NCBI RefSeq assembly: GCF_030252325.1
Contig: NZ_CP126981.1
Location: 5,038,434 to 5,102,433 of the forward strand
Direction of reading: 5' to 3'
DNA length: 64,000 nucleotides
DNA from: Candidatus Mycobacterium wuenschmannii
GTDB lineage: Bacteria > Actinomycetota > Actinomycetes > Mycobacteriales > Mycobacteriaceae
Part shown: piece by piece, positions 1 through 64,000 of the stretch
How positions within the stretch are numbered: position 1 is the stretch's first letter
How the letters are laid out: each line of letters starts with the position of its first letter
Program-made: the position numbers and the translations under genes
Notes under the pieces: model-generated
Told to the model about the DNA's origin: nothing
The model's input: only the letters and a program-made list of their open reading frames with translations
Databases searched by the model: none

Positions 1-1
1 T

Positions 2-1381
2 TGGATCAGCGACGGCTGCCCGGACGGCCGATGGACAGACTTCACCTTCAAAACCACGGCTGCCGCGCTAGCTTGGCGACGCCTGGTGGCGGTGTCGAAG
101 CGCGGCGGGGTCTGGAGCGCCGCCACCCTGCCTGCCGGCGAGCACTATCTGATGAAAGGCACTTACCCGCAAGGGCACTGGACCAAGAAGGCTCGTGCGC
201 CGCGGGTCGCTCACGATGCACCCTTGATAACACTCGCAGTTCCAGAAAGGCCCGTTGACCAACGCCGCGACATTCCCGCGCGTGCGTCGTCAAAGGATCA
301 CTCACCAAGTCCTGCAAGGCAATTGCTTGCTGAGGTGCTCGCCGCCGGCGGAGAGATCCAGCGTGAATCTAAAGAAGGGCGACGGCCATATGCGGTGTTG
401 GCCGCGGCTGTCAACCGTCACAAGCTCGCACCCGAGGGCAAGCAATTAACGGTAGAGATGGGTAGTCGTTGGGAGGTCTCAGTCATCCGCCTCGAGGATG
501 CTCCCCGCTGGCTAACGACACCTGCGCCTGAGGTCGTGGACGCACAACGAATCGCTGGCTGGCATCCGGCTCTCGGGAACCTCAGGGAGCGCGACTTCAT
601 GACCATGACGACCATCTCGCAGCGCCGAATGCTGCGCATCCTGCAAGCGCTCGCTGTCGAGGCGGACGCGCGCGGCCACCGCGTCGGCGCCGCTAATCCG
701 CCCGGCCGCCGCCACTATCGACAGTCAGAAGCCGGGCACATAGCGATCCGGATTCGCGACTACCGCTACACAATCGCCGTGTGGCAAAAATACCGAGAGG
801 CGCCACCCCCTCGGTGGGGCAAGCCAGTCAAGCGCCCCGACGCCGCTGTCGGGGATTCCCTTGCCGTTGGGCTCATCTGGGAGTCTGGCGGCCGCTCAGG
901 GATCAGTGAGACGTGGTCGGACACTCCTGCTAAGAGAACACGAGTTGAGAGCCTCTTACCCGCGATCCTGTGGGAGATTGAGCGACAGTCTGTTCAGTCC
1001 GACCGCCGGCGGGAGCAGGAAAGACTCGCTGCGATCGAGCGTGAACGGCTACAGGCCGAGGCGGAACGCCAAGCACGCGTTTTCCACGCGCAGAATGTGC
1101 GAGCAGAAGTGCTGCGAGACCAGCACGCGCGTTGGCGCGAGGGGCTGCAGCTACGCGAGTACATCTCCGCGATGGATCGCGCCATCGAGCAGCTACCAGA
1201 CCACATTGACCGGCTCGCCGCATCGGGATGGCGTTCATGGTGTCAGGAGTACCTCGACACTGTGCTCGACCCGCTCGGTCAACCTCTCGCGATGCCTGAG
1301 ATTCGAGAATGGACCCGCGACGAACGAGATGCACTGATATCGGACATCCTTCGCCGTCTGAAGAATGCTGCCGATTCCTGA
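2..1381 (+). CDS. Hypothetical protein of integrated element, 5' end outside window
   Basis: The frame is open from base 2, so the true start lies upstream and about 459 residues of the C-terminal part are visible; an internal GTG at 86 is not needed as a start. I do not recognise a named family. The protein is basic and Arg-rich. The last third holds a charged Arg/Glu/Ala-rich helix, probably a coiled coil (roughly bases 990-1150), followed by a Trp-rich C-terminus (GWRSWCQEY). Such proteins are common cargo of actinobacterial integrative elements, and the gene lies about 215 bp from a tRNA-derived attachment scar, so it is most likely the last gene of an integrated element. Function unknown. 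Confidence 0.6.
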   Translation, partial: WISDGCPDGRWTDFTFKTTAAALAWRRLVAVSKRGGVWSAATLPAGEHYLMKGTYPQGHWTKKARAPRVAHDAPLITLAVPERPVDQRRDIPARASSKDHSPSPARQLLAEVLAAGGEIQRESKEGRRPYAVLAAAVNRHKLAPEGKQLTVEMGSRWEVSVIRLEDAPRWLTTPAPEVVDAQRIAGWHPALGNLRERDFMTMTTISQRRMLRILQALAVEADARGHRVGAANPPGRRHYRQSEAGHIAIRIRDYRYTIAVWQKYREAPPPRWGKPVKRPDAAVGDSLAVGLIWESGGRSGISETWSDTPAKRTRVESLLPAILWEIERQSVQSDRRREQERLAAIERERLQAEAERQARVFHAQNVRAEVLRDQHARWREGLQLREYISAMDRAIEQLPDHIDRLAASGWRSWCQEYLDTVLDPLGQPLAMPEIREWTRDERDALISDILRRLKNAADS

Positions 1382-1597
1382 CGGCGCGACACACCTATTG
1401 AGACGATTCCGGTCAAGACTGTGACGGATCAGGCTCCGCTGGGCAGACCTGCCGGCCCGATCTGGGAACCGATATGGGAACGAAACGCTGTGAAACCGGC
1501 TCAAATCACTGCGACCGCTCGGGGCACTTGAGATATCGAATCTGCGCTGAGCTGCGTTTTTGATAGCTAGCGGACGCGGAAAAACTTACAGCACGTA

Positions 1598-1643
1598 GCT
1601 CATAACCCAGAGGTCGCAGGTTCGAATCCTGTCCCCGCTACTA
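1598..1643 (+). other. 3' fragment of initiator tRNA-Met: attachment-site scar (att)
   Basis: The stretch matches the 3' half of mycobacterial tRNA-fMet: anticodon loop with CAT at 1601-1603, 3' anticodon strand CCCAG, variable region, a good T-arm (GCAGG-TTCGAAT-CCTGT) and the 3' acceptor strand CCCCGC. The 5' half is missing: no GCGGGG acceptor strand or D-arm precedes it, and the bases before the anticodon cannot pair with CCCAG. It is therefore a fragment and not a working tRNA. Duplication of a tRNA 3' end is the usual footprint of site-specific integration by tyrosine integrases. The intact tRNA and the integrase would lie to the left, outside the window. Between 1382 and 1597 I see no gene. 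Confidence 0.8.
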
Positions 1644-1647
1644 AGAA

Positions 1648-1683
1648 GAAACGGCCCCCGGAGATCACTCCGGGGGCCGTTTC
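1648..1683 (+). terminator. Strong hairpin terminator of the original tRNA locus
   Basis: Bases 1648-1663 and 1668-1683 form a perfect 16-bp inverted repeat around a 4-base loop (ATCA), with a very GC-rich core (ACGGCCCCCGGAG / CTCCGGGGGCCGT). It lies 5 bases after the tRNA fragment, where a tRNA terminator is expected. It should also insulate the downstream GAF-ANTAR gene from element transcription. Confidence 0.85.
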
Positions 1684-1771
1684 GACGTCACGTGCGAGCG
1701 TCGACGCCGGCCTCTATATTGTGTGTCGTCGGTTCAGCCCCAGCCGATTTCTGCTGACCTTGGGGGTAGCC

Positions 1772-2515
1772 ATGACTTCACTGCCGTCCGACCACGAGGG
1801 TCCGTTGGCCTCGCCGCAGGATGCCACCGGGCTCGCGGTCGCTCTAGGCAACCTTGCCGTTCAGATGCAAGCCCAAACCGACTCGACGGACCTGTTGACG
1901 ACGATCGTCGATGCCGGGGTAAAGCTGCTGCCGGGGATCAGCTGGGCCGGCGTCGCACACGTGCGCGGCAAGAACGTGCTGGCGCAAGTGCCCAGCGATG
2001 ATGTCGCCCAGAAATTGAACGAGTTGCAGGACGAACTCGGCGAGGGTCCCGCGTTGAGCGCGTTAGCAGATCGAGAAAACCTCGTCATCGCCGACCTGAG
2101 TGCTGAAGAACGCTGGCCGCGATTCGTCAAGGCGGCCACGGACCTTGGCGTGCAGTGCCTGATGGTCTTCCGGCTGTTCGTCGAACGCGAAGTGCTCGGC
2201 GTGCTCACGATCTACGGGCCGGCCCCAAACATGTTCAGCGACGAGTCGGTTGTGGTCGGAGAGATCTTCGCTCAGCACGCGGCGGTCGCGCTGGCCGGCG
2301 CCGCCGCCCAAGATCAGATGCAGGCGGCCATCGCCAGTCGCGACGTGATCGGACAGGCCAAGGGCATCCTGATGGCGCGCGACAAGATCACCGGTCTGCA
2401 GGCCTTCGCGACGATGGTGAAGGCATCCCAGGAGGTCAACCTGAAGGTGAGCGCGGTCGCGCAGTTCGTGGTCGAGCAATTCGAAAAGCAGTTGGCCGGC
2501 ACACCTGACCGGTAG
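1772..2515 (+). CDS. GAF-ANTAR domain regulator
   Basis: 247 residues. Residues about 25-178 form a GAF sensor domain (motifs LGEGPALSAL and EVLGVLTIYG). Residues about 183-235 form an ANTAR RNA-binding domain with the typical IGQAKGILM motif followed by two further helices. ANTAR proteins bind paired hairpins in nascent mRNA and prevent termination; mycobacteria have several GAF-ANTAR proteins thought to act in signal-dependent antitermination. The ATG at 1772 was preferred to an in-frame upstream GTG at 1721 because a GGGGGT ribosome site lies just before it and the upstream residues look unrelated. The ligand of the GAF domain and the RNA targets are unknown. Confidence 0.9.
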   Translation: MTSLPSDHEGPLASPQDATGLAVALGNLAVQMQAQTDSTDLLTTIVDAGVKLLPGISWAGVAHVRGKNVLAQVPSDDVAQKLNELQDELGEGPALSALADRENLVIADLSAEERWPRFVKAATDLGVQCLMVFRLFVEREVLGVLTIYGPAPNMFSDESVVVGEIFAQHAAVALAGAAAQDQMQAAIASRDVIGQAKGILMARDKITGLQAFATMVKASQEVNLKVSAVAQFVVEQFEKQLAGTPDR

Positions 2516-2670
2516 GCCGCGGCCGAATGTTTCCACGCTGCAGGGGCATTCACCGGTTGCGGGCCTGCCGCTTGGCGGATGTGCCTGCGCGGTGAGATTG
2601 CGGTTCCTCGTCTGCGGGTAGCTCTCAGGAGGATGCGAGGCGTCCGTCGAGCGCAGGTAAGGGGTCAGCC

Positions 2671-3312
2671 GTGATCGGGATGGTCGTGAGAACTGTTCGT
2701 AGTGTGCTCGAGGCGAGTGCTGCGGTCATTGGAATTCGCAGTGGCACCGAGGAACCCGCGCACACTGTTGAGCGGGTGGAAAACGGCGTGGAGATCCGTG
2801 CCTACGGTCCACGCGTCGCCGCCGAGACCACGGTCGAGGGCGCCGACGAGGCTGCGCGCAGCGAGGGATTCCGTCGCCTTGCGGGATACATCTTCGGCGG
2901 CAATGACCGCGACATCAAGATTGCGATGACCGCGCCGGTCGGCCAGCATCCGGGCGGTGTCCGAGGCGAGCAGATTGCGATGACGGCGCCGGTCGCGCAG
3001 CAGCGTGACGATAACGGTGAATGGGTCATCCAGTTCTTCATGCCCGCGGACAAGACCCTGGCAACGCTGCCTACGCCGGAGAATTCGGCCGTACGGCTCG
3101 TTGACGTACCGGCCGCGGCCATTGCGGTGCGGCGATTTTCAGGCAGAGCCTCCCACGAGGTCGTCGCATCGCAGACGGACGCGCTGCTGAAGTCACTGGA
3201 GGGCACCGACTTTCGACCGTCGGGCATTCCCGCCGCGTGGTTCTATGACCCACCATGGACGGTGCCGTTCCTGCGCCGCAACGAGATTGCGGTAACCGTC
3301 ACCCGCGGATGA
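2671..3312 (+). CDS. SOUL-family haem-binding protein
   Basis: 213 residues. The sequence follows the SOUL/p22HBP family: VERVENGVEIRAYGPRVAAE near the start, GYIFGGN, two copies of the AMTAPV motif (residues near 90 and 108), and the C-terminal AAWFYDPPWTVPFLRRNEI. Family members bind haem or tetrapyrroles, and mycobacterial members are generally thought to be cell-envelope or cytosolic haem carriers. The GTG at 2671 follows AAGGGG at a good distance; an ATG nine bases later is the alternative start. The N-terminal helix is mildly hydrophobic but there is no clear signal peptide. It is a single-gene unit with about 155 bp upstream, in which no clear promoter was seen. Confidence 0.85.
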   Translation: MIGMVVRTVRSVLEASAAVIGIRSGTEEPAHTVERVENGVEIRAYGPRVAAETTVEGADEAARSEGFRRLAGYIFGGNDRDIKIAMTAPVGQHPGGVRGEQIAMTAPVAQQRDDNGEWVIQFFMPADKTLATLPTPENSAVRLVDVPAAAIAVRRFSGRASHEVVASQTDALLKSLEGTDFRPSGIPAAWFYDPPWTVPFLRRNEIAVTVTRG

Positions 3313-3331
3313 CGAGGGGCGTCGGCAGCGA

Positions 3332-3487
3332 TCAGTCCCGAGCCGATCGGTCGTCTTCGTCACCGGCGCCGCTCGAGCTTGGGGCGTGATCGGGCTCCGC
3401 GTCGCCACTCTCGCCGCGCGCGACGTGTTTGTCCGCTCGGCGCAGGTTGTCACCGATGTTCTTGTCTGCATCGTCCGGTATCGACAT
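3332..3487 (-). CDS. Possible small acidic hydrophilic protein
   Basis: A 51-residue reading frame (MSIPDDADKNIGDNLRRADK..., ending DEDDRSARD) lies on the minus strand in the 255-bp gap between the SOUL gene and the crotonase. It is rich in Asp, Glu, Ser and Arg, contains no hydrophobic stretch and resembles small intrinsically disordered stress proteins in composition only. There is no convincing ribosome site (AAGG directly before the ATG). It may be real, since nothing else explains the gap, but it may also be chance in GC-rich DNA. Confidence 0.3.
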   Translation of the reverse strand: MSIPDDADKNIGDNLRRADKHVARGESGDAEPDHAPSSSGAGDEDDRSARD

Positions 3488-3567
3488 GCCTTGACGGCTA
3501 CCCGGCGCTGCGGTTGGCGAACCGTACCGCCGCAGCCACCTCACCTGCCTGGAGTAAGTTCCGGGGC

Positions 3568-4371
3568 ATGTCCGAAGACAGAGTTCAGATCAAGATCGGC
3601 GCGACCGGTGTGGCCACCGTGACGATGGTTCGCGCCGACAAGCACAACGCGCTCGACCAGGCCATGTTCGAAGGGCTGGCCAACGCCGCCGAGCGGCTTG
3701 CGGACGAGGCGTCGGTGCGCGCGGTCGTGCTGCACGGTGAGGGCAAGAGCTTCTGCTCCGGCCTGGACATCGCCAGCTTCATGTCCGGCCAACGCGGCAC
3801 CGGCGTGCTGCTGGAACGCGACGCCGGTCGGCTGGCCAACTTCGCGCAGCGGGTGGCCTACGACTGGTCCCTGGTGCCGGCCCCCGTGATCGCCGCCATT
3901 CACGGCAACTGCTTCGGCGGCGGCATCCAGATCGCGCTGGGCGCCGACATCAGGATCGCGGCGCCGGAGGCGAAACTGTCGGTGATGGAGGTCAAGTGGG
4001 GTCTGGTTCCCGACATGGGCATCACGCAGTCCCTGCCCCGCCTGGTCCCGATCGACGTCGCGAAAGAACTGACGTTCAGCGGCCGGATCGTCTCGGGCAG
4101 TGAGGCTTTGACCCTCGGGCTGGTGACGCGGAACAGCGACGACCCGCTGGCGTCGGCGCTCGAACTCGCCGAGCAGATCGCACAGAAGTCACCCGACGCC
4201 GTGCGGGCCGCCAAGCGCCTCTACGACCAGACGTGGGTCAGCGACGACGCCGCCGCCGCGCTGGAACTCGAATCCGAACTGCAGGCGAACCTGATCGGTA
4301 AGCCCAATCAGCTCGCTGCCGTGATGGCTGGCATGTCGGGGGAGCCGCCGGTTTTCGTCGACCCCGTTTAG
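3568..4371 (+). CDS. Enoyl-CoA hydratase/isomerase (crotonase) family protein
   Basis: 267 residues, normal crotonase length. The oxyanion-hole segments are present: SFCSGLDIASF near residue 65 and IHGNCFGGGIQIALGADIRIA near 113. The residue matching the first catalytic Glu of classical hydratases is Gln (GGGIQIAL), whereas the second acidic position is kept (SVMEVKWGLVPDMG). It is therefore more likely an isomerase or other crotonase than a standard 2-enoyl-CoA hydratase. The ATG at 3568 was chosen over longer frames starting at 3379 because homology begins here. It is monocistronic, with a diguanylate cyclase gene following after 80 bp. Confidence 0.85.
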   Translation: MSEDRVQIKIGATGVATVTMVRADKHNALDQAMFEGLANAAERLADEASVRAVVLHGEGKSFCSGLDIASFMSGQRGTGVLLERDAGRLANFAQRVAYDWSLVPAPVIAAIHGNCFGGGIQIALGADIRIAAPEAKLSVMEVKWGLVPDMGITQSLPRLVPIDVAKELTFSGRIVSGSEALTLGLVTRNSDDPLASALELAEQIAQKSPDAVRAAKRLYDQTWVSDDAAAALELESELQANLIGKPNQLAAVMAGMSGEPPVFVDPV

Positions 4372-4451
4372 GGCTCAAAATCGTGCCAACACCCGCCTGA
4401 TCTGGCACTCTTCGAGAATCGGGTCGGCGATGTCGGGAGGTCGTTGGTGCC

Positions 4452-6746
4452 GTGAGCGTAGGAGCGCCGCGCGTGGCGCCGCTGCTGGTCGTACCGGTTG
4501 CGGCCGGTGCCGCGTTGGCGCTCGTGCTGGTCTTCCGGTGGGGCGGCGAACCGGCGGTCCGCGTGGTCGACGGGCTGGCGCTGCTCGTGCTGGCGACGTA
4601 CGCGTCGACCTGCGCATCGCTGGCCGCCCGAAACGCGCAGGGCCGCGCCCGCAGGGCGTGGACGACGATGGCGGTGGCGCTCGCGGTCTGGGTCGTCGGG
4701 AATCTGGTGTGGACCGTCCAGGCAATTATGCTGGGGCCCAACGTTTTTCCTGCGTCGATGAGCGTGCTGTGCGTGGCTTACACCGTGCTCACCGCGACGG
4801 CGGTGGGCCTGTTTCCGACCGGCCCCGCCCGGGGTTCACGCCTGCGCGGCGCCCTCGACGGCATCACCGCGACGCTGTGCATCTTCCTGCTGATGTGGAT
4901 CGCCGCGCTGCACGGCGTGTATCTCGACTACGTCGACGATCGACAGCTCTCCGACCTGAGGCTGCTCTTTCCGATCGGCGACCTGGTGATGCTCAGCACC
5001 GCTCTGGTTGCCATCGGTCGCGCCGAACCTCGGTATCGACGCGAGCTCTTGGTGCTCACCACGGCGATAGCGTTCGTCGCCGCCACCGACATCGCGTACG
5101 GAAACCTCGTCGAGCGCGGGCGCTTCCATCTCGGCACCCCGCTCGACCTCGGCTGGGCCGCATCGTCCATCGCTTTCGCCTGTGCCGCACTGCTGAGTCT
5201 TCGGCCCCCGCCGCCGCGGCCGGCGGCCGTCGCGTCGAAGTCGACAATCTGGCTGCCGTACGTGCCGCTGTTGCTGGCCGGCACCGTGGGGCCCGCGCTC
5301 GTCATGTCGGGTTTCGAGCGGATCATCGTGCCACTCATCATGGTTTCGGTGGTGATCCGGCAAGCCGTGGCGGCGTGGGAGAACCGGCGGCTGCTGGCCG
5401 CCGCCGCCGACCAGGCTCTGCGCGACCCGCTGACCGGGCTCGCCAACCGGACGCTGTTCCACGATCGACTGGCCCACGCGATGATGCTGCGGCAACGCGA
5501 CGACCGTTCGATCGCCGTCGTGTCGATCGACATCGACGATTTCAAACTCGTCAACGACAGCCTGGGCCACCCGGTGGCGGACACGGTTCTGGTGAGCATC
5601 GGCGAACGGATCGTCGGCTGCGTCCGGCCTGGCGACACCGTCGCGCGTCTCGGCGGCGACGAGTTCGCCCTTCTGCTCGAGGGGCGCGAGGACCACTCCT
5701 ATGTCGTCGCCGGCCGCGTCGTCGAAGCCTTTGACGAGCCGTTCGTCATCGACGGTGAAGGGATGCTCGTGCGGCCCAGCGTCGGCATCGCCGTCGCCTC
5801 CGCGGACGAGCCGGGACTGGCACCCGAAGCGCTGATGAAGCGCGCCGACATCGCGATGTACGCCGCGAAGCGATCCCGTTCGTCGGGCATGCACTCGTTC
5901 AGCCCGGACATGGCGCTGGCCGCGCCCGACGCGATGGAGTCGGTGGATCGCGCCGTCAGCCGGACCGCCGGCGACGGCGCCGCACAGATTCGTCTCCTGG
6001 GCGAGTTGCGCCGCGCGATCGACAACGCTCAGCTGGAGCTGCTCTACCAACCGAAATTGCAGCTGCAATCGAGCCGCATCGTCGGGTTGGAGGCCTTACT
6101 GCGCTGGCCGCACCCGGAGCTGGGCGTGCTGCGACCGGACGCGTTCATGGATCTCGTGCGCCGGCACGGGCTGATGCGTCAGGTGACCGAACTCATGGTG
6201 GCCCGGGCGCTCGACGACATGGTGCGCTGGGAGACGTCAGGGGTAGCAACGGCGGTCGCGGTCAACATGTTCGCCCCGGACCTCAAGGACGCGACGTTGC
6301 CCGACGCGCTGTGTGACGCATTGCGAAGTCGTTGTCTGTCAACGTCTTTGCTGACCGTCGAGATCACCGAGGATTTGATCCTCAACGACATCGAACGGGT
6401 GACGGCGGTGCTGCGCCGGTTGCGCGAACAGGGCATTCGGATTGCGATCGACGACTTCGGCAGCGGTTTCTCGGCGCTGTCCTACCTGCACGACCTGCCC
6501 ATCGACGAGGTCAAGCTGGACCGCCAGTTCATCTCGTCGATCACCAGCGACGCCCGGGCCGCCGCGGTCGTGCGGGCCGTCATCGACCTGACCCACGAAC
6601 TCGGCGTCACCGTCGTCGCCGAGGGCATCGAAGACGGCGAGACCGCCGATTGGCTGCGCGAGCACGGCTGCGACATCGGGCAGGGATTTTTCTTCGGTGA
6701 ACCCGTCGACGCCTCGGCGATCCCGCAACTGATCGGCGCGCGATGA
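4452..6746 (+). CDS. Membrane-anchored GGDEF-EAL protein (c-di-GMP synthesis and breakdown)
   Basis: 764 residues. The first roughly 310 residues contain about eight to ten hydrophobic membrane segments. A GGDEF domain follows, with the intact GGDEF signature at 401-405 and an inhibitory RxxD site (RPGD, 392-395) exactly five residues before it. The EAL domain (about 525-760) has E547-A-L, VEITED, DDFGSGFSAL, KLDRQF, EGIE and GQGFFF, so the metal-binding and catalytic residues appear present. Both activities are thus plausible: making c-di-GMP from GTP and cleaving it to pGpG. GTG start with GGGAGG upstream. The next gene overlaps by ATGA and encodes a small membrane protein, perhaps a sensory partner. 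No GAF domain precedes the GGDEF, unlike the better-known mycobacterial enzyme. Confidence 0.92.
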   Translation: MSVGAPRVAPLLVVPVAAGAALALVLVFRWGGEPAVRVVDGLALLVLATYASTCASLAARNAQGRARRAWTTMAVALAVWVVGNLVWTVQAIMLGPNVFPASMSVLCVAYTVLTATAVGLFPTGPARGSRLRGALDGITATLCIFLLMWIAALHGVYLDYVDDRQLSDLRLLFPIGDLVMLSTALVAIGRAEPRYRRELLVLTTAIAFVAATDIAYGNLVERGRFHLGTPLDLGWAASSIAFACAALLSLRPPPPRPAAVASKSTIWLPYVPLLLAGTVGPALVMSGFERIIVPLIMVSVVIRQAVAAWENRRLLAAAADQALRDPLTGLANRTLFHDRLAHAMMLRQRDDRSIAVVSIDIDDFKLVNDSLGHPVADTVLVSIGERIVGCVRPGDTVARLGGDEFALLLEGREDHSYVVAGRVVEAFDEPFVIDGEGMLVRPSVGIAVASADEPGLAPEALMKRADIAMYAAKRSRSSGMHSFSPDMALAAPDAMESVDRAVSRTAGDGAAQIRLLGELRRAIDNAQLELLYQPKLQLQSSRIVGLEALLRWPHPELGVLRPDAFMDLVRRHGLMRQVTELMVARALDDMVRWETSGVATAVAVNMFAPDLKDATLPDALCDALRSRCLSTSLLTVEITEDLILNDIERVTAVLRRLREQGIRIAIDDFGSGFSALSYLHDLPIDEVKLDRQFISSITSDARAAAVVRAVIDLTHELGVTVVAEGIEDGETADWLREHGCDIGQGFFFGEPVDASAIPQLIGAR

Positions 6747-7312
6747 GCCTCGGCCGCGGCCTGTGCTGGGGCATCCCACTGCTGGTCGGATCGGTCTTGG
6801 CGGCCGCATGGGTGTTCTCGGGCGGCTTCTTCGCGCCGGGCCACGACGCCTTCGGCAGGGTCCCGATTCCCGGCGACGTCACCGTGACGTTGCCGGCCGG
6901 CCCGGCCCGGCTCTACGTGCAAGAGCACGGCACCTTCGGCAAGAATGAGAGCGCGACGATCCCGGTCGGCATACAGGTCAGCGTGCAACCCGTCGCCGGC
7001 GGGGCCGCGCTGCCGCTGACCCCCAACACGCACGCGGCAGCGACCACCGTCGGCCAAGAGTCGTGGAACACCTACGCCACATTCGATGTGCCCGCCGCGG
7101 GCGCCTACCGCGTCTCGGTGCTCGATCCTGGCGACAACGGCGATGCGCGGCACAGCGTGACGATCGGCAAGGGCCCGTGGGCGCCGTTGCCGCCGTGGAT
7201 GTTCGGCCTCGGTATCCTGGCCGTCGCCGCGGCGATCGGGTTGATCGCCGACCGAATTCGCTTGAGCGGCAACGCGCGCCGAGAGAAGGGTGGCTCGCCG
7301 TATGAGCTCTGA
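6743..7312 (+). CDS. Small two-span membrane protein co-translated with GGDEF-EAL gene
   Basis: 189 residues. An N-terminal hydrophobic helix (residues about 8-30) is followed by an extracytoplasmic part of about 115 residues containing many beta-type segments, a second membrane helix (about 150-170) and a short basic tail (RIRLSGNARREKGG). The start overlaps the stop of the GGDEF-EAL gene (ATGA), so the two are probably translationally coupled. I recognise no family. The layout, a small exported domain between two helices, would suit a sensor or partner for the membrane region of the c-di-GMP enzyme; this is inference from position only. Confidence 0.75.
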   Translation: MSLGRGLCWGIPLLVGSVLAAAWVFSGGFFAPGHDAFGRVPIPGDVTVTLPAGPARLYVQEHGTFGKNESATIPVGIQVSVQPVAGGAALPLTPNTHAAATTVGQESWNTYATFDVPAAGAYRVSVLDPGDNGDARHSVTIGKGPWAPLPPWMFGLGILAVAAAIGLIADRIRLSGNARREKGGSPYEL

Positions 7313-8126
7313 GCACTACGAGCGGTTCCTGGCGTTGCATTTTCAGCCCAACGCGTTCGTCATGCCCAACCCGTGGGACGCAATATCGGCACTGCTGTTC
7401 AAGCAGGCCGGATTTGCCGCCCTGGCGACATCCTCGGCGGCCTTTGCGGCCACGCTGGGGCGGCGCGACGGCCGCCACGCGGTCAGCGCCGCCGAACATC
7501 TCGCCCACGCGAAGCTGCTGATCGACGTCGCGGGCCTGCCGGTCAACGGCGACTTCGAGGACGGCTACGGCGAGACGCCCGACGACGTGGCGGACACGGT
7601 GGCCGCTGCCATCGACACCGGCTTGGCGGGCATCGGAATCGAGGACACCTCCGGTGACCCGGCGCATCCGGTCCGCGACTTCGACGACGCCGTCGCACGG
7701 GTCGCGGCGGCAGCCGCCGCGGCTAAGGGCCGGATCGTGCTGACCGGCCGCACGGACAACTTCATCCACGGCCGCGACGATCTCGACGAGACGATTCGCC
7801 GCCTCACCGCCTTCGCGGAAGCCGGCGCCGACGTGCTCTACGCTCCCTACCCGCCCGACCTGGCGGCCGTCGAGGCCATCGTGAAAGCCGTTGCGCCGAA
7901 ACCGGTCAACGTCGTCGTCGGCACCAAGTCGGAGCGGCCGACCGTGGCCGAGCTGTCCGCCGCGGGGGTCAAACGGATCAGCACTGGGGCCGCGGTTTAC
8001 GCCCACGTAGCAACCGCGTTGAAAGCGGCGGCGACGGCGCTCGCGGCGGGTGATATCGCCTCGTCGACCTCGGGAATGCCGTTCTCCGAAGTGAATTCGC
8101 TGCTCGATGAAATTCCGCGAGCCTGA
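7302..8126 (+). CDS. Isocitrate lyase/PEP mutase superfamily protein
   Basis: 274 residues, typical of the short PEP-mutase/carboxyvinyl-carboxyphosphonate phosphorylmutase group. Motifs include MPNPWDAISALLF, ATSSAAFAATLG, the substrate/metal region NGDFEDGYG (near residue 80), GIEDTSGD and LTGRTDNF. The KKCGH active-site motif of true isocitrate lyases is absent, so this is not the glyoxylate-shunt enzyme. Family members act on oxaloacetate, methylisocitrate or phosphonates; the substrate here is unknown. The ATG at 7302 is preceded by GAAGGG and overlaps the end of the upstream gene by 11 bases. Confidence 0.82.
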   Translation: MSSEHYERFLALHFQPNAFVMPNPWDAISALLFKQAGFAALATSSAAFAATLGRRDGRHAVSAAEHLAHAKLLIDVAGLPVNGDFEDGYGETPDDVADTVAAAIDTGLAGIGIEDTSGDPAHPVRDFDDAVARVAAAAAAAKGRIVLTGRTDNFIHGRDDLDETIRRLTAFAEAGADVLYAPYPPDLAAVEAIVKAVAPKPVNVVVGTKSERPTVAELSAAGVKRISTGAAVYAHVATALKAAATALAAGDIASSTSGMPFSEVNSLLDEIPRA

Positions 8127-8266
8127 CCGGCCGCCGCGCGATATGCCCAGCACCTAAACGGCAGGTGAACAGTGCTGCCGCCCGGGATCTGCCAGCGACG
8201 GCGTGGCTCAGGTTGGGTTATTCTCCCGCTGAAGAACTCGCCGATCGCACGCAAGAGGGAGTCGAC

Positions 8267-8677
8267 GTGACTGCAGTGGACACCGGCATCACGCACACGG
8301 TGACCGACAACAAGCTCCACCTGGTGATCGACGCGGTCGAGGCGAACCCGCCGTCACCCGGCCGGGCCGTCGACGTGACGCTCTATCTTGCTTCGGCGAG
8401 CATCACCGGCAGCATCGAACCCTGCTGGTACTACGACCAGAAGGTGCTCCACTACCTGCAGACGGTCGGCATCGACCACCGGCACCCGGTGCCGGTCGGC
8501 AACGGCGGTGACAGCCAGAAGCCGGACGGCAGCTGCCGGTCGCACGATTACGTGCACCTGTCCAAGGTCTCTGTCCGGCATCCGGACGGCGACGTCGCGC
8601 GCCACGACGAACTGCGGGTGCGTCTCGACGAGATCACCGCGTGGACGTTCGGTCGCGCCGAGCACAAGGGCGCCTGA
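8267..8677 (+). CDS. Conserved hypothetical protein
   Basis: 136 residues from the GTG at 8267, chosen because AAGAGGGA lies seven bases before it; an upstream in-frame GTG at 8165 has no ribosome site and would add residues of unusual composition. The protein is soluble, with no signal peptide or membrane segment, and contains a Cys-Trp-Tyr-Tyr motif (EPCWYYDQKVLHYL) and a His-rich middle (IDHRHPVPVG, SCRSHDYVHLSKV). I do not recognise the family. The His/Cys/Asp pattern might bind metal, but this is speculative. Confidence 0.65.
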   Translation: MTAVDTGITHTVTDNKLHLVIDAVEANPPSPGRAVDVTLYLASASITGSIEPCWYYDQKVLHYLQTVGIDHRHPVPVGNGGDSQKPDGSCRSHDYVHLSKVSVRHPDGDVARHDELRVRLDEITAWTFGRAEHKGA

Positions 8678-8766
8678 CTTCGGCGATTTCGTAGCGCGGA
8701 AATAATCCGCCGCCGTCCGCGGTTTTCGCTCGAAGCATGAATACGCTCACGAGCCATGGAGGACCG

Positions 8767-9222
8767 ATGGCGCATACGTTCCGTCGGGCTGCAGTCCTGT
8801 TGCCCCTGCTGTTCGCGGCCATAGCACTAGCGGCTCCCGCAGTTGCGGACTCGACCGAGGACTTCCCGATTCCTCGTCGCATCATCCAAACGCCTTGCGA
8901 CGCAGAGCAGTATCTAGCCGCCGCGCGCGACACCAGCCCGGTGTACTTCGACCGCTACATGCGCGACAAGAGCAATCGTCCTGCTGACGTGCAGCAGTCC
9001 GCGGTCGACCGGATCCACTGGTTCTTCTCGCTCGACTCGGCGGGGCGGCGTCAGTACTCCGAAGACACCGCCACGAACGTCTACTACGAGCAGGTCGCCA
9101 CCCACTGGGGTAATTGGGCCAAAATCTTCTTCCACAACAAAGGCGTCGTCGCGAAAGCGACTGAGGTGTGCGAAAACTACCCGCGTGGCGATATGTCGGT
9201 ATGGAATTGGCTCGCGGGCTGA
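8767..9222 (+). CDS. Secreted DUF5078-like protein
   Basis: 151 residues starting at the ATG following GGAGGA (8758-8763); another in-frame ATG at 8737 lacks a ribosome site. Residues 1-27 are a typical Sec signal peptide (basic start, long hydrophobic core, AVA-DS cleavage region). The mature part has two Cys residues (TPCDAEQYL and EVCENYP) that could form a disulfide, and many aromatic residues ([29 protein letters not shown]). This pattern matches a mycobacterial secreted family (DUF5078, from memory) of unknown function. Confidence 0.78.
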
Positions 9223-9267
9223 CTTGGGCTATGCCGCAGCGCTTTTCACACGTAAGCACGCGCTGAG

Positions 9268-9777
9268 GTGGCCGATTTCGATCCGGACATTCTTGCTCCA
9301 GAGCTGAACGTTGTCTTCTGTGGATTGAATCTCGCCGCAAGCGCGATGCAGGACGGCTACAACTTCTCGCACTGCAACAACCGGTTCTGGCCGGTCCTGC
9401 ATTTGGCCGGCTTCACCGATGTTCGCCTGAAGCCGGCCGACGAGCGTCGCCTGTTGGATTACGGATGCGGTGTGACCGCGGTTGTCCGGCGGCCGACGAG
9501 GCGGGCCAGCGAGATCTCTCCCGACGAATTCCGCTGCGCGCAGCCTGAATTCGAGGACAAGATTCGACGCTACCAGCCACGGGCGGTGGCGTTTCTCGGA
9601 AAACGGGCTCTGGCCTGCATGATCGGCAGGCCCGATATCCCATGGGGCCGATACTCGCCCGGCTTCGCGGGTGCACAGGCGTGGGTGCTGCCGAACCCGA
9701 GCGGCTTGAACATCGGCTTCTCGCTCGAGCAGCTGGTCGACGCATACAGCGAGTTGCGTCAGTGCCTCCTGCCGTGA
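9268..9777 (+). CDS. mug: G/U mismatch-specific DNA glycosylase (Mug family)
   Basis: 169 residues, the size of E. coli Mug. The N-terminal active-site motif reads GLNLAAS (residues 19-25; GINPGLSS in E. coli, where the Asn activates water) and the second motif is NPSGLN (143-148). The segment NNRFWPVLHLAGF is also characteristic. The enzyme removes uracil or ethenocytosine opposite guanine in base-excision repair. The GTG start has only a weak ribosome site (TGAG). It stands alone between a secreted protein gene and a small membrane protein gene. Confidence 0.88.
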   Translation: MADFDPDILAPELNVVFCGLNLAASAMQDGYNFSHCNNRFWPVLHLAGFTDVRLKPADERRLLDYGCGVTAVVRRPTRRASEISPDEFRCAQPEFEDKIRRYQPRAVAFLGKRALACMIGRPDIPWGRYSPGFAGAQAWVLPNPSGLNIGFSLEQLVDAYSELRQCLLP

Positions 9778-9810
9778 CGGCAACGACATACGACTACCCT
9801 CAGGCAGAAC

Positions 9811-10038
9811 ATGAGAAGACGTGGTTTCGCACCGGTCGCCGTCATCGCGGTCGTCGTCGTGGCGCTGTTGTGGTCCCTGTACCAGCACTACTTCGGACAG
9901 AGCAAGCTCGAACGCTGCGTCGAAGCCCAAGCCAAACACTTCTACGCGACGCCCGAGGGCAAAGAACTGCACAGCCACGGCACCGACCCGCCACGCGAGC
10001 TCTTCGTGCTCGAGTGCAATCAGCTCGGCATCAAGTAA
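9811..10038 (+). CDS. Small membrane-anchored or exported protein
   Basis: 75 residues. After MRRRG comes a hydrophobic helix (residues about 7-24), then a hydrophilic domain with two Cys residues (ERCVEAQAKHF and VLECNQLGIK) that could pair outside the membrane. The length and topology suggest a small single-span protein with its C-terminus outside. No family recognised. It begins 33 bases after the mug stop and may be co-transcribed with it. Confidence 0.6.
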   Translation: MRRRGFAPVAVIAVVVVALLWSLYQHYFGQSKLERCVEAQAKHFYATPEGKELHSHGTDPPRELFVLECNQLGIK

Positions 10039-10063
10039 CTGCTCAACGACCTCGCTGAGCGCC

Positions 10064-10104
10064 GCAGATTAATTAATTCTGATTTGCGAAAAATCTGCTA
10101 GAGT
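10064..10104 (+). promoter_or_regulatory. Promoter and possible operator of the NAD recycling operon
   Basis: An AT-rich island precedes the PRPP-synthetase-like gene. A candidate -35 (TTCTGA, 10077-10082) and -10 (TAGAGT, 10099-10104) are 16 bases apart. The -10 ends six bases before the ATG at 10111, which would give a leaderless mRNA, as is common in mycobacteria. GCAGATT (10064-10070) and AATCTGC (10092-10098) form an inverted repeat, and TTAATTAA sits in between. These could be the binding site of the NrtR-like regulator encoded downstream. Confidence 0.45.
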
Positions 10105-10110
10105 CGGCGA

Positions 10111-11007
10111 ATGCTCGATCTCCGATACACGTTCCACGCGCTCGGACGTGACAATCAACTGCAGAGCCAGACGCTGGAAGTGTTCGCCTATCCGATGGGT
10201 GATCTGACCGTCCGGCAGACCCCAGAAGCGGATCTGGTGACCGGCACCGTCCAGGTGCTGCAGGTCAACGGCACCGCCGTCGACTGGGCGCTGGTCCGCG
10301 AATGGGCCGCCGTGGCCGAGGATTTGTTCCCGCACCAGCGCCGAGCGCTCGCGTTGCCCTATCTGCCCAGTGCACGCGGCGACAAGGACATCCCGAACCC
10401 CGCCGTCGTCAACGCGACTTTCGCGGCCAGTTCCGGCATCACCGACATCATCGCCGTCGACCCGCACAGCCCCGTCTGGCTGACCGCCCTAAAGGCCGCC
10501 AACCCGACGATCCGCGAGCACCTGCTGCCCATGCCGGACATCGTCGGGCGAGCAGTGCTGCCGGACGGACGACCCCTCGGCGTCATCAGCCCCGACAAGG
10601 GCGCGGTCCGGCGGGCCACTGACGTCGCCACCGCACTCAAGGTGCCGGTGTTCGTCGCGAGCAAGAATCGTGATCCGCGAACCGGGCACCTGTCGAATTA
10701 CTCCTTCGAGGCCGACCTGGCCGCCGGTCGCTACCTCGTTGTCGACGACATCTTCGACGGCGGTGGCACTTTCGCTCTGTTGGCCGGCGCCGTGCCCGAC
10801 GGGGTGGAACTCGACCTGTGGGTCACCCACGGCGGGTTCACCAAACCTGACCACTCGGCCGAAGCTCGCAAGCCCTACCGGCGTATCTACACGACCGACT
10901 CGCTCGGCTCCGCGGTCGCAGCGGGCTTGCGCGACAACCAGATTCAGGTGACACCGCTGCTGCCGTGGATCACCGAAGCCGTGCGCGAGATCGGGGAGGG
11001 ACGATGA
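10111..11007 (+). CDS. Ribose-phosphate pyrophosphokinase-like protein, NAD salvage
   Basis: 298 residues, close to PRPP synthetases. It keeps the substrate-binding segment YLPSARGDKD, the ISPDKGAVRRA motif, and VVDDIFDGGGTFALLAGA, the PRPP loop region (normally VDDxxxTGGT). The Thr and second Gly of the canonical loop differ, so this is a divergent member. It probably supplies PRPP for the nicotinamide phosphoribosyltransferase encoded next, whose start overlaps this stop by ATGA. Coupling of a prs-like gene to nadV is a known NAD-recycling arrangement. No ribosome site is seen, consistent with a leaderless transcript. Confidence 0.87.
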   Translation: MLDLRYTFHALGRDNQLQSQTLEVFAYPMGDLTVRQTPEADLVTGTVQVLQVNGTAVDWALVREWAAVAEDLFPHQRRALALPYLPSARGDKDIPNPAVVNATFAASSGITDIIAVDPHSPVWLTALKAANPTIREHLLPMPDIVGRAVLPDGRPLGVISPDKGAVRRATDVATALKVPVFVASKNRDPRTGHLSNYSFEADLAAGRYLVVDDIFDGGGTFALLAGAVPDGVELDLWVTHGGFTKPDHSAEARKPYRRIYTTDSLGSAVAAGLRDNQIQVTPLLPWITEAVREIGEGR

Positions 11008-12503
11008 GCGTTCTCGAGACTTTGTTGGCGACCGACGCCTACAAACTGGATCACCGCAGGCAGTATCCGAATGGCACCGAGGTGGTGTTCTCCAACCTCA
11101 CCGCGCGCGGCACCCGGATCCCGGACGTCGAGGTGACCGTGTTCTTCGGGCTGCAGGCGCTGCTCGCTCAGCTCACCGACCGGTGGGATGAGTTCTTCCG
11201 CCTCGACGCGGCGGCGCTGGACGCCGTGCTTGCGGAGTACGACCAGTTCGTCACCGCACTACTCGGCACCAATGAGGTCGGCACCGACCACTTCCGGGTG
11301 CTCCACCAGATCGGGCACCTTCCGCTGCGCGTCAAGGCATTTCGTGAGGGCTCCCTGGTTCCACTGCGGGTGCCGTACTTCACCGTCGAGAACACCGACG
11401 CCCGGGTGTTCTGGCTGACCAACTATTTGGAGACCGAGTTGTCCGCGGAGTTGTGGCAGCCGATCACCAGCGCGACCCTGGCGTGGCGCAACCGCGCGTT
11501 ACTCGACGAGCGCGCGGCGGCATCCGGCGATCCCGCCATGGTCGACTATCAGGGCCACGACTTCAGTTGCCGTGGGATGGCGGGCATCCACGCGGCCGCG
11601 GCCAGCAGCGCCGGCCACCTGATCAGCTTCCGTGGCACCGACACGCTGTCGGCGGTCTTGTTCGTCGACCGGTATTACCCGGGAGACAACGGAATTGTGG
11701 CGGGGTCCTGCCCGGCCACCGAACACAGCGTCATGTGCGCCGGTGGCCGCGACACGGAGTTCGAGACATTCGAACGACTGCTCGACCTCTACCCGAATGG
11801 GACGCTGTCCATCGTCTCCGACACCTACGACCTGTGGCAGGTCTGTACGGACTTCCTGCCCCGACTCAAGGATCGGATCCTGGCGCGGAACGGCAAGCTC
11901 GTGATCCGGCCCGACAGTGGGGATCCCGAGCGGATCCTGTGCGGTGATCCGAGTGCTCCGGAGGGTAGCCCGGCACGACGGGGTGTGGTGAACCTGCTCG
12001 CCCACGAGTTCGGCACTGTCGAGAACGTCAAAGGGTACCGCGATCTCGACCCGCATGTCGGCGCCATCTACGGCGACTCGATCACTTACGAACGCGCCGA
12101 TGCGATCACCGCGAACCTGATGCGGCAGGGATTCGCCTCTACCGCAGTCATTTTCGGCTACGGCAGCTACACCTACCAGTACCAGACCCGTGACACCTTC
12201 AAGATGGCGATGAAGGCAACCTGGGTCCAGATAGACGGTGTCGGCTCTGACATCCAGAAAGACCCGGTCACCGACGACGGCACGAAGAAGTCCGCCACCG
12301 GCCGGCTGGCCGTGCGACGCAACGTGGCCGGCCGCCCGTACCTGATCGAACACGCGGACGCCGAGCAGGAGGCCGACCAGGAGCTCCAGCTGGTCTACGA
12401 GAACGGAAAGCTGTTGCGGCAGCAGTCCTTCGCCGATGTCCGGGAAACACTTCGGCACGAGACCGAGTTGTATCTGCGTCGCGACCATGCCGCGAAAGCG
12501 TAA
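11004..12503 (+). CDS. nadV: Nicotinamide phosphoribosyltransferase (NAMPT/NadV)
   Basis: 499 residues, normal for NAMPT. Recognisable segments are LLATDAYKLDHRRQYPNGT at the start, DYQGHDFSCRGMAG, the YYPGDNGIVAGS-CPATEHSVM region, IVSDTYDLWQV, KLVIRPDSGDPERIL, IYGDSITYERAD, and MAMKATWVQIDG near the C-terminus. The enzyme joins nicotinamide and PRPP to form NMN, bypassing deamidation in NAD recycling. ATG at 11004 overlaps the upstream stop, with GGGGAGGG as ribosome site. The stop (TAATG) overlaps the start of the regulator gene by one base. Confidence 0.95.
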   Translation: MSVLETLLATDAYKLDHRRQYPNGTEVVFSNLTARGTRIPDVEVTVFFGLQALLAQLTDRWDEFFRLDAAALDAVLAEYDQFVTALLGTNEVGTDHFRVLHQIGHLPLRVKAFREGSLVPLRVPYFTVENTDARVFWLTNYLETELSAELWQPITSATLAWRNRALLDERAAASGDPAMVDYQGHDFSCRGMAGIHAAAASSAGHLISFRGTDTLSAVLFVDRYYPGDNGIVAGSCPATEHSVMCAGGRDTEFETFERLLDLYPNGTLSIVSDTYDLWQVCTDFLPRLKDRILARNGKLVIRPDSGDPERILCGDPSAPEGSPARRGVVNLLAHEFGTVENVKGYRDLDPHVGAIYGDSITYERADAITANLMRQGFASTAVIFGYGSYTYQYQTRDTFKMAMKATWVQIDGVGSDIQKDPVTDDGTKKSATGRLAVRRNVAGRPYLIEHADAEQEADQELQLVYENGKLLRQQSFADVRETLRHETELYLRRDHAAKA

Positions 12504-13177
12504 TGACGATGTCGCTGCGCGAAACCAATCTCGCCTACCGGGACGGTGAACATCCCGTCCACGGAACATGGCTGTCGGTGGACGTGGTGGCGTTGACCGA
12601 GGACGCTGACGCGGTGCGCGTCGCGCTCATTACCCGTAACAGCCGGCCGCACCAAGGCGCGACCACGCTGCCGGGCGGGCTGCTGGCGGCGTGGGACCAG
12701 GAGACGGTTGAGCAGGCCGCCCACCGCATCGTCCGGGAGAAGGCCGGTGTCGAGATCGCCGGTGGCGTAGCCATTCTCGACGTCGTCAGCGATCCAGGTC
12801 GCGACGAACGAGGGCACACGGTGTCGATCGTCGTCGGTGCCCGGGTTCCCGCCGACACCCCCGGCGCCGTGCTGGTCGAGGATCTTCCCGATGACATGCC
12901 GTTCGGACACTCGGCGATGGTCCGCGCAGCGTTGGCCAAGATCGGCACCGGGTTGTTCTCCGACCCGGCGCTGACCTACGCGCTGGTGGGCGACACCACC
13001 ACGATGGGTGAGGTGATGGCGCTGGCTCGTGCGTGCGATCCGACTTCCAGTGGCAGCACCATCGGCTCGCGGCTTCGCCGGTGCGGCATGTACGAGGCGG
13101 CCGCCGACCGCAGCCGTAAGCGCGAAACCGGAGCCGGTCGGCCGGCGCTGGTGTTCACCAGGGTCGTCGAAGCCTGA
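12503..13177 (+). CDS. nrtR: NrtR-like Nudix transcriptional regulator
   Basis: 224 residues. Residues about 20-140 form a Nudix fold with a degenerate Nudix box (TLPGGLLAAWDQETVEQAAH then REKAG), which lacks the full REUXEE signature, so hydrolase activity is unlikely. The C-terminal part (about 145-222) is the winged-helix found in NrtR proteins (ALTYALVGDTTTMGEVMALA, GSRLRRCGMYE). NrtR proteins sense ADP-ribose or related products and repress NAD genes. Its position as the last gene of the prs-like/nadV operon argues for autoregulation. An ATG at 12509 is an alternative start. Confidence 0.85.
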   Translation: MTMSLRETNLAYRDGEHPVHGTWLSVDVVALTEDADAVRVALITRNSRPHQGATTLPGGLLAAWDQETVEQAAHRIVREKAGVEIAGGVAILDVVSDPGRDERGHTVSIVVGARVPADTPGAVLVEDLPDDMPFGHSAMVRAALAKIGTGLFSDPALTYALVGDTTTMGEVMALARACDPTSSGSTIGSRLRRCGMYEAAADRSRKRETGAGRPALVFTRVVEA

Positions 13178-13251
13178 GTCGGCGCAAAAGCCCTCCAACT
13201 CGTTGGTCCTGAAGGTGATACTGGAACATTCCCGGCTGGTTGGAGTGACAC

Positions 13252-14490
13252 ATGACGACACACGAACTGCTGCACGGGTTCGATTTCACCGACCCCGACG
13301 TGTACGCCAGTCGGCTGCCGACCGAGGAACTGCGGGTGCTGCGGAACTCCGCGCCCGTCTGGTGGAATGAGCAGCTCCCGGGTGTTGGCGGCTTCACCGA
13401 CGGCGGGTACTGGGTGGTGAGTCGACACCGCGATATTCGGGAGGTCTCTCGGCACAGCGACGTGTATTCCAGCGCCGAGAATTGCATTGTGCCGCGGTAC
13501 GTCGATGAAGATGCGGCCCACGGACAGATCGAGGCCGGCCGGTTCTCGATGATCAACATGGACGCCCCGCAGCACACCCGGATGCGCAAGATCGTGGCGC
13601 GCGGGTTCACCCCACGCGCGGTCGACCTACTGCGCGCCGACTTGACGGAACGGGCTCGCCGGATCGTGACGGAGGCGGCAACGGCCGGTTCCGGAGACTT
13701 CGTTGCGCAGGTTGCCAGCGAGCTGCCGCTGCAAGCGATCGCCGGACTCATCGGGGTTCCGTTCGAGGACCGATCGAAGCTGTTTCACTGGACCAACAAC
13801 ATGGTCGGCGACGAGGACCCCGAGTTCGCCGGAGCACCGGCCCTGGAGTCGGCAGCGGAGCTGATGTTCTACGGCATGCAGCTTGCGGCCCATAAGGCGG
13901 ACCATCCCGGCGACGACATCGTCACGCGGCTGATCACCGCCGACGTCGACGGCCACAAGCTCTCCGATGAAGAGTTCGGACTGTTCATGGTGACTCTGAC
14001 GGTCGCGGGCAACGAGACGACTCGCAACTCGATCACCCAGGGGATGATGGCGTTCGCCGACAATCCCGATCAGTGGGAGATCTTCAAAGCGCACCGCCCG
14101 GCGACCACCGCGGACGAGATCATCCGATGGGCAACGCCGATCACGGCGTTCCAGCGCACCGCGTCGCGTGACGTGGACCTTGCCGGCGTACCGATCAAGC
14201 GTGGCCAGCGCCTGGCGTTGTTCTACCGTTCGGCCAATTTCGACGAAGAAGTATTCGACGACCCGTTCTCGTTCAACATATTGCGGGATCCCAACCCGCA
14301 CTTGAGCTTCGGGGGCACCGGCGCCCATTACTGCATGGGCGCCAACTTGGCCAGGCTGACCATCGGGGTGATGTTCGACGCGCTCGCCGACTTGGTTCCC
14401 GACCTCACCGCGGTCGGCTCGCCGGACCGGTTGCGGTCGGGCTGGCTGAACGGGATCAAGCACTGGCAGGTGGACTACGGGCGCAACTAG
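13252..14490 (+). CDS. Cytochrome P450, CYP125 family (steroid side-chain hydroxylase type)
   Basis: 412 residues. The sequence is very close to CYP125A1 (GFDFTDPDVYASRLP, MDAPQHTRMRKIV, AGNETTRNSITQGMMAF, LRSGWLNGIKHWQVDY). Catalytic features are intact: I-helix AGNETT, K-helix EIIRW, and haem loop FGGTGAHYCMG with Cys361. CYP125 enzymes oxidise the terminal side-chain carbon of cholesterol or cholestenone. M. smegmatis has more than one CYP125, and the lack of other cholesterol genes here suggests a paralogue rather than the main cholesterol-cluster copy. GGAG precedes the ATG. The convergent protease gene ends seven bases beyond its stop. Confidence 0.92.
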   Translation: MTTHELLHGFDFTDPDVYASRLPTEELRVLRNSAPVWWNEQLPGVGGFTDGGYWVVSRHRDIREVSRHSDVYSSAENCIVPRYVDEDAAHGQIEAGRFSMINMDAPQHTRMRKIVARGFTPRAVDLLRADLTERARRIVTEAATAGSGDFVAQVASELPLQAIAGLIGVPFEDRSKLFHWTNNMVGDEDPEFAGAPALESAAELMFYGMQLAAHKADHPGDDIVTRLITADVDGHKLSDEEFGLFMVTLTVAGNETTRNSITQGMMAFADNPDQWEIFKAHRPATTADEIIRWATPITAFQRTASRDVDLAGVPIKRGQRLALFYRSANFDEEVFDDPFSFNILRDPNPHLSFGGTGAHYCMGANLARLTIGVMFDALADLVPDLTAVGSPDRLRSGWLNGIKHWQVDYGRN

Positions 14491-14496
14491 GCGGGC

Positions 14497-15222
14497 TCAG
14501 GCGTCAAGGCGCAGGTGCCAGCGGGTCAGCCACGGACCGATCAGCTGTGCGACCGTCCCGCCGTCGTCGCCGTCGCGAATCGTGATGCCGACCGGGGTGG
14601 CGGTGCCGTCGGCGTTGCGGACGTAGACCGGCCCGCCCGAGTCGCCCTCGGTCACATGCGCGTCGAACCGGACTGTGGTGGGCCGTAGTTCGACGATCGG
14701 CCCGCATTCCGGACCGCCGCGTCGTGGTCCACTGATCAGGCCGAAATGGCACAGCTGCTGCCCCTTGACCAGTCGCGTCTCCTCGACGGGTCGGACAATC
14801 GGGCGAACTCCGATGATCCGGGCGTCGGTCGGCACCGGGGGCCCGGGTGTCGCATTGCCGATGCCGAGCACGGCGATGTCCTCGTCCTCGCCGTGCTCGC
14901 CGCCAAGGGCCTTATGGGTGAACGCCCCCACAATCTGAAATCCCTTGGCCTGGTTGAAGAACGTGACATCGCCGCCGTCGTCGCAGTGGCCCGCGGTGAG
15001 GAGGCCGGGCTGCCCGTTGCCGTCATGGATGAGCCACCCGGCCGTGCAGGTGTCGACGGGTTGGTTGTCGGCGTCGTAGATGCCGATGCCGACGCCGGGG
15101 GAGAGTGCGGGGGACGGGTGGTGGCTCAGGTCGAAGTCAGGTGGTGGCTCGGCGATCGCGGGCGAGGCAAAGTCGATGCTGCACAACAGGATTGCCGCGG
15201 TCGCGAGGGCGGCTCGTCTCAA
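14497..15222 (-). CDS. Secreted trypsin-like (S1) serine protease
   Basis: 241 residues from a TTG at 15222, chosen because it opens a proper signal peptide (RRAALATAAILLCSIDFASPAIA) and overlaps the SDR stop as TTGA; the longer open frame upstream is the antisense of the SDR gene. The catalytic triad is visible: LTAGHC (His), EDEDIAVLGIG (Asp) and TEGDSGGPVYV (Ser). Four Cys residues in the mature part could form disulfides. It belongs to a mycobacterial group of small exported chymotrypsin-fold proteases without a PDZ domain. It is the second gene of an operon with the SDR. Substrate unknown. Confidence 0.85.
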   Translation of the reverse strand: MRRAALATAAILLCSIDFASPAIAEPPPDFDLSHHPSPALSPGVGIGIYDADNQPVDTCTAGWLIHDGNGQPGLLTAGHCDDGGDVTFFNQAKGFQIVGAFTHKALGGEHGEDEDIAVLGIGNATPGPPVPTDARIIGVRPIVRPVEETRLVKGQQLCHFGLISGPRRGGPECGPIVELRPTTVRFDAHVTEGDSGGPVYVRNADGTATPVGITIRDGDDGGTVAQLIGPWLTRWHLRLDA

Positions 15223-15965
15223 CGCTCGAGGTCTTTCCGGGGGGTGTCCGCGGTGACGCCGCCGTCGACGACGAATTCCGCGCCCGTCGAGTACGACGAC
15301 TCGTCGCTGGCCAGGAAGAGGACGAAGTTGGACACCTCGATCGGCTCGGCGGGACGGCCGAGCGCCGACTTCACGATGTCGTCGGGAAAATGCGCCGTCA
15401 TCGGTGTGCGCACCAGCCCGGGATGAATCGAGTTGACCCGGATGTTGTAGCGCCCCAGCTCGAGTGCAGTGGATTTGGTCAGCCCGCGAACCGCCCATTT
15501 GGAGGCGACGTAGGCGTGCGCGAACGGCGCCCCGCGCAACCCCTCGATCGAGGAGATGTTGATGATCGAGCCTCCGGCGGCGTCGATCATCGCGTCGACC
15601 ACGGCCTGGGTGCCCAGAAACGTGCCGGTCAGGTTGACGTCCAGGGTATGGCGCCAGCGCTCGAGTTCGAACTTGCGCAACGTCTTTCGGCCCGACACAC
15701 CGGCATTGTTCACCAGGACATTGAGCCGACCGAACCTACTCACGGTCTCGCCGACCGCGGCCGTCCACTGGTCCGGCTGAGTGACATCGAGATGCACGTA
15801 ATGCGCGCAGTCGCCGAGTTCGGCTGCGACGGAACGACCTTCGTCGTCGAGTACGTCGCCGATGACGACCTTGGCGCCCTCGCTCAGCAGCAGCCGGGCG
15901 TGTTCGGCGCCCATCCCACGGGCGCCGCCGGTGATCAGCGCGACTTTGCTGTCAACCCGTCCCAC
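15219..15965 (-). CDS. SDR, 3alpha/20beta-hydroxysteroid dehydrogenase (FabG3) type
   Basis: 248 residues. Classical SDR with TGGARGMG (NAD-binding loop), NNAG, catalytic Ser in NISSIEGLRG, and YVASK. It strongly resembles M. tuberculosis FabG3 (Rv2002): YVHLDVTQP, SIINISSIEGL, VRGLTKSTALELG, RVNSIHPGLV.TPMT and LASDESSYSTGAEFVVDGG. That enzyme is a 3alpha,20beta-hydroxysteroid dehydrogenase. The nearby CYP125 fits a role in steroid conversion. The stop overlaps the TTG start of the protease gene. Confidence 0.88.
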   Translation of the reverse strand: MGRVDSKVALITGGARGMGAEHARLLLSEGAKVVIGDVLDDEGRSVAAELGDCAHYVHLDVTQPDQWTAAVGETVSRFGRLNVLVNNAGVSGRKTLRKFELERWRHTLDVNLTGTFLGTQAVVDAMIDAAGGSIINISSIEGLRGAPFAHAYVASKWAVRGLTKSTALELGRYNIRVNSIHPGLVRTPMTAHFPDDIVKSALGRPAEPIEVSNFVLFLASDESSYSTGAEFVVDGGVTADTPRKDLER

Positions 15966-15983
15966 TGGAGTACGCCTGGCGGA

Positions 15984-16235
15984 TCAGCCGCCGTAGGTCG
16001 GTCCCTGGACGCCGTTGGTCCATGTCGTCGACTTGTTGCCGACTGTGCAGGTTTCCTGCAACTGCGCGTCCTGCCCGAAATGCGCGCTCACCTGGCTCTG
16101 GGTGTACTGCCCGCCCTCCGCCTTGCACTTGTCCTCGACGTCAGTCGCGTGAGCCAACGGGGCGGCCAGGATCATCGCCGCCGCCGAGATGCCGAAAGCG
16201 GCTGCGGGGAAGGCGCGAAAAACCGGTCGTTTCAT
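15984..16235 (-). CDS. Small secreted protein with two cysteines
   Basis: 83 residues: signal peptide (residues 1-30, ending AAPLAHA-TD) and a mature domain of about 53 residues with two Cys (EDKCKAEGG, QETCTVGNK) that may form one disulfide. GGAGAAAC directly precedes the ATG. This resembles a widespread family of tiny exported mycobacterial proteins of unknown role. It lies 18 bases upstream of the SDR start and may lead the SDR-protease operon. Confidence 0.78.
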   Translation of the reverse strand: MKRPVFRAFPAAAFGISAAAMILAAPLAHATDVEDKCKAEGGQYTQSQVSAHFGQDAQLQETCTVGNKSTTWTNGVQGPTYGG

Positions 16236-16305
16236 GTTTCTCCATTGCTCTGCGTTACTGACTCGGCCAGCTTACCGGCTCGCCACGGGGCCGATCGGGA
16301 GTCGA

Positions 16306-17022
16306 TCAGGCCGGCGGCGTCGGGGTCATCGACCCGATGGAGTAGGTCTCGTGGCCGGTCGGGTAGCCGCCGCCGTCAGTGGCGATGTGGACGTGGTCGT
16401 AATGGTTGGCGGTCTCGTTGCCGAGATTCGCGGTCCAGCTGGGCTTGCCCAGGCCGGGGTAGATCTTCTGCCGCCAGATCACGTGGTCGATGCCCCAGCG
16501 CTTGGCGTTGGCCAGCGCATACCCGGCGATCTGGTCGCCGAGTTCGATGCCCTCGGGGGAGTTGTGGTTCGGGATCATCACGTCGATCGCCAGCCCGTTG
16601 GGGTGCCACCGCAGCGCGTCCTGCCGGAATCCGCCGATGGTGCTGATCTGCGGAAACAGCAGGCTGATGGCGCGCGCGGCCCAGATGGTCTTGACCTGCA
16701 AGCCGCTCTCGGGCGCGACGCCGACGGGTAGGGCGAACGTGAAATTCTGCGCGGAGGTGGGTGCGTCGGCGGTCAGGGCCTTCAGTTCCTCCGGGCTGGC
16801 CATCCGAAGTGGCGCCGGTGCGGGTGCGGGTGCCGGCTGAGCCGGCGGGGGCGCGGGTTGCTCGTGGGCCACCGGGCTGGCGCTGGGTGCGGACGCCGTC
16901 GGCTTCGCGCTACAGCACGGCGACTCGGTGCTCTGGGCGTAGATCATGCCGGCGGACACCGCGAGGGTCGCGCCGAAAGCCAACCACCGACCCCGCCCGT
17001 TGGATGACCGCTTCGTGCTCAT
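16306..17022 (-). CDS. Exported peptidase M15-like domain protein
   Basis: 238 residues from the ATG at 17022. An N-terminal membrane/signal segment (RWLAFGATLAVSAGMIYA) is followed by a long Ala/Pro-rich linker (residues about 45-75) and a C-terminal domain of about 150 residues. That domain contains HPNGLAIDVMIP and HYDHVHI, the spacing of His, Asp and His-x-His zinc ligands typical of M15/VanY-type carboxypeptidases, and it also resembles the ARB-07466-like domain found in actinobacterial exported proteins. It may cut or bind peptidoglycan. An in-frame GTG three codons earlier is an alternative start. Confidence 0.75.
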   Translation of the reverse strand: MSTKRSSNGRGRWLAFGATLAVSAGMIYAQSTESPCCSAKPTASAPSASPVAHEQPAPPPAQPAPAPAPAPLRMASPEELKALTADAPTSAQNFTFALPVGVAPESGLQVKTIWAARAISLLFPQISTIGGFRQDALRWHPNGLAIDVMIPNHNSPEGIELGDQIAGYALANAKRWGIDHVIWRQKIYPGLGKPSWTANLGNETANHYDHVHIATDGGGYPTGHETYSIGSMTPTPPA

Positions 17023-17086
17023 CCGCAGCACTTTAATGCCTGGTCAGGCGTTGGGAGGCAACTTCGCGCAGGTCGTGTCGCGGCGC

Positions 17087-17482
17087 TCAGTTCACCAGGA
17101 GCACCGGCGAGAACGCGGCGGAGTTTCCCGTGTTGTTGCACGTCACGTTGACGCTGTAACGACCGCCGATGGCCTGGAAAATGATCGTGATCGGCGCCGA
17201 CGGGTGCGGGCCGGTGACACCAATGTCCGCGTCGTAGGGAAACGCGACCGTGCCCATCACGCCCTGCGAGTGATAGTGGCAGAACTCGAACGACCCTTCC
17301 GGGTTGTGCGTGTCAACGACAGTCGCATAGGTCGTCAGCCCACCACCGCTGTAGATGACCTGCATGCTGTTGTCGGAGTTGGTGAAGTACGTCGGGTCAG
17401 TGCCGGCATGCGCCGTCGCGGGGCTGGCGGCCAGCGTCAGAGCCGCCGCCGCAGACGCACACAACGTCCGGGTCGTGTTCAT
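17087..17482 (-). CDS. Secreted hypothetical protein
   Basis: 131 residues from the ATG at 17482, preceded by GGGGA. Residues 1-26 form a signal peptide (TLCASAAAALTLAASPATAHA). The mature part is small and rich in Thr, Gly and aromatic residues, with two Cys (EFCHYHSQG, NVTCNNTGN) and a probable beta-sandwich composition. Family not recognised, although mycobacteria encode many such exported proteins. It forms a same-strand run with the two other exported genes and the SDR-protease pair, possibly one secretome operon. Confidence 0.72.
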   Translation of the reverse strand: MNTTRTLCASAAAALTLAASPATAHAGTDPTYFTNSDNSMQVIYSGGGLTTYATVVDTHNPEGSFEFCHYHSQGVMGTVAFPYDADIGVTGPHPSAPITIIFQAIGGRYSVNVTCNNTGNSAAFSPVLLVN

Positions 17483-17640
17483 GGTGTGTCCCCACTTTCG
17501 CCGCACGGTCGCTTCTTTACACAGTACTTAGGCCGGCACATCGACCGGCGATTTTGGCACGCATACCCAGTTGCGGTGCATCTATTCGCGACTGCCGCGG
17601 GCCTTGACGGGCTCCGCACGGGGCTGCTAGACATGGCGTG

Positions 17641-17665
17641 CGCCCAAAATTGGGCGATCGCCCAA
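17641..17665. promoter_or_regulatory. Operator with three TTGGGCG half-sites upstream of P450 gene
   Basis: Three copies of the same 7-base half-site follow each other with 2-base spacers: CGCCCAA (17641-17647), TTGGGCG (17650-17656) and CGCCCAA (17659-17665). The right-hand pair forms a perfect 18-bp palindrome, attgggcgatcgcccaat (17649-17666). It ends about 20 bases before the P450 start. The size and symmetry fit a TetR-type operator, and a TetR gene lies in the same cluster. Confidence 0.75.
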
Positions 17666-17686
17666 TAAGTGCCGCTGGAGGGTTCC

Positions 17687-18889
17687 ATGACTGCCGCACC
17701 CGAGACGGACGTCTATTACGACCCGTACGACACCGCGATCAACAACGACCCGTATCCGACGTATGCGCGACTGCGCGACGAAGCGCCGCTGTACTACAAC
17801 GAGCAGTACGACTTCTGGGCGATCTCACGGCATTCCGACGTCGAGAGGGGTCTGTCGAACTGGGAGGTCTTCTCCAACCGTCGCAGCGACATCCTCGAGT
17901 TGGTGAAGTCCGAGTTCGACATGCCCCGCGGCGTGATGATGTTCCAGGATCCACCGGAGCACACGATGCTGCGCGGGCTGATGTCGCGGGTGTTCACCCC
18001 GCGCCGGATGGCCGAGATCGAAGACCAGATCCGGCAGTACTGCGTCAAGTGTCTGGACCCGCTGGTGGGGTCGGACGGCTTCGACATCATCGCCGAGTTG
18101 GCCTCGATGATGCCGATGCGGGTGATCGGTATGCTGCTGGGAATCCCTGAGTCCGAACAGATCTCGGTTCGCGATGCCAACGATGCCAACCTGCGCACCA
18201 AGCCCGGCGCACCGCTGAGGGTCGCCAACGCCGACTCGATCGCCGACGGCCGGATCTACGCCGATTACGTCGAGTGGCGGTCCAAGAACCCGTCCGACGA
18301 CCTGATGACCAACCTGCTCAACGTCGAGTTCGACGACGAGAACGGGGTGCGCCGCAAGCTGACCCGCAAAGAGGTGCTGCACTACACCCAGGTGGTCGCG
18401 GGCGCCGGCAACGAGACCACGGGCCGGCTGATCGGCTGGCTGGCCAAGGTGCTCGCCGAGCACCCCGAACAGCGCCGCGACATCGACCGCGATCGGTCGC
18501 TACTGAACCGGACCGTCGACGAGACGCTGCGCTTCGAGCCCACCGGCCCACACGTAGCCCGTTGGATGGCAAAGGATTTCGAGATCTACGGCACTACCAT
18601 TCCAGCTGGCAGCGCGATGCTCCTGCTGTTCGGTGCCGCGAACCGCGACCCCCGCCGCTACACCGACCCGGACCGCTTCAACATCCACCGGGACAACATC
18701 TCGCACATCACGTTCGGCAAGGGCGTGCACTACTGCCTGGGCGCGAACCTCGCCCGGTTGGAGGGCCGCGTCGCGCTCGACGAGATGCTCAACCGCTGGC
18801 CGGAGTGGGACATCGACTACGAGACGGCACAACTCGCATCGACATCCACCGTGCGTGGCTGGGAGAAGCTGCGGATCGTCCTGCCCTAG
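17687..18889 (+). CDS. Cytochrome P450 of the catabolic cluster
   Basis: 400 residues. Complete bacterial P450: GAGNETTGRLIGWLA (oxygen-binding I-helix), DETLRFEPTGPHVAR (ExxR region), DPDRFNIHR and the haem loop FGKGVHYCLG with Cys350. The CYP family cannot be assigned with certainty from motifs alone; it is not CYP125. GGAGGG sits before the ATG at 17687, and a palindromic operator lies just upstream. Its coding region ends overlapping the convergent TetR gene by three bases. No ferredoxin or reductase gene is in the cluster, so electrons must come from elsewhere. Probably hydroxylates the cluster's substrate. Confidence 0.88.
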   Translation: MTAAPETDVYYDPYDTAINNDPYPTYARLRDEAPLYYNEQYDFWAISRHSDVERGLSNWEVFSNRRSDILELVKSEFDMPRGVMMFQDPPEHTMLRGLMSRVFTPRRMAEIEDQIRQYCVKCLDPLVGSDGFDIIAELASMMPMRVIGMLLGIPESEQISVRDANDANLRTKPGAPLRVANADSIADGRIYADYVEWRSKNPSDDLMTNLLNVEFDDENGVRRKLTRKEVLHYTQVVAGAGNETTGRLIGWLAKVLAEHPEQRRDIDRDRSLLNRTVDETLRFEPTGPHVARWMAKDFEIYGTTIPAGSAMLLLFGAANRDPRRYTDPDRFNIHRDNISHITFGKGVHYCLGANLARLEGRVALDEMLNRWPEWDIDYETAQLASTSTVRGWEKLRIVLP

Positions 18890-19488
18890 CCGCGACGGGC
18901 TTTCGGCTGGGGCATCTCGAACTTATCCAGGAATCGGTTCACCAGCGCGATCGCCTCGTCATGACCGCCGTTGGAGCCGAGACCTTCTTCGAGGATCAGA
19001 GTGCGGCCGATCGCGGCGATCACGAACGCCAGCGCGGCCGGCGGGAAGTCGTCGGGATCCAGGTCGTGTTCGCGAACGATGAAGTTGAGCGCGGTGATCT
19101 GTTGTTCGCGCCAGCGTTCGGACCAGGCCGCGATTTCCGCACGGATTTCCTTGCGGTGGTTGGCAAGTCCGATGAACTCCAACAGCAACCGGGTGTCCTT
19201 GGGCGCGACGAGGGTATCCCAGAACGCGTGCAGCGGCCGGTCGGAGGCGAGCGCCTTCTGCTGACTCTCCAGGTATCCCGTGGCGCCGATCCGGAACACC
19301 GCGAGATACAGCTCGTCCATGGTGGGGAAGTAGTAGTGCACCAGGGCGGGCTTGACCCCGGCCTGCGCCGCGACCCGGCGCGAGGTGGCCGCGGCGTAGC
19401 CCTCTTCGACCATGATCTGGCTCGTCGCGGCGATCAGCATGTCGCGCGTCGTGGTGTCGCGAGCCTTGGGTCTGGTGGATGCGGTCAC
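18886..19488 (-). CDS. TetR-family repressor, probable regulator of the cluster
   Basis: 200 residues from the GTG at 19488 (AGGAC before it). The N-terminal helix-turn-helix is clear: ARDTTTRDMLIAATSQIM, then TSRRVAAQAGVKPALVHYYF (about residues 30-55). The rest is the helical ligand-binding domain. It is the last gene of the minus-strand operon crotonase-Rieske-small protein-TetR, 13 bases after the 108-residue gene, so it is expressed with the genes it probably controls. The three palindromic sites at 17641, 22060 and 23128 are its likely operators (inference). Confidence 0.85.
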   Translation of the reverse strand: MTASTRPKARDTTTRDMLIAATSQIMVEEGYAAATSRRVAAQAGVKPALVHYYFPTMDELYLAVFRIGATGYLESQQKALASDRPLHAFWDTLVAPKDTRLLLEFIGLANHRKEIRAEIAAWSERWREQQITALNFIVREHDLDPDDFPPAALAFVIAAIGRTLILEEGLGSNGGHDEAIALVNRFLDKFEMPQPKARRG

Positions 19489-19501
19489 GGGTTCGGTCCT
19501 A

Positions 19502-19828
19502 TCACACCGCGGGTTCGGCGACCATCTCGAAGAAGGCGGCACCCGAGTCCGGGATGCGGTTCTGCTTGAACACGTTGACCGCGTAGGAGACCAGGATCAT
19601 CGAATACAGCAGGTGCAGCAGCGTCGCAGCGTCCTCGGGTAGGTCGTCGATGTCGAGTCCGTTGAGATAGCCGACGGCCTCCTCGGCGCGCGGTGCGATC
19701 GCGTCGTAGAACGCGACCAGCTCGTCGAACGGTTTCGACAGCCGTGCTTCGTAGCGCTGCGCCCGGGTCGGCAGCGCCCAGTCGGCGACGAACGGTTCGA
19801 GGTCGGAAAACCCTTGGGGCAGAGACAT
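19502..19828 (-). CDS. Small companion protein of Rieske oxygenase
   Basis: 108 residues (MSLPQGFSDLEPFVADWALP...). The ATG overlaps the Rieske stop by one base (TGATG), so the two are translationally coupled. It is helical and acidic, with no signal or metal motif (LSKPFDELVAFYDAIAPR, DLPEDAATLLHLLYSMILVSY). It is not a classical beta subunit of ring-hydroxylating dioxygenases (no SnoaL/cystatin-like pattern seen). Its coupling suggests an accessory subunit or stabilising factor for the oxygenase. Function unknown. Confidence 0.78.
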   Translation of the reverse strand: MSLPQGFSDLEPFVADWALPTRAQRYEARLSKPFDELVAFYDAIAPRAEEAVGYLNGLDIDDLPEDAATLLHLLYSMILVSYAVNVFKQNRIPDSGAAFFEMVAEPAV

Positions 19829-21129
19829 CAGACTTCCTTCGCGGACTCGTACGCCCCGACGGTGTCGCGGATGACGGTGTGGAACTGCCGGATCAGCAAC
19901 TCCTGGTCGCTGAGGTGAAAGGTGTTCTGCGCCCGAGTCTTGAGCGCGGAGTGGGTGGCCTCGATGGTGTTGACGTCCTGCATGGCGAACTCGATCGTGC
20001 TGTCCACCACCAACTCCTGCGCCAGCCGATCGGCGGCGTCGGCGGGTGGCACAAAATACAGGTCGATTTCGTAGATGTGCGTGTCGACCGTCTCGGGCCA
20101 ATAGGTGTAGGTGATGTAGTAGTTGCGGGCCCAGAGCTGGATGGAGATGTTCGGGAACACCCAGAACTGGTCGTTGCCCCAGGAGGCGATTCCGCCGCGG
20201 TTCAAGAAGTCGGCAGATTCGTCGATACCGATGTCCGGAACGTCGTCGGGCCCGAAAAGGCCTGCGCGGAATAGCTTGTAGACCCAGCGCTGGTCCTGAC
20301 GCGCCGGACCCGCGGTGCCGGGTTCGCGGGCCGGCAGCGGTGGCGGGCCGGGCACCGAGGTGAGCATGTGCGGCCGGAACAGGTCGTAGTGGTACGAGTC
20401 GACCGGCGGCACCATCATCTCGGCCTTGGCGACGTCCGGGTCGATGAAGCGGCCGTGCACGTAAGGCGGGTGGTACCACTCGCACACCGAGTCGACGGCG
20501 AGCTTCCAGTTGCCGTTGATCCGGGTGGAGAACCCGTAGTGCTGGGTCATCTTGTCGAACGGATAGGCCTCGATGCCCAGCAATCCGTCACCCAGGAATT
20601 CGCGGAGCGGGGCCGGGTCTTCGGCGAGGTTGACGAAGATGAAGCCAGCCCACACCTCGCAGTGCACCGGCGGCATCCGCAGCGAGTCCTTGTCGAGGTT
20701 GAAGAACTCACCTTCGTTGGTGATGTGGTTGACCTTGCCGTCCAACCCGTAGCGCCAGCCGTGGTACTTGCAGGAGAATGCCCGGCAGTTACCCGAGGAC
20801 TCCTCACCCGGATGTTCTTGCCAGACCACCTTGTTGCCGCGGTGGGCGCAGACGTTGTGGAATGCATGCACGGTGTCGCCTGCGTCGCGGGCGATCACGA
20901 TTGACGCCAACCGGCCGGGCAGATCGCGGGTGAAGTAGGAGCCCTTGCGCGGCAGTCGCTCGATTCGCCCGACGCACAACCAGTTTCGCTTGAACACTGC
21001 CTCGCGCTCGGCAGCGAAGAACTCCGGTGAGATGGAGTCCTCGTAATTGACCGGTGCAGTGCCAAGTTCGGGGTAGTCGGTGGTGAACTTGCCGCGCCCG
21101 GTCGATAACCGCTGCTGGATGCTGGTCAT
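19828..21129 (-). CDS. Rieske non-haem iron oxygenase, alpha subunit type
   Basis: 433 residues. The Rieske [2Fe-2S] site is intact: C94-A-H96 (NVCAHRGN) and C120-K-Y-H123 (SCKYHGW). The catalytic domain carries the mononuclear iron ligands in VDSVCEWYHPPYVHG (H220 and H225, bridging Asp213) with a late Asp (QDVNTIEATH) as the probable third ligand. Such enzymes hydroxylate aromatic or alicyclic rings or demethylate with O2. It overlaps the upstream crotonase gene and the downstream small gene. No reductase or ferredoxin is present in the window. Confidence 0.9.
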   Translation of the reverse strand: MTSIQQRLSTGRGKFTTDYPELGTAPVNYEDSISPEFFAAEREAVFKRNWLCVGRIERLPRKGSYFTRDLPGRLASIVIARDAGDTVHAFHNVCAHRGNKVVWQEHPGEESSGNCRAFSCKYHGWRYGLDGKVNHITNEGEFFNLDKDSLRMPPVHCEVWAGFIFVNLAEDPAPLREFLGDGLLGIEAYPFDKMTQHYGFSTRINGNWKLAVDSVCEWYHPPYVHGRFIDPDVAKAEMMVPPVDSYHYDLFRPHMLTSVPGPPPLPAREPGTAGPARQDQRWVYKLFRAGLFGPDDVPDIGIDESADFLNRGGIASWGNDQFWVFPNISIQLWARNYYITYTYWPETVDTHIYEIDLYFVPPADAADRLAQELVVDSTIEFAMQDVNTIEATHSALKTRAQNTFHLSDQELLIRQFHTVIRDTVGAYESAKEV

Positions 21130-22022
21130 GAGTGGGCTCCTTCTTGTGCCGTTGCACCGTTCGGCGCGGTGCTCCAGGGCTCCTGGTCCCAGGCCCTGTC
21201 AAGCGGCGCCATCTCGCCACCGAACGGGAAGAACACGCGCTGCGCGTAGGTTTCTCGGCCCAGGCCGTGGCCGAGCTCGTTGACGAAGGCCCGCTTGAGC
21301 GGGTTGGTGAACAGTTGCCGCGTGTATCGCAATGTCAGCGGCGGTCGCTTGATCAGCTCACGCGCGTGGTCCCAGGCCCGGTCCAACAACTTGTCCTTGG
21401 GCAGCACCTCGTTGACCACGCCCCACTCCTTGGCTTCCTGTGCGCTGACCTTCTGGCCCGTGAGCAGGAAGTAGCGTGCGCGGTTGTGCCCCGCGAGCAC
21501 GCTCCAGATCACGTGTTGACCGTCGCCGGGCACCTGCCCACGCGGGAAGTGTGAGGCGTCCTGGAAGTAGGCGTCCTCGGAGGCCAGCACGATATCGCCC
21601 ATGATCGGCACCTCGGAGTGCATGTTGCACGGACCGTTGACCGCACTGATCATCGGTACATCGACGTCAAGCACGTTGAAGATGAGATGACGTGCATACC
21701 AAGCCTTTTCGTCGAGCTTATGTGTCCCACGGTCGTCGGGCATGGCCTGATAGATGGGGTGCTCGGGCGGTTCGCCGTTAGGTAGGCGGCCCCAGTTGGC
21801 GTTGTAGTTCTCACCGGTGCCGGTATGGATGAGCACCTTGATCTCGCGGTCCCCGGCGATGTCGGCGAATGCGTCGGACATCTCGTCGTGCGCCTTCCAG
21901 CTCCACACCAGGCTGTCGCCGTTGGTGTGGCACTGCATGAACAGGATTCCATCGTCGGTGAGTTCGAACTGGTAGTTGGCGTAGCTGTTCTGGTACTCGC
22001 TGAATCTCGTCCGCTTGGGCAT
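21126..22022 (-). CDS. Crotonase-fold C-C hydrolase resembling 6-oxocamphor hydrolase
   Basis: 298 residues. Classical hydratase glutamates are not evident. Instead the protein tracks Rhodococcus 6-oxocamphor hydrolase (compared from memory): SLVW with Trp40, AHDE, DIAxDRExKV, HTGTG, NGPxxxH, DIVLAxExAxFQD, HFPxGxVPGDGxHV and RYFLLTGQ. The known OCH active-site residues H122, H145, D154 and E244 correspond to H135, H158, D167 and E257 here with a constant shift of 13, caused by one insertion between residues 70 and 120. OCH opens a bicyclic beta-diketone by a retro-Claisen reaction. First gene of the operon with the Rieske genes and TetR; an operator lies 38 bases upstream. Confidence 0.85.
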   Translation of the reverse strand: MPKRTRFSEYQNSYANYQFELTDDGILFMQCHTNGDSLVWSWKAHDEMSDAFADIAGDREIKVLIHTGTGENYNANWGRLPNGEPPEHPIYQAMPDDRGTHKLDEKAWYARHLIFNVLDVDVPMISAVNGPCNMHSEVPIMGDIVLASEDAYFQDASHFPRGQVPGDGQHVIWSVLAGHNRARYFLLTGQKVSAQEAKEWGVVNEVLPKDKLLDRAWDHARELIKRPPLTLRYTRQLFTNPLKRAFVNELGHGLGRETYAQRVFFPFGGEMAPLDRAWDQEPWSTAPNGATAQEGAHS

Positions 22023-22059
22023 TCAGTCGTCTCGCTCCCCGTATCGGCGTCCGCAGTGT

Positions 22060-22075
22060 TTGAGCGATCGCCCAA
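22060..22075. promoter_or_regulatory. Operator upstream of the oxocamphor-hydrolase-like operon
   Basis: TTGAGCG-AT-CGCCCAA matches the palindrome at the P450 gene in 15 of 16 positions. It lies 38-53 bases upstream of the crotonase ATG (minus strand), where a repressor could block the promoter. It is probably bound by the operon's own TetR. Confidence 0.65.
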
Positions 22076-22119
22076 TTAGTCGTCCCATCGTTACACCGTC
22101 CGCGCACGGCGGTCAAGGC

Positions 22120-23097
22120 TTAGCGGCCCGTCAGTTGCGCGACGACCGGTGCGAAGGACCTGATCTGGGACTGCTGCACGGTGACGTAGTTGACGCCGAG
22201 CGCTTCCCGTCGCGAAAAGAGCAGGTCCACAACGGTTTCCAACGGGCCTACCAGCACGTTGGGGTGGTCGCGCAGCACATCGGCCGAAATGCCGGTCGAC
22301 GCTGCCGCTTTGGCGAGCGCACCCTCGGGATCGTCGGTGATCGCGGTGAAGTAGGGCGAGCCCTCGATCTCCAGTCGGCCGAACCGCTCGCCGGCGGCGG
22401 CCCGCACGGCCTCCATGCGGTGCCGCGCGACGGTCTGCGGGTCGCGGCCGTCGGCATCGCGCGCGACGAACGGCACGCTGGACATGCTGACGATGTCGGC
22501 CTCGCGACCGGCGAACTTCAGCATCCGCGGACCGCCACCGCCGATCATGATCGGCGGGTGCGGCTGCTGCACCGGTCGTGGGGTTCCGGCGTAGCCGCGG
22601 ACCTGCACCTGCCTGCCGGCGTACTCGATCTGTCCACCGGCCCAGTGCGCCTTGATCAGCCCGATTGCCTCGGCCAGCTTCTCCATCCGCCGGCCCGGCC
22701 GGTCGAACGTCAAACCCATTGCGTTGTATTCGGTTTCACTCCACCCGGCGCCGATGCCCAGTTCCAGGCGCCCGTCGGACAGCAGGTCCAGAGTCGCGGT
22801 CTCCTTCGCCAGGACGGCGGGCACGTGATAGTCGATGCAGAACACCCGGCAGCCGATCCGCAACGTCTCGGTGACAGCGGCGGCCGCGGCCATGGCCGCG
22901 ATCGGTGCGAGGTCCTGACGCGGCGAGCGGGCCACTTTCTGCGCGGGTCCCGGGCCCAGGTAGTGGTCGGCGAGGAAAAGCGTTGAGTAGCCGAGGTCTT
23001 CGACTTCGCGAACGGTGTCGCGCCATTCGCGTCCGCCTGCCGCGTTGGTCGCCTGCACGGCGAAGCGAAACGGGGGCCTGTCCATGGGCTTGACCAT
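22120..23097 (-). CDS. LLM-class F420-dependent oxidoreductase (MSMEG_2516-like family)
   Basis: 325 residues. Luciferase-like TIM-barrel protein with RPPFRFAVQ at the start, DLGYSTLFLADHY, LRIGCRVFCIDYHVPAVLAKE, TLDLLSDGRLELGIGAGW and PIMIGGGG. This is the pattern of a mycobacterial F420-dependent oxidoreductase subfamily. Members reduce or oxygenate varied substrates with F420 or FMN. The next ATG, at 23085, is also possible. On the minus strand a good -10 (TATCAT, complement of 23110-23115) lies upstream and the divergent operator at 23128 falls on its -35, so it is likely controlled with the cluster. Confidence 0.82.
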   Translation of the reverse strand: MVKPMDRPPFRFAVQATNAAGGREWRDTVREVEDLGYSTLFLADHYLGPGPAQKVARSPRQDLAPIAAMAAAAAVTETLRIGCRVFCIDYHVPAVLAKETATLDLLSDGRLELGIGAGWSETEYNAMGLTFDRPGRRMEKLAEAIGLIKAHWAGGQIEYAGRQVQVRGYAGTPRPVQQPHPPIMIGGGGPRMLKFAGREADIVSMSSVPFVARDADGRDPQTVARHRMEAVRAAAGERFGRLEIEGSPYFTAITDDPEGALAKAAASTGISADVLRDHPNVLVGPLETVVDLLFSRREALGVNYVTVQQSQIRSFAPVVAQLTGR

Positions 23098-23127
23098 AAA
23101 CGACGGGGAATGATAGGCATGACTGGT

Positions 23128-23143
23128 TTGGGCAGTCGCTCAG
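23128..23143. promoter_or_regulatory. Divergent operator between LLM gene and SDR-ALDH operon
   Basis: TTGGGCA-GT-CGCTCAG matches the cluster palindrome in 12 of 16 positions. It sits 31 bases upstream of the LLM start and 5 bases before the SDR GTG, and overlaps the expected -35 of the LLM promoter. It is the weakest of the three sites in the cluster, and real only if the same TetR binds it. Confidence 0.45.
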
Positions 23144-23147
23144 GAAA

Positions 23148-23864
23148 GTGGGTCGAGGGTTGAAGACGGCGGTCGTCACTGGCGGTGCCTCGGGTATTGG
23201 TCGCGCGATCACCAAACGCCTTCGGGCCGACGGCTTTCAAGTGGCCGTGCTCGACCTGACGCCATCCGACGACGAGTTCGGCCGCGTCGTCGACGTCACC
23301 GACCGCGATCAGGTCGACGCCGCGATCGCGGCCGTCCGTCAACAACTCGGTCCCGTTCTGGTACTGGTCAATTCGGCCGGGATGACGGGTTTCCAGAAGT
23401 TCTCCAAGATCAGCTTCGCGGAATGGTCCAAGGTGATCGACGTCAACCTCAACGGCGTCTTCCATACCACCCAGGCGGTGCTGCCGGACATGGTCGAGGC
23501 GGGGTGGGGGCGCATTGTCAACATCTCGTCGTCCAGCACGCACTCCGGCCAGCAGTTGATGGCGCACTATGTCGCCGCGAAATCCGCGGTGAACGGCCTG
23601 ACCAAGTCGCTGGCACTGGAATACGGGCCCAAGGGCATCACCGTCAACGCCGTGCCGCCCGGCTTCGTGGACACCCCGATGCTGCGCGGAGCCGAGAGCA
23701 AGCACCAACTCGGCGGAACCGTCGAGGACCACATCGACCGCACCCCGGTGCGCCGGGTAGGTCGGCCCGAGGACATCGCCGCGGCATGCGCCTTCTTCAT
23801 CTCCGAAGAGGCCGGCTACATCACCGGCCAGATCCTCGGCGTCAACGGCGGCCGCAACACCTGA
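23148..23864 (+). CDS. Short-chain dehydrogenase of the catabolic cluster
   Basis: 238 residues. TGGASGIG (cofactor loop), NSAG, catalytic Ser in VNISSSSTHSG and YVAAK are present; Asp in VLDLTP after the second strand suggests NAD rather than NADP. The tail VNGGRNT is typical of classical SDRs. The GTG at 23148 has AGGAAA right before it; a TTG at 23160 would give a shorter start at LKTAVVTGG. The gene is followed after nine bases by an aldehyde dehydrogenase. In an oxocamphor-type pathway it could oxidise the hydroxylated ring carbon to the ketone needed by the hydrolase (inference). Confidence 0.85.
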   Translation: MGRGLKTAVVTGGASGIGRAITKRLRADGFQVAVLDLTPSDDEFGRVVDVTDRDQVDAAIAAVRQQLGPVLVLVNSAGMTGFQKFSKISFAEWSKVIDVNLNGVFHTTQAVLPDMVEAGWGRIVNISSSSTHSGQQLMAHYVAAKSAVNGLTKSLALEYGPKGITVNAVPPGFVDTPMLRGAESKHQLGGTVEDHIDRTPVRRVGRPEDIAAACAFFISEEAGYITGQILGVNGGRNT

Positions 23865-23873
23865 GAGGACCAG

Positions 23874-25325
23874 ATGTACCAACGGGACCAGCTCTTCATC
23901 GACGGCAAGTGGTCTGCGGCGCAGAGTGATTCGGTCATCACGGTCGTATCCCCGCACAGCGGGGACGAAATCGGTCGCGCGGCGTGTGCGGGTCCGGCCG
24001 ATGTCGACCGTGCGGTGCAGGCGGCGCGCGCTGCGTTCGACACCGGACCGTGGCCGCGGCTGCAGCCCGCTGAGCGGATCGAGGCGATCGGTCGACTGGC
24101 CGGCGTCTACAAGGAGCGGCGACCGGACATGGCGGCGCTCATCTCCGCCGAGATCGGCGCGCCGATCTCCTTCGCCAAACGGGCGCAGGTCGGCCTGCCG
24201 ATGATGATGATGTCGGCGTTTTGTGGCATCGCCGGAAGTTACCCGTGGCAGCAGGACCGTCCGGGCTTGTACGGCAAGGACATTCGGATCCTCAAGCAGC
24301 CGGTTGGGGTCGTCGCGGCGATCGTGCCGTGGAACATGCCCCAGTTTCTGACCGTCACAAAGGTGGTGCCGGCGCTGTTGGCGGGGTGCACGGTGGTGCT
24401 CAAGCCCGCACCCGAGTCGGTGCTCGACGCACAGTTGCTCGCGGAACTGGTCGCCGAGGCCGACCTGCCCCCCGGCGTACTGAACGTGGTGCCCGGCGGT
24501 CGCGACGTCGGCGAGCAACTCGTCAGCCACGACGGCGTCGACAAGGTGTCGTTCACCGGTTCCACCGCGGCGGGTCGCCAGGTGGCGATCGCCTGCGCGC
24601 AGGGACTCAAGCAGGTCAGTCTCGAATTGGGTGGCAAGTCGGCGGCCATCGTGCTCGACGACGCGGACCCGGCCGCGGTGGCGGCGGGAATCCAGATGGC
24701 CAGCCTGGCCAACAGCGGACAGGTCTGCAACGCGCTGAGTCGCATCCTGGTGCCGGAGGCCCGCGAGGCGGAGTTCGTCGACGCGCTGGCCGCGGGAATG
24801 TCGGAGATGTCGGTCGGCGACCCGTCCGATCCCCACACGCAGATCGGTCCGCTGGTGGCTCAGCGCCAGCAAGAGCGCGTGCGCGGCTACATCGAATCGG
24901 GCGCCAGCGAGGGAGCCAGGCTGGTCGTCGGCGGAGCCGAGATGCCCGACGGTCTGGACACCGGATGGTACGTGCGCCCCACGCTGTTCAGCGGGGCAAA
25001 CAACGACATGCGGATCGCCCGCGAGGAGATCTTCGGCCCGGTGCTGACCGTCATCTCCTACCGCGACGAGGACGACGCCCTGCGGATCGCCAACGACACC
25101 GAATATGGGCTTGCCGGTTCGGTGTTCACCGCCGACACCGATCGCGGAATCGGCGTCGCGGCGCGGGTGCGGTCCGGCACTTTCGGCGTCAACGAGGGCT
25201 ACATCATGGATCCCGCGGCACCGTTCGGCGGCGTCAAGGCCAGTGGCTACGGCCGCGAACTCGGGATCGAAGGTATCGACAGTTACACGGTGAGCCAGTC
25301 GATTTCGGTTGCGGCGCAGCGTTAA
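23874..25325 (+). CDS. NAD-dependent aldehyde dehydrogenase
   Basis: 483 residues, standard length. Motifs: PWNMPQFLTVTKVVPALLAG, FTGSTAAGR, catalytic Glu in LELGGKSA, catalytic Cys in NSGQVCNALSR, and EEIFGPVLTV. It oxidises an aldehyde to the acid with NAD(P)+. AGAGGACC precedes the ATG. The gene follows the SDR in one operon and probably handles an aldehyde formed during breakdown of the cluster's substrate. Its stop overlaps that of the convergent secreted-protein gene. Confidence 0.92.
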   Translation: MYQRDQLFIDGKWSAAQSDSVITVVSPHSGDEIGRAACAGPADVDRAVQAARAAFDTGPWPRLQPAERIEAIGRLAGVYKERRPDMAALISAEIGAPISFAKRAQVGLPMMMMSAFCGIAGSYPWQQDRPGLYGKDIRILKQPVGVVAAIVPWNMPQFLTVTKVVPALLAGCTVVLKPAPESVLDAQLLAELVAEADLPPGVLNVVPGGRDVGEQLVSHDGVDKVSFTGSTAAGRQVAIACAQGLKQVSLELGGKSAAIVLDDADPAAVAAGIQMASLANSGQVCNALSRILVPEAREAEFVDALAAGMSEMSVGDPSDPHTQIGPLVAQRQQERVRGYIESGASEGARLVVGGAEMPDGLDTGWYVRPTLFSGANNDMRIAREEIFGPVLTVISYRDEDDALRIANDTEYGLAGSVFTADTDRGIGVAARVRSGTFGVNEGYIMDPAAPFGGVKASGYGRELGIEGIDSYTVSQSISVAAQR

Positions 25326-25873
25326 CGCTTACCGCCACCGACTTCGGCGGGTAGCGGAGGCGGCAGCGGCGCCGTCGGACTCGGTGCCGTCGCCGACGGC
25401 GAGGCCGCCGGAGCCTGAGGTTTCGCGGCCGGGTTCGGCGTCGTACCGGCGGGGGCCTGTGTCGTCTTGGGCCCGTGGTACGAGGTCATCGGCTCGCGGC
25501 GGATCACCCCGCTGGCGTCGCTGACCACCAGCGCATTGGAGTTCACCGTGTAGGTGACGCCGTCCTGTTTGGCGACGTAGCTACCGTCGGCATCGGCGGT
25601 AGCGGCGGCGATCAGCTTGGCGCCGTCGCTGACCCGCACGCCGTGATAGCCGAACTGGCCGGCCGGGCTCTTGCAGATCGCGACCCGGGATTCGGCCGTT
25701 GCGCCGAAGGCGACCGCGGTATTGGGCGCGGCGCAACGAGCGGTGGAGTTGACGAAACCGAGGGCGTCGGTGGTGGGGTCGGCAGCGGCCAGGGGTGCGC
25801 CGATCGCGAGCAGCGTCCCGCAGGCCGCTGCAGCGACGGCGACGCGTCGGGTGCTTGGCAGGTAAAAGGACAT
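25322..25873 (-). CDS. Secreted protein with Pro/Ala-rich C-terminus
   Basis: 183 residues from the ATG at 25873. Signal peptide at residues 1-31 (RRVAVAAAACGTLLAIGAPLAAA), a globular region with two Cys (TARCAAPNT, AICKSPAG) and beta-type segments, then a C-terminal stretch from about residue 140 made largely of Pro, Ala, Ser and Thr. The upstream extension of the frame is antisense noise. Family not recognised. A lone CGCCCAA half-site (25928-25934) lies in the divergent control region with the acyl-CoA dehydrogenase gene. Confidence 0.72.
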   Translation of the reverse strand: MSFYLPSTRRVAVAAAACGTLLAIGAPLAAADPTTDALGFVNSTARCAAPNTAVAFGATAESRVAICKSPAGQFGYHGVRVSDGAKLIAAATADADGSYVAKQDGVTYTVNSNALVVSDASGVIRREPMTSYHGPKTTQAPAGTTPNPAAKPQAPAASPSATAPSPTAPLPPPLPAEVGGGKR

Positions 25874-26031
25874 GCGTTCCACGACAACACGGGTGACCAG
25901 CACTGTCTTGCCCCCACGCCGCCTGATCGCCCAATCGTTAGCTTCTCGAGATCCGCAAAGTAGGTCCGATCGCTCCACTCTTCCTCAGACCGCTGGCGGC
26001 CCGCATCGTCGTGAAGCTAGATTCGACGCCC

Positions 26032-27759
26032 ATGGGACTGCTTTTCGATCCGAACACCTATGACCCGACGCACTTCGACCCGGAAACCAAACGCCAGCTC
26101 AAAGCGGTGATCGACTGGTTCGAGGGCCGCGGCAAGGTCAGGCTGCTGCGCGACGACCTCGAGGCGACGTGGGTGTCGGACTTCCTCGACTTCATCAAGC
26201 AGGAGAAGGTCTTCGCGACCTTCCTCACCCCGTCGGAGTATGGCGGCGGCGACCCGAACAAGCGCTGGGACACCTCGCGCAACGCCGCGCTGAGCGAGAT
26301 CTTCGGGTTCTACGGACTCTCATATTGGTACGCCGAGCAGGTGACGATCCTGGGCCTCGGGCCGATCTGGCAGAGCGACAACATCAAAGCCAAGGAGCGG
26401 GCGGCGGCCCAACTCGAGGCGGGTGGCGTGATGGCCTTCGCGCTGTCGGAGCGCGAGCACGGCGCCGACATCTACAACACCGACCTATTGCTCACACCGG
26501 CGAAGGATGACGACGAAGGGGTGGTGTTCCGGGCATCGGGGGAGAAGTACTACATCGGCAACGGCAACGTCGCCGGCATGGTGTCGGTGTTCTCCCGCCG
26601 CACCGACGTCGACGGCGCCGACGGCTACATCTGGTTCGTCGCCGACAGCGCGCACGAGAACTACGAGCTGATCGACAACGTCGTGCACGGCCAGATGTTC
26701 GTCAGCAACTTCCGGCTCAACGACTATCCGGTGCACGAAGAGGACATCCTGTGCACCGGGCCGGAGGCATTCTCGGCCGCGCTCAACACCGTCAACGTCG
26801 GCAAGTTCAACCTGTGCTCCGGCTCGATCGGCATGTGCGAGCACGCTTTCTACGAGGCGATCACCCACGCCAACAACCGCATCCTGTACGGCAACCCGGT
26901 CACCGACTTCAAGCACGTGCAGGCCAGCTTCGTCGAGGCCTACGCGCGGATCATCGCGATGAAGCTGTTCAGCGATCGCGCGATCGACTACTTCCGCAGC
27001 GCCAGCCTCGACGACCGGCGCTACCTGTTGTTCAACCCGGTGACCAAATCCAAGGTGACCTCCGAGGGCGAGGCCGTGGTCACGCTGCTGTGGGATGTGC
27101 TGGCCGCCAAGGGATTCGAGAAGAACACTTACTTCTGCGAGGTGGCCCGCCTGATCGGGGCGCTGCCCCGACTCGAGGGCACTGTGCACGTCAACGTCGC
27201 GCAGATCCTGAAGTTCATGCCGAACTTCATGCTCAACCCGGCGGAGTATCCCGAGATCGGCACCCGCAACGACCCGGCCGACGACACGTTCTTCTGGGCG
27301 CAGGGGCCGGCGCGCGGTGCGTCCAAGGTGCAATTCGCCGACTGGACAAAGGTTTACGACGAGCACGCTGCCATTCCGAACGTCGGGGTGTTCTACGAGC
27401 AGGCCCGCGCGCTCAAGGACCTACTGCTGACGGCGGCGCCCGATCCCGAGCAGATGAAGGATCTCGACTTCCTGCTCGTCGTCGGTCACCTGTTCACGTT
27501 GGTGGTCTACGGCCAGCTGATCCTCGAGCAGGCCGACTTGATCGGGCTCGACCACGACCTGGTGGACCAGATCTTCGAAGTCCAGATCCGCGACTTCTCC
27601 CAGTACGCCGTGGCGCTGCACGGGAAGTCGAGCGCGAAACCGGCGCAACAGGATTGGGCGCTGGCGGCCGTGCGCAGGCCCGCCACCGACTCCGACCGGT
27701 TCGACCGGGTGTGGGAGCAGGTGCGGGCCTACGACGGCGCTTACGAGATGCGGGCTTAA
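26032..27759 (+). CDS. Acyl-CoA dehydrogenase family protein
   Basis: 575 residues from the ATG at 26032 (an in-frame GTG at 26011 is possible; neither has a ribosome site, so a leaderless mRNA may be used). Acyl-CoA dehydrogenase fold: FLTPSEYGGG, MAFALSEREHGADIYNTD (FAD/substrate loop), GEKYYIGNGNVAGMVSVF, VGKFNLCSGSIGMCEHAFYEA and the C-terminal helical region. It is longer than the usual 380-400 residues, as in other large mycobacterial FadE-like proteins. The catalytic base cannot be assigned with certainty. It may feed the product of the neighbouring catabolic cluster into beta-oxidation, but it may also be unrelated. Confidence 0.82.
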   Translation: MGLLFDPNTYDPTHFDPETKRQLKAVIDWFEGRGKVRLLRDDLEATWVSDFLDFIKQEKVFATFLTPSEYGGGDPNKRWDTSRNAALSEIFGFYGLSYWYAEQVTILGLGPIWQSDNIKAKERAAAQLEAGGVMAFALSEREHGADIYNTDLLLTPAKDDDEGVVFRASGEKYYIGNGNVAGMVSVFSRRTDVDGADGYIWFVADSAHENYELIDNVVHGQMFVSNFRLNDYPVHEEDILCTGPEAFSAALNTVNVGKFNLCSGSIGMCEHAFYEAITHANNRILYGNPVTDFKHVQASFVEAYARIIAMKLFSDRAIDYFRSASLDDRRYLLFNPVTKSKVTSEGEAVVTLLWDVLAAKGFEKNTYFCEVARLIGALPRLEGTVHVNVAQILKFMPNFMLNPAEYPEIGTRNDPADDTFFWAQGPARGASKVQFADWTKVYDEHAAIPNVGVFYEQARALKDLLLTAAPDPEQMKDLDFLLVVGHLFTLVVYGQLILEQADLIGLDHDLVDQIFEVQIRDFSQYAVALHGKSSAKPAQQDWALAAVRRPATDSDRFDRVWEQVRAYDGAYEMRA

Positions 27760-28511
27760 CCTCCGGGGACGAAAGGCACGTCGTCCGGGGCGGCGTGCCG
27801 CGCGGCCAGCACCGCGCGGGCGGCGTCACCGATCGGAATGCGCAGCGGCAGTTGCGGTTTCTCGGCGGCGTCGGCGATCTCCGCCGCGACCTGCTCGGGT
27901 GTGATCATCAGGCCGCGCAACTCGTCGTCGCCGGCCACCCCCGCGTAGGGGTCGTCCTGAAGCGTGTAGGTCGTCACGTTGTCCAGCGCCCCCGAACTGA
28001 CGGCGCCGGGCTGCAGCAGCCCGGGCTGGATGCCGAGCGGGCCGGCTTCGATCGCGAGGGCTTCGACGAGCGCCTCCAGCGCCCATTTCGTCGACGCGTA
28101 AGCCGCCCCGAGTGGCAGCGTGACCCGCCCGGCGACGCTCGACATGAACAGCAGCTTGCCCTCGCCGCGCGCCCGCATGCCCGGCAACGCCGCTTGTGCG
28201 ACGCGCAGCGCGCCGACGGTGTTCAGGTTGAACAGGCGTTGCAACTCGTCGAGAGGAATCGCTTCCACCGCGGCGTAGAAGATCTCGGCGGGGTTGACGA
28301 CCACGACGTCGACGTCGCCGGCGGCCTCGAATGCGGCGCGCACGCTCGCGTCGTCGGTGACGTCGAGCGCCAGCTTCTGGGCGAGGTCAAGCCCGTCTAG
28401 CGAATCCGTCTTGCGGGCGGTGCCAATCACGCGATGGCCGCGGCGGATGAACTCTTCGGTGATCGCACGGCCGATCCCGCGGCCGGCTCCGGTAACGAGG
28501 ACGGTTGACAT
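27756..28511 (-). CDS. Short-chain dehydrogenase
   Basis: 251 residues. TGAGRGIG at the N-terminus; the usual NNAG is replaced by VNPAEI; FMSSVAG (Ser) and YASTK (Tyr, Lys) are intact. The replaced NNAG tetrad Asn is unusual and may alter activity. The C-terminus is longer than in classical SDRs (LQDDPYAGVAGDDELRGLMI). It overlaps the convergent acyl-CoA dehydrogenase by four bases. A near-perfect palindrome lies 47 bases upstream of its start, suggesting repressor control. Confidence 0.85.
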   Translation of the reverse strand: MSTVLVTGAGRGIGRAITEEFIRRGHRVIGTARKTDSLDGLDLAQKLALDVTDDASVRAAFEAAGDVDVVVVNPAEIFYAAVEAIPLDELQRLFNLNTVGALRVAQAALPGMRARGEGKLLFMSSVAGRVTLPLGAAYASTKWALEALVEALAIEAGPLGIQPGLLQPGAVSSGALDNVTTYTLQDDPYAGVAGDDELRGLMITPEQVAAEIADAAEKPQLPLRIPIGDAARAVLAARHAAPDDVPFVPGG

Positions 28512-28557
28512 GGTGTTTCGCTCCTATCGGATCGGGGAATCTCGTCGTTCGTCGATA

Positions 28558-28575
28558 GTAAACCGATCGGTGTAC
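28558..28575. promoter_or_regulatory. 18-bp palindrome, probable TetR-type operator
   Basis: GTAAACCGATCGGTGTAC is symmetric in 8 of 9 base pairs around ACCGATCGGT. It lies in the 129-bp region between the minus-strand SDR (start 28511) and the plus-strand CATRA-like operon (start 28641), so it could control either or both. It differs from the cluster palindrome at 17649. Confidence 0.5.
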
Positions 28576-28640
28576 TTGTTTGTTTCAAGCTAGCCGAGAT
28601 TTCCGTGTGCAGCCACCCGAGGCGGACGTAATATCCCGCC

Positions 28641-29393
28641 ATGGCTGCAGGCTTGCCGGCCGAACTGGTCGAGGAGACCGCGTTGACGCTCAGCAGCGTC
28701 AGTCAGGTCACGCTGCCGCCCGAGCATTGGCCGGCCGTGGAACGGACCCTCGCCGCCACGAACCTTGCCGTGGACACCAACGACGCCGATGCCCTGCGTG
28801 CGGCGCTGGACGAATTGCAGCGCTTCGGCCTGACGCCGCGCTACCGCGAGGACTTCCCCATAACGGGCGCCTCGCCGGTTGCTGACGCGCCACTGCCCGC
28901 CCCGCCGCCGATTCACGGCGCCCCGCCACCGATGGCCCCCGCCCGACCCGCCGGAGCCGGCCGGATATGGCTGGGCGCAGGTCTAGCGGCCGTCGTCGTG
29001 CTGGTGACGATCGCTGTCCTGGGCCTGCTGAGCTCCACAGAGCACAGCAGCGCTCCGCACCCGCAGTCCACGTCGTCGTCCCACACGGGAGCGACGTCGC
29101 CGACTGGCCCGACGTCGGCGAGTCCGATCGAGACGCCGACCCAACCGACCAGCAGTGGCGGGACTTCCGTCGCGGTCGGTCTGCTCGCGGCTGCTGCGGT
29201 GGTGCTCGCCGTTGTCGTCATCGTGGTGCGTCGGCGATCCCAGCGACACCATCCGCCGCCGGCGCATTTCGTCGATGCGGGCGGACCAGTCGCATGGCCG
29301 GTCCGACCCGCGACCACCTTTGCGCCCAATGAGCTGGTGGAGCTTGCCAATCGCACCGTCGACCGGCTCGTTGACAAGGGCGGAACACGGTGA
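28641..29393 (+). CDS. CATRA-associated small protein-like domain with two membrane segments
   Basis: 250 residues. Residues 1-75 form a small helical domain (LPAELVEETALTLSSV, LPPEHWPAVERTLAAT, then DALRAALDELQRFGLTPRYR) whose pattern resembles the CATRA-associated small proteins (CASP) of actinobacterial conflict systems. A Pro-rich stretch leads to a membrane helix (110-130), a Ser/Thr/Pro-rich loop (131-175), a second helix (176-197) and a basic cytoplasmic tail. Both ends should be inside. Its stop overlaps the GTG of the next gene (GTGA), so the pair is translationally coupled. The family call is from remembered motif similarity and the gene pairing. Confidence 0.6.
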   Translation: MAAGLPAELVEETALTLSSVSQVTLPPEHWPAVERTLAATNLAVDTNDADALRAALDELQRFGLTPRYREDFPITGASPVADAPLPAPPPIHGAPPPMAPARPAGAGRIWLGAGLAAVVVLVTIAVLGLLSSTEHSSAPHPQSTSSSHTGATSPTGPTSASPIETPTQPTSSGGTSVAVGLLAAAAVVLAVVVIVVRRRSQRHHPPPAHFVDAGGPVAWPVRPATTFAPNELVELANRTVDRLVDKGGTR

Positions 29394-30850
29394 CGGTGGC
29401 GATCACCGATCAGGCACTGCATGTGTTGGTATTCGCCCGACTCAAACCCGAAACCGGTTATCGCGCAGAGGGTCTGACGGCCGCCTGGGCGGCTGCGGGG
29501 CAGGTCCGTATCTCGCAGCCGCTCGATACGGGCGTACCGATCGACCTGCCTGACGAGCTACCGGACGGCGACGTGTTCTTCCGCGTCGTTGCCGGCAAGG
29601 CCGGGGTCGAGGGCTCTGACAGCGCAATCGCCTTCGTCGCCCATGACGTGGTGGGAATCGTCGTCCGATTGAGTGCGAGTGGCAACGACGGCTGGGCCGA
29701 GCTGTCCGAAAGCTGGCGTGCCGCATTTGATCCCGGATCCTTCGGCGACTTGATGGGTGTCGTCGAGGTATTCCTCGGCGCCGCAGACCAATTGGCGGCA
29801 GACCGGCCGGAGGCGGTCGCGTCTGCGCTGGGCGACGAGGTGGGACTGGAGTCTTCCGCCCTGGTCGAGCCGGGAATCACGTTGTGGACCAAGGAGTTCG
29901 GCTGGGGATCGCGGGTGGTGGGACTCGCGGCCACCGCCGCCATTGCCACCGCCGAGTCGTGGTGCTCGATCAGCGGCACCCGTGAGGACGCCGGGCAGTT
30001 GGTGCGTTATTTCATGCACGCCAGCAAGCTTCGCTACGAGGCGAGCGTGTTCAAGCAGGACATCGACGAGTTGCGCCGACAGGAGCGCGCACTGGACGAC
30101 GGCCTCGCCGAATTGTTCGCGCTGCACCAACGATTCGAGGCCGCCGGTGCGGGGGCCGACGAACTGATCGACGCGCAGAGTCGGCTGGGTCGTGCGCAGG
30201 GCGATGCGGCCGGGCTGCTGATTTCGATCACCCACCTGCGCGATTTGCGCCAGACCGTGGAGATCGCCGCGCACAACCTGCGCGCCAACGAGCCCGCCCA
30301 GATCGAGTCGACGGCGATCGCGCAGTCGTTCTTCGCCCGAGAACAGAAACTCGCCGAATGGCTCGACGGCCAGGCGGGTCACGAGATCGCGTATCTGCAG
30401 TCGTGTCGTGAACGGGTGGGCGAGGCGCAGAAGCTCACCGAGTTGCGCCTACAGCAGCTGTCGGCAGCGAACGCTCGAACGGCCAACTGGCTCAGCGTGT
30501 TACAGACCAGCCTGCTGGCCGCTCCGCTCGGCGCGCTGAGCGTGGCGACGACCCTGGGCACCCACATCACCGCGCCCGTGACCGTACGGGTGGCGGTGAT
30601 GGCGCTGGTGGGGTCGATGACTTTACTGGCGCCGCTGCTCGCCTTCCGCTGGATTCACGGCTACCGCTGGCCGGAGATCGGCGGCGTCGCGGTGATCGGT
30701 GGCTGCATCGGCTGGGTTATCGCCGTCGCCGTATCGGCGGCGGCGCCGTTGACGATCGTCGTCGCCGCGGCGGTGCTCGGCGCGACGCTGTTGGGCGCGA
30801 TCGCCGTTTTGGTGAACGGTCGTAGCAGTAGGATTTCGTCAACGGCCTGA
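29390..30850 (+). CDS. CATRA-domain-like protein with coiled coil and four membrane helices
   Basis: 486 residues. The N-terminal about 195 residues (QALHVLVFARLKPETG, SAIAFVAHDVVGIVVRLS, GWAELSESWRAAF) look like the CATRA domain, named for its association with caspase-like and TPR proteins in bacterial conflict systems. A long helical, probably coiled-coil region follows (about 205-360), then four membrane helices (about 367-389, 397-419, 429-450, 452-475). Coupled to the preceding gene by GTGA. The layout, a sensor-like domain joined to a membrane bundle, suggests a membrane effector or scaffold. No caspase or NTPase gene is adjacent, so this would be a minimal form. Confidence 0.58.
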   Translation: MTVAITDQALHVLVFARLKPETGYRAEGLTAAWAAAGQVRISQPLDTGVPIDLPDELPDGDVFFRVVAGKAGVEGSDSAIAFVAHDVVGIVVRLSASGNDGWAELSESWRAAFDPGSFGDLMGVVEVFLGAADQLAADRPEAVASALGDEVGLESSALVEPGITLWTKEFGWGSRVVGLAATAAIATAESWCSISGTREDAGQLVRYFMHASKLRYEASVFKQDIDELRRQERALDDGLAELFALHQRFEAAGAGADELIDAQSRLGRAQGDAAGLLISITHLRDLRQTVEIAAHNLRANEPAQIESTAIAQSFFAREQKLAEWLDGQAGHEIAYLQSCRERVGEAQKLTELRLQQLSAANARTANWLSVLQTSLLAAPLGALSVATTLGTHITAPVTVRVAVMALVGSMTLLAPLLAFRWIHGYRWPEIGGVAVIGGCIGWVIAVAVSAAAPLTIVVAAAVLGATLLGAIAVLVNGRSSRISSTA

Positions 30851-30864
30851 CAGAGGAGAGACCC

Positions 30865-31764
30865 ATGCGCGGCAGCAAGATCCTGATCACCGGCCCCACT
30901 GGACAGGTTGCCGTTCCCATCGCCAAGGCGTTGGCGGCCGACAACGAGGTGTGGGGCATCGCCCGGTTCACCAACGCCGCGGCTCGCGAGGATCTCGAGG
31001 GCGCGGGCGTCCGGTGTGAGACGGTCAACCTTGCCGCCGGTGAGTTCGGTGATTTGCCAACCGATTTCGACTACGTGCTCAACCTGGCCGTCGCGAAGAG
31101 CGGCGACTGGGACAAGGACCTCGGCGCCAACGCCGAATCGGTCGGCCTGCTGATGGCGCACTGCCGCGGTGCGCAAGCGTTCCTGCACTGCTCGTCGGCC
31201 GCCGTTTACGACCCCCCGGGCGATGAGCCGCGCACCGAGCGGGCGGCGTTGGGAGACAACCACAAGCCACTGTTTCCGACCTACTCCATCTCGAAGATCG
31301 CCGGAGAGGTGGTCGCCCGGACCATGGCCCGGGCGCTCGGGGTGCCGACGGTCATCGCCCGGCTGAACGTGCCCTATGGCGACAACGGCGGCTGGCCGTT
31401 CTATCACATGGAGATGATGCTGGCCGGCATCCCGATCCCGGTGCCCGCCGGAGATGCGGCCAGTTACAACCCCATTCACGAGGACGACATCATCGCGACG
31501 ATTCCGAAGCTGCTCGCCGCGGCGTCGGTGCCGGCGACGACGGTCAACTGGTGTGGCGACCAAACGGTCAGCCTGCAGGACTGGTGTCGCTACCTCGGTT
31601 CTCTAGTCGGCAAGGACCCGGTGTTCGAGGAAAGCCCACAAGCGTTGCGCGGCAACCCCACCGACGTGTCGCGGATGCACGAACTGGTCGGTGCCGGCAC
31701 CGTCGACTGGCAGGAGGGACTCCGCCGCATGGCGGCGAAGTTCCATCCCGAGCTGGTTGGCTAG
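30865..31764 (+). CDS. NAD-dependent epimerase/dehydratase family protein
   Basis: 299 residues. Extended SDR: ILITGPTGQVAVPIA (nucleotide-binding loop), LHCSSAAVYDPPGDEP, catalytic YSISKIAGE, ARLNVPYG and NPIHEDDI. The substrate is unknown; such enzymes act on nucleotide sugars or other hydroxy compounds. AGAGGAGAG precedes the ATG. It begins 14 bases after the CATRA-like gene and might be co-transcribed. It is followed by a hairpin at 31770. Confidence 0.85.
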   Translation: MRGSKILITGPTGQVAVPIAKALAADNEVWGIARFTNAAAREDLEGAGVRCETVNLAAGEFGDLPTDFDYVLNLAVAKSGDWDKDLGANAESVGLLMAHCRGAQAFLHCSSAAVYDPPGDEPRTERAALGDNHKPLFPTYSISKIAGEVVARTMARALGVPTVIARLNVPYGDNGGWPFYHMEMMLAGIPIPVPAGDAASYNPIHEDDIIATIPKLLAAASVPATTVNWCGDQTVSLQDWCRYLGSLVGKDPVFEESPQALRGNPTDVSRMHELVGAGTVDWQEGLRRMAAKFHPELVG

Positions 31765-31769
31765 CTGAA

Positions 31770-31817
31770 TGTGAATCTGACGACGCGACACGCCGGTGTA
31801 GCGTCGCCAGATTCACA
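31770..31817. terminator. Bidirectional hairpin between epimerase and icl2
   Basis: Arms 31770-31786 (TGTGAATCTGACGACGC) and 31801-31817 (GCGTCGCCAGATTCACA) pair in 16 of 17 positions with a 14-base loop. It sits in the 65-bp gap between two convergent genes. There is no U-tract, as is usual in mycobacteria. Confidence 0.6.
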
Positions 31818-31829
31818 CTCGTGCAGCGG

Positions 31830-34115
31830 CTAGTCCTGCTTGGCGATCAGCTTTTTCAGCGCTTCGCGATCAGATGCCAGCAGCTCGTCGATCCGTGGCT
31901 GGTTCACATCGGCGACGATGATCTCGCCGACCTCCTGGTACACGTTGCTGAAAATGCCGTGCGACTTCATCTTTTCGGTCTGGTAGATGTTGTCCTCGGT
32001 CGGCGTCACGTAGTAGACGATCTCCGGCTTGAACCGGTGGATCAGCCACAGGTGGATGACGTCCATCAGCCGCTTCTGCCGCATCTTCTCGGCGAACGTG
32101 TTCTGGTCGCGCACCGTGAGGATGTTGCGCCCGTGCCGGTCCTTGATCGGGTCGACGACCACGTTGGCCAGCGGCTCGTCGGCGTTGTCACCGTAGATGC
32201 CCAGGTCCAGCACGTCCGAGCCGGCGCGCCGGGGGCGCAGCCGCACGGTCAGCGTCTCGCCGATCTTGTAGTGGTCGCCCCACAGCGCCAGCCACTCTTC
32301 CAGCAGCTTCTTCGGCACCTCGGTCTGCACCAGGTGCTGATGCTGGGTCGATCCCTCACCCATCGCCTTAGTCGTGGCGGTGCGACCGGACGACGCGGCC
32401 AGCGCGGCGTCGCTGCGCGGCCCGCCGACCAGCGTTTGCGGTGTGCGGTAAGGGGATTCGACCAGCCGCATCTTGCGTTGCAGACGAGCCAGCGCGAGCA
32501 TGCCCTCCTGCCGCAGGGACGTCGCGAACTCCTCGGAGGCCACACCGTCGATCTGGTGGCCGCCGTAGGTGATGAAGTTGAAAACGAAGCCCATCTTGCC
32601 GAGTTCCTCAGGGAACGCCCGCATTTCGTCGTCGGTCATGCCGGTGGTGTCCCAGTTGAACGACGGGGACAGGTTGTAGGCCAGCATCTGGTCCGGGTAC
32701 TCGGCGTGGATGGCTTCGGCGAACTCGCGGGCGTCGACCAGGTCCGCCGTCTTGGTTTCCATCCAGAGCAGGTCCGCAAACGGCGCTGCGGCAAGGGATT
32801 TGGCGATCGCATAGGGGATGCCGCCACGGATCTGGTAGTAACCCTCCGGGGTCTTGGCCAGCTCGCAGTCCCACGCGACGTTCAGGCCGAGCTCCTTTGC
32901 CTTCTGCTGGGCGGTGTACATCGGGGCCCGTTGGGCGAACGCCCGCCACTCGTCGGCGCTCATATCGCTGGATTCGCCGTCGTTGGCGTTGAATTCGAGC
33001 AACTCGGCGACGGCCTCGCCGTAGGTCATCAAGCCGGCGTCGAGCTGCCAAGCGTCGACGAACTTCGACTCGATCTCGTCGAACACGGCGTCGATCGACT
33101 TCTGCGCGTGGTCCGGCGACGCCGCGGCGTTCGCGATCAGCTCCACGACACCGTTGCGCTCCAGCCAGGCGTCGGCGGCGGCGTATTGCTCGTCCGGCAG
33201 GGCGTAGAGCAGATGCCCGTTGAGCTCGGTGAACCCAGACTCGTAGAAGCGTCGCACCATCGCCAGGAAGCACGACTTGTACGACGGGATCTTGAGATTC
33301 GTCGTCCCCAGCAGGAACGGTTGGTCGCGTTCGTCGGCGCGGCTGTCGAGCAGATTGGCGGCTTCGGCGTCGGTGCGGGCCACGATAATGCCCGGCACCC
33401 GCATGATGTCGAGCTGGAAGCGCGCGGTGTTGAGTCGCTTAATCTGCTCGTCCGACGGCACCAGCACCTTGCCGCCCTGGTGGCCGCACTTCTTGGTGCC
33501 CGGACGCTGGTCCTCGATGTGATAGCCCGGAACGCCGGCCTCGACGAAGCGTTTGACCAGGTTGCGGACGTGCGGATCACCACCGTGACCGGTGTCGGCG
33601 TCGGCGATGATGAACGGTCGGTAGTCGACCGCCGGTGTCCGCTCGCGCTGCTCATCGCTCATCCGTAACCGCAGGTACTGCTGGTTGCGGTCGGCGGTCA
33701 GCAGCGCCCGCACCAGGCCGGCGGCCTCGTCCGGCACCTGGGACAGGGGGTAGCTGGCCAGGTCGGGCCCGGGGTCTTCGCTGATCGAGCCCTTGGCCGA
33801 GGTGGCCCAACCGCCGAGATAGATGCCTTCTATCCCCATCCGCTTCATCGTCACCGCCTGCCCGGGCGAATACGGGCCGAAGGTGGTGATGCTCTTCTTC
33901 TGGGCGAACAATTCGCGGAGTCGGGGATAGAACGCCTCGGCGGCTTCGCGGGCGACGATGTAGTCCGACGGAATCGTGCCGCGCTGCTCGGCAACCTGGC
34001 GGGCGGAATACAGGCGGGTGATGCCGTCGAAGCGGGCGCTGTCCATGTAGGCCTGCGTCTCGGCCACGTCGCTCTCGAAGGTGTGCGTCGCTGCATCCGC
34101 CTCGATGGTGCTCAT
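31830..34115 (-). CDS. icl2: Isocitrate lyase, long form (Icl2)
   Basis: 761 residues, the length of mycobacterial Icl2 (about 766). The lyase domain has [27 protein letters not shown], the catalytic loop KKCGHQGGK and NLSPSFNW. The extra C-terminal region (about 600-761) is typical of Icl2, where it binds acetyl-CoA or propionyl-CoA and activates the enzyme. The reading frame is intact, unlike M. tuberculosis H37Rv where the gene is split. It cleaves isocitrate to glyoxylate and succinate (and methylisocitrate in propionate use) for growth on fatty acids. The ATG is 243 bp from the divergent hydrolase start; no RamB-type site was recognised. Confidence 0.95.
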
Positions 34116-34358
34116 CTGTTCTCCGCTCCTCGGTTGCCGATTTGCCTGCTGGGGAGAGTCTATGACCGCCGCGTATCACGACGATTCAAAATCGGATGTC
34201 TGCCCTGCGACCGGAGCGGGCATACCGCTGAGGAGGCGTCGCTAAACCCCAGGACGACCGGAAAAATGTCGTCGGGGTCAGTTTTCGACAGACACCGGGC
34301 GGCGCGCTCGGATACGCTCTCCGGGCGCGGCGACGTTGCCGCGCATGAGGGGAGCGCT

Positions 34359-35315
34359 ATGAGTTCTCTGCGAACGGCCCGCGCGCAGCAGTCCCTGCCC
34401 GTGGCTTTGCCGCCTAGTCGCACCGTGCCCGTGCGATCCGCGGACGGAACCCGGTTGCACACCGAAGTTTTCGGTCCCGAGGACGGTTATCCGATCGTGC
34501 TCGCGCACGGCATCACCTGCGCAATTCGCGTGTGGGCCTACCAAATTGCCGATCTGGCCCAGGATTACCGCGTGATCGCGTTCGACCACCGCGGACATGG
34601 CCGTAGCGAACGGCCGCGCCGGGGTGGATACAGCCTCAATCACCTGGCCGCCGACATCGACGCGGTTCTCGACGCCACGGTGAAGCCGGGAGAGCGCGCC
34701 GTCGTCGCCGGGCATTCGATGGGCGGCATGGCGGTCGCCGCCTGGTCCGACCACTACCGCCACCGAGTGCAGGCACGCGCAGATGCCGTCGCGCTGATCA
34801 ACACCACGACCGGTGACCTCCTGCGCGAGGTGCGACTGCTGTCGGTGCCCCCGCCGCTGGCGGCGGCGCGGATCTTCGGTGGGCGCACATTGATCAACGC
34901 GTTCGGTTCGTTCACGGTCCCGCCAGGGGTCGGGCGGCTCAGCCGTGAAATGGTGGCGATGCTCGCGGTCGGCGCGGACGCGGACCGCGCCGTGGGCTCG
35001 TTGATCTACGAATTGTTCAGTGCCACTTCGCCTGCGGGCCGTGGCGGTTGCGGCAAGGCGCTCGCCAGCGCGATGGGACGACGGCACATCGATCTCAGCG
35101 GTCTGACCGTGCCGACCCTGGTGATCGGCAGCCAGCGGGACCGCCTGACGCCGATGGTTCAATCGCGCCGGATCGCCGCTGCGGCACCGAATTTAGCCGG
35201 CCTGGTGGAATTGCCGGGCGGTCACTGCTCGATGCTGGAGCGGCCGATGGAGGTCAACCGCGAACTGCGCGCACTGGCCGCATCGACCGCCGGTAGCAGG
35301 CGCATCAGCTCATAG
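34359..35315 (+). CDS. Alpha/beta hydrolase
   Basis: 318 residues from the ATG at 34359 (AGGGGAG before it); the longer frame from 34083 is not supported. Features: LAHGITCAIRVW (oxyanion region), FDHRGHGRS, nucleophile elbow GHSMGG (Ser), Asp in IGSQRDRLTP and His in LPGGHCSM. It could be an esterase or a non-haem haloperoxidase-like hydrolase. In M. tuberculosis the neighbour of aofH is annotated Hpx, also an alpha/beta hydrolase, which this gene may represent. It ends convergent to aofH with nine bases between. Confidence 0.85.
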   Translation: MSSLRTARAQQSLPVALPPSRTVPVRSADGTRLHTEVFGPEDGYPIVLAHGITCAIRVWAYQIADLAQDYRVIAFDHRGHGRSERPRRGGYSLNHLAADIDAVLDATVKPGERAVVAGHSMGGMAVAAWSDHYRHRVQARADAVALINTTTGDLLREVRLLSVPPPLAAARIFGGRTLINAFGSFTVPPGVGRLSREMVAMLAVGADADRAVGSLIYELFSATSPAGRGGCGKALASAMGRRHIDLSGLTVPTLVIGSQRDRLTPMVQSRRIAAAAPNLAGLVELPGGHCSMLERPMEVNRELRALAASTAGSRRISS

Positions 35316-35324
35316 GCGTCGCGC

Positions 35325-36671
35325 TTACAAGCGCGAGGCGACCTCGTCGGCGGCACGCTGCCCGGAACGCACCGCGCCGTCGAGGAAGCCGGTCCACTCG
35401 TCGGCGGTTTCGGTGCCGGCCCAGTGGATCGGTCCGATCGGGCGTCGCAACAAGGGCCCGAACCGGGTCCACGCGCCGGGCGGCACCGCTGCGGTCGGAC
35501 CGCCGGGCGCGAATTCCTCTGCCCCCCAACGATGATCGACGTAGTCGATCGGCGCGCGCGCCTGCTCGCCGAACAACGCCGCGAAGCAATCCAGGGCACG
35601 TTCCCGTCGCTGCTCCGCTGGCTGCGTGTCGAACTCGCGAGAGTCGACGAATCCCAACAGGATTCCCGGCCCACCGGGGTCCGGGCTGACGTCAAACGTG
35701 ATGAACACCGGACCGGTGTCGGACAGCGATTCGCCGGAGTAGCCCTGTTCGCGCCAGAAGGGGGTGGCATAGGCGACGTAGGCCTTGCTCAGCCGGCCCT
35801 GCGGCCACCGGGCGGGCAACTGCCCGTGCTCGGCGGACAGCGCGGGGCTGAACTCGATGACACTCCAGTGCTCGGGCGGCACGGCGACGATGACGAATTT
35901 CGCATCTGCTCGGCCCTTTTCGCTGGTGACAGTCACACCGCCGTCGCGGTACTCGATGCGCTGGACGGGTGATTGCAGCACCACACGGTCGCCGAGTTCG
36001 GCCGCTGCGGTGTCGGCGATGTGCTGGGTGCCGGCCGCGAACCGGTCCTGCTGGGCGCCGTTCTCGACGTCCAGCATCCGGTCCAGCCCACCGGCCGCGC
36101 GGGCGTAGCGGGCGGCGTGCAACATCGACACGTCGTCGGGTTCGCAGCCCCACGTCACCCGCGCCATGATGGCCAGCAGATTACGGGTCGTGCTGCCGGC
36201 GCGCACCGATCGCAACCACTGGCCCAGCGACATGCTGTCCAGCCGGGCGGCGTGCCGTGCGGTCCACGGCTCGGTGAGCGGGACGGTCTTGGCGATGCGC
36301 TCGAATTGCCAACGGACACGGCCGAGGTCGAGCAGACCGCCCAGCGACAGCCGCGGGATGGTGCCGCGGTAGGACCGCACCGCGCCGCGCCACCGGATGA
36401 GGTTGGCTCCCTCGTCGTAGGTCGGGATGGTCGTGATGCCCAGATCCGCGGCGAGCTTGAGCACCGCGTCCTGCGTCGGGCCGACGAACGTGCCGCCCAT
36501 GTCCACCGGGACGCCGGCGACCTGACCGGTGTAGGAGCGTCCGCCGACGCGGTCACGGCCCTCGAGAACGAGCACGTCGTGACCGCGTTGGGCCAGTTCA
36601 CGGGCGGCGGTGAGGCCGGCGAAACCGGCGCCCACGACGACGACGTCTGCAGTCCAGGTGGCATCAGGCAT
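35325..36671 (-). CDS. aofH: Flavin-containing monoamine oxidase (AofH)
   Basis: 448 residues, the length of M. tuberculosis AofH (Rv3170). FAD dinucleotide-binding motif [44 protein letters not shown], and the C-terminal flavin segment [30 protein letters not shown]. It oxidatively deaminates amines, releasing aldehyde, ammonia and peroxide. The Cys that anchors FAD in eukaryotic MAO (SGGCYT region) is not seen: the matching stretch reads PPGAWTRFG. Synteny with Rv3168/Rv3169-like genes nearby supports orthology. Confidence 0.9.
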
Positions 36672-36732
36672 GCCCTTAAGTCAACCCCATCGCCGCTGCG
36701 TAATGTCAGGGTTCTCCAGCCTCACTCCTCCT

Positions 36733-36751
36733 CGGGCGGTCGAACCGCCCG
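36733..36751. promoter_or_regulatory. Inverted repeat in divergent aofH-LLM control region
   Basis: CGGGCGGT-CGA-ACCGCCCG, perfect 8-bp arms around a 3-base centre, ends 21 bases before the GTG of the plus-strand LLM gene. It lies in the 100-bp divergent region with aofH. It could be an operator for either gene; a hairpin role is less likely at a promoter. Confidence 0.4.
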
Positions 36752-36771
36752 CATCGTCGTAAGGCGGCCCG

Positions 36772-37770
36772 GTGAAAGTCTTCACAGCTTTGTATGGCCT
36801 GACCGACGCAGCCGAGCGCGCGCGGGAGCTTCGCGATGCCGGCGCCGGCGGCGTGGCCACCTTCGAAGGCCCGCACGACGTGTTCGCACCGCTGACGCTG
36901 GCGGCGACCGTCCCCGATCTCGAGCTGATGACCAATGTCGCGATCGCGTTCCCGCGCAACCCGATTCATCTGGCCCACCAGGCCTACGACCATCAGTTGC
37001 TGAGCTCGGGCCGGTTTGTTCTCGGTCTGGGGACCCAGGTCCGCGCGCAGATCGAGAAGCGGTTCGGCGCCGACTTCGACAAGCCGGTGGCCCGGATGAC
37101 CGAGTTGATCGCCGCGTTGCGAGCCATCTTCGCGGCCTGGCACTCCGGTGAGCGCCTGGATTTTCGCGGCGACTACTACCGGCACACGCTGATGACGCCG
37201 ACCTTCAACCCCGGCCCCAATCCCTACGGCCCGCCACCGATCTACGTCGGCGCCCTGGGGCCGCGGCTGACCCGCGCAGTCGCAGAGCACGCCGACGGCC
37301 TGCTGGTGATGCCGTTCGGCTCCAAGCGATTCCTGCACGAGCACACCATGCCGATCGTGCGCGAGGGTCTGCAGGCCGCCGGACGCGGCACCGGCGACCT
37401 CACCGTGCTGCCCGAAATCATCGTCTCTGCAGGCGAATCCGACGCCGAACTCGAGGCGGCCCACGCACGGACCCGGGCGCTGCTGGCGTTCTACGGCTCG
37501 ACGCCCGCCTATCGTCCGGTGCTGGCCGCGCACGGCTGGGAGGATCTGCAACCCGAACTGAATGCACTGTCCAAACAGGGCCGCTGGGCGGACATGGGCG
37601 GTCTGATCACCGACGAAGTCCTGCACACCATCGCCGCCTGCGGCACACCCACCGATGTGGCCCGGCACATCAGGGACCGTGTCGACGGCGTTGCCGACAC
37701 CGTGTGCCTGTATCAGGCGGCGCCGATCGGCCTGCAGACGCTGGCCGCGATCATCGACGAATTGCGTTAG
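36772..37770 (+). CDS. LLM-class F420-dependent oxidoreductase
   Basis: 332 residues. Luciferase-like fold: ATFEGPHDVFAPLTLAA, LELMTNVAIAFPRNPIHLAHQAYD, LGLGTQVRAQIEKRFGADFDKP and PPIYVGALGPRLTRAVAEHADG. The pattern resembles a mycobacterial F420-dependent subfamily (MSMEG_2256-like, from memory). The GTG start follows AAGG. Its end overlaps the convergent Rv3169-like gene by four bases. Substrate unknown. Confidence 0.82.
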   Translation: MKVFTALYGLTDAAERARELRDAGAGGVATFEGPHDVFAPLTLAATVPDLELMTNVAIAFPRNPIHLAHQAYDHQLLSSGRFVLGLGTQVRAQIEKRFGADFDKPVARMTELIAALRAIFAAWHSGERLDFRGDYYRHTLMTPTFNPGPNPYGPPPIYVGALGPRLTRAVAEHADGLLVMPFGSKRFLHEHTMPIVREGLQAAGRGTGDLTVLPEIIVSAGESDAELEAAHARTRALLAFYGSTPAYRPVLAAHGWEDLQPELNALSKQGRWADMGGLITDEVLHTIAACGTPTDVARHIRDRVDGVADTVCLYQAAPIGLQTLAAIIDELR

Positions 37771-38891
37771 GGCGCAACCGTTAACCAGTCTGCGAAGCCG
37801 GACGGGTCGTGGCGCCCCAGCGCGCCGTGCTCGTAGAGGCCCCAGCCCTCGACCGGCTCCGCGTCACCGTCGCGGCACACCGCGCGCCCGACGTGATCGA
37901 TCACCCCGAAGCCCGACCGCCCGATGATCGCCGGGTCGTTCATGTCGTAGGTCAGCCGCTCGGTGAACTTCTCGCCCTTCCACACGCCGTGCAGCCAGTC
38001 CGAGTCGCCGCCGTATCCGCCACCGACGTGAATCGGCACCGGCAGCTTGGATTCGACGTCGAAGTGCACCGGCGTGCCGTCGGGCCGGGTGGCGTCGATC
38101 GTCGCGCCGGTGGGGATGCGGGTGCCCGAGCGGTAGTGGATCTTGACGCGCGGCCAGCCCAACTGCTCGACGCGGCCGTCGCGCCAGATCCGGGTGCAGT
38201 CGTTGAGCGAGCGGAACCCGTCCGGCGCCTCCTGGATGATCAGCACGATCGCGAAGTCCTGGAAGGCGATCGGCACGTACAGCCACCACATGCCCTCGAA
38301 CGGCGGGTCGGCGGGCCGGCCGGCGGGCTCGGCCTCACCGATCGGCCGGATGCCCCAGGACCGGTCGCGGCTGCCGATCCACGTCTTCGGGTCGACCGGA
38401 ATCTCCTTGCCGTCTACCACGATCCGGCCGCTCCAACTGCCGAGCTGGGCAAAGCGCTGGGCGTCCAGCGTCACCCGGGTGCCGGAACGCATCAGGTGCG
38501 GCTGCTCCTGGACGACGTCGAACAGGCCCTCCCAGGTGAGATCGGCTGCGATTCCTTCGGTTTCGTCGAGGGTGATGCGCAGCTTGTGCAGCGGGTCGAT
38601 GACCTCGACGCGGTAGCCGTTGACGTGCTGGTTCAGCCGGTCCTGGTCGATGGCGTCGGAGAGGTGCACCGCGGTCTGGGTGTCGCCGCGCCGGATGAGC
38701 AGGAAGGCGTCCTTCACCCCGAGGTTGGGGTAGTAGCCGATGCCGCTGATGACGAAGATGTCGCCCGTGCGGTCGTGGGCGTTGAAGTAGGAACGGTCGT
38801 AGAAGTTGCGGTCCGAGGAACCCGGCCACGCGATGGGCTGGGGAACCTGGTGTACCGGGAACTCGTCGAGCGGGCCCAGTGCATGCGGCAT
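37767..38891 (-). CDS. Rv3169-like conserved protein
   Basis: 374 residues, the length of M. tuberculosis Rv3169 as I remember it. Its position next to an Rv3168-like phosphotransferase and an Rv3167c-like TetR matches. It is beta-rich and soluble, with many Trp and Tyr residues (DRNFYDRSYFNAHDRTGDIFVISGIG is too long a motif to be chance, and SRDRSWGIRPIG and GMWWLYVPIAF follow) resembling the lipocalin-like AttH/tocopherol cyclase fold. The reaction is unknown. It starts exactly after the stop of the upstream gene, so the two form an operon. Confidence 0.8.
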   Translation of the reverse strand: MPHALGPLDEFPVHQVPQPIAWPGSSDRNFYDRSYFNAHDRTGDIFVISGIGYYPNLGVKDAFLLIRRGDTQTAVHLSDAIDQDRLNQHVNGYRVEVIDPLHKLRITLDETEGIAADLTWEGLFDVVQEQPHLMRSGTRVTLDAQRFAQLGSWSGRIVVDGKEIPVDPKTWIGSRDRSWGIRPIGEAEPAGRPADPPFEGMWWLYVPIAFQDFAIVLIIQEAPDGFRSLNDCTRIWRDGRVEQLGWPRVKIHYRSGTRIPTGATIDATRPDGTPVHFDVESKLPVPIHVGGGYGGDSDWLHGVWKGEKFTERLTYDMNDPAIIGRSGFGVIDHVGRAVCRDGDAEPVEGWGLYEHGALGRHDPSGFADWLTVAP

Positions 38892-40071
<1,180 letters not shown>

Positions 40072-40072
40072 T

Positions 40073-40687
40073 ATGAAAGCAGACCCATCCTCGGTTGACA
40101 AGGCTTCGGGCGCCGGGCGGCCCCGGGACCCGCGTATCGACGCTGCCATATTGGCCGCGACGGCGGATCTGCTTGTGCACATCGGGTATTCGAATTTGAC
40201 GCTTGCCGCCGTTGCCGAACGGGCGGGGACGACGAAGACCGCGCTGTACCGACGCTGGTCGAGCAAGGCCGAGCTGGTGCACGAGGCGGCTTTCCCGACA
40301 GCGCCGACGGCACTGGTCGGACCGACCCGCGGAATGGCGGCCGACCTGCGGGCGATGATCGCGGCCGCGCGCGACGTGTTCACCACCCCGGTGGTGCGTG
40401 CCGCGCTGCCCGGCCTGGTCGCCGACATGAGCGCCGATGCCGAGTTGAATGCCCGAGTGATGTCGCGGTTCGAGGGTCTCTTCGCCGCGGTGCGGGTGCG
40501 ACTCGGTGAGGCGGTACACCGCGGCGAGGTGCATCCGGACGTCGACCCGGACCGGCTGATCGAATTGATCGGCGGATCGACGTTGCTGCGCATGCTGCTC
40601 AGCCCCGATCAACCGCTCGACGAGGCGTGGGTCGACCAGACCACCGCGATCCTCGTGCACGGCGTGACAGTAGGGTCGGGCCGATGA
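40073..40687 (+). CDS. TetR-family regulator (Rv3167c-like)
   Basis: 204 residues from the ATG at 40073; the GTG at 40061 lies inside the candidate operator and is less likely. The DNA-binding domain is at residues about 25-65 (RIDAAILAATADLLVHIG, TLAAVAERAGTTKTALYRRW). The C-terminal domain is of the TetR_C_16-like type (PVVRAALPGLVADM, DRLIELIGGSTLLRML). Divergent from the Rv3168/Rv3169-like operon, which it probably represses, and coupled by ATGA to a frameshifted SDR gene downstream. Confidence 0.88.
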   Translation: MKADPSSVDKASGAGRPRDPRIDAAILAATADLLVHIGYSNLTLAAVAERAGTTKTALYRRWSSKAELVHEAAFPTAPTALVGPTRGMAADLRAMIAAARDVFTTPVVRAALPGLVADMSADAELNARVMSRFEGLFAAVRVRLGEAVHRGEVHPDVDPDRLIELIGGSTLLRMLLSPDQPLDEAWVDQTTAILVHGVTVGSGR

Positions 40688-41554
40688 CCGGACGACTGGA
40701 CGGGCGCGCCGCGATCGTCACCGGCGCCAGCCGCGGGCTGGGTCGCGAGATCGCCTTGGCGCTGGCCGCCGAGGGGGCTTCCGTCGCGGTGGTCGGGCGC
40801 ACCGAAAAGGTATGGGACGAAAGGCTTTCCCGGCACGATCGGAGAGACCGTCGCCGAGATCGAGGCGGCCGGCGGGCGTGCGTTGCCGATCCGGGCCGAC
40901 CTGCTCGACCGCGACGACATTGCCCGCTTGGTCGGCGAGGCCCGAGATGCGTTGGGCCCGATCACCATTCTGGTCAACAACGCGGCGTTCACCGCCCCCG
41001 GCCGGCCGCCGAAGCCGGGTGACGAGGCGCGGCCCAAGACGGCTCGGGCGGCCGTGGGCGGCGCGAGAGCAGACTTCCCGCCGGTACTCGGTACGCCGCT
41101 CGGCGCGTACCGGCGGCATTTCGAGATCGCGGTGTTCGGCGCCTATGAGCTGATCCAGTTGGTCTGCCCGGACATGATGGCGGCGGGCGTCGGCTCGATC
41201 GTCAACATCAGCTCGGTCGCGTCGCGGCTGCCGGGCGACGGGCCGTATCCCGACCGCAGCGCGGGCGTGCTGCCCGGCTACGGGGGGTCCAAGGCCGCAC
41301 TCGAGCATCTGACGTCGTGTGCCGCCTACGACCTGGCGCCGCACAACATCGCGGTCAACGCCCTGTCGCCGTCGAAAGCGATTATGACGCCTGGCCTTTC
41401 GTACTACGCCCGCGACTTCGACGAGGTGTCGACCGCCGCGGAGTTCGCTCGCGCGGCGGCCGAGCTGGTGTCGCTGAGCCCGTCGGTGGTGACCGGTCGG
41501 ACGATCGGGCACCTGCAGGTGCTGGACGGCAGCTTCCGCGCTTTCGGCACCTAG
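40684..41554 (+). pseudogene. Short-chain dehydrogenase with a frameshift
   Basis: The N-terminal part (TGRLDGRAAIVTGASRGLG..., VVGRTEKVWDERL) is in one frame, and the rest (PGTIGETVAEIEAAGGRAL, LVNNAAF, IVNISSVASRL, catalytic YGGSK, HLQVLDGSFRAFGT) continues in the next frame. One extra T in the run TTT at 40826-40828 explains the shift: without it the text reads DERLPGTIGET without a break. Both halves are well conserved, so the change is recent or a sequencing error. If intact it would be about 289 residues. It overlaps the TetR stop (ATGA) and ends before a hairpin. Confidence 0.8.
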
Positions 41555-41567
41555 GCCGCCGCCGCCA

Positions 41568-41630
41568 TCGCGAGACAGCAGCCACGGTCGTGGTTTGAGT
41601 CGAATCGCAACCCTGGCTGCTGTCTCGCGA
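41568..41630. terminator. Long hairpin between convergent SDR and MocR genes
   Basis: A perfect 17-bp inverted repeat: TCGCGAGACAGCAGCCA (41568-41584) and its complement (41614-41630), with a 29-base loop. It lies between the ends of two convergent genes (41554 and 41639), so it probably stops transcription from both sides. No U-tract. Confidence 0.65.
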
Positions 41631-41638
41631 CGAGATGA

Positions 41639-42955
41639 CTACACGCTGGCCCGGCCCACACCGAGCACCGCCTCGGCCAGAGCATCGGCCAGGGCGTCGA
41701 TCTCGTCGGCGCCGAGCGCGGAGATGGTGACCCGCATGCCCGGGGGACTGCCGATCCGGAAGCGTGAGCCGGGCGCGGCAGCCCACCCGGCGCTCAATAG
41801 CCTTGTGATCGAGACTGTTTCGTCGGCAACCGGAATCCAGACGTTGAGCCCGGACCGGCCGTGCGATTGCACACCTCGGTCGGCCAGGGCGGCGCGCAGC
41901 GCTTCTCGGGTTCGGGTGTAGGTGACCTCGGCGCCGTGCACCAACCGGCCGGCGGCCTTGTCGGTCCACAAGCTGACCGCGAGGTCTTGCAGCAGGTGGC
42001 TGATCCATCCCGGGCCTAGCCGCAGCCGCCCCTGCACACGTTGCACCGTGCGTTCGTCACCGGTCAACAAAGCCAGTCGGAGATCGGGGCCGTACGCCTT
42101 TGCCGCCGAACGCACGAAGGCCCAGTGTTGCGTGGTGCCCGCCAGCGGGTGCAGCGGTGCGCCCGCGATGCCGGCGCAGTGGTCGTCCTCGATGAGCAAC
42201 ACGTCCCGGTGCTCGGCTAGCAACAGCCGCAACTCGTCGGCGCGCGCACCCGATATCGCTGCGCCCGTGGGGTTTTGGGCCCGAGATGTCAGCACCATCG
42301 CACCTGCGCCGCGGCGTAGTGCCTGAGTCACATCGGCCGTGAGTGGCCCGTCGTCGTCCACTCGCACCGGCTCCGCCGAAACATCAAGCGCGGCAAGCAG
42401 ATCCAGCAGGTTGGCCCAGCCGGGGTCCTCGACGGCGACCCGGTCCCCGGGTCGCAGGTGAGCGGCCAGAACACGCTCGATGCCGTCGAGGGCCCCCGCC
42501 GTCACCGCGATGTGCTCCGCCGGCACACCGTCGGCTGCCAGCGACGACGTCGCGAAGTCGGTGAGCTCGGCCGAGACCGCCGGATCTCCGTACAACACAG
42601 GGGATCTGCGAGCCGGACCGGGCCGGGCCACCGGCAGCAGCGCGGGATCGGGATTACCGGTAGACAGGTCGCGCGCACCCGGCGGAACGGCGATGCCGCG
42701 CAGCGATCGGGGGGTCGTCGCCGGCCGGCTGCGCACCCGGGTACCGCGGCGCCCCGCGGTCTCGACTGCGCCGCGTTGCCGCAACAGGCGATAGGCGGCG
42801 GCGACGGTGTTGGCATTGACCCCGAGTCGACCAGCCAGCTCACGAATCGGCGGCAGCTCGGCACCGGGCGTCAGGGCGCCGGACGAGATCGCCGCCTCGA
42901 CGTCGGACGCAATTGACTCGGCACCCGTCCCTCTGATCAGATATTGTCCTGGCAC
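41639..42955 (-). CDS. MocR-type GntR regulator with aminotransferase domain
   Basis: 438 residues. Residues 1-75 are a GntR winged helix (AISSGALTPGAELPPIRELAGRLGVN, NTVAAAYRLLRQRG). The rest is a type I aminotransferase-like domain with the PLP lysine in SAAKAYGPDLR and the usual Asp in IEDDHCAG. MocR proteins use PLP or a substrate aldimine as signal and often control a divergent gene. Here the divergent gene is a pyridoxamine-phosphate-oxidase-like protein, which fits control of vitamin B6 or flavin enzyme expression. GTG start. Confidence 0.88.
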   Translation of the reverse strand: MPGQYLIRGTGAESIASDVEAAISSGALTPGAELPPIRELAGRLGVNANTVAAAYRLLRQRGAVETAGRRGTRVRSRPATTPRSLRGIAVPPGARDLSTGNPDPALLPVARPGPARRSPVLYGDPAVSAELTDFATSSLAADGVPAEHIAVTAGALDGIERVLAAHLRPGDRVAVEDPGWANLLDLLAALDVSAEPVRVDDDGPLTADVTQALRRGAGAMVLTSRAQNPTGAAISGARADELRLLLAEHRDVLLIEDDHCAGIAGAPLHPLAGTTQHWAFVRSAAKAYGPDLRLALLTGDERTVQRVQGRLRLGPGWISHLLQDLAVSLWTDKAAGRLVHGAEVTYTRTREALRAALADRGVQSHGRSGLNVWIPVADETVSITRLLSAGWAAAPGSRFRIGSPPGMRVTISALGADEIDALADALAEAVLGVGRASV

Positions 42956-42993
42956 ATAAATAAGTATGTACTAGTGCAAAACAGGAGGCAACC

Positions 42994-43665
42994 GTGACGG
43001 CGGATCAGGCGTACGCGCCCACAGCGCGGACCGTGCCCACCCGATATCGCGAGCGCGCCCGCTACGACCGCGCCACCGTGCACGGCATCCTCGACGAGGC
43101 GCTGATCTGCCACGTCGGCGTCGCCGGCGCCGAGGGGCCGGTGGTGTTGCCCACCATCCACGCTCGCGTGGGCGAAACGCTCTACCTGCACGGATCTACC
43201 GGCAGCGCCCCCATGCTCGCGGCCGCGGGCGCTCCCGGCGGTCTGGCGGTCTGCGTCACCGCCACGCTGGTGGACGGGCTGGTGATGGCTCGGTCGTGGA
43301 TGCACCACTCCATGGAATTCCGGTCGGTCGTGGCCGTCGGCAACGCGCGACTGGTCACCGACGGCGACGAGAAACAGCGGGCGCTCGCGGCGGTGGTCGA
43401 CCATGTCGCCGCCGGTAGGGCGGCCGACAGCAGGCCGCCGAGCGCCCGTGAACTCGCGGCCACCGCCGTGATCGCGCTCGACCTCCGGGAAGTCTCGGCG
43501 AAGGTGCGCGTCGGCGGGCCGGTCGACGACGACGACGACCTCGCGCTGCCGCACTGGGCCGGGGTTCTGCCGCTCACGCTGCAACCGGGCACACCGATCC
43601 CCGCCGACGGCCTCGATCCGGCGATCGAACTGCCGGCGTACCTGACGCACTATCGTCGAGGCTGA
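42994..43665 (+). CDS. Pyridoxamine 5'-phosphate oxidase-like FMN-binding protein
   Basis: 223 residues. Split beta-barrel: ILDEALICHVGVAG, GPVVLPTIHARVGETLYLHG, then VDGLVMARSWMHHSMEFRSVVAVG, the pattern of the flavin-nucleotide-binding pyridoxamine-oxidase-related family (Nim/5-nitroimidazole reductase type). Likely binds FMN or F420. AGGAGG five bases before the GTG gives a very strong ribosome site. It faces the MocR gene across 38 bases and is coupled to the next gene by TGATG. Confidence 0.85.
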   Translation: MTADQAYAPTARTVPTRYRERARYDRATVHGILDEALICHVGVAGAEGPVVLPTIHARVGETLYLHGSTGSAPMLAAAGAPGGLAVCVTATLVDGLVMARSWMHHSMEFRSVVAVGNARLVTDGDEKQRALAAVVDHVAAGRAADSRPPSARELAATAVIALDLREVSAKVRVGGPVDDDDDLALPHWAGVLPLTLQPGTPIPADGLDPAIELPAYLTHYRRG

Positions 43666-44117
43666 TGACGGACGACGCACCGCGAGTGATCAGCGCGAGC
43701 CGGGAAATAGCGGCCGGCGCCGACGGCATTTTCGAGCTCATCGCCGACCCTGCCCAGCAGCCCCGGTGGGACGGTAACGACAACCTCGCGAACACCGAAG
43801 CCGGACAACGGGTTCGGGCCGTTGACGATATGTTCACCATGACCCTGACCAATGGCCGCGTGCGCGAGAATCGAGTTGTCGAGTTCGACGAGGGCCGTCG
43901 CATCGCCTGGAATCCGTCCGAGGTAGGCCAACCGCCGCCCGGCCACCTCTGGCGCTGGGAACTCGAGCCGCTGGACGACGGGCGCACCCGGGTCACCCAC
44001 ACCTACGACTGGACTCGGCTGACCGACGCGAAGCGCCTGCCGCACGCCCGCGCGATGACGCCCGACCACCTACGGGCCTCGCTGGACCGGCTCGCGGAGC
44101 TGGCCGAGAGGTCCTAA
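43665..44117 (+). CDS. SRPBCC (START-like) family protein
   Basis: 150 residues. Polyketide-cyclase/START-like fold: SREIAAGADGIFELIADPAQQPRWDG at the start, FDEGRRIAWNPS in the middle, and WRWELEPLDDGRTRVTHTYDWT. Such proteins bind small hydrophobic ligands. Its ATG overlaps the stop of the FMN-binding gene by one base, so they are co-translated. Ligand unknown. Confidence 0.8.
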   Translation: MTDDAPRVISASREIAAGADGIFELIADPAQQPRWDGNDNLANTEAGQRVRAVDDMFTMTLTNGRVRENRVVEFDEGRRIAWNPSEVGQPPPGHLWRWELEPLDDGRTRVTHTYDWTRLTDAKRLPHARAMTPDHLRASLDRLAELAERS

Positions 44118-44157
44118 AACCTGGCCGTCCGGCTCGACTCCGTGCCACGATGGGAAC

Positions 44158-45108
44158 TTGTCGAGCTTGCCGATCGTGGACAAGGCGACGGCCCGGGTGG
44201 TCGCCGTGATCGTGCTGCTGATCGCCACCGCCGCGGCGCTGCGCGGGTATCTCCCCGGAGTCCAGCACGCTGACCGGCCGCCCCCGCAGGGCAACGCGTC
44301 GCTGGCCTACGTGGCAGTGCTGCTCGGTGTGTCGCTCGTCATCGTGGGGGTGTCGGTGATCGCCCGGCTGCGCGATCCGCGCCGGGTGGCCGGCAGTGCG
44401 AGCCCGCTGCCGACGCGACTTTCCAAGGGTGGTGGCCGGCCGGCCTGGCGGGTGCTGCTGATCGCGGCCGGGGTGCTGCTGGTCTGGCTGGTCCTGCTGT
44501 GGGTGCTGTCGCGCTACATCGGCCCGCAGCAGATGGACCAGCCGCCGTCCGTGCCGAGACATCCGACGCCACCGCCATCGGCCAACGTCCCGCAGCCGCC
44601 GGGTCGACAGGATGCCGAACCCGATCGCGGTGTGCTGCGGTACCTGATCGGCGGCACGGCGGCGCTGTTGGCGATGATCGTGATCGGCGCGGTGCTGTCC
44701 CGTAGGCGACGAGTCGGCACGCCCGCGGGCGTCGCGGTGTCACCCGCCGGCCAGCCGATGCCTGTCGCCGCGGCGGCGGCGACCTCACTGGTGCGGGCGG
44801 CGGAAAGCGGCCTGGCTGAGGTCGAGGATCCCAATCACGAACCGCGACAAGCGATCATCGCGTGCTATGCGGCAATGGAGCGTGAGCTTCGGCGCTTCCC
44901 CGGTGCCATCCCACAGGACTTCGACACTCCGACGGAGGTGCTGGCGCGCGCAGTCGAACACCGTGCGTTGCATGTCGACAGCGCGACGGAGTTGGTGAAC
45001 CTGTTCGAGGAGGCCCGGTTCAGTCCGCACGTGATGACGGAGACGCACCGGGGCCGCGCCGTCGACGTCTTGCAGCTAGTACTCGCAGACATCCGGAGCT
45101 CGGTGTGA
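44158..45108 (+). CDS. DUF4129 membrane protein (Rv3166c-like)
   Basis: 316 residues from a TTG start with GGGA before it (a GTG at 44176 is possible). Four membrane helices (about 12-30, 48-68, 98-117, 159-180), a Pro-rich loop between the third and fourth, and a C-terminal cytoplasmic DUF4129-type domain (QAIIACYAAMERELRRFPG, TPTEVLARAVEH, VNLFEEARFSPH). DUF4129 proteins accompany MoxR-DUF58 operons. First gene of the five-gene block ending at 48264; the next gene overlaps by GTGA. Confidence 0.82.
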   Translation: MSSLPIVDKATARVVAVIVLLIATAAALRGYLPGVQHADRPPPQGNASLAYVAVLLGVSLVIVGVSVIARLRDPRRVAGSASPLPTRLSKGGGRPAWRVLLIAAGVLLVWLVLLWVLSRYIGPQQMDQPPSVPRHPTPPPSANVPQPPGRQDAEPDRGVLRYLIGGTAALLAMIVIGAVLSRRRRVGTPAGVAVSPAGQPMPVAAAAATSLVRAAESGLAEVEDPNHEPRQAIIACYAAMERELRRFPGAIPQDFDTPTEVLARAVEHRALHVDSATELVNLFEEARFSPHVMTETHRGRAVDVLQLVLADIRSSV

Positions 45109-45587
45109 AAAGGCTGATAGCACTGGGAGTTTCGGTGATCCTCTGTGCGGAACTGGTCGCGCTGTCGCTGCACGACCGCCGGTTGGTGCTCTGGGCCGCC
45201 GGCGCCGCGGTGTTGTTCGCGTTGGTCAACGTGCGCCAGGTGCTGGGGCGTGACATCGACGCGCCGCCGCCCGAGATCCCCAATGCGCTGGAGGAGACGC
45301 TGCGCAGCTGGTTGTCCCGGACGCAGACCCTGATCCATCGGTCGGAATCCACCCGGGCCGACTGGGATCGCCATCTGCGCCCAATGTTGGCCCGTCGGTT
45401 CGGGATCGCCACCGGTCAGAAGCAGACCAAGGATCCGGCGGCGTTCGCCGCCACGGGTCGCGCCCTGTTCGGCTCCGAGCTATGGGGGTGGGTAGACCCC
45501 AACAACGTGTCGCGGACCGGCATGAGCGAACCCGGACCCGGCCGGGCGATGCTCGAAGAGATCCTGGAACGGCTCGAGCAGGTATGA
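45105..45587 (+). CDS. Rv3165c-like membrane protein
   Basis: 160 residues, equal to M. tuberculosis Rv3165c as remembered. Two membrane helices at residues about 3-22 and 28-46, then a cytoplasmic helical domain (ALEETLRSWLSRTQTLIHR, RHLRPMLARRFGIATGQ, GRAMLEEILERLEQV). It sits between the DUF4129 and MoxR genes, as in other MoxR operons, and probably forms part of the same membrane complex. GTG start overlaps the upstream stop. Confidence 0.78.
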   Translation: MKRLIALGVSVILCAELVALSLHDRRLVLWAAGAAVLFALVNVRQVLGRDIDAPPPEIPNALEETLRSWLSRTQTLIHRSESTRADWDRHLRPMLARRFGIATGQKQTKDPAAFAATGRALFGSELWGWVDPNNVSRTGMSEPGPGRAMLEEILERLEQV

Positions 45588-45606
45588 CAGGGGGAAGGCG
45601 TCCGAA

Positions 45607-46575
45607 ATGACTTCGGAGACTGTGGAATCGACAACGGCCCGTGCGGTGGCGGTGCTAGACGAGATCGAACGCGTCGTGGTCGGCAAGCGCGAGGCGCTGA
45701 CGCTGATCCTGACGACCGTGCTCGCCCGCGGCCACGTCTTGATCGAAGACCTCCCGGGCCTGGGAAAGACACTGATCGCCCGGTCGTTCGCCGCGGCGCT
45801 CGGGCTGGATTTCACCCGTGTGCAGTTCACCCCCGACCTGCTGCCGGCGGACCTGCTCGGTTCGACGGTCTACGACATGCGTTCGGGCCAATTCGATTTC
45901 CGCCCCGGTCCGATCTTCACCCATCTGCTGCTGGCCGACGAGATCAACCGCACACCGCCCAAGACCCAGGCCGCGCTGCTGGAGGCGATGGCCGAGGGCC
46001 AGGTCAGCATCGACGGAGTGACCCATCCGCTGCCGCAGCCGTTCATCGTGCTGGCCACCGACAATCCGATCGAATACGAGGGCACGTATCCGCTGCCGGA
46101 GGCGCAACTCGACCGGTTCGCGGTGCGGCTCGAACTTCGCTATCTCTCGGAGCGCGACGAGGTTTCGATGCTGCGCCGCCGCCTGGATCGCGGATCGGCC
46201 GAGCCGATGGTCAATCAGGTTGTGGATCAACATGATCTGATGGCGATGCGCGAATCCGTCGAGCAGGTGAGCGTACATGAGGACGTGCTGAACTACGTGG
46301 TGTCGCTGGCCGCCGCGACGCGTCACCACCCGCAGGTTGCGGTCGGCGCCAGCCCGCGCGCGGAAATCGACCTGGTGCAACTCGCGCGGGCCCGCGCCCT
46401 GCTCCTCGGCCGCGACTACGTCGTCCCCGAGGACATCAAGGCCCTGGCGCCGGCGGCGGTGGCACACCGGATCACCTTGCGGCCCGAGATGTGGGTACGC
46501 AAGATCCAGGGCTCGGACGTCGTCGAGGAACTGTTGCGGCGGTTGCCCGTACCGCGCACCCGCAGCGATGATTGA
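45607..46575 (+). CDS. moxR3: MoxR-family AAA+ ATPase
   Basis: 322 residues. Walker A (EDLPGLGKTLIARS), Walker B (LLLADEINRTPPKTQAALLEAM), sensor 1 (VLATDNPIEYEGTYPLPEAQLDRF) and sensor 2 (ASPRAEIDLVQLARARALLLGR) are all present. MoxR ATPases act as chaperone-like remodelers together with the vWA/DUF58 protein encoded next. It corresponds to MoxR3 (Rv3164c) by gene order. It overlaps the DUF58 gene by eight bases. Confidence 0.92.
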   Translation: MTSETVESTTARAVAVLDEIERVVVGKREALTLILTTVLARGHVLIEDLPGLGKTLIARSFAAALGLDFTRVQFTPDLLPADLLGSTVYDMRSGQFDFRPGPIFTHLLLADEINRTPPKTQAALLEAMAEGQVSIDGVTHPLPQPFIVLATDNPIEYEGTYPLPEAQLDRFAVRLELRYLSERDEVSMLRRRLDRGSAEPMVNQVVDQHDLMAMRESVEQVSVHEDVLNYVVSLAAATRHHPQVAVGASPRAEIDLVQLARARALLLGRDYVVPEDIKALAPAAVAHRITLRPEMWVRKIQGSDVVEELLRRLPVPRTRSDD

Positions 46576-47812
46576 AACGCGCGAGGTCCAGTTGCATTGG
46601 CGTGCATCGGCATTGACGCGGGCCATCGCCACCTGCGCCGCCCTCGCTCTGGCCGTCGGGCTGATCAGGTCGAGCTGGCAACTGGTCGCGTTCGCGGCGC
46701 CGCTGCTCGGGGTGCTCTGCTCGATCAGCTGGCAGCGGCCGCTGCCCAGGGTCACCGTGCACGCCGAACCCGGATCGCAGCGGTGCTTCGAGTCGGAGCC
46801 GATGCAGCTGAGCATGTGGGCGGACACCGAAACAGTCGGCACCGCAATCAAACTCACCGCCTCGGTGGTCGACGGAATGACGCTCGACGTGACGCCGGGG
46901 GAGCGCCTGACCGTCACCACCAGCGCCGAACGATGGGGACGCTACCCCGTTCGGGGCACCGTCGACGTCGTCGCGCACGGCGGACTGCTGACCGGCGTCG
47001 GCACGGTCGACGCGGCGGAGGTGATCGTCTTCCCGATGACGCCACCCCAGCCGACCGCCCTGCCGCCGACCGAACTGCTCGACCGGCTGGGCACCCACCT
47101 GACCCGCCACATCGGCCGGGGCGTCGAGTACGCAGACATCCGCACCTACGTGCCCGGCGATCAACTGCGCACGGTCAATTGGCCGGTGAGCGCCCGTCGC
47201 GGCCGACTGCACGTGACCCAGCGACTGACCGACCGCTCCGCCGACGTCGTGGTGCTGATCGACGGGTACCCGCAGCCCGCCGGGCCCGCGAGCGAGGCCA
47301 CCGAACGCATCGTGCGCGGGGCCGCGCAGGTGGTGCAGACCGCACTGCGCAACGGCGACCGGGCCGGCATCGTCACGCTCGGCGGCCGCAGGCCACGCTG
47401 GCTCGGAGCCGACATCGGGCAGCGCCAGTTCTACCGTGTGCTGGATGCCGTGCTCGACGCGGGCGACGAATTCGAGAGCACCACAGGAACATTGGCGCCA
47501 CGGGCCGCGATCCCGTCGGGCGCGATCGTGGTGGGCTTCTCGACGCTGCTCGACACCGAGTTCGCGCTGGCGCTGATCGACCTGCGGCGGCGCGGGCACG
47601 TCGTGGTCGCGGTCGACGTGCTGCAAGGCGCTCCGTTCCGCACGGCCCAGGATCCGCTGGTCGACCGGATGTGGGCGTTGCAGCGCTCGGCCATGTACCG
47701 AGACATGGGGACCGTCGGCGTCGACGTGGTGGCCTGGCAGGCCGACCGCGCGCTGGACCAGTCCATGCAGGCCGTGCCCGATCACCGTCGCCGGTTGGCG
47801 GGACGACGATGA
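46568..47812 (+). CDS. DUF58 (von Willebrand A-like) protein, Rv3163c-like
   Basis: 414 residues. Two N-terminal hydrophobic helices (about 15-53) are followed by a beta-rich part and the DUF58 signature GVEYADIRTYVPGDQLRTVNW, then a vWA-like region (VVLIDGYPQPAGP, GDRAGIVTLGG, GAIVVGFSTLLD). Partner of MoxR ATPases. The ATG lies within the moxR3 end, and its stop overlaps the next gene by ATGA. Longer frames upstream are shadows of moxR3. Confidence 0.87.
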   Translation: MIETREVQLHWRASALTRAIATCAALALAVGLIRSSWQLVAFAAPLLGVLCSISWQRPLPRVTVHAEPGSQRCFESEPMQLSMWADTETVGTAIKLTASVVDGMTLDVTPGERLTVTTSAERWGRYPVRGTVDVVAHGGLLTGVGTVDAAEVIVFPMTPPQPTALPPTELLDRLGTHLTRHIGRGVEYADIRTYVPGDQLRTVNWPVSARRGRLHVTQRLTDRSADVVVLIDGYPQPAGPASEATERIVRGAAQVVQTALRNGDRAGIVTLGGRRPRWLGADIGQRQFYRVLDAVLDAGDEFESTTGTLAPRAAIPSGAIVVGFSTLLDTEFALALIDLRRRGHVVVAVDVLQGAPFRTAQDPLVDRMWALQRSAMYRDMGTVGVDVVAWQADRALDQSMQAVPDHRRRLAGRR

Positions 47813-48264
47813 TGCGGCGGGGCGCGGCGCACGTCCTGGCGACGGGGTGTGGCTTGCTGATGGTGGCCGCCGTCGGTGTCGGGACCCACGGTCCGGCACG
47901 GGCGATCGCGGCGGCGGCGGTGATTGCGGTGGCGCTGGCCGCCGTGTTCCGTCCGGTCGCCACCTTCGCCGTTCTGCTCACCGTGGCTGTTATTGGTGTG
48001 ACCGGCGCGACGGCGTTGGTGGCCGCGGTCGCGGGCCTCTCGGCGGCGGTCTATCTGGTGCTGCGGCACGCAGCCGCGAGCGGTGTCGGGCTGGACTCGG
48101 TGAGCGCCGCGACGCTGATCGCCGCGATGGGGTTCACGCTGGCGGGCCTGGTCGCGGCCGCTTTTCCGCTGCAAGTGCCGTGGCTGCCGTTGCTCGCGCC
48201 GCTGGCCGTGTTCGCCGCGTACCTGCTGGCCGCCCGGCCGTTTCTGCGCGACGACGGCGACTAG
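47809..48264 (+). CDS. Rv3162c-like integral membrane protein
   Basis: 151 residues, almost wholly hydrophobic: about five membrane helices (VLATGCGLLMVAAVGVGT, AIAAAAVIAVALAAVF, TFAVLLTVAVIGVTGATALVAAV, ATLIAAMGFTLAGLVAAAF, WLPLLAPLAVFAAYLLA). It ends with FLRDDGD. Last gene of the MoxR block; start overlaps the DUF58 stop. Confidence 0.78.
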   Translation: MMRRGAAHVLATGCGLLMVAAVGVGTHGPARAIAAAAVIAVALAAVFRPVATFAVLLTVAVIGVTGATALVAAVAGLSAAVYLVLRHAAASGVGLDSVSAATLIAAMGFTLAGLVAAAFPLQVPWLPLLAPLAVFAAYLLAARPFLRDDGD

Positions 48265-48325
48265 GAGATGCCCGTCACAGCATGGCGAAACGCGTCTTGA
48301 CCGGTGGTCTGTTGGGGGCAACAAT

Positions 48326-48583
48326 ATGCGGATGCCGCAAGAAGAGCGGGCGTTGATCAGCGACGTCGAACGTCGCCTCGCCGAGAAGTACTCGGCGCTT
48401 CCGATGGACCATGTCGCCGCCGTTGTGCGGCATGCGTACGCGCAGTTTCAGGCCAGCCGGGTGCGGGATTTCATTCCGTTGCTGGTCCAGCGGCGTGCCG
48501 ATGAGGAACTCGAGGAGTTGAGCGTCCTGCGGCCCGACCTGGCGGCGGTAGCGCTCGATGATTTCACCACCGCCGGCGTCTGA
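48326..48583 (+). CDS. Small three-helix-bundle dimerisation domain protein
   Basis: 85 residues (or 83 from the ATG at 48332). It consists of three predicted helices (EERALISDVERRLAEKY, MDHVAAVVRHAYAQFQ, PLLVQRRADEELEEL), matching small actinobacterial three-helix-bundle dimerisation proteins. GGGGG precedes the start. Role unknown. Confidence 0.72.
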   Translation: MRMPQEERALISDVERRLAEKYSALPMDHVAAVVRHAYAQFQASRVRDFIPLLVQRRADEELEELSVLRPDLAAVALDDFTTAGV

Positions 48584-48663
48584 CGGCTTGGCAGTTTCGG
48601 CCTAATTCTTTAACTACCTCGGTACCGTGACTCCGCAGGGGCTATCTGCGAGGGGGAGTTTCG

Positions 48664-49976
48664 GTGACCAGACTTGGGGAGCGCGCGATCGTCTGTGGCG
48701 CGGGCATGGGCGGTCTGCTCGCCGCTCGGGTGCTCAGTGACTTCTACGACTCGGTGACTGTGATCGAGCGGGACAAGCTACCGGAGGCTGTCGATCACCG
48801 GCGGGGAGTGCCGCAGAGCCGGCACTTCCATGTCTTGTGGAGCCGCGGCGCTCAGGAACTGGACCGGCTCTTCCCGGGAATTCACGACGAAACGGTCGCG
48901 GACGGCGCGGCGATATGCGACGACGGCGACATGTCCCGGGTATCGATTCGGGTGGCCGGACACGAGCTGAGCCGCGAGGGCAAGTTCAGCGACCCGTCGG
49001 CGGTGACACTGCACCTGTTCTGTTGAGTCGGCCGCTGCTGGAAGGCCACGTCCGGCGTCGGGTCAAGGCGATCGACAACGTCGAAATCCTCGACGGACAC
49101 GAGCTTGTCGCGCCGATCGCGCCTACGCCGCAACGCGTCACCGGAGTCGTTATCTCAGACCGCGAGACCGGCGACGAGCGGCGACTGGACGCGGACCTGG
49201 TGGTCGACGCGATGGGCCGCGGCGCACGGACGCCCGCGTTCCTGGAGGACCTGGGCTACGAACGACCGCCCGTCGAAAAGTCGAAGACGACCGCCAACTA
49301 CGCCAGCCTGCTGATGCGCATCCCCGAGGGCATCATCAAAGAAAAGATGACGTTCGTCGTGCCAGAGCCGACCAAGGCGACAGGAGGGGCGTTCTCGGTC
49401 TACGAGCACGACACCTGGATCTTCACGCTGACCCGCGTAGCCGACAACGAGCCGCCCCAAGATCTCACCGGAATGATCCGCATGGCAACGCAATTCGCCC
49501 CTCCCGCACTACTACGGGCATTGAAACGGGGTCAGCCGATCAGTGAGATCTCCGTGTTCCGCTACCCGGGGGCAACCTGGCGGCGCTATGACCAAATGGA
49601 GCGGTTCCCGGCGGGCTTCCTGGTGTTCGGCGACGCGATCTGCAGCACCAATCCGATCTACGGCCAGGGTATGACGGTGGCCGCGCTGGAAGCGACCGCG
49701 CTGCAACGGCTTCTGGCCCAAGGAAGCGACGGCGTCGCACAGCGTTTCTTCGCGGCCGCGGCCGAGCAGATCGGACCGATGTGGGCGTCCAACCAGTTCA
49801 ACGATCGCTACATGGACAGCGGCGACCCCGAGGATGCGCCGTCCAAGGAGTTACTGGACTTCCGTGACGCGATGCTGTCGGCGGCGGAGACGAGTCCGGC
49901 CATGAGTGAAAAGCTCTACAGATCAATGAATCTCGTCGATCCGCCAACCGACTACAGTCCGCTGCTGGCGAACTAG
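48664..49976 (+). pseudogene. FAD-dependent monooxygenase with a frameshift
   Basis: The first 120 residues (AIVCGAGMGGLLAARVLSDFYDSVTVIERD, FAD-binding; GVPQSRHFHVLWSRG) end at a TGA at 49024-49026. The family continues in another frame immediately (LLSRPLLEGHVRRRVKAI...), including VFGDAICSTNPIYGQGMTVAALEA and a normal C-terminus at 49976. A 1-base loss (or 2-base gain) just before 49026 would explain it. Restored, the protein would be about 437 residues, normal for this flavin-dependent family. GAGGGGGAG precedes the GTG start. Either a young pseudogene or a sequencing error. Confidence 0.8.
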
Positions 49977-50752
49977 CCCTGCGACTCGATCTGGCGCCGA
50001 TTGCGCGCACTGATCTCGGTGTAGCGGTCTTTGAGGCCGTCACGGTCCAGCGTCTGCGCGCCGGCGATCGCCTGCTCGGCCGCGAGCGCCGGATCGATGA
50101 CCGGCGCAGCGCCGGTGACGTAGATGTCCTTGAGTCCGGCCATGATCGGTCCGGGCACCTCAGCGATCTGGCCAGCGAGTTCGACCGCCCGGGTCAATAG
50201 CCGGTCGTGCGGGACGACCTCGGTGACCAGGCCGATCCGCTCGGCCCGTGCCGCGTCGATCACCTCGCCGGTCATGGACAACCGCCGCGCCATCGCGGCG
50301 CCGACGACGTGGGGGAGGCGCGCCGTCATCCCGCCACCGGGCAGGATTCCGACGCGGGCGTGGGTGTCGGCGAACACCGCGCGCTCCGATGCGACGAGAA
50401 AGTCGCAGCCCAAGGCCATTTCGAGCCCGCCGGTGAACACCGCGCCATTGATGGCGCCGACGATCGGGGTGCGCATCTCACCGGTTTGGCGGATGCAACT
50501 CTGGTCCTTGAACTGCTCGAAGTAGACCGAGCCGAGCCGCTGCGCCTCTTTGAGGTCGACGCCCGCGCAGAACGCCGGGTCGGCGCCGGTGAGGACCACC
50601 GCGCGTACCGACGGATCGTCGTCGGCGTCGCGTAGCGCCGCGTACAGCGTACCGATCAGGTCCGGGCTCAACGCATTTCGCTTCTCGGGCCGGTTCATGG
50701 TCAACACCCGGACCGCGCCGGTGTCGTCGCTGAGAACCAGCGAAGGAGTCAC
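49973..50752 (-). CDS. Crotonase family protein coupled to the nuo operon
   Basis: 259 residues. Oxyanion-hole segments DPAFCAGVDLKEA and INGAVFTGGLEMALGCDF. The first catalytic Glu (GGLEMAL) is present; the second is replaced by His (FADTHARVGILPGGG), as in a large mycobacterial clade whose activity is uncertain. The GTG start overlaps the nuoN stop (GTGA), so it is probably transcribed at the end of the Nuo operon. Its stop overlaps that of the frameshifted monooxygenase. Confidence 0.87.
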   Translation of the reverse strand: MTPSLVLSDDTGAVRVLTMNRPEKRNALSPDLIGTLYAALRDADDDPSVRAVVLTGADPAFCAGVDLKEAQRLGSVYFEQFKDQSCIRQTGEMRTPIVGAINGAVFTGGLEMALGCDFLVASERAVFADTHARVGILPGGGMTARLPHVVGAAMARRLSMTGEVIDAARAERIGLVTEVVPHDRLLTRAVELAGQIAEVPGPIMAGLKDIYVTGAAPVIDPALAAEQAIAGAQTLDRDGLKDRYTEISARNRRQIESQG

Positions 50753-52362
50753 GAGAGGAACTGCGCGGCCTGCCGGGCGAGGTCGAGCAGCGGCTGGGGG
50801 AAGATGCCCAACCCGATGGTGATGGCCGCGCAGACCGCGATGGCCGCCTTGCTCCAGAAGCTCGGCATCACGACGTGGACAGGCTCGGCATGCGACTCGG
50901 TGAAGAACATCAGCACGATCACCCGGACATAGAAGTACGCGGCGATGGCGCTGCCGATCACACCGACGATCACCAGCGGGACCGCTCCGCCCTTGGCCGC
51001 GGCCGAGAACACCGCGAACTTGCTGATGAAACCACTCGTCAGCGGGATGCCGGCGAATGCCAGCAGGAACATCGAAAACAGCAGGCCGACAACGGGATAC
51101 CGCTGACCCAAACCGGCCCAGTGCGCGGTGGTGGCGTCTTCATTGCCGTGCGCGTCGCGGATCAGGCTGACGACGGCGAACGCCCCCACCGTGCTGAAGC
51201 TGTAGGCGACCAGGTAGAACATCGTCGCCGCGAGGCCGACCGCGTTGTCGGCGATCACGCCGGTGAGCAGGAAGCCCACGTGCGCGATCGACGAGTAGGC
51301 CAGCATCCGCTTCACGTCGGTCTGCGTCACCGCAGTGATGGTGCCGACCGCGATGGTCAAGATCGCGATGGCCCACAGCACCGGACGCCACTGGTCGTGC
51401 AGCGGCGGCAGCGCGACGTAGACAACCCGCAGCAGCGCGCCGAACGCGGCGACCTTGGTCGCGGCCGCCATGAAGCCGGTGATCGGCGTCGGTGCCCCCT
51501 GGTACACGTCGGGGATCCAGGAGTGGAACGGCACGGCGCCGACCTTGAACAACAGGCCCACCGACAACAACGCGACACCGATCAGCGCGGTCGAGTGACT
51601 GTGGCCGGCGGCCAGCGCCTTCGCGATGCCGGGCAGTGACAGCGTGTCGGTGGCCCCGTACAGCAGCGCTACGCCATACAGGAAGAACGCCGACGAAAAG
51701 GCGCCCAGCAGAAAGTATTTCACCGCAGCTTCCTGCGACAGCAGGCGACGATGCCGGGCCAGTCCGCAGAGCAGGTAGAGCGGCAGCGACAGCACTTCGA
51801 GCGCCACGAACATGGTCAGCAGGTCGTTGGCCGCGGGGAACACCAGCATGCCGCCGACCGCCAACATCGTCAGCGGGAACACCTCGGTCTGGCTGGCGCC
51901 GGCCCGCTCCGCCTCGTGCTCAGCCGCGCTGTCCGGAACCGCGGATGCCTGCGGCGTAAAGGCTTCCAGCCCCGCGGGGGCATGTGAGGTGGCCGTCGCG
52001 GTGCCGGGGCCGGCGGCGGGATTGTCGCCCTTGTAGCGCTCCGCGAAGAAGAAGATGGCGAGGACCGCGACCAGCAGGACGGCGCCCTGCAGCAACAGGG
52101 TCGGCCCGTCGACGGCCAGCGCATGCAAGACCGCGTAGCGGCCCGGGGGATCAAGCTGGCGGGAGACGACGATGACCGCGGCGATCGCGGCGACCAATCC
52201 ACCGAGCGCGAGCAGGACCTGAGCGCCGTAGCGGGCCCGCCGAGGCAGGAAGGCCTCGACCAACACGCCGACGACCGCGACGCCGAAGACGATGAAAACG
52301 GGTGACAGCAGACCGTATTCGACGCTGGGAGTGGGTGCTGCGGAGGCCAGAAGAGACGTCAT
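50749..52362 (-). CDS. nuoN: NADH-quinone oxidoreductase subunit N
   Basis: 537 residues, about 14 membrane helices. Antiporter-like proton channel subunit of complex I: EAAVKYFLLGAFSSAFFLYG, VGAVPFHSWIPDVYQGAPTP, the conserved Lys/Glu in helix segments and KRMLAYSSIAHVGFLLTG. It has an extra hydrophilic loop (about 110-150, EAFTPQASAVPDSAAEHEAERA) seen in actinobacteria. Last gene of the Nuo set; ATG overlaps the nuoM stop. Confidence 0.95.
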   Translation of the reverse strand: MTSLLASAAPTPSVEYGLLSPVFIVFGVAVVGVLVEAFLPRRARYGAQVLLALGGLVAAIAAVIVVSRQLDPPGRYAVLHALAVDGPTLLLQGAVLLVAVLAIFFFAERYKGDNPAAGPGTATATSHAPAGLEAFTPQASAVPDSAAEHEAERAGASQTEVFPLTMLAVGGMLVFPAANDLLTMFVALEVLSLPLYLLCGLARHRRLLSQEAAVKYFLLGAFSSAFFLYGVALLYGATDTLSLPGIAKALAAGHSHSTALIGVALLSVGLLFKVGAVPFHSWIPDVYQGAPTPITGFMAAATKVAAFGALLRVVYVALPPLHDQWRPVLWAIAILTIAVGTITAVTQTDVKRMLAYSSIAHVGFLLTGVIADNAVGLAATMFYLVAYSFSTVGAFAVVSLIRDAHGNEDATTAHWAGLGQRYPVVGLLFSMFLLAFAGIPLTSGFISKFAVFSAAAKGGAVPLVIVGVIGSAIAAYFYVRVIVLMFFTESHAEPVHVVMPSFWSKAAIAVCAAITIGLGIFPQPLLDLARQAAQFLS

Positions 52363-53942
52363 CGGTGCGGTCCTTCCGCGATTCCGGGTACGTGAGCAGT
52401 GCCGGGTCGCACGATGGGCGCCGGGTCGTGCGCACCGATGGTCGCCATGGTGTCGCCCACCGCCGGGTTGATGATGTTGAGCACCGGCTTCGGGTAGATC
52501 CCCAGCACCAGCAGCAGCAGGAGAAGTGGTGCTACGACCAGGATCTCGCGCGGTACCAGGTCGCGGATCCGCTCGTTACCCGGTGTGACCGGGCCGGTCA
52601 TCACCCGCTGGTACAGCCACAGGATGTAGATCGAGGACAGCACCAAGGCGGTGACGCCGAACGCCGCGGCCAGCCAGTAACGGTTGTAAGTGCCCAGCAG
52701 CACCAGGAATTCGCTGACGAACGGCGCGAGGCCGGGCAGCGACACCGTCGCCAGGCCGGCGACCAGGAACGTGCCCGCCAGCACCGGGGCCACCTTCTGG
52801 ATCCCGCCGTAGGCGGCGATCGACCGGGTGCCGCGGCGCGACACCAGGAAGCCGGCGATCAGGAACACCGCGGCGGTGGAGATGCCGTGGTTGAGCATGT
52901 AGAGGGTCGACCCGCTCTGGCCCTGGCTCGTCATCACGAAGATGCCGAGAATGATGAATCCGAAGTGCGAGATCGACGTGTAGGCGATCAGGCGCATGAT
53001 GTCGGTCTGCCCGATCGCCACGATCGCGCCGTAGATCACGCCGATGACCGCCAGTGCGACGATGACGGGCCGGAAATACGTTGAGGCGTCAGGGAACAAC
53101 TGCAGGCAGTAACGCAGCATGCCGAACGTGCCGACCTTGTCCATCACCGCGGTAATGAGGACCGCGGTCGCGGGTGTCGACTCCACCGCGGCGTCGGGCA
53201 GCCAGCGGTGGAACGGCCACAGCGGCGCCTTGATGGCGAACGCGAACATGAATCCCAGGAACAGCGCCTTCATCACCCCCGACGAGGCGCCGAGGGTGCC
53301 GGTGGTGACGGCCGCGACGATCTGCCGGAAATCGAAGGTGCCCGTGCCGTGTTCGGCGGTCACCACGTACAGCCCGATCACCGCGGCCAACATGATCAGC
53401 CCGCCGAACAGGTTGTACAGCAAGAACTTCACCGCGGCCTTCGAGCGATGGGCGCCACCGCCGAATCCGCCGATGAGGAAGTACATCGGGATCAGCATGG
53501 CTTCGAAGAACACGTAGAACAGCAGCACATCCAGCGAGACCACGGAGATGAGCACCATCGACTCGATGGTCAACGTCAACGCCACGTAGGCCTGCGTACC
53601 GCGGGACCGCTCGCCGCCGTCGTTCCAGCCGGCAATCAACAGGAACGGCACCAGGATAGTGGTCACGAGCACCAGCATCAGCGCGATGCCGTCGACTCCG
53701 ATGGTGTAGCCGGCGCCGAAAGCCGGTATCCACGGGTGAGATTCGGTGAACTGATAGGTCGCGCCGCCGGCTTTGAACGCCAATGCGAGCCCGATCGACA
53801 GCGCCAGCACAACGACCGACACGGCCACGCCGAGCCACTTGGCGAACTGCCGGCCGCCCGCGGGGATCAGGATGATCACGACGGCGCCGACCAACGGCAG
53901 CAGCCAGAGGATCGACAGCCAGGGCAGGTGAGCACTTACCAC
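52359..53942 (-). CDS. nuoM: NADH-quinone oxidoreductase subunit M
   Basis: 527 residues with about 14 membrane helices. Complex I proton-pumping subunit: [55 protein letters not shown] and [20 protein letters not shown] start lies seven bases inside the nuoL end. Confidence 0.95.
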
Positions 53943-55816
53943 GTTTGCACCGCCAGGATCGCGGCGGCGACGAGCGCCGCTCCGGCCAACATCGACAACG
54001 CGTAGTTACGGGCGAACCCGGTCTGGAAGGTGCGCAGCCACTGGGATGTGCGACCCACCAGATTGGCCAGCCCGGTGACCGAGCCGTCCACGCCCTGATC
54101 GTCGAATTCGACCAGCGCATGGGTGAGTTGAGCACCCGGTCGCATGAACACCTCCTCGTTGAAGGCATCGCCGTAGAGGTCGCGGCGGGCCGCGACGGTC
54201 AGTACGGAACCGGCGGGCGCGGTCTCGGGGACCGGCTTGCCGAGGTAACGCCACAGCGCGAACAGGAAGCCCACCGCGACGATGGCGACGGCCACGGCGC
54301 TCACCACCCAACTCGGCGCGACCGGCGTGCTCTCCTCGAACGTGGTAACCGGCTCGAGCCAGTGCTGCAGCGTGCCGCCCCAGCCGAGCAGTCCGCCGGA
54401 GAACACCGACCCGACCGCGAGCAGGATCATCGGCGAGGCCATCAGCGCGGGAGCCTCGTGTGGATGCGCGTCCTCGGCCCAACGCTTTTCGCCGAAGAAG
54501 GTCAGCAGCATCACCCGGGTCATGTAGAACGCCGTGATGCCCGCGCCCAGCAGGGCGGTGCCGCCGAGGATCCAGCCGCCGGCCCCACCGGCGCCCAGCG
54601 CGGCCTCGATGATGGCGTCCTTGGAGAAGAAGCCGGCGAACGGCGGGACCCCGATGATCGCGAGGTAGCCGAGGCCGAAGGTGGCGAAGGTGACCGGCAG
54701 CGCGCTGCGCAGGCCGCCGTAATGGCGCATGTCCTGCTCCTCGTGCATCGCGTGGATGATCGACCCGGAACCGAGGAAGAGGCCGGCCTTGAAGAAGCCG
54801 TGGGTGAGCAGGTGCAGGATCGCGAACGCATACCCGGCCGGGCCGAGGCCCGCGGCGAGCACCATGTAGCCGATCTGGCTCATCGTCGACGCTGCCAGCG
54901 CGCGCTTGATGTCGTCCTTGGCGCAGCCGATGATCGCCCCGAACATCAGCGTGACGGCGCCGACGATGATCACACCGAGGCGGGCGTCGGGAGACAGGCT
55001 GTAGAGCGGGTTGCACCGCACGATCAGGTACACACCGGCGGTCACCATCGTCGCGGCGTGGATCAGCGCGGACACCGGAGTGGGGCCTTCCATCGCGTCC
55101 CCGAGCCAGGCCTGCAGCGGGACCTGGGCGGATTTCGCGCAGGCGCCCGACAGCAGCAGCAGACCGATCCAGGTCAGCGCGCTGTGGCTGGCGCCGGGCG
55201 CCGAACCGAATGCGCCGGAGTACGACAGCGTGCCGAAGTTGGCGAAGATGACGAAGATCGCCAGCGCCAGGCCGGCGTCACCGACCCGGTTCATCACGAA
55301 CGCTTTCTTGGCTGCGGTCGCGGCGGTCGGCTTGTGATACCAGAACCCGATCAGCAGGTAGGACGCTAGACCAACGCCCTCCCAGCCGGCGTAGAGGCCG
55401 ACGAAGTTGTCGGCCACCACCAGCAGCAGCATCGCCGCCAGGAACAGGTTGAGGTAGGCGAAAAACCTACGGCGATCGGGATCTTCGGCCATGTAGGCCA
55501 CCGAGTAGATGTGGATCAACGACCCGACGCCGGTGATCAGCAGCACGAAACAGATGGACAGCTGGTCGATTTGGAGGCCGAAGTCGACCTGGAGGCCGTT
55601 GACGGGAATCCAGGTGAACAGGTTCTGCATGATCGTCCGGCCGTCGCCGTGACGACCGAGCAGGTCGGTCAGCAGCGTCACGCCGACACCGAACGAGCCC
55701 AGCGCCGTCAGGCAGCCCAGCCAGTGTCCCCACGAATCGGTGCGCCTGCCGCCGAGCAGCAGGATCGCGGCGCCGGCCGCGGGCAGCGCGACGAGCAGCC
55801 AGGTGAAATGTGTCAT
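53936..55816 (-). CDS. nuoL: NADH-quinone oxidoreductase subunit L
   Basis: 626 residues. Complex I antiporter-like subunit with the long amphipathic C-terminal helix: [104 protein letters not shown]. Three bases separate it from nuoK. Confidence 0.96.
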
Positions 55817-55819
55817 CCC

Positions 55820-56119
55820 TCAGCCCTTGAGCAGGTTGGCGTCGTCGACCGAGGCCGATTTACGGGCCCGGAAGATCGTCATGATGATGGCCAGTCCGAC
55901 CACCACCTCGCAGGCGGCGACGACCATCGTGAAGAAGGCGATCATCTGGCCGTCGAGGTGACCGTGCAGCCGGGAGAACGTGACGAACGCCAGGTTCACC
56001 GCGTTGAGCATCAACTCGACGCACATGAACATGACGATCGCGTTGCGGCGCAACAGCACACCGGCGGCACCGATGGTGAACAGCAGCGCGGACAGGTACA
56101 GGTAATTCTGCGGGTTCAT
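55820..56119 (-). CDS. nuoK: NADH-quinone oxidoreductase subunit K
   Basis: 99 residues, three membrane helices: [43 protein letters not shown] (with the conserved Glu involved in proton transfer) and [21 protein letters not shown] (second Glu). ATG overlaps the nuoJ stop. Confidence 0.96.
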
Positions 56120-56910
56120 GACGCACCCTTCCCTGAACCGTTAGAGGCGTTGACCGCCGGCAGGTCGCGATTCTTGACCGGCCGCATCTGCAGGACGCCC
56201 GGTACCGACAGCCGGGAGGGCGAACCGTCTGGCAGTCGAGCGGGGGTGTCGACGGCGTTGTGCCGTGCGAAGACGCCGGGGCCGGGCAGCGGGGTGGGAT
56301 GACCACCGGCCTGGAATCGTTCGATGGAAAGCTCCCGCTGCGTCTTTCGGCGTTCGAAGCGTTCGCGGTGCGCCAGGATCATCGCGCCCATGGCGGCGGT
56401 GATCAGCAGCGCGCTGGTGAGCTCGAACGCCCACAGGTATTTCGAGAAGATCAGCGCGGCCAACCCCTGGACGTTGCCGTCGGGTGCGATGTCGATCGAC
56501 AGGCCGTTCGGCAGGAAGCGACTTGTGACGACGTTGCCGATGCCGGCGATCAGCACGACACCGAGACCGAGTCCGGCGATGACCGCTGCAATCCGTTGTC
56601 CGCGAAGGGTTTCCACCAACGACTCCGCCGAGTCGACGCCGATCAGCATCAGCACGAACAGAAACAGCATCATCACAGCGCCGGTGTAGACCACGATCTG
56701 GACCACGCCGAGGAACAGCGCGTCCTGAACCATGTAGATGATGGCCAGCACGATCATCGTCAGCGCCAGCGACATCGCGCAGTAGACGGCGTTGGCGGCC
56801 GTCACTACGCCCAGCGCGCCGATCAGAGCCAGTGCGGCCAGGATCCAGAAGACCACGGCCTCGCCGGTGGACGTGCGGGCGACGGTGTCCGCGGCCAGGA
56901 GGGCGATCAC
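56116..56910 (-). CDS. nuoJ: NADH-quinone oxidoreductase subunit J
   Basis: 264 residues from a GTG that overlaps the nuoI stop (GTGA). Five membrane helices ([52 protein letters not shown] region, and others) and a hydrophilic C-terminal extension of about 70 residues ([20 protein letters not shown]) typical of actinobacterial NuoJ and absent from E. coli. Sits at the core of the proton channel. The longer open frame upstream is a nuoI shadow. Confidence 0.93.
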
Positions 56911-57452
56911 TTCGAGATATCCGAAATCGGTAGTTGCCGTAGCCCGTTCGCGGTGATGTTGCCGCGGTAGTAGTCGGCGTCGGTGGAGCCTTCGGCTCGG
57001 GGGTGCGGCGCCGGGGTCATGCCCTCGAGCAACGGCGCCAGCAGGTTCTGCTTTTCGTAGATCAGGTCGGCGCGGTTGTCGTCGGCCATCTCGTAGTGGT
57101 TGGTCATCGTGAGCGCGCGGGTCGGGCAGGCCTCGACGCACAACCCGCAGCCGATGCAGCGCAGGTAGTTGATCTGGTACACCCTGCCGTAGCGCTCGCC
57201 CGGGGAGAATCGGGCCTCGTCGGTGTTGTCCGCGCCCTCGACGTAGATCGCGTCGGCCGGGCACGACCACGCGCACAGCTCGCAGCCGATGCACTTCTCC
57301 AGGCCGTCGGCGTAGCGGTTGAGCTGGTGGCGGCCGTGGTAGCGCGGCTTCACCGGGCCGGGGTTCTCCGGGTAGCTCTCGGTGATCGGGCGCTTGAACA
57401 TCGCGCCGAACGTCACGCCGAAACCGGCGAGGGAACTGAGGAACTTAGCCAT
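56907..57452 (-). CDS. nuoI: NADH-quinone oxidoreductase subunit I
   Basis: 181 residues. Two [4Fe-4S] clusters (N6a, N6b) from [12 protein letters not shown] and [12 protein letters not shown]. Peripheral arm subunit passing electrons towards the quinone. The ATG overlaps the nuoH stop by eight bases. A short C-terminal tail extends past the second cluster. Confidence 0.96.
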
Positions 57453-58704
57453 TGGCTGACTCCTTGGTCGCCGGTGCCAGCTGCTTACCGGGCATCGGCG
57501 GCGTAGGGAATGCCGGTTCGAGGGCCGCGTATGCGGACCCGAGCTCCGACTCTGTGCGGCGACGCTTCTTGCGAAGCGTCCTGTTGCTGAACGGTCGTTG
57601 CAACAGATAGAGGAAGACGGCGGTGACGACGAGGCTCGACACGACCAACGCCGTCGTCCAGTGCGCGTAACCCTGGTCGCGCAGCGTGCGGATGCCGGCG
57701 GCGATCAGCGCCCACACCAGCGACACCGGGATGAGGATCTTCCACCCGAGCGCCATGAACTGGTCATAGCGCAGACGCGGCAGCACACCGCGCAGCCAGA
57801 TGTAGATGAACAGGAACACCCACACCTTGGCGGTGAACCACAGCACCGGCCAGAAGCCGGCGTTGGCGCCGGCCCACACCATGGTCAGCGGCCACGGCGC
57901 GTGCCAGCCGCCGAGGAACAGCGTCGCGGCCAGCGCCGACACCGTCGTCATGTTGATGTACTCAGCGAGGAAGAACATCGCGAAGCTCAGCGACGAGTAC
58001 TCAGTGTGGAAGCCGGCGACCAGTTCGCCCTCGGCCTCGGGCAGGTCGAACGGCGCCCGGTTGGTCTCGCCCACCATCGACACCAGGTAGGTGCAGAACG
58101 ACGGCAGCAGCAGGAAGATGTACCAGACCCGGTTCTGCGCCGAGACGATTTCCGACGTGGACATCGTTCCGGCGTAAAGGAATACCGTCGCGAACGACAG
58201 GCCCATCGCGACCTCGTAGGAGATCACTTGCGCGGTCGAGCGCACGCCGCCCAGCAGGGGATAGGTCGAGCCGGACGACCAGCCGGCCAGCACGATCCCG
58301 TACACGCCGATCGACGACAGGGCGAGGATGAACAGCACCGCCACCGGCAGGTCGGTCACCTGCAGCGGGGTCCAGTGGCCGAACACCGACACCTGCGGCC
58401 CGAACGGGATGAATGCGAACGCAGTGATCGCGGGGATTGTCGAAATGGCCGGGGCGAGAAGGAAGATCGGCTTCTCGACGCCGAACGGGATGAGCGGCTC
58501 CTTGAGCGCCAGCTTGATGCCGTCGGCCAGGCTCTGCAGGTAGCCGCGCGGGCCGACCCGGTTGGGTCCCCAGCGCATCTGCATGCGGCCGAGGATCTTT
58601 CGTTCGGCGAGGATCGCGACGAGGACCGTCAGGACCAGGAACACGAAGACCAGCAGGGACTTGGCCAGGATCAGCCACCAGGTGTCGTGTCCGAAGGCCG
58701 TCAC
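57445..58704 (-). CDS. nuoH: NADH-quinone oxidoreductase subunit H
   Basis: 419 residues from a GTG overlapping the nuoG stop. Eight membrane helices with the quinone-channel motifs [46 protein letters not shown] and [14 protein letters not shown]. The C-terminal tail (about 60 residues, [20 protein letters not shown]) is longer than in E. coli. The much longer open frame into nuoG is antisense-like shadow of another frame. Confidence 0.94.
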
Positions 58705-61100
58705 TTGCTCGCTCCAATTTTTACGACCGCGCCGGGCGTCACGCCCAGTTGCCGGTGCACCGCCGAACCCGGCGAGTTCAGTGGCAACCATGCGACGGCG
58801 TCGGGCATCTCGGTGATGGCCAGCGGCAGGGTGATCGCACCGCGCGCGGTGCTGACGGTGACCTCGTCGCCGTCGGCGGCGCCGAGACCGTCCGCCGTGG
58901 CGGCCGACAACCGCACCACCGGCTTGCGTGCGGTGCCGGCCAGGTGCGGCTCGCCGTCCTGCAACCGCCCGTCGTCGAGCATCATCCGCCAGCCGGCCAG
59001 GATCGCCTCGCCCGCAGCGGGTTTCGCGGCCGCCGCAGCAGTGACGCTCGGCGCGGCCGGAGCCGTGCCGTCCCAGCTGCCCAACCGGTTGAGCTCGGCC
59101 AAACCGGCTGCCACAGTGGGGAATCCGAGGTCGATTCCGACCTCGTCGGCCAGGGTGTCGAGCACCCGGCAGTCCGGGGTCGCGGACGGCGGCAGTGCGG
59201 CGTCGAAGCTGCGCTGGCGGCCCTCCCAGTTCACGTAGGTGCCCGCCTTCTCCGCGGCCGGGGCGACCGGGAAGACGACGTTCGCGCGTTCGGTCACCGC
59301 GCTGTGGCGTAGTTCCAGGCTCACCACGAAACCGGCGGCATCCAGGGCGGCCAGCACCGCGTCCGGGTCGGCGAAGTCGTCGGGGTCGATGCCGCCGACC
59401 AGCAGGGCGCCCAGGCTGCCGTCCGTCGCGGCGGCCAGGATGGCCTCCGCGTCGCGAGCCTCGGCAGACGGCAGTTCGGCGATGTTCCAGCCCGCGGCGA
59501 CCTGTGCGCGGGCCGTCTCGTCGCTCAACGGCCGGCCGCCGGGCAGCAGTCCCGGCAGGGCGCCGGCTTCGATTGCCCCGCGGTCTCCCGCGCGGCGCGG
59601 CACCCAGGCCAGTCGAGCACCCGTGCTGTCGGCCAGCCGGGCCGCGGCGGACAGGGCGCCGGGCGAAGACGCCAGTCGCTCGCCGACCATGATGACGGCG
59701 CCCGGCTTGGCGAGTAGCGCAGCGAGTTCGCCGCCGGCCAGACCGTCCAGCGCGGTGGCTTCGCCGCCGGGGACGGTCTCGATCAGCTTGCCGCGCATCT
59801 TCCGTAAACCGTTGCTGGCCAATGGTGCAACGGAATGCACGGGTAGGCCGTGCTTGCGGGCGGCCTTGCGTAGCCGCAGGAAGACGATCGGTGCCTCTTC
59901 CTCGGGTTCGAAGCCGACCAGCAGCACCACCGGCGCCGACTCCAAGTCGGAGTAGCTGGTCGTGAGCGGCTTTCCGGCCACCCTGGCCGCCAGGAACTCC
60001 GTCTCCTCGGCCGACATCGGGCGGGCGCGGAAGTCGATGTCGTTGGTGCCCAACACGATCCGGGCGAACTTGGAGTAGGCGTAGGCGTCTTCGACGGTCA
60101 GTCGGCCACCAGTCAGCACCCCGGCTCCGCCGGCCGCGGTGGTGAGACCTTGTAGTGCCGCGGCGACGGCAAGCGGCCATGAGGCGGGCTCGAGTTCGCC
60201 GTCCTCGCCGCGGACCAGGGGCGTGGTGATGCGGTCACCCTGCGCGGCGTACTTGAACGCCCAGCGGCCCTTGTCGCAGTTCCATTCCTCGTTGACCTCG
60301 GGGTCGTCACCAGCCAACCGGCGCAACACTTTTCCGCGACGGTGGTCGGTGCGCTCCGCGCAGCCGCCCGCGCAGTGCTCGCACACGCTCGGGCTGGAGA
60401 CCAGGTCGAACGGCCGGGCGCGGAAGCGGTACGAGGTCCCGGTCAGTGCGCCCACCGGGCAGATCTGCACGGTGTTGCCGGAGAAGTACGACTCGAACGG
60501 CTCATTGGCGTAGATGCCGACCTGCTGCAGCGCGCCGCGCTCCTGCATGTCGATGAACGGGTCACCCGCGATCTGCTCGGAGAATCGGGTGCAGCGCGCG
60601 CAGAGGATGCAGCGCTCGCGGTCGAGCAGCACCTGCGAGGAGATGTTGATCGGCTTGGTGAACGTCCGTTTGACGTCTTCGAACCGAGAGTCGGCGCGGC
60701 CGTTGGACATTGCCTGGTTCTGCAGCGGGCACTCGCCGCCCTTGTCGCACATCGGGCAGTCCAGCGGGTGGTTGATCAGCAGCAGTTCCATCACTCCGTG
60801 CTGCGCCTTGTCGGCGGCCTCGGAGCTGTACTGCGTGCGGACCACCATGTCGTCGGCGACCGGAATCGTGCACGAGGCCATCGGCTTACGCTGGCCCTCG
60901 ATTTCGACCAGGCACTGCCGGCACGCGCCGACCGGGTCGAGCAGCGGGTGGTCGCAGAACCGCGGGATCTGCACGCCGATCAGCTCGGCGGCCCGAATCA
61001 CCAACGTGCCCTTGGGAACACTGACCTCGGTGTCGTCGATGGTCAGCGTCACCAGCTCGGGCTCGGTGACCTTTTCTCCGGTGTCGGCAGTTTGGGTCAC
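58701..61100 (-). CDS. nuoG: NADH-quinone oxidoreductase subunit G
   Basis: 799 residues. N-terminal ferredoxin-like domain ([15 protein letters not shown]), His-Cys cluster region ([17 protein letters not shown]), [12 protein letters not shown], and the [4Fe-4S] of the molybdopterin-oxidoreductase-like part ([20 protein letters not shown]). The C-terminal half is a degenerate molybdopterin domain ([33 protein letters not shown]). GTG start overlaps the nuoF stop. Confidence 0.95.
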
Positions 61101-62422
61101 GCTTTCACTCCGTCCGCTTCGAGCATGGACAGCCTGGGGTCGAACGGACAGCCTCCGCCGTCGATGTGCGCGACGTACTCGTCGCGGAAGAACTTGAGCG
61201 ACGACGCCACCGGGCTGGCCGCACCATCACCCAACGCGCAGAACGACTTTCCGAGGATCGCGTCGGCGATATCGGTCAGCTTGTCCAGGTCTTCGGCGGT
61301 GCCCTTGCCGGCTTCCAGGCGGTGATAGATCTGGCTCAGCCAGAAGGTGCCCTCGCGGCATGGCGTGCACTTGCCGCACGACTCGTGCTTGTAGAAGTCG
61401 ATCCAGCGGCCGACCGCGCGCACCACACAGGTGGTCTCGTCGAAGATCTCCAGCGCCTTGGTGCCCAGCATCGAGCCGGCCCCGCCGACCCCCTCGTAAT
61501 CCAGTGGCACGTCGAGGTGTTCGTCGGTCAGCAGTGGTGTCGACGACCCGCCGGGCGTCCAGAACTTGAGCTGGTGGCCGGCCCGCACGCCGCCGGCGTA
61601 GTCGAGCAGTTCGCGCAGCGTGATGCCCAGCGGGGCCTCGTACTGGCCCGGCCTGGTCACGTGCCCCGACAGCGAATACAACGTGTAGCCCGGCGACTTC
61701 TCGCTGCCCATGGAACGGAACCAGTCGACGCCGTTGAGCACGATCGACGGGACGCTGGCGATGGTCTCGACGTTGTTGATCACCGTCGGGCAGCCGTACA
61801 GACCGGCGACCGCGGGGAACGGCGGACGCAGCCGGGGCTGCCCGCGACGGCCCTCCAGTGAGTCCAGCAGCGCCGTCTCTTCGCCGCAGATGTATGCACC
61901 GGCACCGGCATGCACCACCAGTTCCAGGTCGTAGCCTGATCCACCGATGTTGTTGCCCAGGTAGCCATTTGCGTACGCCTCGGCTACGGCGTTCTGCAGG
62001 CGCCGTAGCACCGGCAGTACCTCGCCGCGGACGTAGATGAAGGCGTGGCTGGCGCGGATCGCGTACGAGGCGATGATGACACCCTCGACCAGCACGTGTG
62101 GGGTGGCCAGCATCAGCGGAATGTCTTTGCACGTACCGGGTTCCGACTCGTCGGCGTTGACCACCAGGTAGTGCGGCTTGGCTGCGGCGCCGCTGTCGCC
62201 CTGGGGGATGAACGACCACTTGGTGCCCGTGGAGAAGCCGGCGCCGCCGCGGCCGCGCAGCCCGGAATCCTTGACGGCCGAGATCACCGCGTCGGGGTCC
62301 ATCTTCAAGGCCTTGTCCAGCGCCTGGTAGCCGTCGTGGCGGCGATAGGTCTCCAGCGTGAACGACTTCGGGTCGTCCCAGAATCGGCTCAGCACCGGAG
62401 CCAGCGGTGTTGGTGACCCCAT
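61097..62422 (-). CDS. nuoF: NADH-quinone oxidoreductase subunit F
   Basis: 441 residues. FMN/NADH-binding subunit: [16 protein letters not shown] (FMN), [29 protein letters not shown] (NADH) and the N3 [4Fe-4S] site [12 protein letters not shown]. The ATG at 62422 overlaps the nuoE stop by one base (TAATG); the longer frame upstream is a nuoE shadow. Confidence 0.96.
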
Positions 62423-63192
62423 TACTTGCTCTCCCCGGGCGACGGTGCGGTCATGTTCTTTTCCTTGGCCACGTGCAACCCGGCCAGCGTCGCCGCGCCG
62501 GCACCGCCCTGGCCCTCGTCGGGCCGCGAGTCGGGGAAGCCGGCCAGGATTCGCTCGGTTTCCTTGAATTTGCACAGGTTTCCACGTGTCGGCGCCGGGG
62601 GATTGCCGGAACGCAGACCGTCGACGAGCGTGCGCGCCGAGTCGACGGTCTGGTTGTCGTAGAACTCCCAGTTGACCATCACCACCGGCGCGAAATCGCA
62701 TGCGGCGTTGCACTCGATGTGCTCGAGGGTGACCGACCCGTCGTCGGTCGTCTCGCCGTTGCCGAGGCCGAGGTGGTCTTTGAGCGAGTCGAAGATCGCG
62801 TCGCCGCCCATCACCGCGCACAGCGTGTTGGTGCACACCCCGACCAGGTAGTCGCCGGTCGGGCCGCGCCGGTACATCGTGTAAAAGCTTGCGACAGCGG
62901 CAACTTCGGCACCGGTCAGGTTCAGTTGGGCGCCGCAGAATTCGACGCCGGCCGGTGTCACGTAGCCGTCTTCGGCCTGCACCAGGTGCAGCAGCGGCAG
63001 CAGCGCCGAACGCGGGCTGGGGTAGCGGCCGATGATCTCTTTGGCGTCGACCTCGAGCCGTGCCAGCACGTCGGCCGAATATGACTGCGGCGCACCGTCA
63101 GTCACGAACTGGCCGGGCTCCTCCGGTGGCGGGCCAAGCCGGAGGAACACCCGCTCGCCGTTGTTGGCGCCCGGGTTGGAAGCTGTAGTCAT
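62422..63192 (-). CDS. nuoE: NADH-quinone oxidoreductase subunit E
   Basis: 256 residues from the ATG overlapping the nuoD stop (ATGA). Thioredoxin-like [2Fe-2S] protein with the N1a ligands in CTNTLC and [10 protein letters not shown]- and C-terminal extensions make it longer than E. coli NuoE (166). Works with NuoF in the NADH dehydrogenase module. Confidence 0.95.
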
Positions 63193-64000
63193 CGGTCCAC
63201 CCCGCCCATCACCGGGTCGATACTGGCCACCGCGGTGATGACATCGGCGACCATGCCGCCCTCGCACATCGCGGCGACGGCTTGCAGGTTCGTGAACGAG
63301 GGATCGCGGTAGTGCACTCGGTACGGGCGGGTGCCGCCGTCGCTGACCATGTGCACACCCAACTCGCCGCGCGGCGATTCGACCGCGACGTAGACCTGCC
63401 CGGCCGGCACCCGGATTCCCTCGGTGACGAGCTTGAAATGGTGGATCAGCGCCTCCATCGAGCCGGTCATGATCTTCTCGATGTGCTCCGGCGCGTTACC
63501 CAGCCCGTCCGGGCCGACCTTGAGGTCCGCGGGCCAGGCGATCTTGCGGTCCTCGATCATCGTCGGTCCGGGCTGCAATTTGTCGAGACACTGCTCGACG
63601 ATCTTGACCGACTCCCACATCTCCTTGACACGAATGATGTAGCGGCCATAGGAATCACAGCCATCGTCGGTGATCACGTCGAATTCGTAGTTCTCGTAGC
63701 CGCAGTAGGGCTCGGACTTGCGCAGGTCGTGCGGTAGGCCGGTGGACCGCAGGCAGGGCCCGGTCACGCCCAGGGCGATACAGCCGGTGAGGTCGAGGTA
63801 GCCGACGTCCTTGGTGCGGGCCTTCCAGATCGCGCTCTCGTTGAGCAGGTCGCCCATCTCGCGCAGCGCGACCTTCAGACCCACCAACGCTTTGGCGATC
63901 TCGGTCTTGGCGTCGTCGGGCAGGTCTTGCGCCACCCCGCCGGGCCGGACGTAGGCGCTGTTCATCCGCAACCCGGTGATGTACTCGAACAGCGTCAGGA
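63189..64000 (-). CDS. nuoD: NADH-quinone oxidoreductase subunit D, 5' part outside window
   Basis: The C-terminal about 270 residues are visible; the frame stays open to base 64000 ([21 protein letters not shown]), so the start lies beyond the window. Motifs: [34 protein letters not shown] and the end [16 protein letters not shown]...[19 protein letters not shown]. NuoD helps form the quinone site at the junction of the two arms. Genes nuoA-C are expected upstream, off the right edge. Confidence 0.95.

Follow-up and report, generated by a model that had tools for sequence, protein, structure and literature searches.

CATRA proteins are a poorly understood family of bacterial 'conflict' proteins that probably act against viruses; our literature searches found no experimental study of CATRA systems. 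A 'caspase-dependent CATRA ternary conflict system' is named in a passage of PMC8195603, which cites Kaur et al. 2020 and Burroughs and Aravind 2020. We analysed a window of 64,000 nucleotides at the end of the one-contig 5.10-Mb genome of an environmental mycobacterium, where an earlier note had read two overlapping genes as a small CATRA module with membrane segments in both partners. If two genes suffice in nature and the usual protease is dispensable, such a pair would be the smallest testable CATRA unit, and it poses directly the questions of whether the small partner, CATASP, is an inhibitor and whether CATRA is a membrane effector. We read the pair as a membrane-tethered CATRA variant that lacks the usual CHAT or C14 protease and in which CATASP would directly restrain the membrane effector of CATRA, and give this reading roughly an even chance of being right.

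Two overlapping genes with CATASP and CATRA domains

The first gene, encoding a CATASP-type protein of 250 residues, occupies positions 28641-29393 of the forward strand, and the second, encoding a CATRA protein of 486 residues, follows at 29390-30850 on the same strand; both reading frames are complete and intact. They are coupled, as the earlier note had observed, by a GTGA stop/start overlap at 29390-29393. The same overlap is present at L005 and L059 and thus at three of the four mycobacterial loci, with a 4-base gap in its place at L006, and the recurrence of the layout in relatives makes it more than chance. Six bases before the ATG of the first gene lies TAATAT (28629-28634, forward strand), a -10-like hexamer picked out by eye as a possible leaderless promoter. 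A TANNNT hexamer is found 6-8 bases ahead of the CATASP start at all four mycobacterial loci (by eye and without a control, the start in Mycolicibacterium stellerae, G144, having been picked by alignment to the other N-termini), and no evident ribosome-binding site was seen by eye ahead of any of the four. Leaderless transcripts of mycobacteria begin in this way, with a TANNNT-type hexamer close to the start and no ribosome-binding site; a promoter of this kind would travel with the pair to each new location. The G+C content of the pair is 68.2% against 66.9% for the window, and third-position G+C is 0.79 and 0.82 in the two genes against 0.85-0.91 in six neighbours, which we take as a mild hint only.

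On profile evidence the second protein is a member of the CATRA family, which bears out the CATRA-like N-terminal domain proposed earlier. Its CATRA-N alpha/beta domain (residues 10-169; 29417-29896) matches PF20269 with E 8.5e-16 and 58.9 bits (cut-off 27), its helical CATRA-C region (residues 204-343; 29999-30418) matches PF20270 with E 2.1e-25 and 90.4 bits (cut-off 24.6), and NCBIfam NF038357 covers residues 8-343 (E 6e-50, 170.6 against a cut-off of 90). This is the single CATRA-C match in the genome. Since NCBI automatic names on some relatives already read 'CATRA conflict system CASPASE/TPR repeat-associated protein' or 'CATRA system-associated protein', family membership is not new. 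A CATRA profile run against the sequences of solved structures gave nothing significant (best E 0.24). Behind these domains, in the 'effector' position, hydropathy and the AF2 model place a four-helix membrane region at residues 368-474 (30491-30811). Four hydrophobic 19-residue windows are counted there at a threshold of 1.5, three of these at 1.6, and the model (pLDDT 83, pTM 0.68) has helices at this C-terminus, in agreement with the four membrane helices described before; the first of them continues a 77-residue model helix spanning residues 316-392.

The first protein is likewise, by sequence, a member of the CATASP family. Pfam CATASP (PF20271) matches residues 17-63 above its cut-off (E 9.4e-8, 32.3 bits, cut-off 29); the six-frame genome search gave 28.4 bits, narrowly below it, and NCBIfam gave nothing above a cut-off. 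The N-terminal three-helix bundle (residues 1-66; 28641-28838) is matched over residues 4-71 by a profile of soluble CATASPs. Two membrane helices follow, as the earlier note had it, at residues 109-127 (28965-29021; hydropathy 2.63 over a 19-residue window) and 177-195 (29169-29225; hydropathy 3.15), the second leading into an Arg-rich stretch. Between them runs a loop of 49 residues (29022-29168), 63% Pro/Ser/Thr and free of Lys and Arg, which is predicted to lie outside the cytoplasm because basic residues flank the hairpin. Last comes a C-terminal helix (residues 226-247; 29316-29381). The AF2 model has helices at 7-20, 27-46, 49-61, 108-134, 174-202 and 229-247; it is poor (mean pLDDT 64.8, pTM 0.37) and was kept out of the fold searches.

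The C-terminal helix, which the earlier domain layout had overlooked, is the best-conserved part of the mycobacterial-type CATASPs. In the 12-row alignment A2, 20 of its 22 columns are invariant; the N-terminal bundle has 25 invariant columns of 66, and the loop 4 of 49. We read it as the displaced last helix of the soluble CATASPs, and the PF20271 match, which takes in profile positions 6-52 of 86 and so lacks the profile end, fits this placement. A profile of 23 soluble CATASPs (built without the L055 fusion and P0051) falls in two main pieces on all 15 mycobacterial-type CATASPs, the second piece lying beyond the hairpin; independent E-values within this set of 15 sequences are 1.6e-9 to 2e-14 for the N-terminal piece and 2.5e-4 to 0.15, weak alone, for the piece after the second membrane helix. 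Similarly, an 18-row matrix of the soluble-CATASP C-terminal helix, which in leave-one-out trials found the correct helix for 15 of its 18 rows, scores highest at a window 7-11 residues before the C-terminus in all 15. That score was equalled in 0-4 of 2000 shuffles for 14 of them and in 23 of 2000 for one, the weak case of G702; one motif is common to 12 of the 15 helices, so that these amount to about four independent cases. Exactly two membrane helices are present in all 15, the window's own included, with loops of 26-79 residues, 42-63% Pro/Ser/Thr and basic flanks, and no hydrophobic helix was found in the 19 other CATASPs (17 free-standing, one fused, one from Streptomyces; P0052-P0056 are in the profile and outside both the matrix and these counts). 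The plain reading is that the CATASP domain appears to be interrupted by a membrane hairpin. To our knowledge, a hairpin that splits a small adaptor domain is an unusual route from a soluble to a transmembrane regulator.

Membrane modules and proteases at CATRA loci

Membrane helices in CATRA itself, which the earlier note had presented as a peculiarity, turned out not to be special to this locus. In a sample of the order, CATRA-C matches occur in 20 of 397 genomes, 18 of them above the cut-off, and we counted 21 loci apart from the window's own and the below-cut-off G246 and G450. Three or four C-terminal hydrophobic segments are present at six of these 21 non-mycobacterial loci (G302, the second G316 locus, G477, G493, G391 and the second G469 locus), and also in a Streptomyces CATRA beside a TPR-CHAT gene. 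Nine CATRAs were scanned for C-terminal Pfam modules: five carry one (two CAP12/Pycsar TIR, one trypsin-like, one GT4-conflict and one phosphorylase), and the other four, one of them membrane-type, gave no C-terminal match. The CATRA C-terminus is a swappable effector slot, and membrane helices are one of several 'effectors' that occupy it. A similar C-terminal module of ~160 residues, nucleotide-cyclase-like by eye, is seen in the CATRAs of L037, L038, L041, L043, L044, L051, L053 and L054, and Pfam named nothing in it in the two scanned, L037 and L038. At L055 (7649-9811) CATASP, CATRA and a phosphorylase (PNP_UDP_1) form a natural single-chain fusion with a CHAT match ~1 kb away, as would be expected if CATASP and CATRA work jointly.

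Most order loci keep a protease close by. A CHAT or C14 match above the cut-off lies within 5 kb at 15 of the 21; at G477 a CHAT match below the cut-off is 0.7 kb from CATRA, and at one of the two G316 loci the nearest CHAT is 5.6 kb off. All six membrane-type loci have a CHAT match within 2 kb, above the cut-off at five and weak at G477. Neither companion of the caspase-dependent ternary system, the caspase-like (CHAT/C14) protease or the TPR protein, was found beside the pair in the window. As noted earlier, neither caspase, CHAT nor TPR (at E <= 0.001) was found by Pfam in the ten neighbouring ORFs, and a genome-wide search gave no CHAT or C14 caspase match on the single contig. A home-made CHAT profile of 15 domains found none around the pair at the window, L005, L006 and L059; it does find L039 and two L040 genes, controls that are mostly not independent of the training set (one L040 match is the same gene as a training domain), and it is less sensitive than Pfam since it misses the weak match at G477 (L046). 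Pfam at E 1e-4 found no CHAT or C14 in five neighbouring ORFs each at G702 and in Mycobacterium sp. 1245805.9. The missing neighbour is in itself not unique, as none was found nearby at 4 of the 21 order loci (G172, one of two at G469, one of two at G363, and G489). Of the membrane segments that the earlier note saw in both partners, those of CATASP are distinctive and those of CATRA are not, so that a membrane-bearing CATASP and the absent protease are the only features that set the locus apart.

It is possible that an unrelated or highly diverged host protease, encoded elsewhere, acts in trans as an ordinary proteolytic trigger, its target being either CATRA or CATASP, where the outer loop might be cut. 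The canonical systems are termed caspase-dependent in PMC8195603, the genome search covered the CHAT and C14 families, and in M. stellerae a single CHAT match lies on a different contig from the pair, with no C14 match. Against this stand the one-contig genome without a match to either family and the surroundings of the pair at L005, L006 and L059 without CHAT, and we regard a protease in trans as unlikely on balance.

Distribution, neighbours and ancestry

The distribution of the pair is patchy, as a survey suggested in the earlier note now makes plain. Alignment A3 of CATRA matches 3 of 396 genomes sampled from the genus and, when the family was sampled evenly, 1 of 401, with three candidates scored per genome in both, and CATRA-C was found in 2 of 148 sampled genus genomes. 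Named CATRA carriers are M. stellerae, Mycobacterium sp. 1245805.9 and Rhodococcus aetherivorans, and Mycobacterium paraterrae has a relative of the first protein. A contig search found three loci with A3 and none with the single protein, both searches being pattern-limited. Phages gave no match to the pair, a pattern search of viral contigs gave none either, and the plasmid relatives are confined to two Streptomyces plasmids at ~26% identity. PADLOC reports nothing in the pair or in five neighbours; it is also blank on the Streptomyces CATRA and CHAT proteins, and therefore holds no usable model.

The neighbours differ at the four mycobacterial loci. Seven of the ten neighbouring ORFs in the window have Pfam matches, all to metabolic enzymes (among the neighbours are an acyl-CoA dehydrogenase, an SDR, an epimerase and isocitrate lyase), and three have none. 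By eye M. stellerae has a thioesterase-like gene and thrS; G702 has methionine synthase, an AHSA1 protein and an AMP-binding enzyme; and Mycobacterium sp. 1245805.9 has a BadF/SIS protein, a beta-lactamase-family protein and an unnamed ORF of 1003 residues. The last (L006:11760-14771) is convergent with the CATRA pair, has no Pfam or PADLOC match and is possibly patatin-like by eye. Further along the window, two long ORFs, neither matched by Pfam, overlap on opposite strands (37767-38891, reverse; 37809-38930, forward). The downstream epimerase has a counterpart 75-84% identical in seven related genomes. None of the other 12 window genes tested was found in the 17-20 kb read from these genomes, save SDR matches of 27-33% identity in three of them (in G017 a close SDR counterpart sits on another contig), and hence no clean empty insertion site emerged.

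These surroundings bear on whether the pair serves defence at all. It could be a membrane-stress or ion-handling module built from CATRA and CATASP domains, with the outer loop sensing the cell envelope. The neighbours do look housekeeping at all four loci, no match turned up in phages or viral contigs and just two relatives in plasmids, and the architecture of CATRA resembles that of CorA/Mrs2. The earlier note had held that conservation in all mycobacteria among such neighbours would count against its reading; housekeeping neighbours are what we see, but the pair is far from universal. A patchy gene pair found in four different locations looks more like an accessory element than a part of core physiology, and the effectors swapped at the C-terminus of related CATRAs (TIR, trypsin-like, GT4-conflict and phosphorylase) point to conflict. 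We consider a role outside defence doubtful.

We collected 38 CATRA relatives, with 22 rows including the window in alignment A1 and 32 in A3; nine of the 38 are in the second of two trees, from both of which G363a, G363b and G489 were left out, and P0033 is left out of the first. In a tree of 33 CATRAs, 14 rows form one clade (support 100/99) of Mycobacterium, Rhodococcus, Acidimicrobiia and metagenome proteins, and for five of them (the window, G144, G702, Mycobacterium sp. 1245805.9 and L008, the last incomplete) a CATASP partner was seen next to CATRA in the DNA itself. For a further row, P0002, the CATASP P0050 comes from a contig of equal length (86,043). Some membrane-type, CHAT-linked CATRAs are the neighbours of this clade, with weak support (84/54); the others (G302, the second G316 locus and G477) group among CATRAs with soluble effectors. 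We infer that a membrane-type ancestor lost its protease and had its CATASP rebuilt. That the pair is instead a decaying remnant, a module on its way out after losing the protease, would accord with its extreme patchiness and the missing CHAT and C14 matches and is very unlikely given the intact frames, the overlap kept at three loci, the near-invariant CATASP C-terminal helix, the hexamer ahead of all four starts and the persistence of the type as a clade across Mycobacterium, Rhodococcus and Acidimicrobiia.

A possible mechanism and the known systems

A seemingly split CATASP for which no protease partner was found suggests a version of the system that works at the cell membrane and may also receive its signal across it. 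In the restraint reading that we prefer, CATRA would be a cytosolic alpha/beta and helical scaffold with a four-helix membrane effector at its C-terminus, and CATASP would sit in the inner membrane with both halves of its domain predicted to be cytoplasmic, at the membrane. Conservation and predicted topology suggest that CATASP is tethered in this way and that its conserved C-terminal helix binds CATRA and so keeps its membrane effector inactive. If the envelope is disturbed, or the exposed CATASP loop is cut, CATRA may be freed; it could oligomerise, permeabilise the inner membrane and arrest or kill the infected cell. We infer the trigger, the outcome and the defence role of the pair by analogy with other conflict systems.

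A more specific version would make the pair a protease-free, two-protein, outside-in death switch, in which the outer CATASP loop would detect an entering phage or a damaged envelope. By way of the membrane hairpin the signal would reach the cytosolic CATASP domain, re-assembled from its two halves, which would gate a CATRA pore of CorA-like architecture and lead to death or arrest; we think this version quite unlikely. In an Acidimicrobiia MAG (L008:2-1021), upstream of a related CATRA, a membrane CATASP-like reading frame holds in its loop region ~135 extra, possibly folded residues between Thr/Pro-rich stretches, followed by a hydrophobic helix and then a C-terminal helix of the mycobacterial CATASP type. 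At the contig end a second hydrophobic stretch is encoded out of frame with these, which means that the gene is either truncated or has a broken frame at this point. Pfam gave only a mucin-like match below the cut-off and NCBIfam nothing. It is a possible outer sensor domain, and would fit the sensor reading.

The CATRA model shares with CorA, Mrs2 and ZntB an alpha/beta domain, a helical bundle and a very long helix that runs into the first membrane helix. CorA proteins have two membrane helices and a GMN motif; CATRA differs in having four, and no GMN motif was seen by eye in alignment A1. Membership of the CorA family (PF01544) was rejected on sequence: the Pfam scan at E <= 10 contained no CorA, and hhalign against a single host CorA sequence returned a probability of 0.03%. 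The other matches listed in VIA-align come from unrelated proteins with helical bundles (gp41 mimetics, MukF, SPX and designed bundles). The likeness of the model is one of architecture only, and we keep it as a hint. The CorA/Mrs2/ZntB channels include SAM-AMP-activated CRISPR CorA effectors (PMC12255297, PMC10600005).

Closer in kind is the plasmid locus of Streptomyces sp. NBC_00376 (L003), where CATASP is likewise followed by an overlapping CATRA with C-terminal membrane helices. Its CATASP, in contrast, is soluble, 119 residues long and without a membrane helix, and it has an adjoining, divergently transcribed TPR-CHAT gene of 1294 residues, so that this locus holds the full set of TPR-CHAT, soluble CATASP and membrane CATRA. 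With the caspase-dependent CATRA system as a whole, the mycobacterial pair shares the CATRA-N and CATRA-C domains, the swappable C-terminal module, here four membrane helices in the effector position, the CATASP gene that adjoins CATRA at most loci, and the patchy distribution. It differs in a CATASP that is seemingly split by a membrane hairpin and in a genome without a CHAT or C14 match.
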